Below, piece after piece: positions 1 to 64,000 of a stretch of 64,000 bases of DNA. The stretch is taken from positions 186,001 to 250,000 of the forward strand of contig NZ_JANSKA010000002.1 of the NCBI RefSeq assembly GCF_024741235.1. The letters run 5' to 3'. Every line of letters begins with the position of its first letter. Position 1 is the first letter of the stretch. The notes under the pieces are model-generated. The model did no database searches. It had not been told where the DNA came from and was given only the letters and a program-made list of their open reading frames with translations. The stretch is from Tractidigestivibacter montrealensis (GTDB lineage: Bacteria; Actinomycetota; Coriobacteriia; Coriobacteriales; Atopobiaceae). Made by a program: the position numbers and the translations under genes.

Positions 1-1
1 C

Positions 2-829
2 GGTGCAGCGCTTGCCTGCTCCGGTCTGCTCCTTCAGGCCTCGCTCGATAACGACCTTGCGTCGCCGGGCGTGATGGGTGTCAACTCCGGGGCGGGCCTG
101 CTCTGGCTCGTGGCGGCACTCTGGATGCCAGGACATCCGGTGCTCCGGCAAGCCATGGCCTTTGTCGGCGCGCTTCTCGCCACGCTTTTGGTCTACCTGG
201 TGTCGCGCCGTGCTGGTACCAGTCGCGGGACCGTGGTCCTTGCGGGCGTCGCCGTCTCGAGCCTCATGAGCGCTGCCATCGACGCCATTGTGGTCGTGTA
301 GCCCGAGTCGGTTACGGACCGCGTGTCCTTCACGCTGGGCGGCCTCTCGGGCGTTACCTACCAGAGCCTGGCACTCTGCGTGCCCGCCCTCTTGGTGGCG
401 CTTGTTGCGGGGGCCTATCTCGGTCGCGGCATAGACCTCCTTGCGCTGGGGGACGAGGCCGCGCACGGCCTTGGCCTCGGCGTACGCGCCTGCAGACTTG
501 GCACCATCGCCTGCGCGGCGCTTCTGGCCGCCTCGGCTGTCTCGATCTGCGGCCTTCTCAGCTTTATGGGCCTCATCGTCCCCAACCTGGTGCGCATGTG
601 GGCACGTCCCACAACCCGTCAGGGTCTCGCGCTCTGCGCCCTGTGGGGAGCTGCGCTTCTGGTTGCGTGCGACCTCGTGGCGCGGACCATCGCGTTTCCC
701 TACGAGCTGCCGGTTGGCCTGGTTCTTGCGCTTCTCGGCGCGCCGTTCTTCATGGCGCTCCTGGCACGGCGCGGGCGCAAGCACGGCTCGCACTCCATGG
801 CGGCGGGTCGTGGGGGTGAGGCCGCGTGA
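2..829 (+). pseudogene. FecCD-family iron/siderophore ABC permease, 5' end outside window, interrupted by in-frame TAG
   Basis: Integral-membrane permease of an iron(III)-chelate or cobalamin type ABC importer. Frame 2 is open from the window edge and opens with family-typical text (GAALACSGLLLQ, then SPGVMGVNSGAG). The C-terminal half carries GLLSFMGLIVPNLVRM, the conserved cytoplasmic-loop region of FecCD permeases. A TAG at 299-301 interrupts the frame, which then continues in register (PESVTDRVSFTLGG) to the TGA at 827-829. Family alignments expect an uninterrupted chain here, and a tyrosine codon is one base from TAG. A GTG at 323 could start a C-terminal fragment of 168 residues. The gene overlaps the downstream ATPase gene by 4 bp, so the two were one transcription unit. 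It is either a nonsense mutant or a base error. Confidence 0.8.
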
Positions 830-1587
830 TTGGTGTGAAGGGCCTCTCGTTTGTGTGCGACGGCGGCTTTTCTCTGGCCGTGGACTCGCTCGAGCTCAAT
901 GACGGCCAGGTGAGCGCTCTGGTGGGAAAGAATGGCTGCGGCAAGTCAACGCTCCTTCGCTGCCTTGCCGGCGTGCTGCCGCACGAGGGCAGCGTCCTTC
1001 TCGACGGCGTGGAGCTGGGGAGCATCGGCCACAGGGAGCGCGCACGGCACCTGGCCTACCTGCCGCAGGAGCTGGGGTGCCCGCGCATGGACGTCTACAC
1101 CCTGGCCTGCCACGGTCGCTTTGCCACGCTTGGCGCCGTGAGGACCCTGGGCGAGAGGGACCGCCGCCTCGTGCGCGAGGCCATGCAGCTCACGGGAGTG
1201 TGGGGTCTTCGCGACCGGCCCCTCGCGGACGTCTCCGGCGGCGAGCTGCAGCGCGCCTACCTGGCCATGGTTGTCGCGCAGGACGCCGGTACGCTCCTTC
1301 TCGACGAGCCATCCGCGCACCTGGACGCCCACAGGGGCTGGGAGCTTGCGAAGCTGCTGCGGCGCCTTGCAGACGAGGGCCTGGCGGTCGTGGTCGCCAC
1401 GCACGACGTGGAGTCGGCCTCCTCGTTCGCCGACAAGGTCTGCCTCATGGCTGACGGCCGGGTTGTCGCCCAAGGACCGCCTGGTGCCGTTGCCGCGAGC
1501 GGGGCGGTGCCATCGGCACTTGGGGTGGGCGTTGCCGAGCAGGACGACCCCAGGCTTCTGTGGAGGTATGCGCTCGCACGCGCGTGA
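826..1587 (+). CDS. Iron-chelate type ABC transporter ATP-binding protein (FecE/FepC-like)
   Basis: Cytoplasmic ATPase partner of the preceding permease; it powers import of a ferric chelate or related metal complex. The 253-residue protein has Walker A GKNGCGKST at about 34-42, Q-loop YLPQE near 78-82, signature VSGGE at 136-140, Walker B plus catalytic Glu LLLDEP at about 157-162, and the switch His in ATHDVES. Length matches FecE-type subunits. The GTG start at 826 overlaps the permease stop (GTGA), indicating translational coupling. The substrate cannot be told from the ATPase alone, and the binding-protein gene would lie upstream of the window. If the permease is truly truncated, this transporter would be inactive. 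Confidence 0.85.
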   Translation: MIGVKGLSFVCDGGFSLAVDSLELNDGQVSALVGKNGCGKSTLLRCLAGVLPHEGSVLLDGVELGSIGHRERARHLAYLPQELGCPRMDVYTLACHGRFATLGAVRTLGERDRRLVREAMQLTGVWGLRDRPLADVSGGELQRAYLAMVVAQDAGTLLLDEPSAHLDAHRGWELAKLLRRLADEGLAVVVATHDVESASSFADKVCLMADGRVVAQGPPGAVAASGAVPSALGVGVAEQDDPRLLWRYALARA

Positions 1588-1645
1588 GCCTGCGCTTGAG
1601 ACAGGAAAGGACGTGCGCCCTCGGGCGCGGAAGAGAGGGGAGACC

Positions 1646-2721
1646 ATGGGATACGTGCTTGATGGGGAGGGGCTTGACGGGCTGGTTCGCGAGCTTGCCC
1701 GCGACTACCTCGTCTTTGCGCCGGTCCGCAAGGTGGGCGCTGGCCGCTTCACCGACGTGGACCAGGTGATCTACGACTTCGTGGACAACGCGTCGCAGAT
1801 CGAGCTTGACGCCAAGAGCGACTACTCCTTCAAGGAGCTGCTCACGCCGCTCTCGCAGACGCTTTTCTACTACATCGAGGACCAGGTGCGCGAGGCAGGT
1901 GGCATCGGCGCTGCGGCGACCCCGCCCGCGAGGGGGACGTGCGCGACGTCCTTGTGCTCATGCGTGCCTGCGACCTGCATGGCGTTAAGCGCCTCGACGC
2001 CATGTACCTGCACAACGGCCCCGAGGACAGCTTCTATAAGCGCATCCGCGACCGCGTGCACTTTGTGCTTCTCGGCTGCCCCCAGACCTTCGAGCATTGC
2101 TTCTGCGTGGACATGGGGTCAAACGTTGCGCCGGACAACTGGGAGTTCTCGCTCGAGCGCTCGGGCGAGGGCTATGCGTGCGCCGTCGCGAACGAGTCCC
2201 TCCGCCCGCTCTTCGAGCGCCATGCCGCGGGCGTCCGCGAGGTCGTTCCCGCGCACGTCACGCAGAACGAGGTCCACGTGCGCGTCCCCGAGACCGTGCC
2301 GCTCGAGCTAAGAACCAGCCCCGTGTGGGACGAGTACAACCACCGCTGCATCGGCTGCGGCCGCTGCACGCTGGTGTGCCCAACCTGCACCTGCTTCACC
2401 ATGCAGGACGTGGCCTACACCGAGAACGGCAGGGTGGGCGAGAGGCGCCGCGTGCAGGCCAGCTGCATGATCGACGGCTACTCAACGGTGGCCGGCGGCG
2501 CAAGCTACCGCAAGCGGCATGGCGAGCGCATGCGCTTCAAGGTGCTGCACAAGGTGTACGACTTCCGCCAGCGCTTTGACTACGACATGTGCGTGGGCTG
2601 CGGCCGCTGCGACGACGTCTGTCCCGAGTACATCAGCTTCGCCGCGTGTGTCAACAAGCTTGCCGACGCTCCCGACGAGTGGGACGCCCGGCACGAGGGG
2701 AGCGTGAGCGTCGACGCCTAG
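1646..2721 (+). pseudogene. asrA: Anaerobic sulfite reductase subunit A, frameshifted
   Basis: AsrA is the ferredoxin-like electron-transfer subunit of the AsrABC enzyme that reduces sulfite to sulfide in anaerobes. The ATG at 1646 follows GAGGGGAG. The N-terminal third (to about ...YYIEDQVREAGG) reads in frame 2. The rest, from about GDVRDVLVLMRACDLHG onward, reads in frame 1 to the TAG at 2719-2721. The switch falls in a C/G-run stretch at roughly 1915-1935 and is consistent with one extra base there. The C-terminal part has two 4Fe-4S motifs, CIGCGRCTLVCPTC and CVGCGRCDDVCP. The AsrA family is normally one chain of about 340 residues, matching the two parts joined. It is either a real frameshift mutation or an indel error in the sequence. 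Confidence 0.85.
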
Positions 2722-2752
2722 CAACAACCCGTACCTGCCCTTCTCGTCCAAG

Positions 2753-3511
2753 GTGCTCAAGGTCGTCAGGCACACCGAGAAGGAATACACCTTCCGCATG
2801 GCCTTTGGGGGAGAGGTGCGCCCCAGCCAGTTCTTTGAGGTCTCCGTCCCCAAGTACGGCGAGGCCCCCATCAGCGTGAGTGGCATCGTGCCCGGCGAGT
2901 CGGTCGACCTCACCATCCGCCGCGTGGGCGTGGTGACCAACGAGGTGTTCGAGGCCTACGAGGGCCAGTCGCTCCTCCTGCGCGGCCCCTACGGCAACGG
3001 CTTCGAGGTGGAGCGCTACGTGGATGGCGAGTGCGTCGTGGTGGCCGGCGGCACGGGCGTGAGCCCGGTGCGAGGCGTGGTGGAGGCGCTGGCTGCAAGT
3101 GCCACGCCGCAGGACAAGCACGTGATTGTGGGCTTCCGCAGCCCCAACGACCTGCTCTTCCGTGATGACCTGGCGCGCTGGGAGAACCTCGTCGACCTCA
3201 TCCTTACCGTGGACGGCGCGCCCGAGGGCTATCAGGGCAACGTCGGCCTGGTCACCAAGTTCATTCCCGGCCTTCCGCTGCGCGATCCCTCCACGACGCA
3301 GGCCATTGTGGTTGGTCCGCCGCCCATGATGCGCTTCTCCGTGAAGGGCCTTCTCGAGCTGGGTCTTGCCGAGGAGTACATCTGGGTGAGCCAGGAGCGA
3401 AAGATGTGCTGTGGCCTGGGCAAGTGCGGCCACTGCCGCATAGGCGAGAAGTACGTGTGCCTGGACGGGCCCGTCTTCAACTACACCCAGAGCAAGCAGT
3501 TGCTGGACTAG
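2753..3511 (+). CDS. asrB: Anaerobic sulfite reductase subunit B, start codon uncertain
   Basis: AsrB is the flavin subunit that passes electrons from NADH to the siroheme subunit. It shows a ferredoxin-reductase fold with an FAD-binding region, the nucleotide-binding GGTGVSPVRG, and a C-terminal Cys cluster CCGLGKCGHCRIGEKYVC for an iron-sulfur centre. GTG 2753 is the first usual start in this frame, but no Shine-Dalgarno precedes it. Family-like sequence (NNPYLPFSSKVLKV) continues upstream to about 2720 with no ATG, GTG or TTG before a TGA at 2705-2707. The native start therefore seems to be missing, or a CTG at 2735 is used. The frame is otherwise intact, and asrC follows 9 bp downstream with a strong ribosome site. 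Confidence 0.85.
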   Translation: MLKVVRHTEKEYTFRMAFGGEVRPSQFFEVSVPKYGEAPISVSGIVPGESVDLTIRRVGVVTNEVFEAYEGQSLLLRGPYGNGFEVERYVDGECVVVAGGTGVSPVRGVVEALAASATPQDKHVIVGFRSPNDLLFRDDLARWENLVDLILTVDGAPEGYQGNVGLVTKFIPGLPLRDPSTTQAIVVGPPPMMRFSVKGLLELGLAEEYIWVSQERKMCCGLGKCGHCRIGEKYVCLDGPVFNYTQSKQLLD

Positions 3512-3520
3512 GAGGCCGCC

Positions 3521-4510
3521 ATGATTCAGGGCATCGACGTCAAGGCCATGAAGAAGAACGCGTTCCGTGTGAGCAAGGAGCGCGGGATGACCGCCAGCCG
3601 CGTGCGCGTTCCCGGCGGCCTGGTGAGCGCCAAGAGCATGGCGCGCATCGTTGAGATCGCCGAGGAGTACGGCAGGGGGGAGATCTTCCTCACCAACCGC
3701 CAGGGAGTGGAGATCCCGGGCATCCACATGGAGGACATGCCCAAGGTCAACGAGAAGCTCCAGGCCATCATCGAGGACACCAAGATCAACCAGGAGGACA
3801 CCTCTCAGGGCTACCTGGCAAGCGGCACACGCAACGTGGTGGCCTGCCCGGGCAAGCGCCTGTGCCCGTTTGGCTGCTATGACACCACGGCCTTCGCGCA
3901 GCGCATGGACCACGAGATCTTCCCCAACAACCGCCACGTGAAGGTGGCCTTCACCGGCTGCTCCAACGACTGCGCGCACGTTGCCTTGAACGACTTTGGC
4001 ATCATCGGCATGACCGAGCCCCAGTACGACCCCAATCGCTGCATCGGCTGCGGCCAGTGCGTGGACTGGTGCCAGCGCCGCTCGGTGAGCGCGCTCAGGC
4101 TGGAGAAGGGCAAGGTCGTGCGCGACGAGGACCGTTGCATTGGCTGTGGCGTGTGCGTGGTCTACTGCCCCACGCGTGCCTGGACGCGCAGCCCCGAGCA
4201 CTACTTCCGCGTCAAGATCATGGGCCGAACGGGCAAGCAGAACCCGCGGCTGGCGCAGGACTGGCTGGGCTGGGTGGACGAGGACTCCATCGTGAAGATC
4301 GTGAAGAACACCTATGCCTTCATCGAGGAGTACACCGACCCCAACGCGCCCGAGGGCAAGGAGCACATCGGCTACATCGTCGACCGCGTTGGCTTCGACG
4401 AGTTCTGCGAGTGGGCGCTCAAGGACGTCGAGCTTCCCGAGAAGTGCCAGCGTGCCACGCGTGTGTACTGGGACACCAAGCGCTACGACCGCGACAACAA
4501 CCTGCGATGA
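3521..4510 (+). CDS. asrC: Anaerobic sulfite reductase subunit C (siroheme subunit)
   Basis: Catalytic subunit of AsrABC, carrying siroheme and 4Fe-4S clusters, which performs the six-electron reduction of sulfite to sulfide. The 329-residue protein has the siroheme/4Fe-4S cysteine pattern CPGKRLCPFGC followed by TGCSNDCAH. Two ferredoxin-type motifs follow, CIGCGQCVDWC and CIGCGVCVVYC. Length fits the family. ATG 3521 follows GGAGG with good spacing. The TGA stop at 4508-4510 lies inside a perfect 31-bp palindrome. The gene is intact, unlike asrA upstream, so the operon's function depends on whether the asrA lesion is real. Confidence 0.93.
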   Translation: MIQGIDVKAMKKNAFRVSKERGMTASRVRVPGGLVSAKSMARIVEIAEEYGRGEIFLTNRQGVEIPGIHMEDMPKVNEKLQAIIEDTKINQEDTSQGYLASGTRNVVACPGKRLCPFGCYDTTAFAQRMDHEIFPNNRHVKVAFTGCSNDCAHVALNDFGIIGMTEPQYDPNRCIGCGQCVDWCQRRSVSALRLEKGKVVRDEDRCIGCGVCVVYCPTRAWTRSPEHYFRVKIMGRTGKQNPRLAQDWLGWVDEDSIVKIVKNTYAFIEEYTDPNAPEGKEHIGYIVDRVGFDEFCEWALKDVELPEKCQRATRVYWDTKRYDRDNNLR

Positions 4511-4537
4511 GACAAAGGGACAGTCCCTTTGTCTCAT
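4507..4537. repeat. 31-bp perfect palindrome overlapping the asrC stop codon (copy 1)
   Basis: Two 15-bp arms, ATGAGACAAAGGGAC and its exact complement, are separated by a single A at 4522. The first TGA of the element is the asrC stop codon. An identical element, with the same following T, lies at 45058-45088 and likewise supplies the stop of livF. No T-run follows, so it is not a classic intrinsic terminator. It could be an mRNA 3'-end stabiliser or a dispersed repetitive palindrome. Confidence 0.95.
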
Positions 4538-4542
4538 TCAAG

Positions 4543-4573
4543 AAGAGGGGCGCCCCGGCGGCGCCCCTCTTTT
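4543..4573. terminator. Bidirectional terminator between asrC and metG
   Basis: The stem AAGAGGGGCGCC (4543-4554) pairs with GGCGCCCCTCTT (4560-4571) around a 5-nt loop and is followed by TT on the plus strand. The A-containing left arm gives a U-tract on the minus strand. It lies between the convergent ends of asrC and metG. Confidence 0.85.
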
Positions 4574-4579
4574 CTCGTC

Positions 4580-6625
4580 TTACTTCTGGCTCGGGTGCTT
4601 CTCGAAGAAGTCGAAGCGCGGCGGCAGCTCGGGCAGCGCGTGCTCGGCGGGGTTCTCGCCAAGCGCCTGCGCCAGCTCGCCGGGGGTCTCGAACGCATGC
4701 TCCCAGGAGAAGAAGTCCTCGGCCGCAAAGCCCAAGTGCTCGCAGATCTTCTCGCATCCGGCCGGCACCGCGGGGTGCATGAGCAGCGTCACCGTGCGCA
4801 GCGCGGCAAAGGCATTTGCCAGCGCGTGCTCGTAGGCCGCGTCGTCGCCCTTGGCGGCCTTGGACTCGTCGCCCCAGCGGCGGTTGGCGTTGCGGCAGAA
4901 GTCCTCGGCCACGGCAAGCGCACCGTGGGCGTCGAAGGCGTGGGCGCAGCGCTCGTAGGCTAGCGTCGCCTCGTGGCAGGCGTCCAGCACGTCGGCATCC
5001 GCCTCAACGGCAGGCAGGTGCCCCGCGCAGACGTTCTGTGCGCCGTAGATGCAGCTTCTGGCCAGGCGGTTGAAGATGTTGGTGAGGAAGGCGCTCTCCT
5101 TGAGGGCTGGGTCGACCACACGCGGGTCGTCCTTCACCAGGACATCCTCGCCGGTGGCCTTGTCCTTGTGGCTCACGGAGGTGTCGTAGGGCTTGGGCGA
5201 GAAGCTCACGGCCTTCTGGTCCAGGCCCAGGCTCAGCCAGTGGCAACGCAGTTGCTCGGCGGTGTAGTGGTCGAGAAGCTCGGCTGCCATGGGCGGGCGG
5301 ATCTTGCCCGAGCTGGAGGCCTTCTTGTTCATGAACAGGATGTGGTAGTTGGCCACGGGCGTGTCCTGGAAGAGACCCCAGTCGAGTGCGTCCCACAGCG
5401 CGGGCTGCGCCACGCAGTAGAAGTAGATGTTGTCCTGGCCAATGAACTGGTAGACCTTGGCGTCGTCCGCGCACCACCAGTCGCGCCAGTCGTCGGACGA
5501 GAAGCGCGTGCCGCCGGCCTTCTCGTCCAGGGCAAGCGCGGTCTGCGTGAAGCTGATGGGCGCCCAGAGGCTCTCGGGCCAGCACCACACGGTGAGGCCG
5601 CTTGTGTCCTCGAGCTCCGGTGCGGGCACGCCCCACTCGATGTTGCCGGTGATGCGGAAGGGCAGAAGCGTCTTGCCCGTGCGGAAGCGCACGCCGGCGG
5701 CCTCTAGGATGGCGCGGGCGTCGTCGCGGTCGCGCCAGTTGGCAAACTCAACGGAGAAGGACTGCTGGCCCTTCTCGGCCTCGTGGAGCTGGTGGGCGGG
5801 GAGCTTGTCCTCGACCGCGTTGAAGCTCTCGCGGAACTTGTCCTGGATGTAGACCACGGGCGGCACGAGAGACTCGCGCACCGTCTTGGTGACGATGGGC
5901 CTCACCTGCGGGTCGACGTCCCACTCGTCCATGAGCTCTTTGAGCTGCGACTCAAAGGCGGGCAGGTCGAAGTACCAGTTGTCAACGGGGCGCAGCTCGG
6001 GCGTGGTGCCGGTGAGCGCCGAGACAGGATTGATGAGCTCCTCGGGGTCAAACTGGTGGCCCAGGTCGCACTCGTCGGCGTAGGCCTTCTCGGACTTGCA
6101 GCCGCGCACGGGGCAGCGGCCAATGACCTGGCGCCCGTTCAGGAACTGGCCGGCCTCGACGTCGTAGAACTGGCGGGTGCTCATCTTGTGCAGGTAGCCG
6201 CGCTCGTGGAGGCGGCGCAGGACCTCGGCGGTGAGACGGGCGTGGAAGTCGCGCGCCGGCTCGAGGCCGGAGCCCGCAAAGAGGTCGAGCGAGATGCCAT
6301 AGGCATCAAGCGCCGCCTTCTGGGCGTCGTGGTTTGCCTGGACGTAGTCGGTGATGGTGCCCTGGTAGCCCTCCTGCTCCACCTTCTTGCGGTAGCCCTC
6401 CATGATGGGCGAGCCGTAGCAGTCCGTGCCCGAGACAAAGATCACGTTCTTGCTGCCAATGCGGTCGCGCAGGAAGCGCGCGAAGAAGTCCGCGGGCACA
6501 AAGACGCCGCCGATGTGGCCAAAGTGCAGGTTCTTGTTGCCGTACGGCATGCCCCCGGTAATGACGGCGCGGGCGGGGAAGCTCGGGCGATCTTGCTCCG
6601 GGACGTTCTGGGAATTGTCTGCCAT
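4580..6625 (-). CDS. metG: Methionyl-tRNA synthetase
   Basis: Class I aminoacyl-tRNA synthetase that charges tRNA-Met. The 681-residue protein has the HIGH-type motif HFGHIGG near residue 34 and a zinc-knuckle region with CPVRGC and CDLG. The KMSKS loop appears as the variant KASSSG within NKKASSSGKIRPP. The start was set at ATG 6623-6625 (MADNSQN), which has AGGGAG upstream; a longer open frame to 6691 has no support. A helical anticodon-binding domain follows. It lacks the C-terminal EMAP-like tRNA-binding domain seen in some MetRS proteins. It is convergent with asrC and divergent from the next gene. Confidence 0.92.
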   Translation of the reverse strand: MADNSQNVPEQDRPSFPARAVITGGMPYGNKNLHFGHIGGVFVPADFFARFLRDRIGSKNVIFVSGTDCYGSPIMEGYRKKVEQEGYQGTITDYVQANHDAQKAALDAYGISLDLFAGSGLEPARDFHARLTAEVLRRLHERGYLHKMSTRQFYDVEAGQFLNGRQVIGRCPVRGCKSEKAYADECDLGHQFDPEELINPVSALTGTTPELRPVDNWYFDLPAFESQLKELMDEWDVDPQVRPIVTKTVRESLVPPVVYIQDKFRESFNAVEDKLPAHQLHEAEKGQQSFSVEFANWRDRDDARAILEAAGVRFRTGKTLLPFRITGNIEWGVPAPELEDTSGLTVWCWPESLWAPISFTQTALALDEKAGGTRFSSDDWRDWWCADDAKVYQFIGQDNIYFYCVAQPALWDALDWGLFQDTPVANYHILFMNKKASSSGKIRPPMAAELLDHYTAEQLRCHWLSLGLDQKAVSFSPKPYDTSVSHKDKATGEDVLVKDDPRVVDPALKESAFLTNIFNRLARSCIYGAQNVCAGHLPAVEADADVLDACHEATLAYERCAHAFDAHGALAVAEDFCRNANRRWGDESKAAKGDDAAYEHALANAFAALRTVTLLMHPAVPAGCEKICEHLGFAAEDFFSWEHAFETPGELAQALGENPAEHALPELPPRFDFFEKHPSQK

Positions 6626-6805
6626 GTGGGACGTGCTCCCTCTTGGTCGTGGTGGTGCAGGTGACGCCCGCTGACGTGGCGCGCACGCCATGGGCCACGT
6701 GATTATCCCACAACGCGCGTACGCGCGGGTGGTCTGGCGGGTACGTTAAAGAGTGCGACCGAGTGCGGCGAGAGGGACCAGGTTCGAGAGAGCAGAGGGG
6801 GGGAT

Positions 6806-7570
6806 ATGAGCGTCGAGAAGGTCATAGTCGCGGAGCCGCTGCTGTGGGGCGGTCAGGGCTTTGCCATGTTTGGACCCTGGCACCTGCTCTGGCTTGCTAT
6901 CTGCGCGGCGGTCATCGCGCTTCTCGTCCATGGCTATCGGAGCCTTCCCGCAGACAACTCCTGGCACGGCGGCAGGCGCTGGCTCGTCCTCGCTGCCGCC
7001 ATCGTCCCCAACGCGCTTCTGCTGTGGGGAGACGTACTCAAGGTGCAGACGGGGACCTTCTCGCCCAACTGGTGGCCGCTCCACCTGTGCAACATTGCCG
7101 AGTACATCTGCCTATGGCATGCGCTCGCCCCGTCGCGCGTGACTCGCGAGTTGCTGCTGTGTTTTGGCCTCACCGGCGGCCTCTGCGCCATGCTCTTCCC
7201 TGGCTGGACGTACTGCCCGCCGTACACGCTCCCCTGCATCAGCGGCTTCATGGAGCATGCGTTCATCTTCTCCGTCTCGCTCATGGCGCTCGACGACCCT
7301 CACAAGGCCCCAAAGTGGCGCGACGCGTGGTTCTCGCTCGCGGCATCTGCGCTCTACCTGGCCTTCTTTAGGTGGTTCAACGGAGTGTTTGGTACCAATT
7401 TTGGTTTTGTGACAAGCCCCGCCGTGGGTTCGCCGCTCGAGTGGTGGGAGCGCGCCTTTGGCAACCCCGGTTACCTCGTGCCGTATATGGCGTCGTTCGT
7501 GGTGGCGGTTGTGTTGCTGCACGCATGGCAAGCCTCGCGGTGGCGCAGCGTAGAAGGAGACGCGTCGTGA
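6806..7570 (+). CDS. YwaF/TMEM164-type membrane protein (TIGR02206-like)
   Basis: Predicted polytopic membrane protein of 254 residues with about seven hydrophobic segments, for example LLWLAICAAVIALLV and SFVVAVVLLHAWQ. The pattern FGPWHLLWL near the N-terminus and WPLHLCNIAEYI in the middle match the bacterial YwaF/TIGR02206 family, whose function is unknown. The start at ATG 6806 follows a GGGGGG run. The stop overlaps the next gene's GTG by 4 bp, so the two are likely co-translated. Assignment is by pattern recognition only. Confidence 0.7.
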   Translation: MSVEKVIVAEPLLWGGQGFAMFGPWHLLWLAICAAVIALLVHGYRSLPADNSWHGGRRWLVLAAAIVPNALLLWGDVLKVQTGTFSPNWWPLHLCNIAEYICLWHALAPSRVTRELLLCFGLTGGLCAMLFPGWTYCPPYTLPCISGFMEHAFIFSVSLMALDDPHKAPKWRDAWFSLAASALYLAFFRWFNGVFGTNFGFVTSPAVGSPLEWWERAFGNPGYLVPYMASFVVAVVLLHAWQASRWRSVEGDAS

Positions 7571-8118
7571 GGAGCGTTGCGCATCTCGACATCCTGGGTG
7601 ACACGCCGCTTACGCGCCGCGTGGTGACCCTCTCGGCAGCAATTCTCGTCGTGGGCCTTCTGGGCGAAATCTACCTTGTGGTGACGCACGGGTGGGGCAT
7701 GGCCGTTGGCGCGTGGATGGCCGTCTATGTGGCGGCGACGGTTGCGGCGCTGCCCGTGCACGAGCTTGTCCACGCGGCAGCGTTTCTGCTGCTGGGACGC
7801 GGCCGGGTGCGCATTCGCTTTGGCTACGAGACGGGGATGCTCTACACCCGCGCCGAAGGCGACCCGCTCACTCGAGGCGGCTTTGTGGCGGTGCTGCTGG
7901 CGCCGTCGGTGCTTGTCACGGCAGCGTTGGTCCTGGTGGGCAATGCGGTTGCCGGGCCGGCTCTTGCCTGGGCGCTTGCGTGGACGCACCTCTCGGGGTG
8001 TGCCGGCGACCTGGCCATGGTTGCATGCATTGCGCGCATGCCCGGCTGCACGCACGTGCGCGACACAGACACGGGCGTGGAGCTTCTCGCCAATGACGGT
8101 GATGGTGACGGCGCATAG
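7567..8118 (+). CDS. Putative membrane zinc metalloprotease, DUF3267-like
   Basis: A 183-residue protein with about four hydrophobic segments. It has an HExxH-type zinc motif at HELVH, in a hydrophobic context (AALPVHELVHAAAFLLLG) typical of membrane-embedded zincins such as DUF3267. The GTG start at 7567 overlaps the upstream stop (GTGA). No partner or substrate is evident. A later His/Asp zinc ligand is plausible near HLSGCAGD. Function as a protease is inference from the motif. Confidence 0.65.
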   Translation: MRSVAHLDILGDTPLTRRVVTLSAAILVVGLLGEIYLVVTHGWGMAVGAWMAVYVAATVAALPVHELVHAAAFLLLGRGRVRIRFGYETGMLYTRAEGDPLTRGGFVAVLLAPSVLVTAALVLVGNAVAGPALAWALAWTHLSGCAGDLAMVACIARMPGCTHVRDTDTGVELLANDGDGDGA

Positions 8119-8119
8119 C

Positions 8120-8225
8120 TGCAAATTCCGATCGGTTAGGGTGCTCTAACCAATCTAATAATGCAGGTACCTTGGCATCTTGCAAATTTCGATTGTTTAG
8201 CCCCCTCTAACCAATCGAATAATGC
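8120..8225. repeat. Paired 45-bp hairpin repeats with 61-bp period (locus 1)
   Basis: Two imperfect 45-bp direct repeats (8120-8164 and 8181-8225) agree at most positions. Each contains a small hairpin; in copy 1 it is GGTTAG-N6-CTAACC, in copy 2 TTTAG-N6-CTAACC. The TTAG cores lie exactly 61 bp apart. A related pair with the same 61-bp core spacing occurs at 58404-58517. The element lies immediately after the putative metalloprotease stop codon; nothing else is seen between it and 8371. Confidence 0.8.
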
Positions 8226-8371
8226 TCGGACGAGAAGAAGGTCGTGGCCAGCGCTGCGGAGGATCGTGGCGCCATCACCTTACGTTCTCTTTGCGTGCTT
8301 CTCGCCGCAAGCTTGCCCTGGCTGCACTATCGTGTGTGGGGCAAACTTTTTGGCGGAACGCTGGGACCGGG

Positions 8372-9199
8372 ATGATACGAGCAAACTTCCACACGCACAC
8401 GACGCTCTGCGACGGCAAGAACACGCCGCAGGAGATGGCCAAGGCGGGCTTTGACAAGGGGCTTCTCGCCCTTGGCTTCTCGGGTCACATGGATCAGGAC
8501 GTCCATATGGACTGGGATGCTTATGTGACAGCAATACGCCAGCTCAAGGACGAGTACCGCGGACGCATGGACATCCTCATGGGTGTGGAGTTGGACACGC
8601 TCTACGATCCCGCGTGCTGCCCCGGCGCGGAGTACCGGATTGGCTCGACGCACTTTCTTGATGTCGACGTGCCGTGTGACACGGCGGTCGACTGGACTCC
8701 CGAGAGGCTCGAGACCCTGTGCCTCGAGGCGTTTGGTGGCAACTGGATGGCGCTTGTCCGTGCCTACTACGAACTGGAGGTCACGACGCACGACCGTACG
8801 GAATGCACCTTCGTTGGCCACTTCGACCTAGTGAGCAAGTTCAACGAGGGCGGAAAGTACTTTGACGAGACGTCCAAGGAATATCTTGACCCGGCGCTCG
8901 AGGCCATGGAGTACCTGGTGGGGGAGGGCGTGCCCTTCGAGGTCAGCTGCGGTGCCCTCGCGCGCGGCATTCGCAGCCAGCCCTATCCGCGCCGCGAGCT
9001 CCTCAGCGCACTGCACGAGATGGGCGGTCAAATCCTTGTGAACTCCGACGCCCACAGCGCGGATGCGCTCTGCGGCGGGCTGGACGATGGCGCGCGCTTT
9101 GCAGCGTCATGCGGATTCACGAGCGCGCTCGTCCTCGGGCATGACGCGCGCGGCGAGGTCGTGATGCGCGAGGTGCCGCTGGGGGAGGGCGCTCAGTGA
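8372..9199 (+). CDS. PHP-domain histidinol-phosphatase family protein
   Basis: A 275-residue metal-dependent phosphoesterase of the PHP superfamily, related to HisJ/HisK histidinol-phosphate phosphatase. Metal ligands are visible in the N-terminal NFHTHTTLCDG, in GFSGHMD, in GVELD, in FVGHFDLVSKF, and in NSDAHSADAL near the C-terminus. The start was set at ATG 8372, where family similarity begins; frame upstream of it is non-homologous. No other histidine-biosynthesis gene is nearby, so the physiological substrate is uncertain. The stop overlaps the next start by one base (TGATG). Confidence 0.85.
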   Translation: MIRANFHTHTTLCDGKNTPQEMAKAGFDKGLLALGFSGHMDQDVHMDWDAYVTAIRQLKDEYRGRMDILMGVELDTLYDPACCPGAEYRIGSTHFLDVDVPCDTAVDWTPERLETLCLEAFGGNWMALVRAYYELEVTTHDRTECTFVGHFDLVSKFNEGGKYFDETSKEYLDPALEAMEYLVGEGVPFEVSCGALARGIRSQPYPRRELLSALHEMGGQILVNSDAHSADALCGGLDDGARFAASCGFTSALVLGHDARGEVVMREVPLGEGAQ

Positions 9200-9999
9200 T
9201 GGGAGACCCCCAGAGAAACGTGGTCGACCTTGTCGTCGACGGGGTGCCCTGCCGGGTCCCCTTCTCGGGGCAGACCATTCGCCTCTGCCACGACCTTCTC
9301 GCCAAATGGACTTCGCGCCAGCGTGAGCTTGGCCGCCGCATGGTCATCTTTCTTGCCGCCCCTCCGGGTGCCGGAAAGTCCACCCTTGCGAGCCTTCTCG
9401 CGAAGCTCTCTTGCGAGGACGAATCATGTGAACCGCTGGTAGCGCTGCCACTCGACGGCTTTCACTACCATGCGGATGTGATTGCGGCGCGCAGCGTTTG
9501 CGTAGAGGGGCGGCAGGTGCCCATGCGCGAGGTCAAGGGGACGCTGGAGACCTTCGACCACGCCCGCTTTGCTGAGAAGTGCAGAAAGCTCTGCTCGGGC
9601 ACGGCCGTTTTGTGGCCGCGCTATGACCGCAACATCCACGACGTCGTCGACGATGCGATCGCGGTTCCGGCCACCGCGCGCCTGGTCCTCGTTGAGGGGA
9701 ACTGGCTCCTCTCGAACGAGACTCCGTGGGACGAAACGCGCAGCCTGGCAGACCTGTCGTATCTCCTGGTTGCCGACCCTGACCTCCTTCATCGTCGGCT
9801 GGTCGCGCGAAAGTCCCGCGGTGGGCTTTCGCCCGAGGCGGCAGAGGAGTGGTACAGGAAATGTGACGGAATGAACGTGCATCGCGTCCTTGCTCATTCC
9901 TCAGCAGATAATATGCTGGTAGAGGATATGGAAGGCGATGTTTGGCCTTCTGGGGGCAAGATTGTGGGGAGCGGTGCCGATGCAATTTCACGGGGATGA
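9199..9999 (+). CDS. P-loop nucleoside/fructose-type kinase (YggC-like family)
   Basis: A 266-residue kinase of the uridine-kinase/pantothenate-kinase-like superfamily. Walker A is APPGAGKST, followed by substrate-binding PLDGFHYHADV, the segment GTLETFDHARF, WPRYDRNIHD, and VLVEGNWLL. These match the uncharacterised YggC-type proteins often annotated as nucleoside kinase or fructokinase-like. The ATG overlaps the previous stop by one base, after the ribosome site GGGGGAGGG, so the PHP phosphatase and the kinase are translationally coupled. Substrate is unknown. Confidence 0.8.
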   Translation: MGDPQRNVVDLVVDGVPCRVPFSGQTIRLCHDLLAKWTSRQRELGRRMVIFLAAPPGAGKSTLASLLAKLSCEDESCEPLVALPLDGFHYHADVIAARSVCVEGRQVPMREVKGTLETFDHARFAEKCRKLCSGTAVLWPRYDRNIHDVVDDAIAVPATARLVLVEGNWLLSNETPWDETRSLADLSYLLVADPDLLHRRLVARKSRGGLSPEAAEEWYRKCDGMNVHRVLAHSSADNMLVEDMEGDVWPSGGKIVGSGADAISRG

Positions 10000-10648
10000 C
10001 AAGAACGGCAGCGGTTTGGTGCCGAGTTCCCGTACGCCGCTGCTCCTCCACGCATGCTGCGGTCCCTGCTCGATAGAGCCCGTGGAGCTCCTGCGCCGCG
10101 AGGGCTTTGAGCCAACCATCTGCTGGACCAACCCAAACATCCAGCCCAAGGAGGAGCACGACCGTCGTCTTGCCACGCTGCGCGCGTGGGCGGCGGACGT
10201 CGCGCACGTCAGCATGATTGTTGCCGGAGACAACCGCGCCGCATGGGAGGCAGGCGTTGCCCCGCACGGCTTTGACCGTGCCGCACGCTGCCGCGCCTGC
10301 TACGCCCTGCGCCTGGCGGAGGCATGCCGTATCGCCCGCGACCTGGGCTTTACTCACATCTCCACCACGCTTGCGGTCTCGCCCTACCAGCTCTTCGAAA
10401 CCTGCGGTGACGTGCTTGCCAAGACCGCTGCCGCCTACGGCCTTACGCCGGTGTGGCGCGATTTCAGGCCCTTCTACCCCGAGGCCACCCGCACCTCCCG
10501 CGACCTTGGCATGTATCGCCAGAACTACTGTGGCTGCCGCTTCTCGGCCGCCGAGGCCGCCGTCGAGCGCCACGAGGCCCGCGACCGCCGCAAGGCCGAG
10601 CGCGAGGCCGCCCACGCCGCAGCCAACGCTGCCGCAGCCGCGCGCTAG
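9980..10648 (+). CDS. queH: Epoxyqueuosine reductase QueH
   Basis: Reduces epoxyqueuosine to queuosine in tRNA, the last step of queuosine synthesis; QueH is the cobalamin-independent alternative to QueG. The 222-residue protein shows the family cysteine clusters: LLHACCGPCS near the N-terminus, CRACYALRL in the middle, and YCGCRFS near the C-terminus. It also has HISTTLAVSPYQ. ATG 9980 was chosen because GGGGAG lies just upstream, giving a 20-bp overlap with the kinase gene. An ATG at 9938 is an alternative. The Ala/Arg-rich C-terminal tail is likely helical. queA and tgt of the same pathway lie just downstream. Confidence 0.9.
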   Translation: MQFHGDDKNGSGLVPSSRTPLLLHACCGPCSIEPVELLRREGFEPTICWTNPNIQPKEEHDRRLATLRAWAADVAHVSMIVAGDNRAAWEAGVAPHGFDRAARCRACYALRLAEACRIARDLGFTHISTTLAVSPYQLFETCGDVLAKTAAAYGLTPVWRDFRPFYPEATRTSRDLGMYRQNYCGCRFSAAEAAVERHEARDRRKAEREAAHAAANAAAAAR

Positions 10649-10755
10649 CCTCACCGTCGCTTTGTGCCGCCACGCGTTAGAATGGGCGGCCGGCGCACAA
10701 CGCGCCGCATCTCACCTCATCACACCAGCCCTAGGGCACGAGGAGAACCACACAC

Positions 10756-11922
10756 ATGCGCACCGACGACTTTGACTACCCGCTCCCAGACGAGCTCATT
10801 GCACAGGCACCCGCGGAGCCCCGCGACTCCTGCCGCCTTCTCGTGCTCAACCGTGAGGACGGCTCGCTCGAGCACCGCCACTTCACCGACGTGATTGACT
10901 ACCTCGACCCCGGCGACCTTCTCGTTGCCAACAAGACGCGCGTCATGCCGGCGCGCCTCGTGGGCCACAAGCGTGGAACCGGTGGCGTGGCCGAGACGCT
11001 CCTGCTCAAGCGCCGGGAGGATCTCGACCCCCTGGGCCATGTGTGGGAGTGCCTCGTGAACCCCGGGAAGCGCCTCCGCCAGCCCGGTATTGTCATCGAG
11101 TACCGTGCGGGTGGGCTGCACGCGCCCCTCTCCGCCGAGGTCGTGCTCACAGGCGAGATTGTCGACTTCCTCGAGGACAACCGCGGCGGGCGTCTGGTGC
11201 GCTTCGAGCCGCAGGGCGGCCGCACGCTCGACGCCGCCATCCACGAGGCCGGCCATGTACCGCTTCCGCCCTACATCACCAAGTACGAGGGCGACCCCGA
11301 GAAGTACCAGACGGTCTACGCCATGCACGAGGAGCACTCTGCGGCGGCACCCACGGCGGGGCTGCACTTCACGCCGGAGCTCATCAAGCGGATCGAGGAC
11401 AAGGGCGTGGGCTGGAAGACGGTCGAGCTCGAGGTAGGCATCGACACCTTCCGCCTGGTCACCGAGGATGACCCCACCAAGCACGTGATGCACACGGAGC
11501 GCTACCACGTGCCCCAGGACGTGGTCGACGCCGTGCATGCCACCAAGGCGGCGGGGCACCGCGTGGTCGCCGTGGGCACCACCGCGGTTCGCTCACTCGA
11601 GAGCGCCTGGGACCCGGAGGCGCCTGCGTCCACGCCGGCAGTCACTGCCCGTCGCTTCGAGGGCGCGCCTGATTCCGCGGCAGTCACGGGCCGCGGTGAC
11701 ATCGTCGAGCGCCGCGACGCCACCACCAACCTCTACCTCATGCCGGGTTCCACCTACCACGTGGTGGACGCCCTCATCACCAACTTCCACGTGCCCCGCT
11801 CGACGCTCATGATGCTTGTCTCGGCGCTTGCCACGCGCGAGCAAATCATGGCCGCCTACCAGGCAGCCATTGACGAGAGGTACCGTTTCCTCTCGTTTGG
11901 CGACGCCATGCTCATCAGGTAG
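10756..11922 (+). CDS. queA: S-adenosylmethionine:tRNA ribosyltransferase-isomerase QueA
   Basis: Transfers and isomerises the ribosyl moiety of SAM onto preQ1-modified tRNA to give epoxyqueuosine. The 388-residue protein opens with the family text DFDYPLPDELIAQAPAEPRD. It contains RVMPARL, PLPPYI, AAPTAGLHFT, and the C-terminal NFHVPRSTLMMLVSA. ATG 10756 follows ACGAGGAG. It acts between Tgt and QueH in the same pathway. It contains a region at about residues 290-320 (EAPASTPAVTARRFEGAPDS) that looks like a lineage-specific insertion. Confidence 0.95.
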   Translation: MRTDDFDYPLPDELIAQAPAEPRDSCRLLVLNREDGSLEHRHFTDVIDYLDPGDLLVANKTRVMPARLVGHKRGTGGVAETLLLKRREDLDPLGHVWECLVNPGKRLRQPGIVIEYRAGGLHAPLSAEVVLTGEIVDFLEDNRGGRLVRFEPQGGRTLDAAIHEAGHVPLPPYITKYEGDPEKYQTVYAMHEEHSAAAPTAGLHFTPELIKRIEDKGVGWKTVELEVGIDTFRLVTEDDPTKHVMHTERYHVPQDVVDAVHATKAAGHRVVAVGTTAVRSLESAWDPEAPASTPAVTARRFEGAPDSAAVTGRGDIVERRDATTNLYLMPGSTYHVVDALITNFHVPRSTLMMLVSALATREQIMAAYQAAIDERYRFLSFGDAMLIR

Positions 11923-11939
11923 CGCTGACAAAACGCCCG

Positions 11940-11966
11940 GTGGCGACCCCATGACGGGGCCGCCAC
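11940..11966. terminator. Hairpin between queA and the convergent coiled-coil gene
   Basis: GTGGCGACCCC (11940-11950) pairs with GGGGCCGCCAC (11956-11966) with one mismatch and a 5-nt loop. On the minus strand a short U-run (from AAAA at 11931-11934) follows a few bases after the stem, so it probably ends the minus-strand gene. Confidence 0.5.
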
Positions 11967-11971
11967 AGCGG

Positions 11972-13387
11972 CTACGCGCCTGCAGACACCGTGCCCGTAG
12001 TGGTCACGCTTGCCGAGGCGGCCGTGCCTGCGGCGTCGCCGCCTTGTCCAAGTAGCATAGAGCCGACGAGAACCACCACCACTGCCACCAAGACAACGAG
12101 AATCACCAGCACGGCGATGCGCGTGGCACGCGTGCGCCGACGCAGCTCCTTCTCCGCGCGTCCCAGCTCCTCCACCTGTGCGCGCTGTGACTCGAGCGTC
12201 TGCTCGCGCTCGGCAATCGAACGGCGCAGCTGCTCCGTTGCCTGCGGCGTGTCGTGGATGCTCTTCGCCTCGCTGAGAAGGTCGTTCGCCTTGCTTGCGT
12301 CCGTCCTGGCGTTGTCGCGCAGGCGGTTCGAGCGGTCTATCTCTGCCTTCTGGCGGTCGATCTTGTCCGAGAGCTTCTTCTGGCGCGCCTCTGCTTCTGA
12401 GCGGAGGCGGTCGTACTCGCCGCGACGCTCCTTGGCCTCGGCCTGCATCGCGTCTGACTCGCGCTGGGCGGTCTCGAGCGACTGCTTCTGGGTCCAGAGG
12501 TGCGTCTGGGCGTTGTCGACGGAGGACTGCGCGTCTGCAGTGGCCCTGGTCACGGCCGTCTCGGCCGCGCTCACGTGCGCGGTCTCGGCAGCGAGCTCCT
12601 GGCGAACCTGTGCGATTGCGTCTCGCTTGGCAGAAGGGTCGGCGAGCAGCTTGTCAAGTTCGCCTTGGACCTTGCGCTGGCGCGCCTTTGAGTTGTCGAG
12701 CGCACGGTTTGCTGAGGAAATCGCCTGTTCGCGGCGGTCCGTGGCATCCTTTACCTGGCCCTCTGCTGTGCGCACGGCGCGCTTGGCCTCGGCGACGGTG
12801 CGCGTTGCATCGTCCGCGCGGCCCTTGGAGGACTCAGCAAGCTGCTTGTAGGGACGCAGTGCCTGCTCGTCATCGGAGCGCATCTTGGTGAGACGGGCCT
12901 CTAGGTCCTGGAGCTCGTGGGTGAGGCGCGCGGCATACTGTACGGCATCTGCTGCGCGCTTCTGGGCGTCAGCGAGCGCTGCGGTCTGCGCCGTCACGAT
13001 GTCCTCGTACCCACCCTCGATGCTCTCGCGGTGCTCGAGGGCCGCCCGCTGCGCCGTGAGCGCCTTCTCGGTGGATTCCATCTGTGCCTTTGCGGAGGAG
13101 TACTGACGCGCCGCGTCGCGCACGTCGCGCAGGGCGGTGAAGCCGGCTGCTATGCCCCTGCCTGCCCCACGGGCGGCTCCTGCCGCTGCACCTGCGGCCG
13201 CGCTGGCGGCTCCTGCGGCTGCGCCCGCGGCTTTGGACGCGACCTGGGCGGCACCGTCCTTCGCGCCTTTACCGTCGTCCTTGGGAGTGGCGGCGTTGCC
13301 CCTGGCCCCCGCGGCCTTGCCCTGTGCGTTCGTGGCACCCTTCTCGGAAGCGCTCTTCTCGCCCTTATTGCCCTTGCCCCAAGACAT
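11972..13387 (-). CDS. Long coiled-coil protein with a C-terminal membrane anchor, unknown function
   Basis: I do not recognise a family. The 471-residue protein has a Lys/Gly/Ala-rich N-terminus, then an Ala-rich low-complexity stretch (about 50-85). About 300 residues of continuous charged heptad-like helix follow, rich in Glu, Arg, Ala and Gln. One hydrophobic segment near 425-450 (IAVLVILVVLVAVVVVLVGS) precedes a short Ala/Thr tail. This suggests a tail-anchored cytoplasmic coiled coil. ATG 13387 has AAAGGAG upstream. Its solitary, divergent position from ptsH gives no functional hint. A role as a cytoskeletal or envelope scaffold is speculation. Confidence 0.7.
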   Translation of the reverse strand: MSWGKGNKGEKSASEKGATNAQGKAAGARGNAATPKDDGKGAKDGAAQVASKAAGAAAGAASAAAGAAAGAARGAGRGIAAGFTALRDVRDAARQYSSAKAQMESTEKALTAQRAALEHRESIEGGYEDIVTAQTAALADAQKRAADAVQYAARLTHELQDLEARLTKMRSDDEQALRPYKQLAESSKGRADDATRTVAEAKRAVRTAEGQVKDATDRREQAISSANRALDNSKARQRKVQGELDKLLADPSAKRDAIAQVRQELAAETAHVSAAETAVTRATADAQSSVDNAQTHLWTQKQSLETAQRESDAMQAEAKERRGEYDRLRSEAEARQKKLSDKIDRQKAEIDRSNRLRDNARTDASKANDLLSEAKSIHDTPQATEQLRRSIAEREQTLESQRAQVEELGRAEKELRRRTRATRIAVLVILVVLVAVVVVLVGSMLLGQGGDAAGTAASASVTTTGTVSAGA

Positions 13388-13593
13388 GGAGGCTCCTTTC
13401 GAAACCGCGCTTCATCCGCGCGAGACAGTTGTTGTGGTTGCAACGCCGTAGCCGCTCCAACGGCTGCTGCGCCTTCTCCATTTTGCCGCAAGCAACCGCA
13501 CGTGGGGATAATCGTCTCGTATGAGAAGAGTTTGTCCGTCAGCTGTCCATGATGTGTGTAAACTATACGAGCGTTTGGTACGATATAAGCGAT

Positions 13594-13612
13594 TCGGGGA
13601 ATTGCTCCCCGA
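13594..13612 (+). other. Leader hairpin upstream of ptsH
   Basis: TCGGGGA (13594-13600) pairs with TCCCCGA (13606-13612) around ATTGC, 34 bp before the ptsH start. AT-rich promoter-like sequence (TAAACTATA, TACGATATAA) lies at 13558-13588. It could stabilise the ptsH mRNA 5' end. Nothing else is evident between 13388 and 13593. Confidence 0.4.
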
Positions 13613-13646
13613 GCCTAGTCAGGGAGTCTAGAAGGGGAGTTCTAAC

Positions 13647-13919
13647 ATGGTTTCCAAGCAGACTACGATCATCAACGCCACCGGCCTTCACGCCCGTCCC
13701 GCGTCCGTCTTCGTGACCGAGGCCAAGAAGTACCAGTCCAACGTCACCATCAAGAACGTCGACAAGGACACCGCGCCCGTCAACGCCAAGTCCATCATGA
13801 TGATCCTGGCGGCTGGCCTTGGCACCGGCACCAAGATCGAGATCGCGTGCGATGGTCCCGACGAGCAGGAGGCTCTCGTCGCCCTCGTCGCCCTCGTCGA
13901 CTCCGGCTTCGGCGAGTAG
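13647..13919 (+). CDS. ptsH: Phosphocarrier protein HPr
   Basis: Histidine-containing phosphocarrier of the sugar phosphotransferase system, accepting phosphate from PEP via enzyme I. The 90-residue protein has the active-site GLHARPAS (His15 equivalent). NAKSIMMIL contains the Ser46 equivalent that HPr kinase targets in Gram-positives. ATG 13647 follows AAGGGGAG. No ptsI is adjacent, and the gene is closed by its own terminator. Preservation of the Ser site hints at catabolite-control phosphorylation, but no hprK is in the window. Confidence 0.95.
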   Translation: MVSKQTTIINATGLHARPASVFVTEAKKYQSNVTIKNVDKDTAPVNAKSIMMILAAGLGTGTKIEIACDGPDEQEALVALVALVDSGFGE

Positions 13920-13944
13920 GCTGCGCAAGTACATGTGCAAGCTG

Positions 13945-13970
13945 ACGGCCCGGGTCTCCCGGGCCGTTTT
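13945..13970 (+). terminator. Intrinsic terminator of ptsH
   Basis: ACGGCCCGGG (13945-13954) pairs perfectly with CCCGGGCCGT (13958-13967) around TCT, with TTT following. It separates ptsH from tgt and favours a tgt start downstream of it. Confidence 0.85.
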
Positions 13971-13992
13971 CATGACGCAAGAGGAGCACGTG

Positions 13993-15132
13993 ATGGAGCC
14001 TGAGTGGTTCACCTACGACATAGTCGCCGAGGATCCCGCCACGCATGCGCGGGCGGGCGTCCTGCACACCCCGCACGGCGACGTGCCCACGCCCATCTTC
14101 ATGCCCGTGGGTACCAAGGGTACGGTAAAGGGGGTCTTGGTGCCGCAGCTCAAGGAGCTTGGCGCCAAGATTGTCCTTGCCAACACCTACCACCTGGCCA
14201 TGCGTCCCGGCGCAGACCTTGTTGCCGAGATGGGTGGCCTGCATGGCTTCACTCGCTGGGATGGCCCCATCCTCACGGACTCCGGTGGCTTCCAGGTCTT
14301 TAGCCACGAGGAGTTCTGCAAGCTCTCCGCCGACGGGGTGCGCTTTCGCGCGGTCGACTACGACGGCCGCTGGTTCACCTGGACGCCCGAGGAGAACATG
14401 GACATTGCCCAGAAGCTGGGCGCCGACATCGTGATGCAGCTCGACCAGTGCGTGGGCTACCCGGCCCCGCGTTCGAAGGTCGAGCGCGCTGTAGACCTCT
14501 CCGCCATGTGGGCCGAGCGCTGCTGGAAAGCGCACACCCGCACCGACCAGGCGCTCTTTGGCATCGTGCAGGGCGGGATGGACCTCACGCTTCGCAGGCG
14601 CTCGCTGCAGCACCTTCTCGACGTGGGAGACTTCCCGGGCTTTGGCATTGGCGGGTATTCGGTTGGCGAGGACCACGAGACCATGTTCGAGAGCCTTGCG
14701 CCCCTTGCCTCGCAGTACATGCCGCGCGAGAAGCCCCGCTACCTCATGGGCGTGGGCAACCCCACCACGCTCGTGCGCGGCGTGTCGTACGGCATCGACA
14801 TGTTTGACTGCGTGCTTCCCACGCGAACGGCGCGCATGGGTACGGCCTTTTCGAGCGAGGGCAAGCTCAACTTGCGCCATGCGCGCTTTGCGCACGACGC
14901 CGGACTGCTCGACCCCGCATGCACCTGCCCCGTCTGCCAGGGAGGATACACGCGCGCCTACCTGCACCATCTGGTGCGTCAGAAGGAGATGGTCGGCTCC
15001 ATCCTGCTGTCGATGCACAACCTGTACTTCCTTCTCGACCTCATGCGCCGTGCGCGCGAGTCGATCATCGCGGGAACGTACGGGGAGTTCGTCTCGCGCT
15101 GGATGGACTCGCCGGCCGCAAAGGACTGGTAG
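13993..15132 (+). CDS. tgt: Queuine/preQ1 tRNA-ribosyltransferase
   Basis: Exchanges guanine-34 for preQ1 in tRNAs with GUN anticodons. The 379-residue protein has the active-site TDSGGFQVF, the substrate-loop GIGGYSVGE and the second active-site region FDCVLPTRTARMG. The zinc site is CTCPVCQGGYTRAYLHHL. ATG 13993 follows GAGGAG and lies just after the ptsH terminator; an in-frame ATG at 13972 would sit too close to the terminator's U-tract. With queA and queH in the same 5 kb, this gives most of the late queuosine pathway. Confidence 0.95.
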   Translation: MEPEWFTYDIVAEDPATHARAGVLHTPHGDVPTPIFMPVGTKGTVKGVLVPQLKELGAKIVLANTYHLAMRPGADLVAEMGGLHGFTRWDGPILTDSGGFQVFSHEEFCKLSADGVRFRAVDYDGRWFTWTPEENMDIAQKLGADIVMQLDQCVGYPAPRSKVERAVDLSAMWAERCWKAHTRTDQALFGIVQGGMDLTLRRRSLQHLLDVGDFPGFGIGGYSVGEDHETMFESLAPLASQYMPREKPRYLMGVGNPTTLVRGVSYGIDMFDCVLPTRTARMGTAFSSEGKLNLRHARFAHDAGLLDPACTCPVCQGGYTRAYLHHLVRQKEMVGSILLSMHNLYFLLDLMRRARESIIAGTYGEFVSRWMDSPAAKDW

Positions 15133-15359
15133 CCAGCCTGTTCCACGCCAGTTTCGTTCTTTAGCGGATATTGAGAACATTGCCCCCAAGCTCGCGCAGA
15201 AGCGCAGCTAAATTCTGTCGCGCCTCCGCAACGCACCCGCTCCCGTAGGGCGGCGGGTTCGAGGAGGGGGTGCTGCATGTCGATTCCGGGCGATCGGGCC
15301 TTATTACCGAGTCGTCGTGATCCCCGAGCGTTCTCCCAGGTAGCAGCGGCGACCTCCCA

Positions 15360-15470
15360 ACGGGCCGGTAACAGCGGCGGCAGTGAAGCGCGCGGTATTA
15401 CCGGTCCGTGGCTTCCGTCATTCCTTACCTGCGGAAATGATTTGGTGCCAAGACGGGCCGGTAACAACGG
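15360..15470. repeat. Direct and inverted copies of ACGGGCCGGTAACARCGG
   Basis: Direct copies at 15360-15377 and 15453-15470 differ at one base. An inverted, imperfect copy at about 15390-15409 (CGGTATTACCGGTCCGT) can pair with the first copy into a long hairpin. A weaker related inverted segment (GGGCCTTATTACCGAG) starts near 15297. Confidence 0.7.
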
Positions 15471-15526
15471 GCGGGCGCGCAGGGGGCGGGACAAAGGCCC
15501 ACTCAGCGACGTTGCGGAGCAAACCC

Positions 15527-15532
15527 TATAAT
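15527..15532 (+). promoter_or_regulatory. Probable -10 box for the secD operon
   Basis: Consensus TATAAT lies 75 bp before the secD start. The hexamer 17 bp upstream is a poor -35, so this is a weak or activator-dependent promoter call. Confidence 0.45.
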
Positions 15533-15606
15533 GGCTTCGGAAAATAATCGCAACCGCGTGTCTCTCACGCGGTCGGCATGTTTGCCAATAAACGGAAGGT
15601 TTGCAC

Positions 15607-17142
15607 ATGGCCCAAAAGCAAGACCGCGAGGCCCCCAAGACGGGCCTCGACCGGTGGAATGCTACCGAGTCGAAATCGCGTGGCTCGAAGGGTGGGCGCG
15701 CCGCTCGCCCCGGCCGCTCCAAGCGCCGCCGCATGAACCCAACCGTACGCCGCTACGTCTCCACGATTGTGGTGACTGCAGTTCTCTGCGCGGCGTGCGC
15801 GTTCTGCTTCACGCCACTTGGCGAGCGCATCACCACCGGCCTCGACATCCAGGGCGGCGTCTCGGTGATTCTCACCGCCTCAAAGCAGGATGGCTCTGCG
15901 CCCTCGACGGACGAGATGAACACCGCCAAGACCATCGTCGAGAAGCGTGTCAACACGCTGGGCGCCTCTGAGGCAACCGTGCAGATCCAGGGCAACAACT
16001 CGATTCTGGTCCAGATTCCCGGCGCCACGGACGCGGATGCTGCGGTCCAGACAATCGGCCAGACCGGCCACCTCGAGTTTGTCCGCCTCGATGACATCGG
16101 TGACGCGGACGCCCTCGCAAAGATTGAGGCCGGCGCTTCCAACGCGACGCTCGAGCAGGGCACCTACACCTCCTTCCTCGACGGCTCCTACATCGAGTCC
16201 ACCTCCGTCGCACAGTCCTCCACCTCGGTGGGCACCTATGCGGTGAACATCACCTTCAACTCCGAGGGTGCGGACATCTTTGACAAGGTGACCAAGGAGC
16301 TTGCCCCCACCAACGGCCAGATCTGCATCGTGCTCGACGGCGTGGTTCAGTCTGCCCCCGCCGTGCAGGAGGAGATCTCTGGCGGAAAGGTCTCCATCAC
16401 CGGCAACTTCACGAGCGACCAGGCGCAGGAGCTCAAGACCGTGCTCGACTCTGGCTCGCTGCCGGTTAGCCTCAACTACTCGGAGAGCCGCGTGGTTGGC
16501 CCCACGCTTGGACAGGACTCGCTCAACCAGGGCATCCTCGCCCTTGTCATCGGCGTGGCCATCGTGATTGTCTACCTGTTTTTCTTCTACCGCGGCCTGG
16601 GGCTCCTTACGCTTGGCTCACTCGTGGTCTTCGCTATTCTTTACCTGGGGCTTCTTGCGATTCTCTCGCGCTATGGGATGTTCTCGCTGTCACTGCCGGG
16701 ACTTGCGGGCATGGTCCTAACCACTGGCTCCGCGGCCGACTCCTCGATCCTCGTGCTCGAGCGCTTCCGCGAGGAGATTCGCATGGGCCGCACCGTCAAG
16801 AACGCCTCCGTCTCGGGTGCGCGCCACGGCATCATGACCTCCCTCGACGCCGACATCGTGACCCTCGTCACCGCCCTTGCGCTCTTCTTTGTGGGCACTG
16901 GCACCGTAAAGGGCTTTGGCCTCACGCTGGCGCTCGGCGTTGCCTGCGACATCGTGACAATGTTTGGCTTCAAGGCGCCCGCGCTCAGGCTCCTTGCCGT
17001 CCACGTCATCCCATCGCACCCTGGCTTCTGGGGTGTCGACCAGGACATCGCCGAGGCAGAGCGCAAGTCCCAGGAGGCTCAGAAGGCGAGGGGCGCAAAG
17101 GCGCCCGCCTCGTCTGCGAAGGGGGGTGAGGCTCGTGCGTAG
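15607..17142 (+). CDS. secD: Protein translocase subunit SecD
   Basis: Membrane component that with SecF uses the proton gradient to complete Sec-dependent export. The 511-residue protein has a basic 40-residue N-terminus, TM1 near 45-62, then the conserved TGLDIQGGVSVIL. A periplasmic domain and five C-terminal transmembrane segments follow, with GLAGMVLTTGSAADSSILV and FEERIRE-like text (ERFREEIRMGRTV). ATG 15607 follows GGAAGG; a TTG two codons upstream is less likely. No yajC is adjacent. The stop overlaps the secF start by 8 bp. The C-terminus has a charged tail. Confidence 0.95.
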   Translation: MAQKQDREAPKTGLDRWNATESKSRGSKGGRAARPGRSKRRRMNPTVRRYVSTIVVTAVLCAACAFCFTPLGERITTGLDIQGGVSVILTASKQDGSAPSTDEMNTAKTIVEKRVNTLGASEATVQIQGNNSILVQIPGATDADAAVQTIGQTGHLEFVRLDDIGDADALAKIEAGASNATLEQGTYTSFLDGSYIESTSVAQSSTSVGTYAVNITFNSEGADIFDKVTKELAPTNGQICIVLDGVVQSAPAVQEEISGGKVSITGNFTSDQAQELKTVLDSGSLPVSLNYSESRVVGPTLGQDSLNQGILALVIGVAIVIVYLFFFYRGLGLLTLGSLVVFAILYLGLLAILSRYGMFSLSLPGLAGMVLTTGSAADSSILVLERFREEIRMGRTVKNASVSGARHGIMTSLDADIVTLVTALALFFVGTGTVKGFGLTLALGVACDIVTMFGFKAPALRLLAVHVIPSHPGFWGVDQDIAEAERKSQEAQKARGAKAPASSAKGGEARA

Positions 17143-18118
17143 CCACTTCTCCCACGAGATTTCGTTCATCGGCCACCGCAAGCAGTTCCTCACGCTCTCG
17201 TGCATCCTTGTAATCCTGTCCATCGTCGGCCTTGCCGTGCGCGGCCTGGTCTTTGGCATCGAGTTCACGGGCGGCACAGAGATAGACTTCTATCAGACGG
17301 GCGAGATCACCATCGAGCAGATGCGCGACGCCCTCGCGGCAACGAACGAGGGCACGGCCACCGTCCAGACCACCACCACGCAGGGCGAGGCGGGCTTCCT
17401 CGTTCGCTCCGACACCACCGACCCCACCACCGCCAACGCCCACGCACAGGCGGCCGCCGAGTCCCTGGGCCTCACGAGCGACAACTACACCGTCACGACC
17501 ATCGGCCCCGACTGGGGCGCAGACACCACGCGCTCGTCGCTCATGGCGTTTGGCGTGGCCATCCTGCTCATCATTGCCTACGTCTCGTTCCGCTACGAGT
17601 TCAAGATGTCCATCACGGCGGTAATCGCGCTCATCCACGACCTCGTGATCACGCTGGGCGTCTACGCCTGGTTCCAGATTGACATCTCGCCCAACGTCAT
17701 TGCCGCACTCCTCACCATCATGGGCTACTCGCTCTACGACACCGTGGTCGAGTTCAACCGCATGAACGAGAATGCCAAGCAGCTCCGCGATGGCGTGCAC
17801 CACACCTACTTCGAGATCTGCAACTTCTCGATCAACGAGGTCATCGTCCGCACCATCAACACCACGATCGTGACGCTCGTGCCAGTCGTCTGCATGCTGG
17901 CCATTGGCGGTGCCACGCTCAAGGACTTTGCCTTCGCCATCCTGGTCGGCGAGATCTTGGGCACCTACTCCAGCTTCGCCGTGGCGTCCCCGCTCCTGGC
18001 CATCTGGAAGACGCGCGAGCCCAAGTGGGCAAAGCTCGAGGCAAAGTACGGCAGCGCCGCCAAGACCACGGCGACCCCCGCCGACGGCGCCGAAAAGAAC
18101 GAGCCCAAGGAAGGCTAA
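17135..18118 (+). CDS. secF: Protein translocase subunit SecF
   Basis: Partner of SecD in the export complex. The 327-residue protein starts around SHEISFIGHRKQFLTLS and contains the family motif GIEFTGGTEIDF after TM1. Near the C-terminus are YSLYDTVVEFNRM and NTTIVTLVPV. GTG 17135 was chosen, with GGGGGGTGAG upstream; GTG 17126 is an alternative. It overlaps secD by 8 bp, and recJ follows after 1 bp, so the genes are in one transcript. The C-terminal 30 residues are charged and Ala-rich. Confidence 0.95.
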   Translation: MRSHFSHEISFIGHRKQFLTLSCILVILSIVGLAVRGLVFGIEFTGGTEIDFYQTGEITIEQMRDALAATNEGTATVQTTTTQGEAGFLVRSDTTDPTTANAHAQAAAESLGLTSDNYTVTTIGPDWGADTTRSSLMAFGVAILLIIAYVSFRYEFKMSITAVIALIHDLVITLGVYAWFQIDISPNVIAALLTIMGYSLYDTVVEFNRMNENAKQLRDGVHHTYFEICNFSINEVIVRTINTTIVTLVPVVCMLAIGGATLKDFAFAILVGEILGTYSSFAVASPLLAIWKTREPKWAKLEAKYGSAAKTTATPADGAEKNEPKEG

Positions 18119-18119
18119 C

Positions 18120-21100
18120 GTGCCTGGCCTGCTAGACAGTCGACGCTGGGACGTCCTCGACGCGGATCCGCGCGCGGAGGCGTCCCTTGCTCGTGCCCTG
18201 GGCGTGCCGCCGCTAGTGGCACGGGTCCTCGTGGCCCGTGGCTTCACCAGCGCCGAGGAGGCACGCGCATTCCTCACTCCCTCGCTCGAGCGCGACTGGG
18301 CAGACCCTCTCCTCATCCCCGGGATGGCCGAGGCGGCAGACCGCGTCGAGCGCGCCGTGAGGGCGGGGGAGGACATTGCCGTCTTTGGCGACTTCGACGT
18401 CGACGGCATGAGCTCCACCTGCATCCTCGCGCTGGGCCTGCGCGAGCTGGGCTGCCGCGCCCGTGCCTACATCCCCCACCGCTTTGGCGAGGGCTACGGC
18501 CTTACCAAGGCCGCGCTCGACCGCGTGCTGGCAGACGGCAAGCCGGACCTCCTCGTGACCGTCGACAACGGCATTGCTGCGCAGCATGAGGTCGACTGGC
18601 TCCGCGAGCAGGGCATAGACGTGGTTGTGACCGATCACCACGAGCCTGCGGACCTTGTTCCCCAGGGAGTTCCCGTGACGGACCCCAAGCTCGCTGCAGA
18701 GGGGCCCTCTCGCGACCTTGCGGGTGCGGGCGTGGCGCTCAAGCTCTTGGCTGCGCTGGGACAGCGCCTGGGGAGGCCGGATGTCTGGCGCTCCTACACC
18801 GACGTTGCTGCCTTGGGCACCCTCTCGGACATGATGCAGCTCACGCCAGAGAACCGCGCGCTGGTGGCTGATGGCATCGGGCGGCTGAGAAGGACCTCGC
18901 GTCCTGGCCTGGTTGCCCTTGCTGCCTGCGCGGGCCAGGAGATCTCCGAGGTCACGGCGGACTCGCTGCCCTTCTCGATCATCCCGCGCCTGAACGCGGC
19001 AGGTCGCATGGGCACCACCGACGTGGCCATCGATTTGCTCATGACGAGCGACCCCGCCCAGGCCCCGGTGCTTGCGGGGCAGCTCGAGGAAATCAACCGC
19101 CAGCGCCGCGAGATTGAGTCCACCCTAACCGAGGAGGCGCTTGCGAAGGTCGCCGCCACCTGGCACGGCGGCCGTGTGATTGTCGTTGGCGGCGAGGGCT
19201 GGCACGAGGGCGTGAAGGGCATCGTGGCAAGCCGCATCGTGAACCGCTATCACGTGCCTACGATCCTCTTCACCATCCAGGACGGTATCGCGTGCGGGTC
19301 TGGCCGCTCCGTTGGCTCGGTTGACCTGTTCCGTGCCGTCGAGCAGTGCTCGGATCTGCTCGTTCGCTTTGGCGGCCACGCCGGGGCAGTGGGCGTGACC
19401 TGCGAGGCGTCGCGCCTCGATGAGTTCCGCGACCGTCTGGAGTCGGTGCTCGACGCCCTTCCCGCGGAGGAGTTCGAGTCGCGCGGCGAGGTTACGGCGG
19501 TCGTGCACCTCTCCGAGCTAACAATCTCCTCTATTGCCGCGCTCGAGGCGCTGCAACCCTTTGGCCAGGGCAACAAGAAGCCGCTCTTTGCCGTGCGCGG
19601 CGTCACCATGAAGAACCGCTCGCGCGTTGGGGCCGATGGCGCCCACCTGCGCTTCCTTGCCACGGACGGAGTCTCGTCCGTGCCTGCCATCATGTTCCGC
19701 GTGCCGGACTGCCCGCGCGCCTGCGCCACGGACAGCGTGGTCGACCTTGTCTTCGAGGCCGTTGACGAGACCTGGCAGGGCCGCACCAAGCCCAAGCTCA
19801 TGGTCAAGGACATCCTCTATCGCGACGGTGGGGACGAGAAGCCCTCTGGTCCCAGCTTCGTGGACGAGCTCTTCGCGCGCGAGGAGGGCGCAGAGGGCGG
19901 GGCCGCTGCCGTCTGCTCCGCGGCGGCATGCGCTTCCGAAGGGCATGCGGCGTCCGCGCCCGCTGCCTTGCCCCAAAGCTACGATGCCCTTATGGCAAGC
20001 CTGGTGCACGCCCTCATCGGCGAGAATCCGCTCCTCCCTGCGCAGCGCGAGGCCCTCTCGCGCCTTGAGGCCGGCCGATCCACCCTTTGCGTGATGGCCA
20101 CGGGACGCGGCAAGTCGCTCGTCTTCCACGTCCATGCGGCACGCACGGCACTCGCACAGCACCGTGCCAGCGTCTTTGTGTACCCGCTGCGCGCACTTGT
20201 GGCCGACCAGGCGCACCACCTTGCCGACGAGCTTGCGCCTCTTGGCGTGGGTGTGGCGGTGCTCACGGGCGAGACGCCCGCAGACGAGCGCGCCCGCGTC
20301 TACGAGGCGCTGGCCGGCGGCCAGGTGGACATCGTCCTCACCACGCCCGAGTACCTTGCCATCCACGTGGACGACTTCGCGAGCTCCGGGCGCGTGGGGT
20401 TTCTCGTGGTGGACGAGGCACACCACACCTCTCCTGCCGGCTCGGGGTCGCGCGACGCCTATCGCGACCTGCCTCGCGTTCGCGCTGCGTTGGGCGAGCC
20501 AACCGTCCTTGCCGTAACCGCCACGGCCTCGCCCGAGGTTGCCCGCGACATCTGCGACCTCTGCGGGATTGGCGCACAGGACGTGGTCGTGGACCCCTCC
20601 GTGCGCGACAACCTCCGTCTGGACGACTGCCGCGGCCTGCGCGACCGCGACGCGGCGCTTGTCTCGATTGTGGCCCAGGGCGAGAAGTGCATCGCCTACG
20701 TAAACTCCCGAGCGCGCTCGGTGACGCTGGCCAGGCTGCTGCGCCACCAGGTGCCGGAGCTTGCGCCCAGGGTCGCCTTCTACAACGCTGGCCTGCCGCG
20801 TACTGACCGCACGCGCGTCGAGCGCGCCTTCCGCACGGGCGAGCTCTCCTGCATCGTTTCTACCAGCGCCTTTGGCGAAGGCGTGAACATTCCCAACGTG
20901 CGAAGCGTGGTGCTCTACGACATGCCGCTGGGTCGCGTGGAGTTCAACCAGATGAGCGGCCGAGCCGGACGAGACGGGAACAGCGCCTGCGTGCACCTGC
21001 TCTTTGGCCAGCGCGACCTCGCCTCCTCGCAGCGCATCCTCGACCAGGTTGCGCCCACGCGAGACGAGCTTGCCTCCCTCTACCGGGCACTGCGCGGCAT

Positions 21101-21461
21101 CTCCAGGGGCGCCGCAAGCGTGGGCAAGGAGTCCTTCTCGGCACGCGACTCGCAGCTTGCGACCATGGCAACGGTGAAGGGCAGACCGCTCACCGAGGGC
21201 GCCGTCTCCTGCGGCATCCAGGTCTTCTCGGAGCTGGGCCTGCTCTCGGTTGCGGGCTTTGGCGACGCGCGGTTCATAACCATGGCGACAAACCCAGGCC
21301 ATGTGGACCTCGAGGGCTCTGCCCGCTACCTCGAGGGCATTCGCGAGCGTGAGGCGTGCGGCGAGTTTGGGGAATGGGTACTCTCATGTACTGAGGAAGA
21401 ATTGCTCTCTGCGATAAACAGGCCCATTGCGCCCGACTTTGGCGTGCGCGTGGGCGAATAG
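18120..21461 (+). CDS. recJ: RecJ single-strand exonuclease fused to a RecQ-like DEAH helicase
   Basis: A 1113-residue fusion. Residues about 1-575 are RecJ: the DHH motifs DFDVDGMSS, TVDNGIA and VTDHHEP, the DHHA1-type GGHAGAVG, and an OB-like C-terminal domain. After an Ala/Ser linker (about 600-625), residues about 630-1110 form an SF2 helicase. Its Walker A-like motif is ATGRGKSLVF, followed by PLRALVADQ, DEAHH, TATAS, and the C-terminal motif VI MSGRAGRDG. RecJ degrades 5'-3' ssDNA and RecQ unwinds DNA; together they resect ends in recombinational repair. The GTG start follows the secF stop by 1 bp. No RecQ-type zinc or HRDC domain is obvious. It is intact across the junction. Confidence 0.9.
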   Translation: MPGLLDSRRWDVLDADPRAEASLARALGVPPLVARVLVARGFTSAEEARAFLTPSLERDWADPLLIPGMAEAADRVERAVRAGEDIAVFGDFDVDGMSSTCILALGLRELGCRARAYIPHRFGEGYGLTKAALDRVLADGKPDLLVTVDNGIAAQHEVDWLREQGIDVVVTDHHEPADLVPQGVPVTDPKLAAEGPSRDLAGAGVALKLLAALGQRLGRPDVWRSYTDVAALGTLSDMMQLTPENRALVADGIGRLRRTSRPGLVALAACAGQEISEVTADSLPFSIIPRLNAAGRMGTTDVAIDLLMTSDPAQAPVLAGQLEEINRQRREIESTLTEEALAKVAATWHGGRVIVVGGEGWHEGVKGIVASRIVNRYHVPTILFTIQDGIACGSGRSVGSVDLFRAVEQCSDLLVRFGGHAGAVGVTCEASRLDEFRDRLESVLDALPAEEFESRGEVTAVVHLSELTISSIAALEALQPFGQGNKKPLFAVRGVTMKNRSRVGADGAHLRFLATDGVSSVPAIMFRVPDCPRACATDSVVDLVFEAVDETWQGRTKPKLMVKDILYRDGGDEKPSGPSFVDELFAREEGAEGGAAAVCSAAACASEGHAASAPAALPQSYDALMASLVHALIGENPLLPAQREALSRLEAGRSTLCVMATGRGKSLVFHVHAARTALAQHRASVFVYPLRALVADQAHHLADELAPLGVGVAVLTGETPADERARVYEALAGGQVDIVLTTPEYLAIHVDDFASSGRVGFLVVDEAHHTSPAGSGSRDAYRDLPRVRAALGEPTVLAVTATASPEVARDICDLCGIGAQDVVVDPSVRDNLRLDDCRGLRDRDAALVSIVAQGEKCIAYVNSRARSVTLARLLRHQVPELAPRVAFYNAGLPRTDRTRVERAFRTGELSCIVSTSAFGEGVNIPNVRSVVLYDMPLGRVEFNQMSGRAGRDGNSACVHLLFGQRDLASSQRILDQVAPTRDELASLYRALRGISRGAASVGKESFSARDSQLATMATVKGRPLTEGAVSCGIQVFSELGLLSVAGFGDARFITMATNPGHVDLEGSARYLEGIREREACGEFGEWVLSCTEEELLSAINRPIAPDFGVRVGE

Positions 21462-21473
21462 GAGGAGGGGACC

Positions 21474-23903
21474 ATGGGCGACAACGGCACGATGGCCGAG
21501 AAGGCCCAGGACGCACTGGGTGCGGCTCAGACAGTGCCCACAGCTCCCGCTACGCCTGCGGCGTCAGCACCTACGCCCGCACCCGCCAAGAAGCCTGTCA
21601 TCCCCGACGCGGCCAACTTCCGCGTGCTCGAGGAGGCTGCGCGCGCCTACCTCAACGACGAGGAGTGGGCGAAGATCGACCGCGCCTACCACTTTGCGGC
21701 CGACTACCACCGTGACCAGCGCCGTCGCTCGGGCGAGCCCTACATCAACCACCCCGTCGAGGTGGCCCTCATCCTCTGCAAGGACCTCCACATGGACGAG
21801 GACACCATCTGCGCCGCGCTCCTGCACGACACCGTGGAGGACACCCCGGCAACGCTCGCCCAGATTTCTGACCTCTTTGGCGAGACGGTGGCCGAGTTGG
21901 TGGACGGCGTCACCAAGCTCACGTCCATCAAAGTGACCTCGATGGACGAGAAGCAGGCGCTCAACCTGCGCAAGATGTTCCTCGCCATGTCGAAGGACAT
22001 CCGCGTGGTCATCATCAAGCTGGCAGACCGTCTGCACAACATGCGCACCCTGGCGGCGCTGCCGCCAGACCGCCGCCTCTTCAAGGCGCGCGAGACCATG
22101 GATGTCTACGCCCCTCTCGCCGACCGCCTGGGCATCTCGTCCATCAAGTGGGAGCTCGAGGACCTTGCGTTCTTCTGGCTCGAGCCCGAGGAGTACCAGC
22201 GCGTTGCCCGCATGGTGCAGGACTCGCGCGCACAGCGCGAGGACGATACCGAGGCGGCCATCAAGACCCTGGACGACGAGCTCAAGCGTGTGGGCCTCAA
22301 GAACTACCAGATTACCGGCCGCCCCAAGCACCTCTGGTCCATCTACCAGAAGATGGCCCGCAAGGGTCGGGACTTCTCGGATATCTACGACCTCATCGCG
22401 CTGCGCATCATCACCCAGACGGTGGGGGACTGCTACTCGGCGCTCGGCGCCGTCCACACGCTGTGGCACCCCATGCCCGGCCGCTTCAAGGACTACATCG
22501 CCACGCCCAAGGCCAACCTCTACCAGTCGCTCCACACCACGGTGGTGGGTCCAGACGGCAAGCCCATCGAGATTCAGATTCGCACGGTCGAGATGCACGA
22601 GGCGTCCGAGTACGGTGTCGCCGCCCACTGGCTCTACAAGAAGGCCGGCAACTCCCAGGGCAAGATGTCGGCCGAGGACCGCTCGATTGACTCGACCATC
22701 AACTGGATCCGCAAAAGCCTTGACTGGGCCGTCGAGGACGACATAGATGACCCGCATGAGTTCCTGAACAACCTGCGCGTTGACCTCTTTGAGCACGAGA
22801 TCTTTGTCTTCACGCCAAAGGGCGAGGTCATGAGCCTGCGCCGCGACTCGACGCCGCTCGACTTTGCCTACGCCGTCCATACCGAGGTGGGCAACCACTG
22901 CGTGGGCGCCAAGGTCAACGGATCGGTTGTGCCGCTCACCTACAAGCTCAACATGGGCGACCGTGTGGAGGTCCTCACCAACAAGAACGCCAAGCCCAGC
23001 CGCGACTGGATGAACATCGTGGTCACGCCCTCGGCGCGCGCCAAGATCCGCAAGTACTTCTCGGTTGAGACGCGCGCGGATGATGCCGAGCAGGGCAGGA
23101 ACGACCTCGCCCACGAGCTGCGCCGCCGCGGCTACGGTATCTCGACACAGCGCACGGTCAAGGCCATCGAGCATGTGTACCCGCAGTTCGACTATCGCTC
23201 GGCCGACGACCTCTTTGCCGGTATTGGCACGGGCAAGGTCTCGGCCAAGCAGGTGGCCAACCGCATCGAGGAGATCCTCGAGGAGGGCTCGCCCGAGCAG
23301 CTCGAGGCCGCGCGCAAGGAGGCAGAGCGCCAGGCCAAGCGCGAGGAGGCCATCAAGGAGAACAAGCCCCTCATGCAGTCCTACGCCATCACGCAGACTG
23401 CCAAGGGGGCCAGGCGCCGCAGCAACTGCGGTGTGGTCGTGAAAGGCGACGCCGACCTTCTCGTCCACCTCGCGCACTGCTGCAACCCCGTGGCCGGCGA
23501 TGACATCGTGGGCTTTGTGACGCGCGGCCGCGGCATCTCTGTGCACCGCGCCAACTGCCCCAACGTGCGCGACCTCATGAACCACCCCGAGCGCATGATC
23601 CCGGTGGAGTGGGACACCTCCGGCGCCACCGAGTTTAGGGTCGAGATCGTGGTCGAGGCCACCGACCGGATGGGGCTGCTCAAGGACGTCACCATCGCCA
23701 TTGGCGACGCGGGCGGCAACATCCTCTCCGCCGCCACGCAGACGGGCAAGCAGGGCATCGCGCGGCTGCGCTTCATCGTGGCCATTTCGGACGCGAGCCT
23801 GTTGGACGCGCTTCTCGCCAGCGTCTCTCGCGTGCCCTCGGTCTACGACGCGCGCCGCATCATGCCCGGCGAGGGCGCCAACCAGATGAAGCAGCGGGTG
23901 TAG
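21474..23903 (+). CDS. Bifunctional (p)ppGpp synthetase/hydrolase, RelA/SpoT family
   Basis: Makes and hydrolyses the stringent-response alarmone. The 809-residue long Rel has an Ala/Pro-rich 40-residue N-terminal extension. An HD hydrolase domain follows (INHPVEVA, LLHDTVEDT), then the synthetase domain (GRPKHLWSIYQKM, FSDIYDLIALRI). TGS (VFTPKGEVMSLRRDSTPLDFAY), a helical region and a C-terminal ACT domain follow, preceded by conserved HCCNPVAGD. Intact HD residues suggest both activities. ATG 21474 follows AGGAGGGG, 12 bp after recJ. The gene sits in the secDF-recJ unit, a common actinobacterial and firmicute arrangement. Confidence 0.95.
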   Translation: MGDNGTMAEKAQDALGAAQTVPTAPATPAASAPTPAPAKKPVIPDAANFRVLEEAARAYLNDEEWAKIDRAYHFAADYHRDQRRRSGEPYINHPVEVALILCKDLHMDEDTICAALLHDTVEDTPATLAQISDLFGETVAELVDGVTKLTSIKVTSMDEKQALNLRKMFLAMSKDIRVVIIKLADRLHNMRTLAALPPDRRLFKARETMDVYAPLADRLGISSIKWELEDLAFFWLEPEEYQRVARMVQDSRAQREDDTEAAIKTLDDELKRVGLKNYQITGRPKHLWSIYQKMARKGRDFSDIYDLIALRIITQTVGDCYSALGAVHTLWHPMPGRFKDYIATPKANLYQSLHTTVVGPDGKPIEIQIRTVEMHEASEYGVAAHWLYKKAGNSQGKMSAEDRSIDSTINWIRKSLDWAVEDDIDDPHEFLNNLRVDLFEHEIFVFTPKGEVMSLRRDSTPLDFAYAVHTEVGNHCVGAKVNGSVVPLTYKLNMGDRVEVLTNKNAKPSRDWMNIVVTPSARAKIRKYFSVETRADDAEQGRNDLAHELRRRGYGISTQRTVKAIEHVYPQFDYRSADDLFAGIGTGKVSAKQVANRIEEILEEGSPEQLEAARKEAERQAKREEAIKENKPLMQSYAITQTAKGARRRSNCGVVVKGDADLLVHLAHCCNPVAGDDIVGFVTRGRGISVHRANCPNVRDLMNHPERMIPVEWDTSGATEFRVEIVVEATDRMGLLKDVTIAIGDAGGNILSAATQTGKQGIARLRFIVAISDASLLDALLASVSRVPSVYDARRIMPGEGANQMKQRV

Positions 23904-23905
23904 CC

Positions 23906-24583
23906 ATGAGGAGCTACTTTCGCGATGCGGGGTCTTTTGCGGCGTCCGACGCCGGTGACGTGGTGCGCGTCTTTGTCGTTGGCCCCATCCAGACCAACTG
24001 CTACGCCTACGTCTCTGCCGGCGAGGCCCTGGTCGTTGACCCCGGAGCCGCAGGTGCGCGCGTGGCTGCGGCGCTTGCTGGCGAGAAGGTCGTGTGCGTG
24101 GCGGCGACCCACGGCCACGGTGACCACGTGGGCGGCGTGGCTGCGCTCGTCTCGGCGACGGGCGCGCCGTTTGCGCTTGCGGCGGCAGACGCCGAGATGG
24201 CCGAGCACGCCGGAGACCCGTCGTACTCCGGTTCGGGGATTGCCTACGACGACGATGCTCCGGTACCTTCTCGTCTGCTTGCCGAGGGCGATGTCCTTGC
24301 GGTGGGCACGGCGCGCTTCCGCGTGATGGAGACGCCCGGCCATACGCCGGGCGGCATCTGCCTGGTGGGTGAGGGTACGGCCGAGGGGATTGCCTTTGTG
24401 GGCGACACGCTCTTCCCGGGGTCGTGCGGCCGTACCGACCTTGCCGGCGGCGATCCGGATGCCATGCGCCGCTCGCTTGCGCGCATGGGCCGCGAGATTG
24501 CCCCGCAGACGGCTCTTCTCTGCGGGCACGGGCCAGCTACCATGATGGCGGAGGAGCTGGCGAGCAACCCCTTCGTGCGCTAA
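23906..24583 (+). CDS. Metallo-beta-lactamase-fold hydrolase (glyoxalase II-like)
   Basis: A 225-residue hydrolase with the metal-binding THGHGDHVGG, downstream His in METPGHTPGG, the bridging Asp in FVGDTLFPGSCGRTD, and a final CGHGPAT. The pattern is that of small glyoxalase II-like MBL proteins often found after relA/recJ; the true substrate is unknown. ATG 23906 is 2 bp after the relA stop, so the genes are probably translationally coupled. It is the last gene of the secD cluster. Confidence 0.9.
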   Translation: MRSYFRDAGSFAASDAGDVVRVFVVGPIQTNCYAYVSAGEALVVDPGAAGARVAAALAGEKVVCVAATHGHGDHVGGVAALVSATGAPFALAAADAEMAEHAGDPSYSGSGIAYDDDAPVPSRLLAEGDVLAVGTARFRVMETPGHTPGGICLVGEGTAEGIAFVGDTLFPGSCGRTDLAGGDPDAMRRSLARMGREIAPQTALLCGHGPATMMAEELASNPFVR

Positions 24584-24597
24584 CCCGTGCAACTTTT

Positions 24598-24638
24598 TAC
24601 CGGCAACGGGATTCCGTTGCCGTACAACTCAATCCCGT
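24598..24638 (-). repeat. GGAATCCCGTTGCCGG-type intergenic repeat (copy 1, minus orientation)
   Basis: Read on the minus strand, this 41-bp element aligns with the plus-strand element at 26342-26383 at about 35 positions. The shared cores are CGGGATTGAGTTG and GGAATCCCGTTGCCGG. It also carries an internal inverted repeat (GGCAACGG / CCGTTGCC). It sits 14 bp past the MBL stop codon. Confidence 0.75.
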
Positions 24639-24704
24639 CCCTGCGCCCGCAAGACGCCAACCGCTCTCGCTGCATCTGGTATAGTTCTCTGGTGCGCATG
24701 GTGC

Positions 24705-24790
24705 GCCCGAGTGGCGGAATGGCAGACGCGGAGGTCTCAAAAACCTCTGAGGGAAACCTCGTGTGGGTTCGACCCCCACCTCGGGCACCA
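24705..24790 (+). tRNA. tRNA-Leu (anticodon CAA)
   Basis: An 86-nt cloverleaf with a long variable arm: acceptor GCCCGAG pairs with CTCGGGC, CCA is encoded, and the anticodon stem GAGGT/ACCTC encloses loop CTCAAAA. The anticodon CAA reads UUG. The T-arm is GTGGGTTCGACCCCCAC. A TATAGT at 24680-24685 is a plausible -10 box. Confidence 0.95.
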
Positions 24791-24863
24791 GTTGTTTCAG
24801 CGCTTCTCGGCTACGCGTTCCCCGTGTTGTCTTGGTGGAGATGCGCGTCTCGAAAATTGGTCG

Positions 24864-24892
24864 TTGCGCCGGCCTGGCCGCTGAGGTATTAT
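24864..24892 (+). promoter_or_regulatory. Promoter of the infC-rpmI-rplT leader transcript
   Basis: TTGCGC (24864-24869) and TATTAT (24887-24892) are separated by 17 bp. Transcription would begin near 24900, giving a leader of about 185 nt before infC. Confidence 0.6.
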
Positions 24893-24899
24893 CTCACCT

Positions 24900-25085
24900 G
24901 CGTGAACATGCTAAGCGGGGCTTCTCGCCCCCACCTGAACGGCGCCCACGCGGCAGCTGTCTGGTCAGACAAAGATTTCTCACCACCCAGGCATGGGTGG
25001 TCATTGTCTCCCGGCGGCTGTGTGTCATCGGGAGTTTTTTTTTATCGCGGCGCCAAGCGCCGCAGAGAGAGGAAGGTGTAGAGAG
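24900..25085 (+). ncRNA. Structured infC leader with attenuator (L20/IF3-type autoregulatory leader candidate)
   Basis: The leader holds a perfect hairpin ACCACCCA/TGGGTGGT (24982-25001) enclosed by AGACAA (24967-24972) and TTGTCT (25004-25009). This outer stem shares two bases with the left arm of the following terminator, so the folds may be partly exclusive. Leaders of infC-rpmI-rplT operons in other bacteria are known to bind L20 or control termination. Whether this matches a described class would need a covariance search. Confidence 0.6.
25008..25043 (+). terminator. Intrinsic terminator inside the infC leader
   Basis: CTCCCG (25008-25013) pairs with CGGGAG (25029-25034) and is followed at once by nine T (25035-25043). 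It lies about 40 bp before the infC start, the layout expected of transcription attenuation. Confidence 0.8.
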
Positions 25086-25658
25086 ATAGCCAGGAACGAT
25101 GGTCCTCGCGTCAACGGGGAAATCACCTCACGCACGTGCCGCCTCATTGGCGTTGACGGCTCGCAGTTGGGCCTGTTTGGTGTGCGTGACGCCCTGCGCA
25201 TTGCGCAGGAGCAGGGGCTTGACCTCGTGGAGATCGCGCCAAACGCGAACCCTCCGGTGTGCAAGGTGCTCGACTACAGCAAGTACAAGTACGAGCAGGA
25301 TCGCAAGGCCAAGGCTGCGCGCAAGAACCAGGCGCGCGTCGAGGTCAAGGAGATGAAGTTCCGTCCCAAGATCGACGTGGGCGACTATGAGACCAAGAAG
25401 GCCCACGTGATGCGCTTCCTCAAGAAGGGGGCAAAGGTCAAGATCACGATCATGTTCCGCGGTCGTGAGATGGCTCACCCTGAGCAGGGACGCATCGTGC
25501 TCGACCGCCTTGCCGAGGATCTCAGGCCTTGGGCCACCGTCGAGCAGCAGCCCCTCATGGAGGGTCGCAACATGCACATGCTCATCGCCCCCATCAAGGG
25601 CGCGTTCGATGTAACGCCCGAGGGCGACGAAGCCACGAGCGAGAAGAAGGAGAAGTAA
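25086..25658 (+). CDS. infC: Translation initiation factor IF-3, AUA start
   Basis: IF-3 binds the 30S subunit and rejects poor start codons. The 190-residue protein begins at ATA 25086 ([10 protein letters not shown]), the conserved IF-3 N-terminus. GGAAGG lies 9 nt upstream, and no ATG, GTG or TTG occurs in frame between 24993 and 25086. Rare AUA/AUU/AUC starts are a known IF-3 autocontrol feature. The N-domain ([21 protein letters not shown]), basic linker and C-domain ([13 protein letters not shown]) are all present. The Lys/Glu-rich tail is slightly extended. rpmI starts 1 bp after the stop codon. Confidence 0.93.
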
Positions 25659-25659
25659 C

Positions 25660-25857
25660 ATGCCCAAGATGAAGACGCACAAGGGTACGGCAAAGCGCTT
25701 CCGTCGCACCGGTACCGGCAAGATCATGCGCGCCAAGGCGTTCAAGAGCCACATCCTGTCCAAGAAGTCCCAGAAGCGCATCCGCAACTTCCGCAAGGAG
25801 GCCGAGCTCGCCCCCAGCGACGTCAAGGTTGTCTCCCAGCGCATGGGTTCCAAGTAG
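25660..25857 (+). CDS. rpmI: Ribosomal protein bL35
   Basis: A 65-residue basic 50S subunit protein with the family start [14 protein letters not shown] and the SHILSKKS region. AAGGAG lies at the end of infC, and the ATG is 1 bp after the infC stop. It is the middle gene of the classic infC-rpmI-rplT operon. Confidence 0.97.
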
Positions 25858-25903
25858 GCGCCTCGCGCGTCCCGATTTTCCCTCAACGAGGAGTTGATTA
25901 AAT

Positions 25904-26269
25904 ATGTCTCGAGTCAAGCGCGCAGTCGCCGGCCGCAAGAAGCGTCAGACCCTGGTCGAGCGTACCAAGGGCTATTACGGAACTTCCTCCCGCACCTTCC
26001 GTGGCATGAAGGAGCAGGCTCAGCACTCCGGCCAGTACCAGTATCGCGATCGTCGCAACAAGAAGCGTGACTTCCGCAGCCTGTGGATTCAGCGCATCAA
26101 TGCTGCCGCCCGCATGAACGACCTCTCTTACAGCACCTTCATGCACGGCCTCAAGCTTGCTGGCGTCGAGCTGGACCGCAAGGTCCTCGCCGAGATCGCC
26201 TACAGCGACGAGAGGGCCTTCGCCGACCTTGCCAACGTTGCCAAGAAGGCTCTTGCTGACGCCGAGTAG
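25904..26269 (+). CDS. rplT: Ribosomal protein bL20
   Basis: A 121-residue 50S assembly protein and, in several bacteria, an operon autoregulator. It has the hallmark [24 protein letters not shown], and [17 protein letters not shown] 25904 follows GAGGAG. It ends the operon before a strong terminator. The C-terminal domain, which in other species binds leader RNA, is complete. Confidence 0.97.
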
Positions 26270-26300
26270 CGTCTAGCCGTTGGTTTATCGCATTGCCTGT

Positions 26301-26332
26301 GGCGGCACCGGAAATCCCGGTGCCGCCATTTT
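26301..26332 (+). terminator. Intrinsic terminator of infC-rpmI-rplT
   Basis: GGCGGCACCGG (26301-26311) pairs perfectly with CCGGTGCCGCC (26317-26327); the loop is AAATC and ATTTTT follows. Confidence 0.92.
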
Positions 26333-26341
26333 TGTGCCGCC

Positions 26342-26404
26342 GCGGGATTGAGTTGCCGGGCAGTGGAATCCCGTTGCCGGGTAATGGAATCCCGTTCCGG
26401 GGTA
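26342..26404 (+). repeat. GGAATCCCGTTGCCGG-type intergenic repeat (copy 2, with tandem unit)
   Basis: The 26342-26383 segment matches the minus-strand copy at 24598-24638. The inner unit is then repeated in tandem: TGGAATCCCGTTGCCGGG near 26364, then TGGAATCCCGTTCCGGGG near 26385. Confidence 0.75.
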
Positions 26405-26422
26405 GGGGCGAGAAAGCGCCAT

Positions 26423-26486
26423 ACGTTCGTCGTCCGAACGTGTGGCAACCTGCGCGGGTCACAGATTCGTATCCGAATGTGTGGCG
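26423..26486 (+). repeat. Two hairpins sharing TTCGT..TCCGAA.GTGTGGC
   Basis: ACGTTCG-TCGTC-CGAACGT followed by GTGGC (26423-26446) is echoed by ATTCG-TATC-CGAAT followed by GTGTGGC (to about 26486). Bases in the stem differ but remain complementary, which suggests the hairpin shape matters. It lies between the convergent rplT and TagO-like genes, with no gene of its own. Confidence 0.65.
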
Positions 26487-26558
26487 GGGGTCATCCCGGC
26501 GACCCGGGACCGAAACCAGCGGGCCTAGACCCGGAACCAAAACCAGCAGCCAAGAGTC

Positions 26559-27800
26559 CTACTGGTGCTTCTCGCTCTCGTCCTTGCCCTCCGGGCGAAT
26601 GCCGAGAAGCTCCTCGCGCCTCTCCTCGCGCCGTTCGCGGGCCTTCTCGGCCTCCTCGGCAAAGGCGGGGTCGTCTGGCCCTACGAGCTCGTCGTCTCCC
26701 GTGTGAGGGTCCCTGTGGTGGCGCAGCACTGGCTCGAAGAGGTGCAGGTGGTTGGCAAACGCCCCGGAAATCACCAAGAGCACGAGGAAGATGCAGATGC
26801 GCGGCACCGTGGTGACCTGCGTCATCACAAGCGCGCCGCCGCACAGGAGCGCTGTCCAGGCGTACACAACAAGCACTGCCTGCTTCTGGTCAAATCCCTC
26901 GGCAAGCAGTCGGTGGTGGATGTGGCCGCGATCTGCTCGGCCCACGCTCACGTGCGCGCGGGTGCGCCGGACAATCGCGGAGAACGTGTCGATGATGGGG
27001 ATCCCCGCAATCACCAGCGGCACGATGATGGTGGTGAGACCTGCGATTCTCGTCACCGAGAGAAGCGAAATGGTGCCCAACGCAAAGCCCAGCGTGAGCG
27101 AGCCCGAATCTCCCATGAAGATGCTCGCGGGGTGGAAGTTGTAGTGGAGGAAGCCCAGCGTGGAGCCGGCGATGGCGCACGCAAGCGCCGCGGCGTCCAG
27201 GCGGCCGGCCCAGATCGAGAGCACGAACATGGTCACGCTGGCTATGCATGAGATACCCGCGGCCAGCCCGTCGAGCCCATCGATGAGGTTGATGATATTC
27301 ACGTAGGCAACGAGGTAGATGATGGTCACGGGGTAGGTGAGCCAGCCCAGCTCTATGAACTCGCCTGGCTCGAAGGGGTTCGCAATCACGCCAATTACCA
27401 GGCCGCCCATTGCGGCTATGGCGGCGGCAAGAATCTGCCCGGCAAGCTTTGCCTTTGGGGTGAGCGTGTACTTGTCGTCGAGAAGTCCCGTGACAAATAT
27501 GACGACAAACGCAAGCACCAGCATCCAGTAGTTTACCGAGAGACGCGGTGATGGTACGAGAACGACCGGCCATCCAAAGTGCGTGGTACCGATGTACTGG
27601 ACCACGAAGGCGGCAACGATGCCTGCAAAGATTGCGACGCCGCCCATGCGCGGCGTGGGGGTCTTGTTGACGCGGCGCTTGTTGGGGTAGTCGACGGCTC
27701 CAACGCGGATGGCAATCTTTCTGGCGAGGGGGGTCACGGCCAGCGCGCAGGCGAGCGAAGCGGCAAACAGGCAGAGAAACGATAGCCAGTACCTGGGCAC
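26559..27800 (-). CDS. UDP-N-acetylglucosamine:undecaprenyl-phosphate sugar-1-phosphate transferase (WecA/TagO/MraY family)
   Basis: Polytopic membrane transferase that starts lipid-linked glycan synthesis (teichoic acid-like or arabinogalactan-like polymer). The 413-residue protein with about 11 transmembrane segments has TPRMGGVAIF and VNIINLIDGLDGLAAG (active-site Asp pair). It also has FMGDSGSLTLGFALG and the nucleotide-binding GHIHHRLL. These residues match WecA/TagO rather than MraY. GTG 27800 was chosen because GGGGGGAGG lies 9 nt upstream; TTG 27806 or ATG 27830 are alternatives. The cytoplasmic C-terminal tail of about 50 residues is very acidic and basic. It is a lone gene, convergent with rplT. 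Confidence 0.88.
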   Translation of the reverse strand: MPRYWLSFLCLFAASLACALAVTPLARKIAIRVGAVDYPNKRRVNKTPTPRMGGVAIFAGIVAAFVVQYIGTTHFGWPVVLVPSPRLSVNYWMLVLAFVVIFVTGLLDDKYTLTPKAKLAGQILAAAIAAMGGLVIGVIANPFEPGEFIELGWLTYPVTIIYLVAYVNIINLIDGLDGLAAGISCIASVTMFVLSIWAGRLDAAALACAIAGSTLGFLHYNFHPASIFMGDSGSLTLGFALGTISLLSVTRIAGLTTIIVPLVIAGIPIIDTFSAIVRRTRAHVSVGRADRGHIHHRLLAEGFDQKQAVLVVYAWTALLCGGALVMTQVTTVPRICIFLVLLVISGAFANHLHLFEPVLRHHRDPHTGDDELVGPDDPAFAEEAEKARERREERREELLGIRPEGKDESEKHQ

Positions 27801-28039
27801 CGTCAAACACCTCCCCCCTCTCGCCGCCATTTCCTAGCGAGACATAATACACAGAAATGTGGGAAAACGTGCTGCTAAGCGGTGCCAGGCGGAAAGGGAA
27901 GGCAACCGGCACAGCCATCTACCTGCGACTCGTTTGCACTGGTATGGCATGCTGCGCAAAAAGTGCCCAACACATCCATTGTGTGGCCACCACTCGCCAT
28001 GTCAAGACTGGCATCGGGGTGCGAGTTCGCCTACATTGG

Positions 28040-28185
28040 TCTTGTCGTCCCCCTGCGGTACAAACTGGGTGAACCGACAAGCGTTACTAGGGAGTCCGAC
28101 ATCTCGTCCTGGAAGGGGATCCTCCGTTGCTGGGGAAGCCGGAACGGGCGATGAGGACACCCACCTTATGAAGGTGGGTTCATAA
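28040..28185 (+). mobile_element. Probable 3'-end relic of an IS200/IS605-family tnpB with its terminal hairpin
   Basis: The plus frame ending at the TAA 28183-28185 reads a tail including GSPTSRPGRG and GEAGTGDEDTHL. It is followed by a 9-bp hairpin ACCCACCTT-ATG-AAGGTGGGT and TTCAT. TnpB genes of IS605-type elements typically end in an EAGT/EAGS-like tail running into such a right-end hairpin, which also forms the 3' part of the TnpB guide RNA. No RuvC or zinc-finger part of TnpB remains upstream, so any element is dead. Assignment is by pattern only. Confidence 0.45.
28159..28179 (+). repeat. Hairpin at the putative IS605-type right end
   Basis: ACCCACCTT (28159-28167), loop ATG, AAGGTGGGT (28171-28179), followed by TCAT. 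A perfect 9-bp stem with no U-run, so it is not a standard terminator. Confidence 0.6.
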
Positions 28186-28308
28186 TCGTATCCGCAGGGG
28201 GCGGCTTTTCTCACTTGCGAGCAGGTCGAGGTCCATCCGCCGGTAGGTCGCGGCCAAAGTCGTGGTCAGCCGCCTTGGGGGTCCGCGGGGAATTTCGCTG
28301 CTCCGGCG

Positions 28309-28356
28309 TAGAATCGTCGACGGAGGGCGAGTTTTGGCGGCAAGTGCGTACAAACT
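28309..28356 (+). repeat. CGGAG-N4-AGTTTTGGCGGCA intergenic element (copy 1)
   Basis: CTCCGGCG and CGACGGAG form an imperfect hairpin, followed by AGTTTTGGCGGCA at 28330-28342. The same order occurs at 36984-37005, and a diverged form at 45108-45145. Confidence 0.65.
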
Positions 28357-28451
28357 GCCCTTCTGGCACAGCTCGGCTCGTGGCAGCGCCGTGCGCTGAC
28401 GCCCTGCCGCGACGTCCTGTGGTGCTCTTACGCAATTCCCGCACTTTGACG

Positions 28452-28480
28452 TTGACACGGACGCGGCAAATTGCGACAAT
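28452..28480 (+). promoter_or_regulatory. Promoter of tRNA-Ala
   Basis: A perfect -35 TTGACA (28452-28457) lies 17 bp from the -10-like GACAAT (28475-28480). The tRNA begins 22 bp after the -10 box. Confidence 0.8.
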
Positions 28481-28501
28481 GGCTCCCGCGCATGCGCGCC
28501 T

Positions 28502-28577
28502 GGGGATGTAGCTCAGCTGGGAGAGCGCTGCCTTCGCAAGGCAGAGGCCGAGGGTTCGAATCCCTTCATCTCCACCA
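28502..28577 (+). tRNA. tRNA-Ala (anticodon CGC)
   Basis: A 76-nt cloverleaf: acceptor GGGGATG/CATCTCC with one G-U pair, D-arm GCTC/GAGC, anticodon stem CTGCC/GGCAG with loop TTCGCAA (anticodon CGC, reads GCG), T-arm GAGGGTTCGAATCCCTT, encoded CCA. Confidence 0.96.
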
Positions 28578-28656
28578 TGGAATCTGTGGGGCCCGGGCAC
28601 AAAGCTTGGGCCCTTTTTCTTATCTTGTCTCCAAGCCCGATGGGAGCATGGCAGGG

Positions 28657-29658
28657 ATGGAAGGCCTTCTCGCCAAGCTGGACGCATCCTCCTACGACGC
28701 CTGCGAGCTCTGCCCGCGCCGCTGCGGTGCCGCGCGCTCCCAGGGCAAGGCTGGCATCTGCGGCGCCACCGCCACCCCGCGCGTCGCAAGGGCCGCGCTC
28801 CACTTCTGGGAGGAGCCGCCCATCTCGGGGGAGGCTGGCTCGGGGGCCATCTTCTTCACGGGCTGCCCCCTGCGCTGCCGCTTTTGCCAGAACCATCAGA
28901 TCTCCCAGGAGGGCTTTGGGCTTGCCGTCTCCACATCGCGCATCGCCGAGATGATGCTCGAGCTAGAAGCCCAGGGCGCCCTCAACATCAACCTCGTGAC
29001 GCCCCTGCACTTTGCGCCCACGGTGCGCAAGGCGGTGCTTCTCGCACGCGAGAACGGCCTTGCCATCCCCACAGTCTGCAACACCTCCGGCTACGAGCTC
29101 CCCGAGGTCGTGCGCGCAATGTCCGACGTCATCGACATCTGGCTCACCGACTTCAAGTACGCAAGCCCCACGCTTGCGGGCTCGCTCTCTGCTGCGCGCG
29201 ACTACCCCAGCGTCGCCGCCGCGGCTCTGGTCGAGATGGTCTCCTCCGTAGACGCGGCCGGCGGCCGGCTGGTGGGGGAGGATGGCGCAATGAAGCGTGG
29301 TGTCATCGTGCGACACCTGGTGCTTCCCGGACACGTGGATGACTCCTGCGCGGTCCTCGACCGCGTTTGGGAAACCTGCGGCAACGCGGCGGACCTTTCG
29401 GTCATGAACCAGTACACGCCCAACGACACCTGCCGCAAGGCCTGCGGCGACCTTGCGCGCGCGGTGACGGACGAGGAGTACGAGATTGTCCTCTGCCACG
29501 CGGATGACCTCGGCTTCGAGAACATATGGTGGCAGGAGGGCGGCACCGTCTCGGAGAGCTTCGTGCCCGCCTTCGACGCCACAGGTGTCGAGGGTCCGGA
29601 GCTTCCCGGCACCCAGGAAGCGGCACCATCGCTGCCCAGCGGTCGCAAAGGGGTATAG
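28657..29658 (+). CDS. Radical SAM protein, PflX-like (putative pyruvate formate-lyase activating enzyme homologue)
   Basis: A 333-residue radical SAM enzyme of the COG1313/PflX type. N-terminal cysteines CELCPRRCGAARSQGKAGIC resemble the PflX-specific region. The radical SAM cluster is CPLRCRFCQNHQIS. Residues around INLVTPLHFAPTVRKA and VCNTSGYE follow the family order. The role is presumed glycyl-radical-enzyme activation, but no pfl gene is nearby and the family's function is unproven. ATG 28657 was chosen, with GGGAG 10 nt upstream; ATG 28648 is too close to that site. It lies 79 bp after tRNA-Ala. The C-terminal 35 residues are low complexity. Confidence 0.82.
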   Translation: MEGLLAKLDASSYDACELCPRRCGAARSQGKAGICGATATPRVARAALHFWEEPPISGEAGSGAIFFTGCPLRCRFCQNHQISQEGFGLAVSTSRIAEMMLELEAQGALNINLVTPLHFAPTVRKAVLLARENGLAIPTVCNTSGYELPEVVRAMSDVIDIWLTDFKYASPTLAGSLSAARDYPSVAAAALVEMVSSVDAAGGRLVGEDGAMKRGVIVRHLVLPGHVDDSCAVLDRVWETCGNAADLSVMNQYTPNDTCRKACGDLARAVTDEEYEIVLCHADDLGFENIWWQEGGTVSESFVPAFDATGVEGPELPGTQEAAPSLPSGRKGV

Positions 29659-29711
29659 ACTCACATCTGTAGGCAACCGCGCGCCTGCCGCGCGTCCACC
29701 TTGGAGGTTCC

Positions 29712-30023
29712 ATGCCAGAGAACACGCCCCTCTCCGACGAGGAGAGGTCAGAGCTCGAGAAGCTTCGTGCCGAGAAGGCCGCCCGCGACAAGGCCCAGGA
29801 GGCTGCCCGCGAGCGCGCTGAGCTCGAGCGCCTGAAGGCAGAGAAGGCCGCCAGGGAGAAGGACGCCGCCGAGCAGCGGCGCATTGCCGAGGCGCGCGAG
29901 AAGGGCCGCCAGCTCATGGAGCCCGATGACGATGACCTGCGCATGCCCAAGGGCCAGAAGATCGTCATCGCGGCCATAGTCGTCGCGGCGGCGATGTCGT
30001 TCCTCGCCATGGCGCTCGGGTAA
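29712..30023 (+). CDS. Small charged coiled-coil protein with C-terminal membrane anchor, unknown
   Basis: A 103-residue protein. The first 75 residues are almost entirely charged helix with repeated KAAR/EKAAREK units (Glu, Arg, Lys, Ala). One hydrophobic segment (IVIAAIVVAAAMSFLAMALG) then ends the protein. This predicts a tail-anchored helix on the cytoplasmic face. ATG 29712 follows TTGGAGG. It sits 75 bp before pncB with no terminator between, so they may be co-transcribed. It resembles a miniature of the 471-residue coiled-coil protein at 11972-13387 in layout only. Confidence 0.7.
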   Translation: MPENTPLSDEERSELEKLRAEKAARDKAQEAARERAELERLKAEKAAREKDAAEQRRIAEAREKGRQLMEPDDDDLRMPKGQKIVIAAIVVAAAMSFLAMALG

Positions 30024-30098
30024 GGCACACAGCAGACAGGCGCCCGGCGCGGGGCGAGGTCTCGCGGCGGGTGCATCAACACAGGAGGAAGTATCACC

Positions 30099-31592
30099 AT
30101 GTCGCTCACGGACCGCACCAAGCCAACCGACGTCTCGCTCAACACTGACCTCTACGAGCTCACGATGGCCCAGGGATTCTGGGAGTCGGGCCTTGTGGAC
30201 ACGCAGGCGACGTTTAACGCTTTCTTCCGCGAGAACCCCTTTGGCGGCGGCTACGCGGTGGCCTGCGGCATGGGCCAGATTCCCGACCTGGTAGAGAACT
30301 TCGTCTTCGACGACGAGGACATCGACTACCTGGCCAGCATCCCGGCGCCCGGCGGCGGCTCCATGTTCAAGCCGGCCTTCCTCGAGTACCTCCGCAACCA
30401 CCACCTTGACCTCACAATCCACGCCGTTCCCGAGGGTGACGTGGTCTTCCCGCGCGAGCCCATGGTTCGCGTCCAGGGCCCGCTCATCGACTGCCAGCTC
30501 ATCGAGACGGCCCTGCTCAACCTCGTGAACTTCCAGACCCTTGTAGCAACCAAGACCTCGCGCGTGGTGCGTGCGGCCGAGGGGCACCCCGTGTCCGACT
30601 TTGGCCTGAGGCGCGCCCAGGGTCCAGACGGCGGCCTCGCCGTTGCCCGTGCCTCCTACATCGCCGGCGCAAGCTCCACCTCCAACCTGCTGGCGGGCAA
30701 GATCTACGGCATCCCCGTCTTTGGCACGCACGCCCACTCCTGGGTCATGGCGTTCCCCACCGAGCTTGACGCGTTCCGCGCCTTCGCTAAGTCGAGCCCC
30801 AAGAACTGCGTGCTGCTCCTCGACACCTACGACGTCCACCAGGGCATAAAGAACGCAATCACGGTCGCTAAGGAGATGGAGGCCGCGGGCGAGCGCCTGG
30901 CTGCAATCCGCATCGACTCGGGCGACCTGGCAAAGCTCACCAAGGAGACCCGCAAGGCCTTCGACGACGCAGGCCTGCCCTATGTCAAGATCTCTGCCTC
31001 GAACGACCTGGACGAGTACACCATCCAGTCGCTCTACGCCCAGGGCGCGCCCATCGACTCGTTTGGCGTGGGCACCAAGCTCGCCACCTGCGATCCCCAG
31101 CCTTCGCTTGGCGGCGTCTACAAGCTCTCTGCCGTACGCGACTCGGCTGACGCCCCCTGGAACCCCGTAATCAAGCTTTCCGAGCAGGCCTACAAGCGCA
31201 CCATCCCAGGCGTCCAGCACGTTCTGCGCTTCCTCGACGACGACCACTGCCCCGTGGGCGACATGATCCTTGACGACTCCTACACGCGCGGCGACGCCAC
31301 GGCGGCAACGAGCATGGAGGACATCCTCGACCCCTTCTCGTCCTACGGCCTTTCCGGAACCCCGCGCGAGCTTCTCGCCTGCTACGTCGAGCACGGCAAG
31401 CGCGTGGGCGAGCCGGTCGACATCGAGGAGTCCCGTTCGCGCTGCCACAACGCGCTCATGCACCTCGATCCGGCAATCACCCGCTTCCTCAACCCGCAGG
31501 CCTACCCCGTGGGCCTGGAGCAGGGCCTTGCCGCGCTTCGTCGCGACCTTGCGGCGGAGGAGCGCAGCGGCTCATCTCGCGTGAGGCGCTAG
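30099..31592 (+). CDS. pncB: Nicotinate phosphoribosyltransferase
   Basis: Converts nicotinate and PRPP to nicotinate mononucleotide in NAD salvage. The 497-residue protein has the N-terminal NTDLYELTMAQGFWESG. Further motifs are SDFGLRRAQGPDGG, GTHAHSWVM, TYDVHQGIKNA, IRIDSGDLAKL and FGVGTKLATC, which mark the class with a longer C-terminal domain. ATG 30099 follows AGGAGGAAG. argS follows after a 101-bp gap. Length and motif order match the family. Confidence 0.95.
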   Translation: MSLTDRTKPTDVSLNTDLYELTMAQGFWESGLVDTQATFNAFFRENPFGGGYAVACGMGQIPDLVENFVFDDEDIDYLASIPAPGGGSMFKPAFLEYLRNHHLDLTIHAVPEGDVVFPREPMVRVQGPLIDCQLIETALLNLVNFQTLVATKTSRVVRAAEGHPVSDFGLRRAQGPDGGLAVARASYIAGASSTSNLLAGKIYGIPVFGTHAHSWVMAFPTELDAFRAFAKSSPKNCVLLLDTYDVHQGIKNAITVAKEMEAAGERLAAIRIDSGDLAKLTKETRKAFDDAGLPYVKISASNDLDEYTIQSLYAQGAPIDSFGVGTKLATCDPQPSLGGVYKLSAVRDSADAPWNPVIKLSEQAYKRTIPGVQHVLRFLDDDHCPVGDMILDDSYTRGDATAATSMEDILDPFSSYGLSGTPRELLACYVEHGKRVGEPVDIEESRSRCHNALMHLDPAITRFLNPQAYPVGLEQGLAALRRDLAAEERSGSSRVRR

Positions 31593-31693
31593 TACGTCAG
31601 CGTCCCACCTCGGCGTCTGCCAACGCCTCTGCTACACTGCTGCACACGGGAGCGCGCCAGGGGGCGCGCGGGTATCACGGAAGGACGGGGCAC

Positions 31694-33538
31694 ATGCCCG
31701 AGAAGATTGAGGAGCTCGTCAGGAAGGCCGTCGCGGACGCACAGGAGGCGGGAGACCTGCCTGCCTTCGAGGTTGGGGACCTTGGCCTCGAGCGCCCCGC
31801 AGACGCCGGCAACGGTGACTGGACCACTACGCTCGCCCTGCGCTCCGCTCGTCTCGCCCACATGGCGCCCCGCGCCATCGCCCAGGCAATCGTGAACCAC
31901 ATGGAGAAGGACCCCGGCATCTCCAAGGTCGAGGTCGCCGGTCCCGGCTTTGTGAACTTCTATCTCTCTGCCGCTGCTAACAACGAGGTCTTCCGCACGG
32001 TGCGCGAGCAGGGCCACGACTTTGGCCGCTCCAACATTGGCGCCGGCGAGAAGGTCCAGGTCGAGTTTGTCTCGGCCAACCCCGTGGGGCCGCTCCACAT
32101 TGGCCACGGCCGCTGGGCCGCCCTTGGCGATTCTCTCTGCCGCGTGATGGAGCACGCCGGCTACAGCGTGGAGCGCGAGTACTATATCAACGACCACGGC
32201 AGCCAGATGGATGTCTTTGGCAACTCCGTCGCCGAGCGCTACCTGCAGCTCTCCCAGGTGGTCTCCGAGCGAGGCTGCTCGCTCGATGAGGCTGTGCAGG
32301 TGCTTCTCGATGACCGCAAGGCCTTCGTGAAGGACGAGGAGGACGCACACCCCGAGCTCCACCCCTACATGGACGCCTTCAACAAGAACCTTGGCGGCAA
32401 CGCTTATGGCGGCGACTACATCATCGACGTAGCCCGCCACTTCATGGATACAGATGGCACCCGCTGGGTCGACGCGGATCCCCATAAGCGCATGCTCGAG
32501 TTCCGAGAGCGCGGCTACAAGCTCATGCTCGAGTCAATAAAGAGCACGCTTGACGAGTCCCGCTGCTACTTTGACGTGTGGTTCTCCGAGCGTTCCCTCT
32601 ACAAGAAGAACGAGGACGGCACCTCGGCAGTCGATCGCGCCCTCGCACGTCTGGACGAGATGGGCTACCTCTATCGCGACGAGGACGGTGCCCTGTGGTT
32701 CCGCTCCACCGCGCTTGGCGACGACAAAGACCGCGTGCTCATCAAGACCAACGGCGAGTACACGTACTTCGCCTCCGACGTGGCGTACCACTGGAACAAG
32801 TTCCAGCGCGTCGACCACGTGATCGACATCTGGGGCGCAGACCACCACGGCTACATCCAGCGCGTCGACTCCGCCTGCGCGGCTCTTGGCTACCCCGGCA
32901 AGCTGGAGGTCCTTCTCGGCCAGCTCGTGAACCTGCTGCGCGACGGCGTGCCGGTGCGCATGTCCAAGCGCAAGGGCACCATGATCCCCTTCAAGGAGCT
33001 CATGGACGAGGTTGGTGTGGACGCAACGCGCTACACGCTCATCTCCAAGTCGAGCAACCAGATGATCGACTTCGACATCGAGAAGGTCAAGAAGCAGGAC
33101 AACACCAACCCCGTCTACTACGTGCAGTACGCGCATGCGCGCATCTGCTCGATCCTGCGCAAGGGCGCCGGCGTGACGGCCGAGGAGGCCGAGAAGCTCG
33201 GCATGGACGAGGTTGCCAGGCGCGCGGTGGGCGAGGAGTACGATCTTTCGCTGCTCACCGACCCAACCGAGGCAACGCTCGCGCGCAAGCTCTCGGAGTT
33301 CCCGGCGTTGGTGGAAGGCTGCGCTCGTGACCGCGCTCCCTTCCGTCTTACGCACTACGCCGAGGAGCTGGCGGGCGACTTCCACTCCTTCTACACCGTG
33401 TGCCAGGTGCTGCCCAGCAAGGGGCGCCCAGTCGACGAGGGCCTTTCCAAGGCTCGTCTCGCCGCCGTGGACGCCACGCGCAGGGCGCTCGCCCTTACGC
33501 TCGAGTTGTGCGGGGTCCATGCGCCGCAGAGCATGTAG
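31694..33538 (+). CDS. argS: Arginyl-tRNA synthetase
   Basis: Class I synthetase that charges tRNA-Arg. The 614-residue protein has an N-terminal Add1 domain, then SANPVGPLHIGHGRWA (HIGH motif), YYINDHGSQM, and VRMSKRKGTMI (KMSKS equivalent). A helical anticodon-binding C-terminal domain follows (HYAEELAGDFHSFY, ending LCGVHAPQSM). ATG 31694 follows a GGAAGG-type site (ACGGAAGGACGG). It lies between pncB and the MarR-like regulator with no clear terminator. Confidence 0.96.
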   Translation: MPEKIEELVRKAVADAQEAGDLPAFEVGDLGLERPADAGNGDWTTTLALRSARLAHMAPRAIAQAIVNHMEKDPGISKVEVAGPGFVNFYLSAAANNEVFRTVREQGHDFGRSNIGAGEKVQVEFVSANPVGPLHIGHGRWAALGDSLCRVMEHAGYSVEREYYINDHGSQMDVFGNSVAERYLQLSQVVSERGCSLDEAVQVLLDDRKAFVKDEEDAHPELHPYMDAFNKNLGGNAYGGDYIIDVARHFMDTDGTRWVDADPHKRMLEFRERGYKLMLESIKSTLDESRCYFDVWFSERSLYKKNEDGTSAVDRALARLDEMGYLYRDEDGALWFRSTALGDDKDRVLIKTNGEYTYFASDVAYHWNKFQRVDHVIDIWGADHHGYIQRVDSACAALGYPGKLEVLLGQLVNLLRDGVPVRMSKRKGTMIPFKELMDEVGVDATRYTLISKSSNQMIDFDIEKVKKQDNTNPVYYVQYAHARICSILRKGAGVTAEEAEKLGMDEVARRAVGEEYDLSLLTDPTEATLARKLSEFPALVEGCARDRAPFRLTHYAEELAGDFHSFYTVCQVLPSKGRPVDEGLSKARLAAVDATRRALALTLELCGVHAPQSM

Positions 33539-33627
33539 CTTTTTCGCCCCGTCCCTCTTTCGTGCTGGAAGCACAGCGGCAATAATCAAAGATATGCAGT
33601 TGTTTCGGCGCGATGTGAAAACTAAGA

Positions 33628-33633
33628 TATAAT
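33628..33633 (+). promoter_or_regulatory. -10 box upstream of the tandem MarR-like gene
   Basis: TATAAT in an AT-rich stretch (ACTAAGATATAATTG), about 100 bp before the gene; a matching -35 is poor. The leader in between contains AAGGGGGG without a start codon near it. Confidence 0.45.
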
Positions 33634-33735
33634 TGTTCTTTAAGGGGGGCCGAGGGTTAGCATCCGGCGCGCTTTGCCTGGCACTACTACGTCGTCCCAT
33701 ACGTGAGGGTGCGGCTAGAGACAGAGGTGGGCCTT

Positions 33736-34437
33736 GTGGACCTGCGCGAGTACATGTCGGTACGCAGAGCGTACAACCTCGTGCGTCAGTCACAGCCTGC
33801 GCGCGACAGGCTCACATTCGAGGAGTTTGCTGTTCTCTGTCGCCTACAGGTGGCAGGGGAGCCTCTCAACACATCGGTTATTGCCGAGTATCAGGGGGCG
33901 CTGCGCCCAACCATGACACACCGCACGAACCACCTGGCTGAGCTTGGCCTCATCTCACGTGGCGAGGGAGGCAGGGATCGCCGCAATGTGGTGTGCGCCA
34001 TCACGTCCAAGGGTTCGCTCCACGTTGAGAAGCTCTCCGAGCTCACCTGCAAGGAGATTCTGCCCGGCCAGCCGCTCTCCCGTACGCTGCCCGAGCGCAT
34101 CGTCAAGTACGTTGATGCCATGGGGTCGGTCTTTGCCAAGGCCGGAGACCTCGTGCTTCTCGCCCTCTACATCGAGGACTCCCAGCCCGTCACCATCACA
34201 AGGCTCGTAGATTCCCTGGGGCTTCTACAGCCCACGGTATCGATGTCGGTCACTGCTCTTGTGACTGCGGGCCTCATCGAGCGCGGGTCGTCCCGTGCGT
34301 CCGGGCTTTCGCTTACCCCCCAGGGTTCCGAGCGTGCGGCTGAGTTTGCCGCACGCGTTGGGGAGGTTGTCGTGAAGCGCCGTCCAAGGGGCCAGAAGCC
34401 AGAGGATCCAGAGCAGGCGGAGGAGCCAGAGGCGTAG
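33736..34437 (+). CDS. Tandem winged-helix regulator, MarR-like
   Basis: A 233-residue protein with two winged-helix units. Unit 1 (about 15-100) has LTFEEFAVLCRLQVAGEPL, a recognition helix around LRPTMTHRTNHLAELGLI, and the wing EGGRDRRNVVCAIT. Unit 2 (about 140-210) repeats the plan with VTITRLVDSLGLLQPTVSMSV, TALVTAGLIERG and LSLTPQGSERA. Both end in the MarR-type dimer helix. Most MarR proteins carry one unit and dimerise, so this is a duplicated or fused form. GTG 33736 was chosen with GAGGTGGG upstream; GTG 33703 is an alternative. The acidic tail is disordered. The target is unknown. Confidence 0.75.
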   Translation: MDLREYMSVRRAYNLVRQSQPARDRLTFEEFAVLCRLQVAGEPLNTSVIAEYQGALRPTMTHRTNHLAELGLISRGEGGRDRRNVVCAITSKGSLHVEKLSELTCKEILPGQPLSRTLPERIVKYVDAMGSVFAKAGDLVLLALYIEDSQPVTITRLVDSLGLLQPTVSMSVTALVTAGLIERGSSRASGLSLTPQGSERAAEFAARVGEVVVKRRPRGQKPEDPEQAEEPEA

Positions 34438-34724
34438 CCCAAGCGACCCTTTGCCCAGGCTCGTTTTGTGGCATCAACGTGCACAGCTGTTCGTGTCGTG
34501 CTATAGTGACGCAGACGCAACGCCGCGTGTGCAAGCACGTGTTGTATGAAGGCGCGTTGCAAACCCCTCATCGCATGTGTCGGACGGCTTGAACGCAGCT
34601 GCCCCAGAGTCGTGCCGAGGGGGCGCATCAATCCCACGGCCTCTGCGAAGCCTATCAATTGCTTAATTTGCACGACGGTATGGCGCGCCTTGCGCCCCGC
34701 GCGAGAGTGAAAGGTACAAATAGT
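34438..34724 (+). other. Intergenic region and probable leader of rho
   Basis: Contains a TATAGT-like -10 (GTGCTATAGTGACG near 34500), giving a leader of roughly 215 nt before the rho ATG. Segments GCAACGC and GCGTTGC near 34518-34560 can pair. Long leaders that allow Rho autoregulation are known in other bacteria; here it is inference. No gene is seen. Confidence 0.45.
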
Positions 34725-36935
34725 ATGACAGACGAGACACCCTCGGATTCTATGGGCGCTACCCCGGCGGAAGCCCCCGAGGAGGCGCCAAAGCCCCGTC
34801 GTCGCCGTCGCACCCGCGCCGAGATAGAGGCGGAGAAGCTCGCCAAGGCGTCAGCCGCCGAGTCTGCGCCCGCCGACGGTCAACCCGCTGCAGGTGAGGA
34901 GCCTAAGCCTCGGCGCCGGCGGACGTCTCGAAAGAAGGTCGAGGAGGCCGGCGCGGCACAGGGCGAGCTGCCCCTTGGTGGCGCTCCGGTGACGCCAGAG
35001 GTACCCGTCGCCGAGGGTTCCTCGGAAGAGGCGCCTAAGCCGCGTCGTCGTCGCCGCACGCGCGCCCAGATCGAGGCGGACGAGAAGGCCAAGGCGGAGG
35101 CGGCCGAGAAGACCGCAACCAGTGTGGCCGAGCCTGCGGCGCCCGCGACTCCCGAGCCAGCCTCAGACGAGCAGAGCGCACCCAAGCCTCGTCGTCGCCG
35201 TCGCACTCGCGCCCAGATAGAGGCGGACGAGCGCGCCAAAGCCGAGGCCTCCGAGGAGCACGCAACCTCTGGGCAGCGTGAGTCCAAGCGCGTCGAGGAT
35301 GGCGAGCGCAGCGAGCGCGACCAGGCGAGCTTCTCGGAAATGACGCGCATGACGCAGGAGGCAACGCAGACCAGTTCGGTGCCTGCGCCCATGCCTGCGG
35401 CAACGCTCGCCGAGGCCGATCGTTCAGATGAGCAACAGGGCCACTACCAGCGACAGCCCCGCGAGCACAGCCAGCGCGGAGAGCAGCAGGGCCAGCAGCA
35501 GGGAAGGCGCCGTCGCGTTAGCTACAACAACTCCGGCAACAATCGCTTCAACAACGGTAACGGCGGAGAGGGCAATGGCTTCAACCGTCGCAACCAGCAG
35601 AACCACAGGCAGCACAACCGCCACAATGGCCAACAGGTCCAGACGCAGCCCTCGCTCACCCGCGACGAGCTGCAGGCAATGAAGGTGGCGGACCTTCGCG
35701 CTAAGGCTGCCGAGCTTGGCGTCGAGTATGTTGGCGTCCACAAGTCAAACCTGGTCGAGGCCGTGTACCAGGCCGCTGCCGCCGCCGAGGGCTTCCACCC
35801 TGTCGAGGGCATCCTCGAGATTGGCAATGCCGGTGCAGGCTGGGTTCGCACGGGCAACTACATGAAGGGCGACAACGACGCCTACGTAAGCCAGCAGTTC
35901 ATCCGCAACTACGCGCTGCGTCCAGGCGATCGCATCGAGGGAACCGTTGGCCCTGCTCGCACAAACACCAAGTATCCCGCCCAGTATCCGCCCCTCATCT
36001 CCATCGCTTGCGTGAACGGGCGCGACCCCGAGTCCATGAAGAGCCGCCCGCGCTTCCGCGACCTTACCCCCATCTATCCCAACGAGCGCCTGGTCATGGA
36101 GTGTGGCAAGGACTCCATCACCGGCCGTGCCATCGATCTTGTGGCACCCATCGGCAAGGGCCAGCGCGGCCTCATCGTGAGCCCTCCCAAGGCGGGCAAG
36201 ACCACGGTCTTGAAGAAGATCTGCCAGTCCATCGCCGCCAACAACCCCGAGGTGCACCTCGTCTGCCTGCTCGTGGACGAGCGCCCCGAGGAGGTCACGG
36301 ACATGCAGCGCTCCATTCGCGGCGAGGTCGTGGCGTCGACCTTCGACATGCCGGCCGAGAACCACACCGCCGTTTCCGAGCTGGTCATCGAGCACGCAAA
36401 GAGGCTCGTCGAGCTCGGCGAGGACGTTGTGGTTGTGCTCGACTCCATCACGCGCCTTGCCCGCGCGTACAACCTCGCGCAGCCCGCGAGCGGCCGCATC
36501 CTCTCCGGTGGCGTTGACTCCGCGGCGCTCTACCCGCCCAAGAAGTTCCTGGGCGCCGCCCGCAACATCGAGAACGGCGGCTCGCTCACCATCATCGCCT
36601 CCGCGCTGGTAGACACCGGCTCCAAGATGGACGAGGTCATCTTCGAGGAGTTCAAGGGCACCGGCAACATGGAGCTCAAGCTTGACCGCGAGCTGGCCGA
36701 CAAGCGTATCTTCCCCGCAATCGACCCGGTCTCCTCGGGCACCCGCAACGAGGACCTTCTCCTGCCTGCCGAGCTCACGCCCTTTGTGTGGGGGATCCGT
36801 CGCGTGCTCGCCAACATGAACAACACCGAGAGGGCGGCATCCGCGCTGGTCAAGGGACTCAAGGCCACCAACTCCAACGAGGAGTTCCTCATCCGCTCGG
36901 CCAAGAAGGCCGCTCAGAGCGAGTACGTGATGTAG
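34725..36935 (+). CDS. rho: Transcription termination factor Rho with repeated basic N-terminal extension
   Basis: Hexameric RNA helicase that ends transcription. The 736-residue protein is much longer than the ~420-residue E. coli form. Residues about 25-200 hold four KPRRRRRTR-type repeats, three followed by AEIEAEK or AQIEADE. A Gln/Asn/Gly-rich disordered stretch (about 220-330) follows. Then come the Rho N-domain (LTRDELQAMKVADLRAKA), the cold-shock RNA-binding domain, Walker A SPPKAGKTTV, ERPEEVTDM, and QASGR-like AQPASGRILSGG. ATG 34725 was chosen with AAAGG upstream; a TTG at 34659 lacks a ribosome site. The extension is typical of high-GC Gram-positives. Confidence 0.93.
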   Translation: MTDETPSDSMGATPAEAPEEAPKPRRRRRTRAEIEAEKLAKASAAESAPADGQPAAGEEPKPRRRRTSRKKVEEAGAAQGELPLGGAPVTPEVPVAEGSSEEAPKPRRRRRTRAQIEADEKAKAEAAEKTATSVAEPAAPATPEPASDEQSAPKPRRRRRTRAQIEADERAKAEASEEHATSGQRESKRVEDGERSERDQASFSEMTRMTQEATQTSSVPAPMPAATLAEADRSDEQQGHYQRQPREHSQRGEQQGQQQGRRRRVSYNNSGNNRFNNGNGGEGNGFNRRNQQNHRQHNRHNGQQVQTQPSLTRDELQAMKVADLRAKAAELGVEYVGVHKSNLVEAVYQAAAAAEGFHPVEGILEIGNAGAGWVRTGNYMKGDNDAYVSQQFIRNYALRPGDRIEGTVGPARTNTKYPAQYPPLISIACVNGRDPESMKSRPRFRDLTPIYPNERLVMECGKDSITGRAIDLVAPIGKGQRGLIVSPPKAGKTTVLKKICQSIAANNPEVHLVCLLVDERPEEVTDMQRSIRGEVVASTFDMPAENHTAVSELVIEHAKRLVELGEDVVVVLDSITRLARAYNLAQPASGRILSGGVDSAALYPPKKFLGAARNIENGGSLTIIASALVDTGSKMDEVIFEEFKGTGNMELKLDRELADKRIFPAIDPVSSGTRNEDLLLPAELTPFVWGIRRVLANMNNTERAASALVKGLKATNSNEEFLIRSAKKAAQSEYVM

Positions 36936-36983
36936 CTCTCGGCACCGGGAGGCTATAAGTCACGTGCCGTGAGGGCGTGTCGC

Positions 36984-37014
36984 CGGAGAAGCAGTTTTGG
37001 CGGCATTTGTAACA
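36984..37014 (+). repeat. CGGAG-N4-AGTTTTGGCGGCA intergenic element (copy 2)
   Basis: CGGAG at 36984-36988 and AGTTTTGGCGGCA at 36993-37005 match copy 1 near 28321-28342. Here it directly precedes the rho terminator, whose arms contain CTCCGGC, so element and terminator may be one unit. Confidence 0.7.
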
Positions 37015-37015
37015 T

Positions 37016-37055
37016 GCGGCCCGCTCCGGCGACATTTGGTGCCGGAGCGGGCCGC
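37016..37055. terminator. Bidirectional hairpin between rho and the SDR gene
   Basis: A 15-bp GC-only-type stem GCGGCCCGCTCCGGC (37016-37030) pairs perfectly with 37041-37055 around the loop GACATTTGGT. No T-run follows, but the strength and the convergent position suggest a terminator or insulator. Confidence 0.7.
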
Positions 37056-37080
37056 GGTGCTGCCGCAGTGATCCTTCGCC

Positions 37081-37866
37081 CTACTCGCCTGCGCGGGCGG
37101 TGAAGAGAAGGTCTTGGGCACGCATGACCAAGCTCGCGGGAAGGACCTTCGCGACGACGCTGGCTGCCAGCATGTCCGGGGAGGTAATGCAGGTGGAGCG
37201 CCCCAGCACCGCCGCGTGCAGCGCCTTTCTCACAACATCGGCGGGCTTCTCGTATCCAATGGTGGTCATGCGGCGCACCTCGCGCGCATCGCCGGGGTTG
37301 GCGAGAAAGCCCGTCTCCATGAACTTAGGGCACACGGCACACACGTGAATGCCCACGGGACCAAGCTCGTAGTCGAGCGTGCGCGAGAGGTCCACCACAA
37401 AGCGCTTGGTGGCCGAATAGGTCGAGAGGCCTGGCTGGGGGATGAGCCCCGCAATCGAGGCCATGTTCACCACGCGCGAGCCGGCAACCATGTGAGGAAG
37501 GCAGTGGTAGGTGGTCTCGACCACGGCAAGGCAGTTGAGACGCACCATGTTGCCCTCGTCCTCCTCCGAGATCTGCCCGAAGTCGCCAAACTTGCCAAAG
37601 CCCGCACTGTTCACGAGCCACTGCACGGTGGGCGCCTCGTCATCAAGTGCGTCGCGCAAGCACTCGTACGAGGAGCGCTTGGTGAGGTCGAGCGCAAACA
37701 CGCGGACTGGCGTGGCGGTCTGCTCGGCAATGACCCCCAGAGCATGGGCGTTTCTCGCAACCACCCAAATCTGATCGAGCGGGCCGCCCGCCCCGCGGTC
37801 AAGCTGACGGACAAACTCGCGCCCAACTCCCGATGACGCGCCCGTAACCACTGCAATGTTGGACAT
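37081..37866 (-). CDS. Short-chain dehydrogenase/reductase
   Basis: NAD(P)-dependent oxidoreductase of 261 residues with a Rossmann fold. The glycine motif is TGASSGVGREF near the N-terminus, NSAGFGKFG follows, catalytic Ser lies in NMASIAGLIPQ, and YSATKRFV supplies the Tyr/Lys pair. ATG 37866 follows GAGGAGG. C-terminal text (YEKPADVVRKALHAAVLG) resembles the DltE/YdfG-like subgroup that often acts on unknown lipids or hydroxy acids. Substrate is unknown. It is convergent with rho. Confidence 0.88.
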   Translation of the reverse strand: MSNIAVVTGASSGVGREFVRQLDRGAGGPLDQIWVVARNAHALGVIAEQTATPVRVFALDLTKRSSYECLRDALDDEAPTVQWLVNSAGFGKFGDFGQISEEDEGNMVRLNCLAVVETTYHCLPHMVAGSRVVNMASIAGLIPQPGLSTYSATKRFVVDLSRTLDYELGPVGIHVCAVCPKFMETGFLANPGDAREVRRMTTIGYEKPADVVRKALHAAVLGRSTCITSPDMLAASVVAKVLPASLVMRAQDLLFTARAGE

Positions 37867-38104
37867 TCTGCCCTCCTCATGACAATTCCCTGCTTGCATT
37901 TGGCATGGTGAAAAGTATAGTCTGATACGTAGATTTCATGACACGCGAGTGTCGCGACGGCACATGCAGCCAAAGACGAACAACGCCGTTGCCCACCAGT
38001 AAGCTGCTGCCCCTTATTGGGCGGCAAGCACTTGGTTGCCAGCCAACCCCGTTCGTCTCTCGCTGCGTCGCTTGAAGGCGGTAGGCATCGGGAGGTGCAG
38101 CAGG

Positions 38105-39382
38105 ATGACGTGCAGGAGAAGCCCCGCGGTTGTTGCCGGCCTTCTTGGCGTCGCTACCGTTGGCTCGCCTTCCCGCGCCCTGGCGGAAGGAAGCGCGGCG
38201 CCGCTCGACGTGCTGTCACGCATCAGCCTTTCAAGCATCGACCCCGAGACCGCCGTCTCCTTGGGCGTGAGCTTTGCGGGCGGTGTTCTTGTCACGCTGG
38301 GCACCTATGCCCTTGCGAGCGCCATCGCGGGAAGGCGGGATTCCGTCAGCAAGCCAGAAGGACCCGTTCGGGACGCCGACGAGACGCGCGCGGCGGAGGC
38401 GGTTCGCAAGCCTGGGGTGCCGCATCACATGCGTTCGGAGGAAGGAAGACGTGCCGCACGCCGCAGGGTCCAGGCAGGGGAGAGTAACGAGAAGCCCCAG
38501 AGTGTCGGCGCAGTGGGCATGCACGCTGCCCGTGACTACGAGGACATTGCCGAGAACTACGTTGAGAAGCGGAGCTTCCGCAAACGCATGGCAACGCGCG
38601 CGCAGGGCGTGGCTGCGACCCTCTCGGCGCGTATCGACGCCAATCGCATGGAGGGCCTCCCCGTGATCGAGCGTGCGGACGGCTCGGTGGGAGACGTGGG
38701 CACCCCCTGGTGGACTGCGGCCGTGGGTCCCGCTGTCTCTGGGCCCATCAACGCGCCCGAGGCCGCAGCCGATGCCATCCCCTCCGAGTTTGGCTCTGCT
38801 GGCATCGATGACCTCCAGTTCATGTCAGCTCGGCCGCGTGACATCTCGCGACGTGTCGCTCCGGTGGAGGAGGACGCCTATCCTGAGAAGCGCTGCGTCG
38901 AGGACGTCACGGGGGATGACTGGGACCGTGCCCTCAGGGCCATGGACGAGAAGATCGGCGCTGTGGGCGCGCCATCCTCGGCGACTGCGCCCTCGGCAAA
39001 GGTGCTCGTGCCCCAGCGCCTTGAGCCCTTCTCGGACTGTGTAGGCAACGAGGACTCCCTCGACGAGCCCGACGGCATCGCGCAGGACACGCAGTTCCTG
39101 TACTTCAAGCCGCCTGCGGGCCACCCCGAGGTCGTAGATACCGAGACCTACGTTGACTACCTGCTTGCCGACGAGTTCTCACACAACCCATCCGCCGCCG
39201 TTCGCAGGTCCTCCCGCGACTACCTGCGCGTGATCGAGGGTGGCACCCAGACCTCGGCGCTGCGCGTCCGTGGATGTCACATGGGCTCCGGGAGGCCTGA
39301 CACAGCGACTGCCGGCGGCTACCGTCCGCGTCACTTTGCCGATTCGGTGCCACTTGCCCGCGCGGAGGCGCTCGAGGCGTGA
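38105..39382 (+). CDS. Predicted exported/membrane-anchored protein of unknown function
   Basis: I do not recognise a family. The 425-residue protein opens with a signal-like segment (basic MTCRRS, hydrophobic AVVAGLLGVATVG, then SRALAEG as a plausible cleavage site). A second hydrophobic segment follows around 55-75 (GVSFAGGVLVTLGTYALAS). The remaining 350 residues are mostly hydrophilic, charged and probably disordered, with no catalytic motif. ATG 38105 follows GGGAGGT. The VanZ-like gene overlaps its stop codon, so the two may act together at the envelope. Confidence 0.65.
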   Translation: MTCRRSPAVVAGLLGVATVGSPSRALAEGSAAPLDVLSRISLSSIDPETAVSLGVSFAGGVLVTLGTYALASAIAGRRDSVSKPEGPVRDADETRAAEAVRKPGVPHHMRSEEGRRAARRRVQAGESNEKPQSVGAVGMHAARDYEDIAENYVEKRSFRKRMATRAQGVAATLSARIDANRMEGLPVIERADGSVGDVGTPWWTAAVGPAVSGPINAPEAAADAIPSEFGSAGIDDLQFMSARPRDISRRVAPVEEDAYPEKRCVEDVTGDDWDRALRAMDEKIGAVGAPSSATAPSAKVLVPQRLEPFSDCVGNEDSLDEPDGIAQDTQFLYFKPPAGHPEVVDTETYVDYLLADEFSHNPSAAVRRSSRDYLRVIEGGTQTSALRVRGCHMGSGRPDTATAGGYRPRHFADSVPLARAEALEA

Positions 39383-39876
39383 TGCGCAGGAAATTGGGGG
39401 AGTCCACGGTCTCCAAGGACGGACGACTCGGGACGAGCGCCCACCACCGTATGTGGGTGCTCGTCTTTTGCCTGTGGGTGGCCTTTGTGTGGGGGCACTC
39501 GCTCGTGCAGGGCCCGCAGTCATCGCTCGAGAGCTCGCGCGTGGTTGCCGTTGTGGCGCCGCTTCTCAACGCGCTGGGCATAACGGGCGAGGCGGCCATG
39601 AGCTTTGCCGTGCGCAAGACGGCACACTTTCTCGAGTACGCGGTTCTCGGCGTCCTTGCCGTGCCAACCTTTCTGGTTCCGGCACGGGAGGGGAGGCTTC
39701 CCCGTTGGCTCGGGCCCCTCGTGGTGATTCTCGTTCCCATGGCAGACGAGACGATCCAGCGCTTTGTGCCAGGGCGCGAGTCCTCTCCCAGAGACGTGCT
39801 CATCGACCTCTGCGGGGCAGCTGCGGGCACGTTTGTTGCCATTCTCGTCACTCGCGGGAGGCGCCGCGCGGCATGA
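39379..39876 (+). CDS. VanZ-like family membrane protein
   Basis: A 165-residue protein with four predicted transmembrane segments. The VanZ-family order is visible: an early hydrophobic WVLVFCLWVAFVWGHS, then FAVRKTAHFLEYAVLGVLA (His/Glu pair conserved in the family), then DETIQRFVPGRESSPRDVLIDLCGA. VanZ-like proteins include teicoplanin-resistance VanZ but most have no known role. GTG 39379 overlaps the previous stop (GTGATG), with GGAGG upstream; ATG 39382 is an alternative. No vancomycin cluster is present. Confidence 0.85.
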   Translation: MMRRKLGESTVSKDGRLGTSAHHRMWVLVFCLWVAFVWGHSLVQGPQSSLESSRVVAVVAPLLNALGITGEAAMSFAVRKTAHFLEYAVLGVLAVPTFLVPAREGRLPRWLGPLVVILVPMADETIQRFVPGRESSPRDVLIDLCGAAAGTFVAILVTRGRRRAA

Positions 39877-40071
39877 AAGACAAGTAGCTCTCGTCACTCT
39901 GGATAACTAGGAACGGTGTATCCCCAGCTTGCGCATGTTACAAAGCTGATTCATGTGTTACGTCTCGAATAAGCTTTCAGGTGCGGTGCGCCTGTTTCTG
40001 CTGCCCTTTCATACAGTTGTCCACAACCTCCGTGCGGGATGTTCGCGCGGTCAAGACAAGGGAGGGTACGT

Positions 40072-41271
40072 ATGAACACCAACATTTCCAGGCGCAACTT
40101 TGTCAAGGCCGGTGCTGTCGCGGGCATGGGCCTTGGCCTTGCTGCCTGCGGCGGCAACTCTGGCTCCTCTAACGGCTCCAGCTCCGACACCATCAAGATT
40201 GGCCTCATGGGCCCCTACACCGGCGACGTTGCCCAGTACGGCCTCGCCTGCCGCTATGGCGCCGAGCTCTACGTCAAGCAGGTCAACAGCAACGGTGGCA
40301 TCAACGGCAAGCAGATCGAGCTTGACACCCAGGACGAGAAGGGCGACGCCACCGAGGCTGTCAACGTCTACAACAAGCTCGTCGAGGATGGCGTCGTGGG
40401 CATCATCGGCGACGTGACCTCCACCCCCACCATCGCCGTTGCACAGGCCTCCGTTAAGGACAACATGCCCTGCGTGACGCCCTCTGCTACCGCAGCCGAT
40501 GTCATCTCCTATGGCAAGAACTACTTCCGCGCCTGCATCACCGACCCGTATCAGGGCAAGCTCATGGCCGACTTCGCAGCCGACCAGGGCTACAAGACCG
40601 TTGGCGTGATCTACAACCAGGGCGGCGACTACGAGCAGGGCGTTGCCGACGCCTTCATCGAGGAGGCCGGCAAGAAGAGCGTCACCGTGAGCGACTCCGA
40701 GGGCTATCCCTCCGGTGCCACCGACTTCAACTCTCAGCTCACCAACATCATCGCCACCAACCCCGACGCGATCTTCTCGCCTAACTACTACCAGGATGAC
40801 GGCAAGATCGTGACCCAGGCCAGGAAGCTCGGCTACACCGGCGTGTTCATGGGCGCCGACGGCTGGTCCAACATCGTGGGCGGCGACGAGGAGTACGCAA
40901 GCGCCGAGGACCTCGAGGGCTGCTACTACGATTGCTCCTTCGTCTCTGAGAACGAGGACGAGAAGGTCCAGGACTTCATCAAGGCCTACAAGGACGAGTA
41001 CAACGACACGCCCTCCAACTTCTGCGCCCTTGGCTACGACGCCGCAATGATCCTCCTCAACGCCATCGAGACTGTCGAGAAGGACGGTAAGTCCACCTAC
41101 GGCTCCGATGACTACAAGCAGGCCATCGTCGACGCCATTGCCTCCGGCACCGCCAACGGCGTGACCGGTGACATCTCCTATTCCGGCACCGGCGACCCCG
41201 TTAAGTCCACCCTTATCATCACCTTCAAGGATGGTGCCCAGGAGGTCTTCAAGACCGTCGAGGGCAAGTAG
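40072..41271 (+). CDS. livK: Branched-chain amino-acid ABC transporter substrate-binding lipoprotein
   Basis: Extracellular binding protein of a HAAT-type importer for Leu/Ile/Val or related amino acids. The 399-residue precursor has a twin-arginine-like signal (NISRRNFVKAGAVAG) ending in the lipobox GLAAC, so it is probably a lipid-anchored, possibly Tat-exported protein. The mature part has the LivJ/K-type start IKIGLMGPYTGD and EDGVVGIIGDVTSTPT. ATG 40072 follows GGAGGG. It is the first gene of livK-H-M-G-F, with a hairpin between it and livH that could lower downstream expression. Confidence 0.93.
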   Translation: MNTNISRRNFVKAGAVAGMGLGLAACGGNSGSSNGSSSDTIKIGLMGPYTGDVAQYGLACRYGAELYVKQVNSNGGINGKQIELDTQDEKGDATEAVNVYNKLVEDGVVGIIGDVTSTPTIAVAQASVKDNMPCVTPSATAADVISYGKNYFRACITDPYQGKLMADFAADQGYKTVGVIYNQGGDYEQGVADAFIEEAGKKSVTVSDSEGYPSGATDFNSQLTNIIATNPDAIFSPNYYQDDGKIVTQARKLGYTGVFMGADGWSNIVGGDEEYASAEDLEGCYYDCSFVSENEDEKVQDFIKAYKDEYNDTPSNFCALGYDAAMILLNAIETVEKDGKSTYGSDDYKQAIVDAIASGTANGVTGDISYSGTGDPVKSTLIITFKDGAQEVFKTVEGK

Positions 41272-41294
41272 GACGGCTTAGAGTGTCTTGAGGG

Positions 41295-41330
41295 AAGCGC
41301 CGGGTGCGCACGTAGCCCCCGGCGCTTATT
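41295..41330 (+). terminator. Hairpin between livK and livH
   Basis: AAGCGCCGGG (41295-41304) pairs perfectly with CCCGGCGCTT (41318-41327), then ATTTGG. The 13-nt loop and short U-tract suggest a leaky terminator that boosts the binding protein relative to the membrane subunits. Confidence 0.7.
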
Positions 41331-41372
41331 TGGTTCTGCAGGACCTGTGTTCGAGAGAGGAAGTGTTGTGCT

Positions 41373-42248
41373 GTGACGATACTGACGCAGGTGCTTAATG
41401 GTCTTCAGCTGGGCAGCATCTACGCTCTGGTCGCCCTGGGCTACACGATGGTGTATGGCATCATCCTGCTGCTCAACTTTGCCCATGGCGACATCATCAT
41501 GGTTGGTGCCTACATTTCATGGATCGTGATGAGCCAGCTGGGGCTGAACCCGGTTCTTGCCATCGTCCTTTCGATTGTGGGGTGCGCCGGGCTTGGTGTC
41601 CTTATCGACAAGGTGGCCTACCAGCCCCTTCGCGAGGCACCGCGCATGAGCTTGCTCATTACCGCCATCGGCGTCTCGTACTTCCTCGAGAACGGCGCGC
41701 AGCTGGTCTTTGGCGCCGACGCCAAGGTTGTCCCCGAGTACTTTGACCTTCCCAGCATGAGCGTTGGAGGCGTGTCTCTCTCCGCGAACGCCATCATCAC
41801 CATTGTGGTGACGGCAATCTCGACCATCGTGCTCACGATCCTCGTGCAGAAGACCAAACTCGGCAAGGCCATGCGCGCCGTATCCGAGGACATGGGTGCC
41901 GCGCGCCTCATGGGCATCAATGTGAACAACACCATTTCGTTCACCTTTGCCGTGGGCTCTGCCCTCGCCGGCATTGGTGCCGTGCTCTATAGCATGGCGT
42001 ACTCGCAGGCAACGCCAACGATGGGCATCATGCTGGGCACCAAGGCCTTTGTCGCGGCAGTCCTTGGTGGCATTGGCTCAATTCCCGGCGCCGTTATCGG
42101 CGGGCTTCTCGTTGGTTTCGCTGAGGTCTTTGTCTCGGCTATTGGCCTTTCCGTCTGGCAGGACGCCGTGGTGTTCCTGCTCCTGATCATCGTCCTTGTG
42201 GTGAGGCCCACCGGCATCCTGGGTCGCCCGATGACCGAGAAAGTCTAA
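41373..42248 (+). CDS. livH: Branched-chain amino-acid ABC transporter permease LivH
   Basis: Inner-membrane permease of 291 residues with about eight transmembrane segments. The family start is VLNGLQLGSIYALVALGYTMVYGI, followed by LNFAHGDIIMVGAY. The coupling region GINVNNTISFTFAVGSALAGIG and the C-terminal AAVLGGIGSIPGAVIGGL match LivH. GTG 41373 has GAGAGG about 12 nt upstream. livM follows 10 bp later. Confidence 0.93.
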   Translation: MTILTQVLNGLQLGSIYALVALGYTMVYGIILLLNFAHGDIIMVGAYISWIVMSQLGLNPVLAIVLSIVGCAGLGVLIDKVAYQPLREAPRMSLLITAIGVSYFLENGAQLVFGADAKVVPEYFDLPSMSVGGVSLSANAIITIVVTAISTIVLTILVQKTKLGKAMRAVSEDMGAARLMGINVNNTISFTFAVGSALAGIGAVLYSMAYSQATPTMGIMLGTKAFVAAVLGGIGSIPGAVIGGLLVGFAEVFVSAIGLSVWQDAVVFLLLIIVLVVRPTGILGRPMTEKV

Positions 42249-42258
42249 GGAGGAAGCC

Positions 42259-43458
42259 GTGACTGCATCCAAGGCAACAACTGAACAGGCGGGCACGCCG
42301 GCTGCCTCCGGCTACCGCAGCCTCTCCATGCCCATGCGCTACCTGATCAACGCCATTCTCGTCGTGGTGTTTCTCGTCGTGGGCGAACTCATGATCGACG
42401 GTGGTGTGGTGAGCCGCTACCAGACTGGCGTCATCGAGCAGATTGGTATCTACATCATCCTGGCCGTCTCGCTCAACATTGCGACCGGCTACCTGGGCCA
42501 GCTGCCGCTGGGCCACGCTGGCTTCATGTCGGTGGGCGGCTACTCCTGCGCCATCTTTATCATGCGGATGATGGACGTCGTGGGCGTGACCGCGCGCGAC
42601 TTCGCCACCGGCAGCCCCGCCGCCGTGGGGCTCTTTGTACTCGGTATCATCTTTGGTGGCATCTGCGCCGCCATCTGCGGCCTTATCATCGGTGTCCCGG
42701 CGCTGCGCCTCAAGGGCGACTACCTGGCCATCATCACGCTGGGCTTTGCCGAGATCATCCGCGTGGTCATGCAGAACATCGACAGCGTCCTTGGCTTCAC
42801 GCTCACCGGCGGCGCCAAGGGCCTGACGGGCATCCCCTCGTACACAAACTTCCTGAACACGTTCATCGTGGTGGTGATTTCGCTCTTCCTGATTCACACG
42901 ATGATGAAGTCGCGCCACGGCCGCGCCATTCTCTCCATCCGTGATAACGAGATTGCCGCCGAGTCTTGTGGCGTCAACACCACGTACTACAAGACGCTCG
43001 CCTTTGTTGCGTCGGCGTTCTTCGCCGGTGTTGCAGGTGGCCTGTACGCGGGCTGCATTGGCGTCATGGCGCCGGCAAAGTTCGGCTTCATGAAGTCCAT
43101 CGAGATCCTGGTTATGGTCGTTCTCGGCGGTATGGGCTCCATGCTCGGCTCCGTCATCTCTGCGACCGTCCTCACGATTCTGCCCGAGGCCCTGCGTGCC
43201 GTCTCCGACTACCGCATGGTTGTCTACGCCGTCGTGCTGATCCTGGTCATGATCTTCCGTCCCGAGGGCCTTCTCGGCGACTACGACTTCTCGATGTCCC
43301 GCGTGATCGAGCGCATCATGAACCACGGCAAGCGTCCCGAGGACCTTGCCCCTGCCACGACGCCTGCCGCTGAGGCCGTGGCAGCCGCTCCGGAGCCAAG
43401 CACGGTGACTGCGGCAACCGAGAAGGACACGGGGAAGGAGGCCCACACCCATGAGTAG
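42259..43458 (+). CDS. livM: Branched-chain amino-acid ABC transporter permease LivM
   Basis: Second permease, 399 residues with about ten transmembrane segments. Family text includes ILAVSLNIATGYLGQLPLGHAGFMSVGGY, GVPALRLKGDYLAIITLGFAEI and VVLGGMGSMLGSVI. It has a roughly 25-residue hydrophilic N-terminus and an Ala/Pro/Glu-rich C-terminal tail of about 45 residues not needed for transport. GTG 42259 follows AAGGAGGAAG. The end overlaps the livG start by 8 bp. Confidence 0.93.
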   Translation: MTASKATTEQAGTPAASGYRSLSMPMRYLINAILVVVFLVVGELMIDGGVVSRYQTGVIEQIGIYIILAVSLNIATGYLGQLPLGHAGFMSVGGYSCAIFIMRMMDVVGVTARDFATGSPAAVGLFVLGIIFGGICAAICGLIIGVPALRLKGDYLAIITLGFAEIIRVVMQNIDSVLGFTLTGGAKGLTGIPSYTNFLNTFIVVVISLFLIHTMMKSRHGRAILSIRDNEIAAESCGVNTTYYKTLAFVASAFFAGVAGGLYAGCIGVMAPAKFGFMKSIEILVMVVLGGMGSMLGSVISATVLTILPEALRAVSDYRMVVYAVVLILVMIFRPEGLLGDYDFSMSRVIERIMNHGKRPEDLAPATTPAAEAVAAAPEPSTVTAATEKDTGKEAHTHE

Positions 43459-44353
43459 CGACAACACCACGAAGGCCGAGACGACCGTCGGGGCAGCCCC
43501 CTCGACACCTCCCAAGCGCCACCGCCCGGTGCTCGTGCAGATGGAGACCCCAAACCTTGTCCCCGAGCGCGAGCTTGGCAAGATGCCCGTGCTCCAGGCA
43601 GAGCACCTCGGCATCGACTTTGGCGGCCTCACCGCCGTCGACGACTTCAACATCGCCATGGGCCGTACCGAGATCTCGGGCCTCATCGGCCCCAACGGCG
43701 CTGGCAAGACGACCATCTTCAACCTGCTCACCAACGTGTACAAGCCCACGCGCGGCACCATCCTGCTCGACGGCTACGACACGGCCGGCAAGAGCGTGGT
43801 CGAGGTCAACAAGATGGGCATTGCCCGTACGTTCCAGAACATCCGCCTCTTCAACAAGATGACGGTGGAGGAGAACGTCCTCGTAGGCTTTGGCAACTCC
43901 ATGTCGACGCACCTCCTCACGGACGTGTTCCGCCTCTCCAAGCACTGGAAGCAGGAGGCCGAGTTCCACGACAAGGCCATGGACCTTCTCGGCATCTTCA
44001 GCATGCAGGGTCTGGCACACGAGCGTGCCGGCAACCTCCCGTACGGTGCCCAGCGCCGCCTGGAGATTCTGCGCGCGCTTGCCACCAACCCCAAGGTCCT
44101 GCTCTTGGATGAGCCCGCGGCCGGCATGAACCCTGCCGAGACCGAGGAGCTCATGGAGAACATCGAGAAGATCCGCGACGACTTCCAGATTGCCATCCTG
44201 CTCATCGAGCACGACATGAACTTTGTCATGGGCATCTGCGAGGTCATCGGCGTCCTGGACTACGGGCGCATCATCGCTAAGGGCACGCCCGAGGAGATCC
44301 AGAACGACCCCAAGGTCATCGAGGCCTACCTCGGCAAGCAGGGGGTGAAGTAG
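43451..44353 (+). CDS. livG: Branched-chain amino-acid ABC transporter ATP-binding protein LivG
   Basis: ATPase of 300 residues. A disordered N-terminal extension of about 45 residues (Thr/Pro/Ala-rich) precedes the ABC domain. Walker A is GPNGAGKTT, the Q-loop region ARTFQNIRLF, a signature NLPYGAQRRLEI typical of LivG, and Walker B LLLDEPAAGMNP. ATG 43451 overlaps livM. livF starts immediately after the stop. The extension is longer than in E. coli LivG. Confidence 0.93.
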   Translation: MSSDNTTKAETTVGAAPSTPPKRHRPVLVQMETPNLVPERELGKMPVLQAEHLGIDFGGLTAVDDFNIAMGRTEISGLIGPNGAGKTTIFNLLTNVYKPTRGTILLDGYDTAGKSVVEVNKMGIARTFQNIRLFNKMTVEENVLVGFGNSMSTHLLTDVFRLSKHWKQEAEFHDKAMDLLGIFSMQGLAHERAGNLPYGAQRRLEILRALATNPKVLLLDEPAAGMNPAETEELMENIEKIRDDFQIAILLIEHDMNFVMGICEVIGVLDYGRIIAKGTPEEIQNDPKVIEAYLGKQGVK

Positions 44354-45061
44354 ATGGCCATGCTCTCCGTCAGCGACCTCGCCGTCTCGTACGGGGCCAT
44401 CAAGGCCGTCAAGGGCATCTCGTTCGACATCGACGAGGGCGAGATCGTGACCCTCATCGGTGCCAACGGCGCCGGCAAGTCGACCACGCTTAACACCATT
44501 GCCGGACTCATAAAGCCGGACACCGGCAGCATCAAGTTCAGCGGTGAGGAGCTTGTGGGCATCAAGCCGCACAAGATCGTCGAGCGCGGGCTTGCCCTGT
44601 GCCCCGAGGGACGTCGCGTCTTCACGCACATGACCGTCTCCGAGAACCTCGACATGGGCGGCTACACCCGTACCGACGCCGAGAATAAGGAGACCCTCGA
44701 GCTTGTCTACGAGCACTTCCCGCGTCTCAAGGAGCGCATGAACCAGGTTGCTGGCACGCTCTCCGGCGGCGAGCAGCAGATGCTCGCCATGGGTCGCGCC
44801 CTCATGAGCCGCCCCAAGCTCCTCATGCTCGACGAGCCCTCAATGGGCCTGGCACCCATTCTGGTGGACGAGATCTTCGACATCATCCAGGCGCTCAACA
44901 AGAACGGCACCACGATCCTTCTGGTCGAGCAGAACGCCAACATGGCGCTTAAGGTTGCCGCGCGCGGCTACGTGCTCGAGACCGGCAAGATCGTGAAGAC
45001 CGGCACCGGCGCCGAGCTCCTCGTGGATGACGACGTCCGCAAGGCCTACCTCGGCGGATGA
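44354..45061 (+). CDS. livF: Branched-chain amino-acid ABC transporter ATP-binding protein LivF
   Basis: Second ATPase, 235 residues. Walker A is GANGAGKST, the LivF-type text VERGLALCPEGRRVFTHMTV, signature LSGGEQQMLAMGRALM, Walker B LLMLDEPSMGLAP. ATG 44354 abuts the livG stop. The TGA stop at 45059-45061 lies in the 31-bp palindrome shared with asrC, in the same codon register (xxA TGA GAC). It completes a five-gene importer. Confidence 0.94.
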   Translation: MAMLSVSDLAVSYGAIKAVKGISFDIDEGEIVTLIGANGAGKSTTLNTIAGLIKPDTGSIKFSGEELVGIKPHKIVERGLALCPEGRRVFTHMTVSENLDMGGYTRTDAENKETLELVYEHFPRLKERMNQVAGTLSGGEQQMLAMGRALMSRPKLLMLDEPSMGLAPILVDEIFDIIQALNKNGTTILLVEQNANMALKVAARGYVLETGKIVKTGTGAELLVDDDVRKAYLGG

Positions 45062-45088
45062 GACAAAGGGACAGTCCCTTTGTCTCAT
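45058..45088. repeat. 31-bp perfect palindrome overlapping the livF stop codon (copy 2)
   Basis: Identical to 4507-4537: arms ATGAGACAAAGGGAC and complement, centre A, followed by T in both copies. It provides the livF stop codon. Confidence 0.95.
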
Positions 45089-45107
45089 TGCCCTGCAAGA
45101 CCGTGCT

Positions 45108-45145
45108 CTCCGGCGAGAAAATACATCGCCGGAGGGCTTGTTTTG
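45108..45145 (+). repeat. CCGGAG..GTTTTG intergenic element (copy 3, diverged)
   Basis: CTCCGGCGA and TCGCCGGAG form a perfect 9-bp stem (45110-45134), followed by GGCTTGTTTTG. Order and core resemble the copies near 28309 and 36984. Confidence 0.6.
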
Positions 45146-45163
45146 TTGCACGCGATGGCAAAT

Positions 45164-45200
45164 GCCCCTCTCCGGAGACAAATCGTCTCCGGAGAGGGGC
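45164..45200. terminator. Strong hairpin downstream of livF
   Basis: A perfect 16-bp stem, GCCCCTCTCCGGAGAC (45164-45179) with its complement at 45185-45200, loop AAATC. No U-run follows. Together with the palindrome at 45058 it probably closes the liv operon. A TACAAT at 45256-45261 may be the -10 of priA. Confidence 0.6.
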
Positions 45201-45325
45201 TTGTGTCGCAATCTGCGTTATAAGTCCTCCTCCGGCGACAATGGAGTTGAGGGGGTACAATCGGTTCCCGTTGGCGCCACCGTCCGTGGCGCGAGAGATT
45301 CGCAGCCAAAGGGGAGGGGGCATTC

Positions 45326-47629
45326 GTGCGCTTCGCGAGCGTCGCGCTTGACATACCCACGCGCTCCCTCGAGGGCACGTTCGACTACGCAGTCCCCGAG
45401 GCCATCGAGGACCAGGTAGCCGTTGGAGTTACGGTGCTCGTGCCCTTCTCGCACAGGAGCGCCGTGGGCTACGTGATGGCCACCTCGGACGAGCCGCCCG
45501 TAGACGTGGCGCCATCGCGCCTGCTCGCTGTGGTGCAGGTGCTTGCTCCCGCGGCGTTTGGCCCGCACTCCGCTGCCGTGGCGCGCTGGATCGCGCACGA
45601 GTACGCATGCCCGCTCGCAGACGCCGTGCGGCTCTTCCTTGCCCCTGGCCAGAAGGTCCGCGTTACCCGCGAGTCGCCTGACGCCCCGTGGGAGCTTGTC
45701 GCCGAGAAGGCCGTGCCCGCCGACGCCCGATGGGTCTCGCTCACACCGGGCGCCCGGGGCTTCGGGCCCGCGCGCAACGCCAGCAGACAGCGCGAGGTAC
45801 TGGAGGCGCTCTCTGCGGGGGCCATGCGCCTGGCTGAGCTCTCCGCTACCATCCCCGGCGCCTCGACGGCTGTGAGCGCCCTCGCAAAGCGCGGGGTGGT
45901 GACGGTCGAGACACGCCGGCAGATTCGTGGCGGCGAGAAAACCACGCTCTCCTCGGCGCAGGCCCCACGTCCTCAGCGCCTCACGCAAGGCCAGCTTGCA
46001 GCTGTCGCGGCTATCGACGAAGCCCGCTCCCGCGCGGCGGGAGACGTGGTCCTCGTGGACGGCGTCACCGGATCCGGCAAGACGGAGGTCTACCTCGAGG
46101 CCATCGAGCGCGCCCTTGCCGCGGGCAAGGGCGCCCTGGTCCTCGTGCCAGAGATCTCGCTCACGGCCCAGACCGTGGGTCGTTTTCGCTCGCGATTTGG
46201 CGACAACGTGGCCGTGCTCCACTCGCGTCTGTCGACGGGCGAGCGCTTCGACCAGTGGGATCTCGTGCGCCAGGGCGCCGTCCATGTGGTGGTGGGTGCG
46301 CGCTCCGCGCTCTTTGCGCCGCTCGCCAACGTTGGCCTCATCATCATCGACGAGGAGCACGAGTCCTCCTACAAGCAGGACTCGAGCCCACGCTATCACG
46401 CCCGCGAGGTCGCGGCGCGCATGGCGCAGGAGTGGGGCTGCGCGCTGGTGCTGGGCTCCGCCACGCCCTCGCTCGAGAGCCTTCGCCGCTGCGAGGTAGG
46501 CTCGTGGCGCGGTGCGCGCTGGACGCGCGTGGAGATGCCCGAGAGGCCCGGCGGCGCCGTGCTCCCCAAGGTCAGCATCGTTGACATGGCGTCGCAGTTC
46601 CGCGGTGGCTCGCGCTCGGTCTTCTCGGAGCCCCTGCGCCGTGCGCTCGAGGGCGTGGCCGAGAGGCGCGAGAAGGCCGTGCTGCTCCTGAACAGGCGCG
46701 GCTTCGCGAATTTCCTCATGTGCCGCGAGTGCGGGTGCGTGCCCGAGTGCCCGCACTGCTCGACGGCACTCACGTACCACGAGCGAACCCACTCGCTCGT
46801 GTGCCACACCTGCGGCCGCAGCTGGCCCGTGCGCGCCTACCCTGACCCCTCCACGCGCTGCCCCAACTGCGGCAGTCGCTACCTGGGCGCCTATGGCGTG
46901 GGAACCCAGCGCGTCGAGGACGAGCTTGTCATGCTCCTGCCAGAAGGCGTTGAGGTCATCCGCATGGACGCGGATACCACCCGCGCGAAGGGTGCCCACC
47001 AGCGTCTGCTCGAGCAATTCGACGCGGCGGAATGCGCGGTGCTTGTGGGCACGCAGATGATAGCCAAGGGCCTCGACTTCCCCGAGGTCACGCTCGTGGG
47101 CGTCATCAACGCGGACACCATGCTCAAGCTGCCGGACTTCCGCGCGGCGGAGAGGACCTACGACCTCCTCGAGCAGGTGGCGGGCCGGGCCGGCAGGGGA
47201 GGGCGTCCGGGCGAGGTAATTGTGCAGACCTACTGGGCCACGCACCCGGCCATGCAGGCGGTCCTCTCGCACCGGCGCGACGTCTTTCTCGCCCCCGAGC
47301 TGGCCGAGCGCAAGGAGGCCTCATACCCGCCGTTCTCGCGCCTCGCAAACGTCTTGGTGTGGGGCAAGGATGCCCGTGCCGTTTGGGATGCGTCTGCCAA
47401 GATGGCAGCCACCCTGCGCGAGAAGGTTGCTGGCCTTCCTGGCTGGGAGGTCTTGGGGCCTGCAGACTGCGTGAAGGCCCGTGTCAAGGACCGGACCCGT
47501 CGTCATGTGATGGTGAAGGCGCCCATCGACTCCGACCTTGGCGGTGTGGTCTCGGAATGCGCCGCAGGCATAGGGCGCGGTATGGGTATTAACATGGCAT
47601 TGGACATAGACGCCTACGACCTCATGTAG
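45326..47629 (+). CDS. priA: Primosomal protein N' (replication restart helicase PriA)
   Basis: DNA helicase that reloads the replisome at stalled forks. The 767-residue protein has an N-terminal 3'-DNA-binding domain, then Walker A VTGSGKTEVYLE and IIIDEEHESSYKQD. SATPSLES follows, and a zinc-binding region with CRECGCVPECPHCS, CHTCGRSWP and CPNCGSRYLG. The C-terminal half contains GTQMIAKGLDFP and QVAGRAGRGGRPG. GTG 45326 follows AAGGGGAGGGGG. It heads priA-def-fmt-rsmB. Confidence 0.95.
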   Translation: MRFASVALDIPTRSLEGTFDYAVPEAIEDQVAVGVTVLVPFSHRSAVGYVMATSDEPPVDVAPSRLLAVVQVLAPAAFGPHSAAVARWIAHEYACPLADAVRLFLAPGQKVRVTRESPDAPWELVAEKAVPADARWVSLTPGARGFGPARNASRQREVLEALSAGAMRLAELSATIPGASTAVSALAKRGVVTVETRRQIRGGEKTTLSSAQAPRPQRLTQGQLAAVAAIDEARSRAAGDVVLVDGVTGSGKTEVYLEAIERALAAGKGALVLVPEISLTAQTVGRFRSRFGDNVAVLHSRLSTGERFDQWDLVRQGAVHVVVGARSALFAPLANVGLIIIDEEHESSYKQDSSPRYHAREVAARMAQEWGCALVLGSATPSLESLRRCEVGSWRGARWTRVEMPERPGGAVLPKVSIVDMASQFRGGSRSVFSEPLRRALEGVAERREKAVLLLNRRGFANFLMCRECGCVPECPHCSTALTYHERTHSLVCHTCGRSWPVRAYPDPSTRCPNCGSRYLGAYGVGTQRVEDELVMLLPEGVEVIRMDADTTRAKGAHQRLLEQFDAAECAVLVGTQMIAKGLDFPEVTLVGVINADTMLKLPDFRAAERTYDLLEQVAGRAGRGGRPGEVIVQTYWATHPAMQAVLSHRRDVFLAPELAERKEASYPPFSRLANVLVWGKDARAVWDASAKMAATLREKVAGLPGWEVLGPADCVKARVKDRTRRHVMVKAPIDSDLGGVVSECAAGIGRGMGINMALDIDAYDLM

Positions 47630-47675
47630 GCAAGACGCAACCCGCGCGAGTTGTCGCGCTGCATTGGAGGATGCA

Positions 47676-48230
47676 ATGAACCCCCTGGACGAAATCGTTC
47701 TCTCGCCCGCACCCGTTCTCACCGAGGAGTGCGCGCCCGTCGAGAAGATCGACGACGAGATTCGCGCCCTTGCCAAGCGCATGTTGCGCGACATGTATGC
47801 CGCCGACGGCTGCGGTCTCGCCGCCCCGCAGGTGGGCGTTGCCAAGCAGGTCGTGGTCATTGACGTCGACTGGTCGGGCAAGGGCTCCAAGAAGAACCCC
47901 TACGTGCTCATCAACCCCAAGGTCATCACGGCGGACGGCCCCGAGCGCACCACGGGCGAGGGGTGCCTCTCGTTCCCCGGCATCACGGTCGAGGTCAAGC
48001 GTCCCAGCCACGTGGTTGTGCAGGCGCTCGACCTGGACGGCGACCTCTTGCAGTACGAGGCGGCGGACAACCTCCTTGCCGTGTGCCTACAGCACGAGAT
48101 CGACCACCTGCACGGCGTGACTATGATCGACCACCTCTCTCCTTCGGCGCGCGTGCGCGCGATGTCGGAGTACCAAGAGGCGCTCGATGCCGGCGCGCGC
48201 CCTGGCGACGTGGAGGTCGAGGAGGACTAG
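47676..48230 (+). CDS. def: Peptide deformylase
   Basis: Removes the formyl group from nascent proteins. The 184-residue metalloenzyme has all three motifs: GCGLAAPQVG, EGCLSFPG (metal Cys) and QHEIDHLHG (metal His pair, catalytic Glu). ATG 47676 follows TTGGAGG with 5-nt spacing. fmt starts 1 bp after its stop. Confidence 0.96.
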   Translation: MNPLDEIVLSPAPVLTEECAPVEKIDDEIRALAKRMLRDMYAADGCGLAAPQVGVAKQVVVIDVDWSGKGSKKNPYVLINPKVITADGPERTTGEGCLSFPGITVEVKRPSHVVVQALDLDGDLLQYEAADNLLAVCLQHEIDHLHGVTMIDHLSPSARVRAMSEYQEALDAGARPGDVEVEED

Positions 48231-48231
48231 C

Positions 48232-49158
48232 ATGCGCATCGTCTTCATGGGCACCCCCGAGTTTGCGGTGCCTTCGCTCAAGGCCGTTGCCGGTGCCTAC
48301 GACGTCACGCTCGTGGTGACGCGCCCCGATGCCGTGCGCTCGCGTGGCAAGAGGCTCGAGCCCTCGCCCGTGAAGGTATGCGCCCTCGAGCTGGGTCTTC
48401 CCGTGTTCGAGGCCAAGCGTATGGACGCCGCGGCAATCGACGCCGTGCGTTCCGCAGCGCCTGACCTCATCTGCGTTGTGGCGTTTGGATGCATACTGCC
48501 CGACGACCTTCTCGCCGTGGCGTCCCTGGGGGCCATCAATGTGCACGGCTCGCTGCTTCCACGCTGGCGTGGCGCGGCACCCATTCAGCGTGCAATCCTT
48601 GCCGGGGACGAGAAGACCGGCGTCTCCATCATGCGCGTGGCGCACGATCTTGACGCCGGCGCATGGTGCCGGCAGGTGGCTACGCCCATTGGCACCAAGT
48701 CGGCTGGCCAGCTCTTTGACGAGCTTGCGCAGGCGGGTGCGCCCGAGCTTGTCGCCGCGGCGGCACAGATTGCCAACGGCACCGTCATCTGGCACGAGCA
48801 GGACCCCACCAAGGTGACGCTTGCCGAGAAGGTCAAGAAGGATGAGATGCGCCTTGACCCGGCAGACACGTGCATGGCAAATGCGCTTCGCGTGCAGGCC
48901 TCGACCGACGCTGCGCCGGCGCGCTGCCAGGTGGCGGGCAAGGGCATGCGCGTCGTTCGCGCTGCGGTCGCAGATGCCAATGCCCCGCAGGTGGCGGCTG
49001 GTGCTGTTGCGCTTGCCCACGGTCGCGTGCTTCTCGGCTGTGCCAACGGGACGCTTGAGCTTCTCCGTGTGAAGCCCGACGGCAAGCGCGAGATGGACGC
49101 CTCCGCCTGGGCGCAGGGCCTTCACGGCGGCAACGGTGCCACCTGGGAGCGTGCCTAG
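48232..49158 (+). CDS. fmt: Methionyl-tRNA formyltransferase
   Basis: Formylates initiator Met-tRNA with 10-formyl-THF. The 308-residue protein begins MRIVFMGTPEFAVPSLKAV. It has the formyl-transfer region INVHGSLLPRWRGAAPIQ (Asn/His catalytic), TGVSIMRVAHDLDAGAW and a C-terminal OB-like domain. ATG 48232 follows AGGAGG within the end of def. Neighbours def and rsmB are its usual companions. Confidence 0.95.
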   Translation: MRIVFMGTPEFAVPSLKAVAGAYDVTLVVTRPDAVRSRGKRLEPSPVKVCALELGLPVFEAKRMDAAAIDAVRSAAPDLICVVAFGCILPDDLLAVASLGAINVHGSLLPRWRGAAPIQRAILAGDEKTGVSIMRVAHDLDAGAWCRQVATPIGTKSAGQLFDELAQAGAPELVAAAAQIANGTVIWHEQDPTKVTLAEKVKKDEMRLDPADTCMANALRVQASTDAAPARCQVAGKGMRVVRAAVADANAPQVAAGAVALAHGRVLLGCANGTLELLRVKPDGKREMDASAWAQGLHGGNGATWERA

Positions 49159-49161
49159 CGC

Positions 49162-50598
49162 ATGGCGACGCTCTCACCCGCCCGCATCGCAGCAGCGGAC
49201 GTCCTCTCTAACGTTCGGCGCAGGAATGCCCGTGCGCGTGACCTTCTGCGCACGTCCGCGCCGGTTGCGCGCCTTACGCCGGCGGACCGCGCGCTCGCAA
49301 CCCGGCTTGCCCTGGGGGGCGTTCGCACGTCTGGGACCGTCGACGCGCTTCTCGACGCCCACCTGCGCCGCGGCCACCTCGAGCCGCGCGTGAGAGACGC
49401 CCTGCGCATCTCGGCGTTCGAGCTCCTGTGGCTCGCGACGCCCGCGCACGTGGCTATAAGCCAGGGCGTCGAGCTGGTGCGGCGTGTCTCGCCCCACGGC
49501 ACCGGGCTTGCCAACGCGGTGCTGCACCGCGTGGCCGAGGAGGACCTCCCGGCGCTTGCCCGCGCGCGCGAGCGCGTGGAGCGTAGGAACTGTACCGCCT
49601 CCGGCATCGCGCTCGTTGCCGCGCTGCCGCAGTGGCTCGCAGACGAGCTCATGGTCTCGCTGGGCACCGACGGCGTATGCCGCATGGCGCTCTCGGCCTT
49701 GGACGCACCTGGCGTCTACGTGGCCGGCAACGCCTGTCTGCACAATGACGTCGAGGTCGAGCACCTGCTCTCTGCCGCGGGCCTCATGCCGTGCTCGACC
49801 AGCCTGCCGGGGTGCCTCTCGCTCTCTTCGGCAGCCGGCCTGGCGGCCTCTGGACTCGTGGATGTCGTTGACGTTGTCCCCGCCGACATGGCGGCGCAGG
49901 TCGTGGCGTGGCTTGCCTCGCCCGCGCCCGGCACTCGCATGCTCGAGGTGGGGCAGGGGAGGGGCACCAAGTCGCTCCTGCTCGAGTCCTGCGCGCTGCG
50001 CCGCGGAGGCCTCGCGCACCTTGCTGCGGTGGAGTCAGAGGCTTTCAAGGTTGCCGTCTCGCGCACCCGCATGGAGCGTGCCCGCCTGGGCAAGGCTGTG
50101 ACCTGCACCGCATTGGATGGACGACGCCTTGGCGAGAAGGGCCTCCCACCCGAGCTTTCCGGTAGCTTCGACTCCGCGTTCGTGGATGCCCCCTGCTCCG
50201 GCACGGGCACGCTCCGCCGTCACCCCGAGATCGCCTGGGCGCTCCAGGAACCCGCAATTCGTACCGCAGGCCAGTCGCTCCCCGCGCTCCAGCTGGAGCT
50301 TCTCAGGGCGGCCTCAACTCGCGTTGGAGCTGGCGGCACGCTTGCCTACGCCACGTGCTCAGAGCTGCGTCAGGAGAACGAGGGCGTTGTTTCGGCGTTT
50401 CTTGCGGGCCAGGAAGGGGCGGCCTTCTCGCTGGTGAGCCCCCGCTCGACGGCTGCCTTCGCGGCACTGCCGCCCCAGGCCCAGCGCCTGTTCACGGCCA
50501 TGATCGGCCCCGATGGCATGGTGCGCACTTCTCGCGTGGATACGCCCGAACTGCCCCTTGATGGTCACTTCCTTGCACTTCTCGTCCGTGAGGCATAA
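49162..50598 (+). CDS. rsmB: 16S rRNA (cytosine-967 C5) methyltransferase-like RsmB/NOP2 family
   Basis: A 478-residue protein with an N-terminal NusB-like RNA-binding domain and a C-terminal Rossmann-type m5C methyltransferase. Both key cysteines are present, FVDAPCSGTGTLRRHPE and AYATCSELRQEN. The SAM-binding loop is unusual: LEVGQGRGTKSLLL replaces the common DxxAAPGGKT pattern, so substrate use or activity may differ. ATG 49162 is 3 bp after fmt. It is the last gene of the unit. Confidence 0.88.
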   Translation: MATLSPARIAAADVLSNVRRRNARARDLLRTSAPVARLTPADRALATRLALGGVRTSGTVDALLDAHLRRGHLEPRVRDALRISAFELLWLATPAHVAISQGVELVRRVSPHGTGLANAVLHRVAEEDLPALARARERVERRNCTASGIALVAALPQWLADELMVSLGTDGVCRMALSALDAPGVYVAGNACLHNDVEVEHLLSAAGLMPCSTSLPGCLSLSSAAGLAASGLVDVVDVVPADMAAQVVAWLASPAPGTRMLEVGQGRGTKSLLLESCALRRGGLAHLAAVESEAFKVAVSRTRMERARLGKAVTCTALDGRRLGEKGLPPELSGSFDSAFVDAPCSGTGTLRRHPEIAWALQEPAIRTAGQSLPALQLELLRAASTRVGAGGTLAYATCSELRQENEGVVSAFLAGQEGAAFSLVSPRSTAAFAALPPQAQRLFTAMIGPDGMVRTSRVDTPELPLDGHFLALLVREA

Positions 50599-50601
50599 AT
50601 A

Positions 50602-50613
50602 GAACATTTGTTC
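50602..50613. promoter_or_regulatory. Candidate operator upstream of the MarR/ABC exporter promoter
   Basis: GAACA-TT-TGTTC, an exact inverted repeat, 20 bp before the -35 box of the downstream promoter. It could be a MarR-type binding site; unproven. Confidence 0.4.
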
Positions 50614-50633
50614 CGTAATCTTGCTCAAGGTAC

Positions 50634-50662
50634 TTGAATTATTTCTGGGCTGCGCTTAAGAT
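50634..50662 (+). promoter_or_regulatory. Promoter of the marR-ABC exporter operon
   Basis: TTGAAT (50634-50639) and TAAGAT (50657-50662) are spaced by 17 bp, 40 bp before the MarR start codon. Confidence 0.75.
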
Positions 50663-50702
50663 GGGCCCTCTATTGTCCGAAATCGTATCTTTTGGGGGCC
50701 AT

Positions 50703-51233
50703 ATGCCGGAGGAACAGCCGGGAAGCGCGGGCGCGCAGGCGCCGAGCATCCCCACGGTCCGCGACATGGACATCGTGTACCAGGAGGTCGAGCGCCTGTA
50801 CTACGAGATTTCGAAGGGCTGCGGCCTCTCGGAGACCGCGTATTGGATTCTCGTGGACATCGTGGTTGCCGGCGGCAGCTGCCCGCAGGGCTCTATTGCA
50901 ACCTGTCACTCCCTCTCGCGACAGACGGTGAGCTCGGCCATGCGGTCGCTTGTCGACCGTGGTCTCGTAACGCTCGAGCGTGACGAGAACAACCGCCGCA
51001 GCAAGATCGTGACCCTCACGCCAGAGGGACGGGCGTTCTGCGAGAGGGAGGTCACGCCTGCCCTCAAGGCGGAGCAGCGCGCCTTTGAGTCCCTCTCGCC
51101 TGAGGACAGAACGGCCCTCGTTGCGCTCATCCGCCGCTATGTGGTGGCAATCGACGTAGAAGCGCGCGCCCTGCATGTGGACGCGCCCATCGGGAAGGGG
51201 CCGTCTGTGCGTACCCAGGGAGGCGATGTCTGA
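50703..51233 (+). CDS. MarR-family transcriptional regulator
   Basis: A 176-residue winged-helix repressor-type protein. HTH region SLSRQTVSSAMRSLVDRGLVTLER and the wing DENNRRSKIVTLTPEGRAF are typical of MarR. ATG 50703 follows GGGGG; a TTG 69 bp upstream lies in the -35 box and is discarded. The stop overlaps the first ABC gene (TGATG), so the regulator and exporter are one unit and it probably represses the exporter in response to a drug-like ligand. The ligand is unknown. Confidence 0.9.
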   Translation: MPEEQPGSAGAQAPSIPTVRDMDIVYQEVERLYYEISKGCGLSETAYWILVDIVVAGGSCPQGSIATCHSLSRQTVSSAMRSLVDRGLVTLERDENNRRSKIVTLTPEGRAFCEREVTPALKAEQRAFESLSPEDRTALVALIRRYVVAIDVEARALHVDAPIGKGPSVRTQGGDV

Positions 51234-53023
51234 TGGCCGCCCAACGTGACTACAGCAGGCGCGCGTCGTGGAGGGTTCTCACGCAGCTCGTGCGCCCGCA
51301 TTGGCGTCTGGCGGTGGCTGCCTGCGCGCTGCTGCTTGCCGATATCGTGGGCATGCTCCTTATCCCCACTCAGCTTTCGGCGCTCGTGAACGTGGCCGTG
51401 GGCACACGCAATACTACGGAGCTCACCTCGCATGGCGTGGCCATGCTTGTGGCTGCCGTGGTGGGCTCCGGCGGGTGCGTGGCCTCCTACTACGTGGCCT
51501 CTCGCCTCGCTGCCTATGTGGGTCGAGACCTGCGCGTGGCCGTGTACAAGAAGTCGCTTGCACTCTCGGGTGCGGACTTCAACTCGTTTGGCATGGGCTC
51601 GATGATCACCCGTACGCTATCTGACGCCAATGTGGTGCAGCAGACCCTGCTCATGACCTTCATGATGGTCTTTCCGGTACCTGTGACCTGCGTGGTTTCC
51701 ATCGTCCTGGCATATGGTATCGACCCCGTGATGGGGCGCATGCTCCTTGTCATCACAATCGCGATGCTCGCCATCTCGGGCGTTGCCGTTGCCAAGTCCA
51801 CACCCATCTTCATGGCTATGCAGGGTTTTGTCGACCGTATGAACTCGCGCCTGCGCGAGGTGGTCACTGGTACGCGCGTAATCCGCGCCTTTGGCAAGGA
51901 GGAGCGCGAGCGCGGCCGCCTGGACGAGACCTTCGAGGACTACGCTACGAATGCCATCCGTGTGAACATGCTCTTCTCGATTGTGGACTGCTCGACGTTC
52001 TTCCTCATGAACGTCGTCGAGGTACTTGTCATGTGGATGGGCGCAGACCGCGTGGGTGCGGGTGCCATGCAGATTGGCTCCATCTCTGCGCTGCTCGAGT
52101 ACGCCATGCTCATCCTCTTCTTCATGATGATGGCCCAGTTTGCAATCATCCAGGTGCCCAGGGCACTTTCGTGCCTCACGCGCACGGCGGCCGTCCTTGA
52201 GGCGGTGCCCAGCGTGGCAGACCCTGAGTCGCCCAAGTGCCTGGCTGCGCCCGCAGGCCCACGGCCGGGCGACGAGGTGGCGCGCTTCTCGCACGCGAGC
52301 TTCCGCTTTGCAGATGCCGATGAGGACACCCTCCACGACCTCGACTTTTCCGTTCGCCGAGGCGAGGTCACGGCCATCATGGGCAACACTGGGTCGGGCA
52401 AGTCAACCGTGGCGAAGATGCTGCTTCGCTTCCACGACGTGACGGCAGGGTCGCTCCTCATGCTGGGGACAGACGTGCGTGAGGTAACGCAGCAGGAGCT
52501 GCGCTCCCGCATTGCCTACGTGCCGCAGCAGGCATGGCTCTTCTCGGGGACAATTGCCGAGAACCTGCGTGAGGGCGATGCCTCCACCACCGACGAGGAC
52601 CTCTGGCACGCTCTTGACGTGGCGCAGGCTTCCTTCGTGCACGAGCTTCCAGACGGACTCTCCACGCGTGTCGCGCAAGGTGGGGCGAACTTCTCGGGCG
52701 GCCAGCGCCAGCGCCTGGCCATCGCCCGCGCACTCGTGCGCCATGCGGACCTCTACGTCTTTGACGACTCGTTCTCGGCGCTCGACTACAAGACCGACGC
52801 TGCCCTGCGCCATGCCCTCGAGGGCGAGCTTGCCAACGAGGCTGTGGTCATCATCGCCCAGCGAGTGAGCACCGTGCGCCACGCGGCACAGATCGTGGTG
52901 CTTGACGACGGCCGTGTGGTTGGCCGCGGCACGCATGACCAGCTCATGGAGACGTGCCCAGCCTATAGAGACATCGTTGAGTCCCAGACGAGGGGAGGTG
53001 CCACCGCCGATGAAGGACGATAA
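51233..53023 (+). CDS. Heterodimeric ABC multidrug exporter, subunit with degenerate ATP site
   Basis: Fused TMD-NBD half-transporter of 596 residues: six transmembrane segments in the first 310 residues, then Walker A GNTGSGKST and signature NFSGGQRQRLAI. Walker B is YVFDDSFSALD, where the usual catalytic Glu is Asp. That change marks the degenerate site seen in heterodimeric exporters such as BmrC- or LmrC-type subunits. ATG 51233 shares a base with the MarR stop. It overlaps the next ABC gene by 14 bp. Likely exports drugs or lipids; substrate unknown. Confidence 0.92.
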   Translation: MAAQRDYSRRASWRVLTQLVRPHWRLAVAACALLLADIVGMLLIPTQLSALVNVAVGTRNTTELTSHGVAMLVAAVVGSGGCVASYYVASRLAAYVGRDLRVAVYKKSLALSGADFNSFGMGSMITRTLSDANVVQQTLLMTFMMVFPVPVTCVVSIVLAYGIDPVMGRMLLVITIAMLAISGVAVAKSTPIFMAMQGFVDRMNSRLREVVTGTRVIRAFGKEERERGRLDETFEDYATNAIRVNMLFSIVDCSTFFLMNVVEVLVMWMGADRVGAGAMQIGSISALLEYAMLILFFMMMAQFAIIQVPRALSCLTRTAAVLEAVPSVADPESPKCLAAPAGPRPGDEVARFSHASFRFADADEDTLHDLDFSVRRGEVTAIMGNTGSGKSTVAKMLLRFHDVTAGSLLMLGTDVREVTQQELRSRIAYVPQQAWLFSGTIAENLREGDASTTDEDLWHALDVAQASFVHELPDGLSTRVAQGGANFSGGQRQRLAIARALVRHADLYVFDDSFSALDYKTDAALRHALEGELANEAVVIIAQRVSTVRHAAQIVVLDDGRVVGRGTHDQLMETCPAYRDIVESQTRGGATADEGR

Positions 53024-54833
53024 GAACGTGCGTGACGAGAAGGACCAGCTCGACGAGGAGCGCCCGCACGACGCCATGGGGACGGCGCGTCGCCTGTGGC
53101 AGGCCGCCGGCAGGCAGCGCTGGCGCCTTGTGGTCGCCGCCGTGAGTGCCATCGTGTACGTGGCCGCGAGCCTGGGCGCCGCTGTCTATAGCGCGCACGT
53201 GGTCGACGTGCTGTGGGAGCACATCCAGCAAAGCTTCGCCGTAGGCGAGGCCTATGTGGTAGGCCTGGAAAACGGCGGCCGCGAGGTCCTCATCTACCTG
53301 GGCATCTGGACCTGCGCCTGGGCGTTTTACAGCGTTCAGTCCCTCGTGATGTCGAGCTTTGCCGAGCGCCTCAACCTTGCCTTGCGCAAGGAGATCTCGG
53401 CAAAGCTGGGACGGCTCCCGCTCTCGTACTTCGACGCGCACCAGCCTGGAGACACAATTAGCCGCGCTACCAACGACCTCGACAAGGTCTCCGAGGTTCT
53501 GCAGCGAGGCCTTCTGCAGCTCATCATCGCCTTCACCACGCTCGTGGGCGCGATCGTGCTCATGCTTGTCTCCAACCCCTTGTTGGCGCTCGTGTTCTGC
53601 GGGTTTGCCGCCCTGTCGGTAGCCGTCACCAAGTTCGCTGCAAGTCGTACGCTCGAAGCTGCCGCCGCGCGCCAGGAAGCGCTGGGGCACCTCACCGAGA
53701 GCGTCGAGGAGGCGTACTCTGGCCGTACCGTTATCAAGGCCTTTGGGCTCGAGGACGCGAGCCTCGAGGCAGTGGAGTCGCGCGCCGATAAGGTCGCTAC
53801 CACAAGCGCCCGGGCAGACTTCCTCACCAACGCAATCTCGCCCGTGATTCGCTTCCTCATGCGCCTCTCGCAGGTTGCCATAGGCCTAGCAGCAGGTGCG
53901 CTCGTGGCGGGCGGGCAGATGTCTGTCGGCGCGTTCCTGGCCTTCTTCCAGTACGTGACCCAGGCCTCGGAGCCGCTCACGCAGCTCTCGCTCACGGTGA
54001 ACATGCTGCAGGGCGCCCTTGCGGCTGCCGAGCGTGTATTTGCGCTGCTCGACGCGCCGGAGGTCTCTCCGGACCCGGAAGTGCCGGCAAAGTTGCCACA
54101 GCCCGTGCGGGGTCGTGTGGCCTTCGGTCACGTTCGCTTTGGCTACTCGCCTGAGGCGCTGCTCATGCGCGACGTCTCCCTTGTGGCAGAGCCTGGCGAG
54201 AAGGTCGCCATCGTGGGCGCCACTGGCGCCGGCAAGACCACCCTCATCAACCTGCTCATGCGCTTCTACGAGGTTGACGGAGGTCGCATAACGCTCGACG
54301 GCGTCGATACCAGGCAGCTGCGCCGGCGTGACCTGCGCCGGGAGTTTGGCATGGTGCTCCAGGATGCGTGGCTCTTCGAGGGAACCATCGCTGAGAACAT
54401 CGCCTACGGCAGGCCGGGTGCCACCCGGGAGGAGGTCGAGGCGGCGGCGCGCGCGGCGCACGTGGACTTCTTCGTGCGCACGCTCCCGCACGGCTATGAC
54501 ACGCTGCTCACCGACGGCGGCGAGAACGTGAGCCAGGGCCAGCGCCAGCTCCTGACCATCGCGCGCGCCATGCTCACCGACCCCGCCATGCTCATCCTCG
54601 ACGAGGCTACCTCGAGCGTGGACACCCGCACCGAGCAGGCCATCGTTCGCGCGATGGAGGCCATCATGGAGAACCGCACGAGCTTCGTGATCGCGCACCG
54701 CCTCTCCACCATCGTCGACGCTGACCTCATCCTGGTGATGGACCATGGCAACATCATCGAGCAGGGCACGCACGAGTCGCTGCTGGCCAAGGGCGGAGCG
54801 TACGCGACGCTCTATCGCAGCCAGTTCGCCTAG
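53010..54833 (+). CDS. Heterodimeric ABC multidrug exporter, subunit with consensus ATP site
   Basis: Second half-transporter, 607 residues. An acidic N-terminus of about 30 residues precedes six transmembrane segments. Walker A is GATGAGKTT, signature NVSQGQRQLLTI, and Walker B LILDEATSSVD keeps the catalytic Glu, complementing the degenerate partner. ATG 53010 overlaps the upstream gene by 14 bp with AGGGGAGG 10 nt before it. Its stop shares a CTAG with the stop of the convergent deacetylase. Two unequal NBDs plus the MarR gene support a drug-efflux operon. Confidence 0.92.
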   Translation: MKDDKNVRDEKDQLDEERPHDAMGTARRLWQAAGRQRWRLVVAAVSAIVYVAASLGAAVYSAHVVDVLWEHIQQSFAVGEAYVVGLENGGREVLIYLGIWTCAWAFYSVQSLVMSSFAERLNLALRKEISAKLGRLPLSYFDAHQPGDTISRATNDLDKVSEVLQRGLLQLIIAFTTLVGAIVLMLVSNPLLALVFCGFAALSVAVTKFAASRTLEAAAARQEALGHLTESVEEAYSGRTVIKAFGLEDASLEAVESRADKVATTSARADFLTNAISPVIRFLMRLSQVAIGLAAGALVAGGQMSVGAFLAFFQYVTQASEPLTQLSLTVNMLQGALAAAERVFALLDAPEVSPDPEVPAKLPQPVRGRVAFGHVRFGYSPEALLMRDVSLVAEPGEKVAIVGATGAGKTTLINLLMRFYEVDGGRITLDGVDTRQLRRRDLRREFGMVLQDAWLFEGTIAENIAYGRPGATREEVEAAARAAHVDFFVRTLPHGYDTLLTDGGENVSQGQRQLLTIARAMLTDPAMLILDEATSSVDTRTEQAIVRAMEAIMENRTSFVIAHRLSTIVDADLILVMDHGNIIEQGTHESLLAKGGAYATLYRSQFA

Positions 54834-56182
54834 CCTATCTCGTCCGGCCAGACGGCGCTTGAGGGCATGGTCGAATCGCAGCTCGCCACATAGTCCGGGA
54901 AGGAGTCGTCGCTGGCGAGAAGCTCGCTTATGGTCACGAAGGTGTAGCCCTGCGACTGGAGCGTGTCGATGATCTGCGGCAGTGCCTCGACGTCCTGGTC
55001 GCGGGGGCCGCCGCCATCGTGCATCAGGATGATGCTGCCAGAGTGTACGTTGCTGCATGCTGCCGAGACAATCTGGTCCGCACCGGGCTGCTTCCAGTCC
55101 TCGGTGTCGATGTCCCAGCGCACGGCCACCGTGGCAACGCCCTGCGTGTTGAGCCAGGTGCGCTGCGTGAAGCTCCCATAGGGCGGGCGGAACGCGGTGG
55201 TCTTCTTGCCCGTGGCGTTTTCTATGGACGAGAAGGACGAGGTCAACTGGTCGACTACTGTCTGTGGCTCCGCGTACCTAAGATCGGGGTGGTCGTAGGA
55301 GTGGCTGCATATCTGGCAGCCGGCATCCACGATGGCCTTTGCCTCATCCGGGTGGGCGTCAACCTCCTTGCCCAGGCAGAAGAACGTCGCCTTGACTCCC
55401 TTGTCCTGCAAGATCTGCAGGTATTGTGGTGTGTACTCGCTTGGACCGTCATCAAAGGTCAGAGCAACGAGCTTCTGGTCATCCGAGGGCTCAACGTCCT
55501 TCACGGTGACCACGCAGTCCTGGCCCTGCTCGTAGACCGTGCCGTCGACCTGCTCGCCAGACTCCTGGCCCGTGAGCACGTCCTTCACTGTGGTGGATCC
55601 CCATTGCGATATGTAGTTGATGGCGCCTACGTTTCCGTCCATGAGGAGCTTGGGTGGTTGGTTCACGGTCTCGGTGGTGTAGGGCTCTGTACGGTCGCCA
55701 CCGTCGCCCACCGTAATGCGCTCCCCGCCTGCGACCTTGTAGGCGCGTGCGGCGTCATAGTCCATGTCCTTGTCGTTGACGGAGACCGAGTACGGGTAGC
55801 CCTCGCCCTCGGCAAGGATGTTTCCCGAGACACTCACGTAGTTGCCCGGCGAGGTCTGGATGCCCTCGTCGCTCTTGAGCTGGTCGATGGTGGTGCCAAC
55901 CGTCACGCTCTGAAGCGTGCCGTTTACCGTCACCTGAACCGGTCGAAGCTGTGTCCACCATACAAAGCCGCCGCCGAGAAGCACCGCAAGCACCAGGAGC
56001 GGGACGAGCGTTCGCACCACGAATCGCCTGCCTCGGCTGCCTCTCCGCTCGGTCCCCTCGGGCATTGTGCTGGCGTCGCCCGTGGGGATGAAGCCCGAGC
56101 CCCTGCCTACAAGCCCAATGTTGCTGTCCTCGCGCTTCCCTTTGCGCTCGAAGCGATCCTTCTTGTCATTGCTGCTAGTCAT
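54830..56182 (-). CDS. Membrane-anchored polysaccharide deacetylase (NodB domain)
   Basis: Probable surface enzyme that removes N-acetyl groups from peptidoglycan or another glycan. The 450-residue protein has a basic cytoplasmic head and one transmembrane anchor (about 65-85, TLVPLLVLAVLLGGGFVWW). A linker with ubiquitin-like repeats (VTVNGTLQSVTVG) follows, then the NodB domain. Motifs are LTFDDGPSEYTP (metal Asp), HSYDHPDL (metal His), RPPYGSF and the C-terminal ILMHDGGG. ATG 56182 was chosen with GGAGG 5 nt upstream. Convergent with the ABC exporter, sharing its stop region. Confidence 0.9.
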   Translation of the reverse strand: MTSSNDKKDRFERKGKREDSNIGLVGRGSGFIPTGDASTMPEGTERRGSRGRRFVVRTLVPLLVLAVLLGGGFVWWTQLRPVQVTVNGTLQSVTVGTTIDQLKSDEGIQTSPGNYVSVSGNILAEGEGYPYSVSVNDKDMDYDAARAYKVAGGERITVGDGGDRTEPYTTETVNQPPKLLMDGNVGAINYISQWGSTTVKDVLTGQESGEQVDGTVYEQGQDCVVTVKDVEPSDDQKLVALTFDDGPSEYTPQYLQILQDKGVKATFFCLGKEVDAHPDEAKAIVDAGCQICSHSYDHPDLRYAEPQTVVDQLTSSFSSIENATGKKTTAFRPPYGSFTQRTWLNTQGVATVAVRWDIDTEDWKQPGADQIVSAACSNVHSGSIILMHDGGGPRDQDVEALPQIIDTLQSQGYTFVTISELLASDDSFPDYVASCDSTMPSSAVWPDEIG

Positions 56183-56623
56183 GCTGCCTCCGGAACCCAC
56201 ATCCGCCTCATGGTGTTGTTTTCTGCTTCGTTGTGTCGAGGGGCTGTGCCCCGCTGGCTGCGTGCAAGTAACCATAGCTCAGTTTGCCATGGCGCGCTCC
56301 GCCCTTGGCGATGCCTCGTGTCTCAATAACGGAGGCATTGCTTGGCCGAAGTGTCGCTATACCTTGGCATCCGGTGGTGGCGCTCAATGTCGGCCCTGTC
56401 CATCTCGCCCAAAAAACGCACACCAAAACAATCCTGCATGCTGGCTTCCTGAGAAAAGCGTTGCCAGGAAGCCACCTGAACCGTTTTCGTGCGCCCTTAT
56501 TGACGAGAGGCGCCCTCGCGTTGTCGAGAGCCGCGTCCTCGCCCCATTCCAACCTCGCGCGCCTCGAAAAAGGCCCTGCCGACAGTCGGCAGGGCCTTCA
56601 AACGTCCAGCTATGGGGCTTGGG
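56183..56623. other. 441-bp intergenic region between fmdB and the deacetylase gene
   Basis: No gene is supported. It holds a 10-bp hairpin TGGCTTCCTG (56442-56451) / CAGGAAGCCA (56465-56474) and the terminator of the zinc-ribbon gene at 56566-56598. The rest shows no repeat or motif I can name; on the minus strand it would be the leader of the deacetylase mRNA. Confidence 0.5.
56566..56598 (-). terminator. Intrinsic terminator of the FmdB-like gene
   Basis: AAGGCCCTGCCGAC (56570-56583) pairs with GTCGGCAGGGCCTT (56585-56598). On the minus strand a U-run (A-run 56566-56570) follows the stem. Confidence 0.85.
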
Positions 56624-56806
56624 CTACTTGCCCTTCTGGTCGGTGTTGTAGAAGCCGGAACCCTTGAACACGATGCCAGAGGTCTCGAACACTCGCTCGG
56701 CCTCATGGCCGCACTTGGGACAGTTCACCTTGGGATGGGCGCTCATGGGGTGCTCGACCTCGAAGGTGGAACCGCATGAGGGGCACTTGTAGTCATAACG
56801 AGCCAT
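56624..56806 (-). CDS. FmdB-family zinc-ribbon protein
   Basis: A 60-residue protein of the FmdB type (regulatory or zinc-ribbon family, function unclear). It starts MARYDYKCPSCGSTFEVEH and has a second CxxC, VNCPKCGHEAER, giving a four-Cys zinc site. The C-terminus (SGIVFKGSGFYNTDQ) is the typical FmdB ending. ATG 56806 follows GGAGGAAG. It is divergent from the HAD-TPK gene. Confidence 0.9.
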   Translation of the reverse strand: MARYDYKCPSCGSTFEVEHPMSAHPKVNCPKCGHEAERVFETSGIVFKGSGFYNTDQKGK

Positions 56807-56991
56807 GTTCTTCTTCCTCCGGAAGCTTGGTGCAGATGCTGTAAGGTGGCCGGCGCGAGCGTGACTGCGAGCGAGCCATGGGATACTTTACCCAACCGGA
56901 GGGATTGCTGCCAGCTCGCGGGCGGCAAGCCTGGGGACAACACTGAATCTGCTCGCCATGGCATGGCCTGTACCGCAGGGGAGAGGAAACG

Positions 56992-58356
56992 ATGGCTTTC
57001 AAGGGTGCGATCTTCGACTGTGACGGGACGCTCGTCGACTCCATGCGCATGTGGAGCCATGTGATGATCGAGCTGGCACACGCCCACGGCTGCGGGGGCG
57101 TTGACCAGACGTTCTTCGATCGAATCGAGAGCGTGACCCTGCGAGACGGGTGTCAGATCATGCATGACGAGCTTGGCATCGAGACCCCCGTCAGCGATCT
57201 CTACGAGGAGGTCTGCGCCATCGTTCGCCACCACTACGCGACTGACATCCCGATCATGCCTGGTGCTCGTGAGTTCCTCGAGGAGCTGTCGGAGGCGGGC
57301 ATCCCCATGGTCATTGCGACCTCCACGCCGCTGCGCGAGGTGCGTGTGGCGCTCGAGGCGCACGACCTCTCGCACTTCTTCAAGGACATCGTGACAACCG
57401 AGCAGGTGGGCGGTCGCGACAAGGTGTTCCCCGACGTCTACCTCGAGGCGGCCCGTCGCCTTGGCACGCCGGTGGGTGAGACCTGGGTCTTCGAGGATGC
57501 CCCCTTTGGCGTGCGCACCTCCAAGCGCGTGGGGTTCAACGTGGTTGGCCTCATGAACGACCATGACGGTCGGGACGAGAGGGACGTGCAGCCCTGGTGC
57601 GACATATACGTGCATGGCTTCGCGGAGCTCTCGCTGTCGCTTATCGAGGACTATGCGGCGGTACCGGCGGCGCAGGACGCGCCGTCTGATGCGGAGCCCC
57701 TACGCGCGCTTGTGGTTGATGGGTCGCCGGCGCCCAGCTCGCCGGCGCTTGTCGCGCGGCTAGCCGACAGGGCGGACTACGTCGTTGCAGCCGACAAGGG
57801 TGCCGAGACGTGCCGGGCTGCCGGCGTGGTGCCAGACGCATATTGCGGCGACCACGATTCCGTCTCGGCTGCGGATGGTGCCTGGGCAAGCAGCGAAGCA
57901 GGCCGCTCGATCTCGTTTCCGTCCGAGAAGTATGCGACGGACCTCTCGCTTGCCATTGACTGCGCGCGCCACGAGGCCGCGCGGCAGCGGCGTCCGCTGC
58001 GCCTTACGGTGACCTGTGCATCTGGCGGTCGGCCGGACCATGCCCTGGGCGTGGTGGGACTTCTCGTCGGAGCTGCAAACGCGTGTCCGGCGCTGGTCGA
58101 GGACTCGTTCGAGATGCGCGTGGTGTCGGCGGCGGGCGCGCGAGAGTGGCGGCTGGGCACGGACGCGCATGGGCGCATCTTCTCGGCCGTGGCCGTGGCG
58201 CCGGGAACGGTGGTAAGCGAGTCCGGCATGAAGTGGTGTCTTGACGAGAAGCCCCTCGGTCTTCTCAACGACTTGGGCATCTCGAACGTGGTGGAGAGCG
58301 AGGACGCCGTTGTGTCCGTGAGCTCCGGTGCGGTTGCGGCGTTCCTGCTGCGGTAG
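56992..58356 (+). CDS. Fusion of HAD-family phosphatase and thiamine pyrophosphokinase
   Basis: A 454-residue two-domain protein. Residues 1-215 form a HAD phosphatase/phosphoglucomutase-like domain: FDCDGTLVDSM, the motif II region VIATSTPL, and FEDAPFGVRTSKRVGFNVVG. Residues about 235-454 match thiamine pyrophosphokinase: AADKGAETCRAAG, PDAYCGDHDSV (usual GDFDS), EKYATDLSLAI, and SGGRPDHALG. TPK makes thiamine diphosphate from thiamine. The HAD half could dephosphorylate a thiamine phosphate or an unrelated sugar phosphate. ATG 56992 lies in a GGGGAGAGG context. No thi gene is adjacent. The fusion is continuous with no stop. Confidence 0.85.
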   Translation: MAFKGAIFDCDGTLVDSMRMWSHVMIELAHAHGCGGVDQTFFDRIESVTLRDGCQIMHDELGIETPVSDLYEEVCAIVRHHYATDIPIMPGAREFLEELSEAGIPMVIATSTPLREVRVALEAHDLSHFFKDIVTTEQVGGRDKVFPDVYLEAARRLGTPVGETWVFEDAPFGVRTSKRVGFNVVGLMNDHDGRDERDVQPWCDIYVHGFAELSLSLIEDYAAVPAAQDAPSDAEPLRALVVDGSPAPSSPALVARLADRADYVVAADKGAETCRAAGVVPDAYCGDHDSVSAADGAWASSEAGRSISFPSEKYATDLSLAIDCARHEAARQRRPLRLTVTCASGGRPDHALGVVGLLVGAANACPALVEDSFEMRVVSAAGAREWRLGTDAHGRIFSAVAVAPGTVVSESGMKWCLDEKPLGLLNDLGISNVVESEDAVVSVSSGAVAAFLLR

Positions 58357-58403
58357 GACGCTGTCTTGGCTGTGGCGTTGCGGCGCAATTCGAATGCCGC
58401 GCC

Positions 58404-58517
58404 TTCTCGCCGGTTAGACCGCCTTAACTGTTCGGAATCCTCGGCATGCCCGCAATGCCGCGCGATTTCGCCCTTTAGGGGGCTCCAACCGTTCGGAAAA
58501 TTCCTAACCGGCGAGAA
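58404..58517. repeat. Paired TTAG/AACC hairpin element with 61-bp period (locus 2)
   Basis: Two units with TTAG cores at 58414-58417 and 58475-58478 (61 bp apart), as at 8120-8225. The whole is flanked by a perfect 14-bp inverted repeat, TTCTCGCCGGTTAG (58404-58417) and CTAACCGGCGAGAA (58504-58517). It lies between the convergent fusion gene and rpmB. Confidence 0.8.
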
Positions 58518-58559
58518 TCCGCGGCAAACCCCGCACCGCTCCGCACCCCCCGCCGTCAC

Positions 58560-58593
58560 AAAAAAGAGGGCCGCACCAAGTGGTGCGACCCTC
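58560..58593 (-). terminator. Intrinsic terminator of rpmB
   Basis: GAGGGCCGCACC (58566-58577) pairs with GGTGCGACCCTC (58582-58593) with one mismatch. Six A at 58560-58565 give a U-tract on the minus strand. Confidence 0.85.
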
Positions 58594-58615
58594 CCTGCAT
58601 GCAATGTCCTAAAGC

Positions 58616-58804
58616 TTAGCCGCGGACGAGGTTGCCCTTCTTGAGGCACCTGGTGCAGACGTTGAGCTTCTTGCGCTGGCCGTCGACAACAACGGAGACG
58701 CGCTGAATGTTGGGCTTAAACGTGCGAGCAACCGTGCGGTGGGAGTGGCTGATGGAACGACCGGCAACGGCGTGCTTGCCGCAGATATCACAAACCTTCG
58801 ACAT
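58616..58804 (-). CDS. rpmB: Ribosomal protein bL28
   Basis: A 62-residue 50S protein beginning MSKVCDICGK with SHSHRTVARTFKPNIQ. Two CxxC pairs (CDIC, CTRC) show the zinc-binding form. ATG 58804 follows TTGGAGG with 8-nt spacing; a start 5 codons upstream is unlikely. Zinc-type L28 proteins are common in species with zinc-dependent and zinc-free paralogues, but no paralogue is in view. Confidence 0.95.
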   Translation of the reverse strand: MSKVCDICGKHAVAGRSISHSHRTVARTFKPNIQRVSVVVDGQRKKLNVCTRCLKKGNLVRG

Positions 58805-58989
58805 GACCTTGACCTCCAAAGTGCGGCGCTCGCGCGCCCGTTAATCAACAAGCCTTGCAAATATACCACTTGGGCGGCTTCTCGCAAGCGATACACACAA
58901 CTTCTTGGTATTGGTCTTGGTTCTGAGCCCCCGATAATGCGTCCTAGCCTGTGCGACCCGGCTCGTTCCGCCGACCAAACCATGTTTCC

Positions 58990-59340
58990 CTAGTATACGG
59001 GCTTGGGATCGATGAACTTGTCGGGGTCGGTGTGGGGCGCCAGTACCGAGACCATCTTCACGGGCTTGTCATAGGGGTTGTTCACGTAGTGGACCTCTCC
59101 CGGCTCGATGTGAATGAAGTCGCCGGGCTCGAGCACGTTGACCTTGCCGTCAACCACGATGTCGATCTTGCCCTCGAGGATGTAGAAGTTCTCTTCCATC
59201 ACGTTGTGGTGATGGGCGTCAAAGTCCTGTCCCGGCTGGAAGGCTACCAGTGCAAAGTTTGCCCGCGGACCCTTCATGAGGTACTTGGGACCAGAGTCGC
59301 CAAAGCGGTACTCGAACTTGTCCTCGTTTGTCACAAACAT
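58990..59340 (-). CDS. Small cupin-domain protein beside lsrK
   Basis: A 116-residue single-domain cupin. Motif 1 is DAHHHNVMEENFYILEG and motif 2 PGDFIHIEPGEVHYV, giving His/His/Glu/His metal ligands. The start at ATG 59340 is 93 bp after lsrK on the same strand, so they are probably co-transcribed. The position beside an AI-2 kinase, where other species have lsrF and lsrG, suggests it processes phospho-AI-2, but that is inference. It could also be a general metal-binding or regulatory cupin. Confidence 0.8.
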   Translation of the reverse strand: MFVTNEDKFEYRFGDSGPKYLMKGPRANFALVAFQPGQDFDAHHHNVMEENFYILEGKIDIVVDGKVNVLEPGDFIHIEPGEVHYVNNPYDKPVKMVSVLAPHTDPDKFIDPKPVY

Positions 59341-59433
59341 GTCAATCCTTCCTGTTGTGCGTTGTCGTGCGCCTGCATGGGTCTGCCGCCGGGGCCGCCG
59401 CTGCGCGGGTGCGACGGCCCTGAGGACACGGAT

Positions 59434-60996
59434 CTACTTGATGCCGGGCGCGCTCCACATGCTCTTTGTGATGCCCTGCTCGCTCAGGCCAAGCTGGGCG
59501 GCGTAGACCTTGCGCCACGTCTCGTAGAGCTTCTCGTACATGGCGTGGTTTGCTGCGTCTGGCGAGAAGGTCTTCTCGATCTTCACCACCTGGTGTGCGC
59601 CCTCGGCAATGCTGGGGTAGATGCCAACGCCGTAGCCGGCGATAATGGCGGCGCCCAGGGCGGTTGCCTCCTTCACCACAGGCACGCGCACGGGCTTGTT
59701 GGTAACGTCGCTCACGATCTGCGCCCAGAGGTCGCTGTAGGAGGCGCCACCGGCAAAGACCAGCTCGTCGGGCTCTTTGCCCGTGAACTCGCGCACCAGC
59801 TCGATGTGGCCCTTGACGAGAAGGGCTGTGTTCTCGAGGATCGCGCGGTAGAAGGTGTACTTGTTGTACTTGTCGGGGTCGAGCTCGAAGTTGGTGAAGG
59901 TGGGCGCAGCGTGCGTCCAGTGGATGAAGTTCATGATGTCGCTGAAGCAGCACACCATGCCGCCCGCGCCCACAGGCACCTCGGCGGCGCGCTCGTCCAT
60001 GAGGTCGTAGGCGCTCGTGCCACTCTCGGCGGCAATGCGCTTCTCCTCCTGGCAGAACGCGTCACGGAACCAGCGCATGACCAGGCCAGGTTTGAAGGCG
60101 AGGGCCTCGTACTGCCACACGCCCGGAACGGCGTGGCAGTTCACGCGCACGCGGCAGTGGTCGTCGGTCTTGGGGCTCGCGGTGTTGAATTCGTACTGCC
60201 AGAAGCTGCCTCCAAAGACGCCAGCCTGTCCCGGCAGACATGCGTCGACGCCAATCATGCCCAGCTGGCAGTCGCCGCCGCCCACCACGACGGGCGTCCC
60301 CTCAGCAAGTCCGGTGTCGCTCGCGCCCTGGGCGCTCACATGGCCAGCCAGAGAGCCGCACTCGAGCACGGGCTTAAAGAGGTCCGAGCGAAGGCCGCAG
60401 CGCTCGGAGATCGAGGGGTCCCAGTCGCGCTTCTCAAGGCTCATGATGCCGGTGGTCGAGCCGTTTGAGGGCTCCACGGCGAGCACGCCCGTGAAGTGGT
60501 AGATGAGCCAGTCGTTGAACATGCCCAGCGTGGCCGCACGCTCGTAGACCTCGGGCATCTTGTTCTTGACCCAGAGCAGCCTGGGAAGCGCTCCCAGTGC
60601 GTAGGTCTGGCCGCTCTCGAGGTAGAGCTCACGCTCGAGGCCGGGGTCCTTCTCGATGAGCTGCGCGACCTCGTCGTTGCTACGCGCGTCGACGTTGGCG
60701 CACGCCCAGATTTCGTTACCGTCTGCGTCGTAGAGGAGGATGCCCTCGCGCATGCAGGTGGTCGAGACCGCAGCCACGTCAGCGGGGTCAACGCCCGTCG
60801 ACGCAAGAACCTCGCGCACGCATCCGCGGGCGAGGTCCCAGTTGTGCCTCCAGTCAAAGTCCATGCTCCCTGGCCAGCGCGGGTCCTCGCGGTGCGTCCA
60901 CTCCTTCTGCGCCACACCCACCTGCGTGCCGTTGGTGTCAAACACCACGGCTCGCACGCTGCCCGTTCCTGCGTCAATTGCCATCAGGTACTTCAT
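59434..60996 (-). CDS. lsrK: Autoinducer-2 kinase LsrK (FGGY family)
   Basis: Phosphorylates imported AI-2 (DPD) to phospho-AI-2, which induces the lsr genes. The 520-residue protein opens MKYLMAIDAGTGSVRAVVFD. It has WPGSMDFDWRHNWDLA, the LsrK-type segments TTCMREGILLYDADG and WACANVDARS, and ends with GITKSMWSAPGIK. These parallel E. coli LsrK along its whole length more closely than xylulokinase or glycerol kinase. ATG 60996 shares ATGA with the end of lsrR. AAGGAG lies 8 nt upstream. With lsrR and lsrA alongside, the call is well supported. Confidence 0.88.
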   Translation of the reverse strand: MKYLMAIDAGTGSVRAVVFDTNGTQVGVAQKEWTHREDPRWPGSMDFDWRHNWDLARGCVREVLASTGVDPADVAAVSTTCMREGILLYDADGNEIWACANVDARSNDEVAQLIEKDPGLERELYLESGQTYALGALPRLLWVKNKMPEVYERAATLGMFNDWLIYHFTGVLAVEPSNGSTTGIMSLEKRDWDPSISERCGLRSDLFKPVLECGSLAGHVSAQGASDTGLAEGTPVVVGGGDCQLGMIGVDACLPGQAGVFGGSFWQYEFNTASPKTDDHCRVRVNCHAVPGVWQYEALAFKPGLVMRWFRDAFCQEEKRIAAESGTSAYDLMDERAAEVPVGAGGMVCCFSDIMNFIHWTHAAPTFTNFELDPDKYNKYTFYRAILENTALLVKGHIELVREFTGKEPDELVFAGGASYSDLWAQIVSDVTNKPVRVPVVKEATALGAAIIAGYGVGIYPSIAEGAHQVVKIEKTFSPDAANHAMYEKLYETWRKVYAAQLGLSEQGITKSMWSAPGIK

Positions 60997-61934
60997 GGGA
61001 CCATCTCCTTGAGCCTGTCGTCCTCCTCGATGACCTTCTGTGCCGTTCTCTCGTCGGTGATGAGGGTGTTGATGTAGCCGTGCTTGAGAACCGCTCGTAT
61101 GGCGCGAATCTTCTCGTCGCCTCCGGCGGCAGCCACCACGTTGCTCATGTGCTCGAGCGCCGAGAGACTTGTAGAGACGATCCTCGACTCGATGTCGGTG
61201 GCAATGGGGTTTCCGTCGATGTCGATGAAGTGGCAGAGGATGTCGCCCACCGATCCGCGCATGCGCAGAAGCTCGAAGTCGCTCTTGGTGAGCATGCCGT
61301 TCTTCTGGATGGTCGCGTTGTCCGAGATGCCGCCAATGCCCACCACGCTCATCGAGGCAAGGCCCACCATCTTGGCGATGCTCGTGATGCTTGGCTCCTG
61401 GACCATGGCGTCTCTTAGCTCCTTGGAGGAGAGCAGTATGGGGCAGGGGAGAAGGTTGAGCCTGATGGACATGACGCTGGGCGGAATGTCCTGCAAGTAG
61501 AAGTTCACGCCGCCGGTGAGGCTGATGACGCTCAGGTTGTTGCACGTCCCACGCGAGAGGTAACCAAGCACCCTGTTCATCATGGCGCCGTAGCCCATGT
61601 TGAGGTAGGCACCGTCCGAGAGGTGCGAGGTGATGTACATGGATGTGGCACGCGCGATCGAGTCCTCGGTTGTGGCCCTGTCGAGCGACGTAGGAACAAT
61701 AAAGATGTCATCGAGGCCAAAGCGGTTGATGAATTCCTGTTCGAGACCCATGCGCGAGGTATCGCTCGCCCGGAAGGTAAACTGCACCACACCCTGCTCG
61801 CGTGCCTCGTCGAGAAGGCGCACCACCTTGGCCCTCGAGAGCCCCAGCATCGAGGCGATGTCGTTCTGCGTGTAGCCAACGATGTAGTAGTACCACGCCG
61901 CCTTCACCATATATATGTTGGTCGAGTCGTCCAT
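60993..61934 (-). CDS. lsrR: Transcriptional regulator LsrR (SorC family)
   Basis: Repressor that senses phospho-AI-2 and controls lsr genes. The 313-residue protein has an N-terminal helix-turn-helix, AAWYYYIVGYTQNDIASML then GLSRAKVVRLLDEA, matching LsrR. A SorC sugar-phosphate-binding domain follows (ISLTGGVNFY, VVGIGGISDNATIQKNG, GDILCHFIDIDGNPI). ATG 61934 was chosen, with AAAGG upstream; a longer frame begins at 61994 in AT-rich operator-like DNA. Divergent from lsrA and overlapping lsrK by 4 bp. Confidence 0.88.
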   Translation of the reverse strand: MDDSTNIYMVKAAWYYYIVGYTQNDIASMLGLSRAKVVRLLDEAREQGVVQFTFRASDTSRMGLEQEFINRFGLDDIFIVPTSLDRATTEDSIARATSMYITSHLSDGAYLNMGYGAMMNRVLGYLSRGTCNNLSVISLTGGVNFYLQDIPPSVMSIRLNLLPCPILLSSKELRDAMVQEPSITSIAKMVGLASMSVVGIGGISDNATIQKNGMLTKSDFELLRMRGSVGDILCHFIDIDGNPIATDIESRIVSTSLSALEHMSNVVAAAGGDEKIRAIRAVLKHGYINTLITDERTAQKVIEEDDRLKEMVP

Positions 61935-62369
61935 GGAAGGCCTTTCCGAGAACAAATTCCCAATGCGTGGACAATTGTAACACATGTTGGACAAATACCT
62001 AGTTCAGAGAACACTGTCTCACGGTTACGCGAATGTGTCTGCGTTATTGCCTGCAAGCGCGTTAGAGCGTCGGCAAACGGTTGGACCCCAGAGGGGGGAA
62101 ACGCTGGAGACGCATTTAAAGAGGGTGGTAAAACAAAAGGTAAAAGCCGCTATTCTCTGGTTATATCAACACCGGTAAGCGTGTCTGCGAACGGAGGCAC
62201 GCTACCATTTGCGGCCGTAATGCGACCGTACATCGTCAATTTGGGTCCATCCGTCCATGTGCGCACATCTGTTTAGACAAAAACCGGTAGAGTGCTCACA
62301 GGGCAAACAAAAGTCCATGCATCAAACCGTTTCTCTCGACAGCACCTTTTCCATGAACGGGGGACAGTA
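61935..62369. promoter_or_regulatory. 435-bp divergent control region between lsrR and lsrA
   Basis: Direct repeats of GGACAA at 61969-61974 and 61989-61994 are 20 bp apart (two helical turns), next to the palindrome ACAATTGT (61971-61978). AT-rich segments near 62120-62165 and a TAGACAAAAA at about 62274 are further candidate sites. LsrR-type repressors are known to bind between lsrR and lsrA; site identity here is inference. No gene is seen. Confidence 0.55.
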
Positions 62370-63926
62370 ATGGCGGATACGAACGAGGGCGTTTCCTCCT
62401 ACGAGATCAAGGACGCGCTGCTGTCCGTGCGCAACATCTGCAAGGCGTTTGGCTCGAACTCCGTCCTCAAGGGCGTGAGCCTGGACCTCATGCCCGGGGA
62501 GGCAATCGCCCTGGTGGGTGGCAACGGCGCCGGCAAGTCGACGCTCATGAAGATCATCATGGGCATCTACACGCAGGACTGCGGCGACATCTACATCGAG
62601 GGGCGCAAGATCGAGCACAACAGCACCCGCGAGGCGCTCTCCAACAGCACCTACATGGTGCCCCAGGAGCCTATGCTCTTCCCCAACATGACCGTCCGCG
62701 AGAACGTGGAGATCGGATTCGCCGAGAAACCCAGCGAGCTCGACCACAGGCTCGAGCAGGTGATGACTGAGATCGGCTGGCACTTCGACCTCGAGCGCAA
62801 GGCCTCGACGCTCTCCATCGCCGAGCAGGGCATGGTCGAGATCCTTCGCGGCATCATGCGCCGCTCGAAGGTCCTCATCCTCGACGAGCCCACGTCCGCC
62901 CTCGCGTTCGACGAGGTCAAGAGCCTCTTCAAGGTCATCGAGAGCCTCAAGGCAAAGGGCATCGGCATCATTTACATCACGCACAGGCTCACGGAGGTCT
63001 TCGATATCGCAGACCGCGTCTCGGTCATGTGCGACGGCATCATCGCCATGCAGGGCAAGGTCTCCGAGTTCACGCGTGACGACCTCATCCGCGGCCTCCT
63101 GCCGCCCGACACCAAGAAGCGCGAGGCAAAGTCCGCGCCGCGTCCCGTGTCCGAGATCGACTACAACGCGCAGCCCGTGCTCGAGCTCCAGGACTTCACC
63201 GGCTATGGCTTCTCGCACGTGAACCTCAAGATCTACCCGGGCGAGATGGTCGGCCTTGCAGGCGTCGTGGGCGCCGGCCGCACCGAGATGGCGACCACCA
63301 TCTTTGGGCGCGACAAGGTCCTGGGCGGCAAGGTGCTTCTCGACGGCAAGGACATCACGGGCGAGAGCACGCGGCAGGTCATTGAGGAGGGCATCAACTA
63401 CGTCTCCGAGGACCGCTTTGCCAACGGCATCTTCCGCATCCGCGACGTTGCCGAGAACACCACGGCGGCAATCCTCAATGGCAAGCGACTGGGCTCCTTC
63501 TTCCTCAACAGGGCCGAGGAGGACAAGATTTCCCAGTCCTACGTGGACAACTTCCACACCAAGGTCACGGGACTCGACCAGGAGGTCGGAAGCCTGTCCG
63601 GCGGCAACCAGCAGAAGATCATCATCGCCCGCGCCTTCGCGTCCGAGCCGCGCCTCGTCATCCTCGACGAGCCCACGCGTGGCATCGATGCCGCGGCCCG
63701 CGGCGACGTCTATGCGGTGCTCCAGGAGCTGAGGAAGACGGGCGTCTCGATCCTTCTTATCTCGAGCGACATGGAGGAGGTCGTGGAGCTGGCCGACCGC
63801 GCGGTGACCATGTTCCAGGGCCGCATCAACCACGAGTTCAAGAAGGGCGAGATCACCCAGGACAACCTCATGGCGGCATCCTTCGGTGTCTACCACGAGA
63901 AGGCGGGCGTGAAGGTCGCCTCATAG
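62370..63926 (+). CDS. lsrA: AI-2/sugar ABC transporter ATP-binding protein LsrA
   Basis: Tandem-ABC ATPase (two NBDs) of the LsrA/RbsA type that powers AI-2 import. The 518-residue protein has Walker A GGNGAGKSTLMK in the first half. It has the LsrA-like YMVPQEPMLFPNMTVREN, ATPase 1 Walker B ILILDEPTSAL, and in the second half VGAGRTEMATTIFGRD and signature LSGGNQQKIIIARAF. The second P-loop (VVGAGRTE) lacks the canonical GKT, as is common in this family. ATG 62370 follows GGGGGA. A permease gene seems to start just after. Divergent from lsrR. Confidence 0.88.
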   Translation: MADTNEGVSSYEIKDALLSVRNICKAFGSNSVLKGVSLDLMPGEAIALVGGNGAGKSTLMKIIMGIYTQDCGDIYIEGRKIEHNSTREALSNSTYMVPQEPMLFPNMTVRENVEIGFAEKPSELDHRLEQVMTEIGWHFDLERKASTLSIAEQGMVEILRGIMRRSKVLILDEPTSALAFDEVKSLFKVIESLKAKGIGIIYITHRLTEVFDIADRVSVMCDGIIAMQGKVSEFTRDDLIRGLLPPDTKKREAKSAPRPVSEIDYNAQPVLELQDFTGYGFSHVNLKIYPGEMVGLAGVVGAGRTEMATTIFGRDKVLGGKVLLDGKDITGESTRQVIEEGINYVSEDRFANGIFRIRDVAENTTAAILNGKRLGSFFLNRAEEDKISQSYVDNFHTKVTGLDQEVGSLSGGNQQKIIIARAFASEPRLVILDEPTRGIDAAARGDVYAVLQELRKTGVSILLISSDMEEVVELADRAVTMFQGRINHEFKKGEITQDNLMAASFGVYHEKAGVKVAS

Positions 63927-63974
63927 CACTGCGGACTTTACGATAAGTATCGCTGACGGAAGGTGTGTGTCACG

Positions 63975-64000
63975 GTGAAAGCGCTGAAGAAGCTGTTGCA
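63975..64000 (+). CDS. Start of a downstream gene, probably lsrC-type permease (cut by window end)
   Basis: GTG 63975 opens MKALKKLL with GGAAGG about 10 nt upstream, 48 bp after lsrA. Only eight codons are visible. In Lsr and Rbs operons the ATPase gene is followed by permease genes, and a basic/hydrophobic start fits a membrane protein, but this is inference. Confidence 0.45.

Follow-up and report, generated by a model that had tools for sequence, protein, structure and literature searches.

A family of paired intergenic hairpin repeats with a 61-bp module in Tractidigestivibacter montrealensis and its genus

Relation to known repeat systems

Most of what is known of REPIN-like doublets comes from gammaproteobacteria with a RAYT, and the BOX elements of Streptococcus pneumoniae are modular intergenic repeats in which the number of internal modules is variable. 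The window analyzed here, a 64,000-nucleotide stretch of the genome of Tractidigestivibacter montrealensis, carries two paired hairpin elements (locus 1 and locus 2; Table 1) belonging to a family of short intergenic repeats, specific to one genus of gut bacteria, that had not been recognised before. Like BOX, this family is modular and intergenic, with a variable number of modules; we know of no sequence relation between the two. Our search of the literature on repeats in Olsenella or Coriobacteria found nothing relevant.

REPINs are the closest known kind. In both, short palindromes form doublets outside genes with one strongly favoured spacing, a hallmark of REPINs (the doublet distances of P. 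fluorescens REPINs peak at 71 and 110 bp, those of the present family at 61 bp; PMC3116915). Conserved ends, a variable interior, a long hairpin and the presence of singlets and clusters alongside the doublets are further shared features. However, REPs are inverted in REPINs, whereas the units described here are direct; REPINs are tied to RAYT, whereas no element of this family lies beside a RAYT-type gene; and the family has no GTAG head, while its loop is constantly 6 nt of random sequence. Thus, the elements act like REPINs but were not classified as such, since they have no GTAG head, their units are not inverted and they are not associated with a RAYT.

Similarity to REP/BIME sequences (PMC2817692, PMC8266576) concerns the extragenic location, the arrangement of imperfect palindromes in arrays and a conserved stem mismatch; such a mismatch is needed by E. 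coli TnpA-REP in the REP hairpins that it recognises (PMC8266576). In contrast to the present family, BIMEs alternate in orientation and bear a GT(A/G)G head, and RAYTs are flanked by their own REPs (PMC2817692, PMC8266576), whereas the RAYT types found here bear other palindromes. Neither a GTAG nor a GGAG head was present at the stem foot of our consensus, in which TTAG adjoins the loop instead.

Architecture of the paired elements

The first-pass annotation of the window had placed the cores 61 bp apart at both loci, which agrees with the positions of the loops (8140/8201 and 58418/58479). It had also described a 14-bp perfect inverted repeat at locus 2 (58404-58417/58504-58517); this repeat exists, but is the inner part of 23-bp terminal repeats. 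BLAST matches between locus 2 and other copies run from 58393/58394 to ~58526 and, since they end at its edges, this locus was defined as a 132-bp element bounded by terminal inverted repeats of 23 bp. Unit 2 of locus 1 contains a conserved T/C mismatch (GTTTAG against CTAACC). The core TTAG-N6-YTAACC occurs nine times in the window against 0.66 expected, and at most three times in 100 shuffles (up to one mismatch permitted, both strands of the palindrome counted).

Table 1. Parts of the two paired elements identified in the window
Feature	Position	Strand	Remarks
Locus 1, paired element of subfamily A	8120..8226	+	begins 1 nt past the stop codon of the upstream ORF 7372-8118
Locus 1, unit 1, imperfect palindrome	8120..8165	+	loop GGTGCT at 8140-8145
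Locus 1, unit 2, imperfect palindrome	8181..8226	+	loop CCCCCT at 8201-8206
Locus 2, element of subfamily B	58395..58526	+	132 bp, TGCCGCG...CGCGGCA
Locus 2, left 23-bp terminal inverted repeat	58395..58417	+	contains the 14-bp repeat noted earlier
Locus 2, right 23-bp terminal inverted repeat	58504..58526	-	
Locus 2, unit 1	58398..58443	+	loop ACCGCC at 58418-58423
Locus 2, unit 2	58459..58504	+	loop GGGGCT at 58479-58484

Alignment of 73 pairs revealed the architecture arm (23) - N6 - arm (23) - N9 - arm (23) - N6 - arm (23), in which a loop (6), an arm (23), a spacer (9) and a second arm (23) make up a 61-bp module. Each unit is an extragenic imperfect palindrome of 46-52 nt; REPs, too, are extragenic imperfect palindromes, 20-50 nt in size. 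The loops and spacers vary in sequence but are fixed in length (9 nt in 43 of 50 non-redundant spacers), and 23 of 24 aligned hairpins retain the T/C stem mismatch (GTTTAG facing CTAACC). The asymmetry of the arms defines an orientation, so the paired units can be recognised as direct repeats; most of the oriented pairs have this direct arrangement. The arms of subfamily A resemble TGCAAATTTCGATCGTTTAG/CTAACCGATCGAAATTTGCA and those of subfamily B resemble TGCCGCGcGATTTCGCCGTTTAG/CTAACCGTTCGGAATCCGCGGCA. Elements of subfamily B have sharp edges and terminal inverted repeats of 23 or 42 bp, and optional 19-nt outer extensions give them discrete lengths of 113, 132-133 or 151-152 bp.

Across the genus, neighbouring TTAG-N6-CTAA cores less than 300 bp apart are separated by 61 bp in 64 of 91 cases, by 62 bp in 11 and by 60 bp in three, a distribution that excludes chance as the source of the 61-bp spacing; distances of 71-72 or 50-51 bp are rare. 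The earlier suggestion of a constrained geometry is therefore strongly supported: subfamilies A, B and D have different arms but share the 61 bp, and the distance in family C is 60-61 bp.

With RNA parameters, both loci fold as one long hairpin, while with DNA parameters locus 1 forms two separate hairpins. The two loops within a locus are more alike than expected (2.66 of 6 positions versus 2.07 by chance, with no permutation reaching 2.66), as expected from duplication or conversion of modules. Kissing of the paired N6 loops was considered and rejected, as their complementarity is not above chance.

Distribution and turnover within the genus

A scan of the genome and its relatives, named in the first-pass annotation as a check for further copies, found many. 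A covariance model built from 14 units detected ~54 distinct units, most of them paired, at 32 intergenic loci of the 2.46-Mb genome. Among 40 relatives, all eight members of the genus (Olsenella/Tractidigestivibacter, a name taken from the titles of the records) gave matches and the 32 genomes from other genera gave none. The exact pattern was found at 65 loci among ~85,000 prokaryotic species genomes. For 61 of these loci the record title names Olsenella, Tractidigestivibacter, 'Jeddahella massiliensis' or uncultured Coriobacteriaceae, and the remaining four do not exceed chance expectation. No matches were found in the viral contigs scanned, so a viral origin was rejected.

None of 59 elements lies within a called gene; their contexts are tandem (22), convergent (11) or divergent (6), as judged from the heuristic calls of a crude gene caller. 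The flanking genes are unrelated (e.g. valS, glutamate dehydrogenase, a glnQ-like ATPase, a dapD-like gene and thiamine diphosphokinase). A regulon of related genes was rejected, since they have no pathway in common.

At many orthologous sites, the subfamily, the number of units or their orientation is not the same. Downstream of the transporter gene of L047, the element belongs to subfamily B in T. montrealensis, to A in genome G007 and to family C in G002. Similarly, the site downstream of the glnQ-like gene is occupied by A in some species and by B in others, with flanks 90-96% identical in most comparisons. At the locus 2 site the A/B element is missing in two species, one of which carries family C. 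At locus 1, close relatives carry the same copy, loops included, and it is the arms that decay while the loops remain unchanged. Over orthologous copies, arm changes numbered 37/1196 versus 23/273 for loops and spacers in a rough hand count of 13 hand-selected pairs, not all of them independent. Sites are occupied in most species and presence is conserved between species; selection acting on the site may be another reason for this. A search for an empty/filled site pair at base resolution gave no clean pair, which may reflect how the loci were chosen.

Two other sites deserve mention. At L029:2284-2332 and its orthologs (L098, L113, L119), a third unit with the stem GAGCGGTTAG/CTAACCGCTC is far better conserved than its neighbours in four species; its minus strand carries a T-run, and it is possibly a recruited terminator. 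At L036:2181-3661 and its orthologs (L073, L075, L110, L125), one site holds two elements ~1.37 kb apart; in several of the species the two are similar to one another, which suggests concerted evolution.

The spacing is also found with other sequences. In G005, the genome that diverges most within the genus, arrays with different outer arms (TTACGG/CCGTAA; subfamily D) keep it unchanged, and a five-unit array, read by eye from the sequence, is spaced 61/60/61/61. The palindrome of family C, TCCGGCGAC-N5-GTCGCCGGA, has no likeness to the TTAG core; it is present in 14-47 copies in each of seven genomes, in two copies in G005 and hardly at all elsewhere. Pairs of full family C units are 61 bp apart in all four cases, and the recurrence distance of the arms is 60-61 bp in 24 of 39 cases and 65 bp in seven. 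Given this second class, the agreement in spacing is good but inexact. Within the window, palindromes of family C, a second genus-specific intergenic repeat, occur at 28301, 37024, 45108 and 45170, the last two being ~61 bp apart. In 400 kb sampled from each of two other genera, the same geometry gave no 61-bp peak; the sample of the T. montrealensis genome used in this comparison includes a masked 20-kb stretch (runs of N).

One trans-acting system with a 61-nt ruler might be common to the sequence-unrelated palindrome families A/B, D and C, although we hold this to be doubtful. If true, it would represent a REPIN-like mobilisation system that has neither GTAG heads nor a RAYT flanked by REPs.

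Proposed origin and alternative explanations

We consider that the elements, which resemble small selfish DNAs of the REP/REPIN kind, probably constitute a genus-specific, non-autonomous, REPIN/BIME-like family of intergenic palindromic elements, which would have spread by transposition. The intermediate may have been a single-stranded hairpin, processed by an enzyme, of the HUH type or another, that needs two units at fixed spacing. Copies would decay after spreading, arrays would gain or lose whole 61-bp modules, and effects on host genes would be incidental, or recruited later.

The main rival is a host-recruited two-site element, i.e. a sequence-specific DNA-binding protein or a nucleoid protein that binds two TTAG-N6-CTAA cores 61 bp apart, with the site under selection and its sequence being swapped. 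Such a protein, already suggested by the first-pass annotation, would account for the exact spacing across subfamilies, including D with its changed outer arms, for the occupancy of the sites in most species, and for arms that, among orthologous copies, vary less than the loops and spacers. However, the flanking genes share no pathway, two species have no A/B element at locus 2, helical-turn alternatives to the spacing (71-72 or 50-51 bp) are rare, and at locus 1 it is the arms that decay around unchanged loops. While the constrained spacing stands, the dispersal, genus restriction, subfamily replacement and unrelated flanks fit a REPIN-like mobile element better, so we give host binding a minor share of the probability. 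A classical DDE-type MITE, i.e. a deleted insertion sequence, would explain the terminal inverted repeats and discrete lengths of subfamily B. It is nevertheless highly improbable, as no target-site duplication was detected (a 2-bp match in one of 32 elements, the same as in shuffles), subfamily A has no such terminal repeats and no parent insertion sequence was seen.

A structured RNA in untranslated regions, acting in stability, attenuation or processing, had also been proposed. The predicted folding is strong (z from -4.2 to -6.5 on both strands) and the pairing persists from one subfamily to another (A, B and D), its covariation score being reached by only 2 of 500 shuffles. This between-family signal comes mainly from one A/B split, with relatedness uncontrolled, and folding on both strands is a property of any palindrome. 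The compensatory changes sought within subfamilies did not go beyond the family consensus (p from 0.04 to 0.98), no Rfam match was obtained, orientation is independent of transcription (six sites to four) and divergent intergenic regions are occupied too. An RNA function is thus very unlikely.

A mobiliser of the REPIN-like elements was sought in the genomes of the genus and none was found. RAYT-type genes are present in one or two copies per genome, except in G005, which has none and few elements. Two such Y1 transposase genes (L008, L009 and L140-L148) have conserved positions in the genus. No unit was located within ~1.5 kb of the RAYT-type Y1_Tnp loci examined, and the genes that were read out carry their own palindromes (TGAGACAAAGGGACAGTCCCTTTGTCTCA and a CCCCGGCAATGGAATCCC-type repeat). 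Neither type explains all copies, because one type is the sole one in G001 and the other the sole one in G002 and G003. RAYT was rejected as the mobiliser, since both types bear palindromes of their own and neither is common to all element-rich genomes. The 6-bp variable centre led us to consider a core site of a tyrosine recombinase (such as dif or attC), where the cognate enzyme would act at the 6-bp overlap; integrases are encoded in all genomes.

Abundant doublets in Coriobacteriia whose exact module length is retained while the arm sequences differ, with no adjoining RAYT, would show that fixed-distance hairpin pairs exist outside the RAYT system, and the family offers a natural set of variants for finding what measures 61 bases.

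A further repeated sequence, the 9-mer CTTCTCGCC, is present in 24 copies in the window (e.g. at 8083, 8298, 8462 and 58403) against 1.26 expected, a ~19-fold excess. It is the top 9-mer in 464 kb of the genome (109 copies), is half as frequent in two other genera, and is possibly a Chi-like or codon-driven motif.
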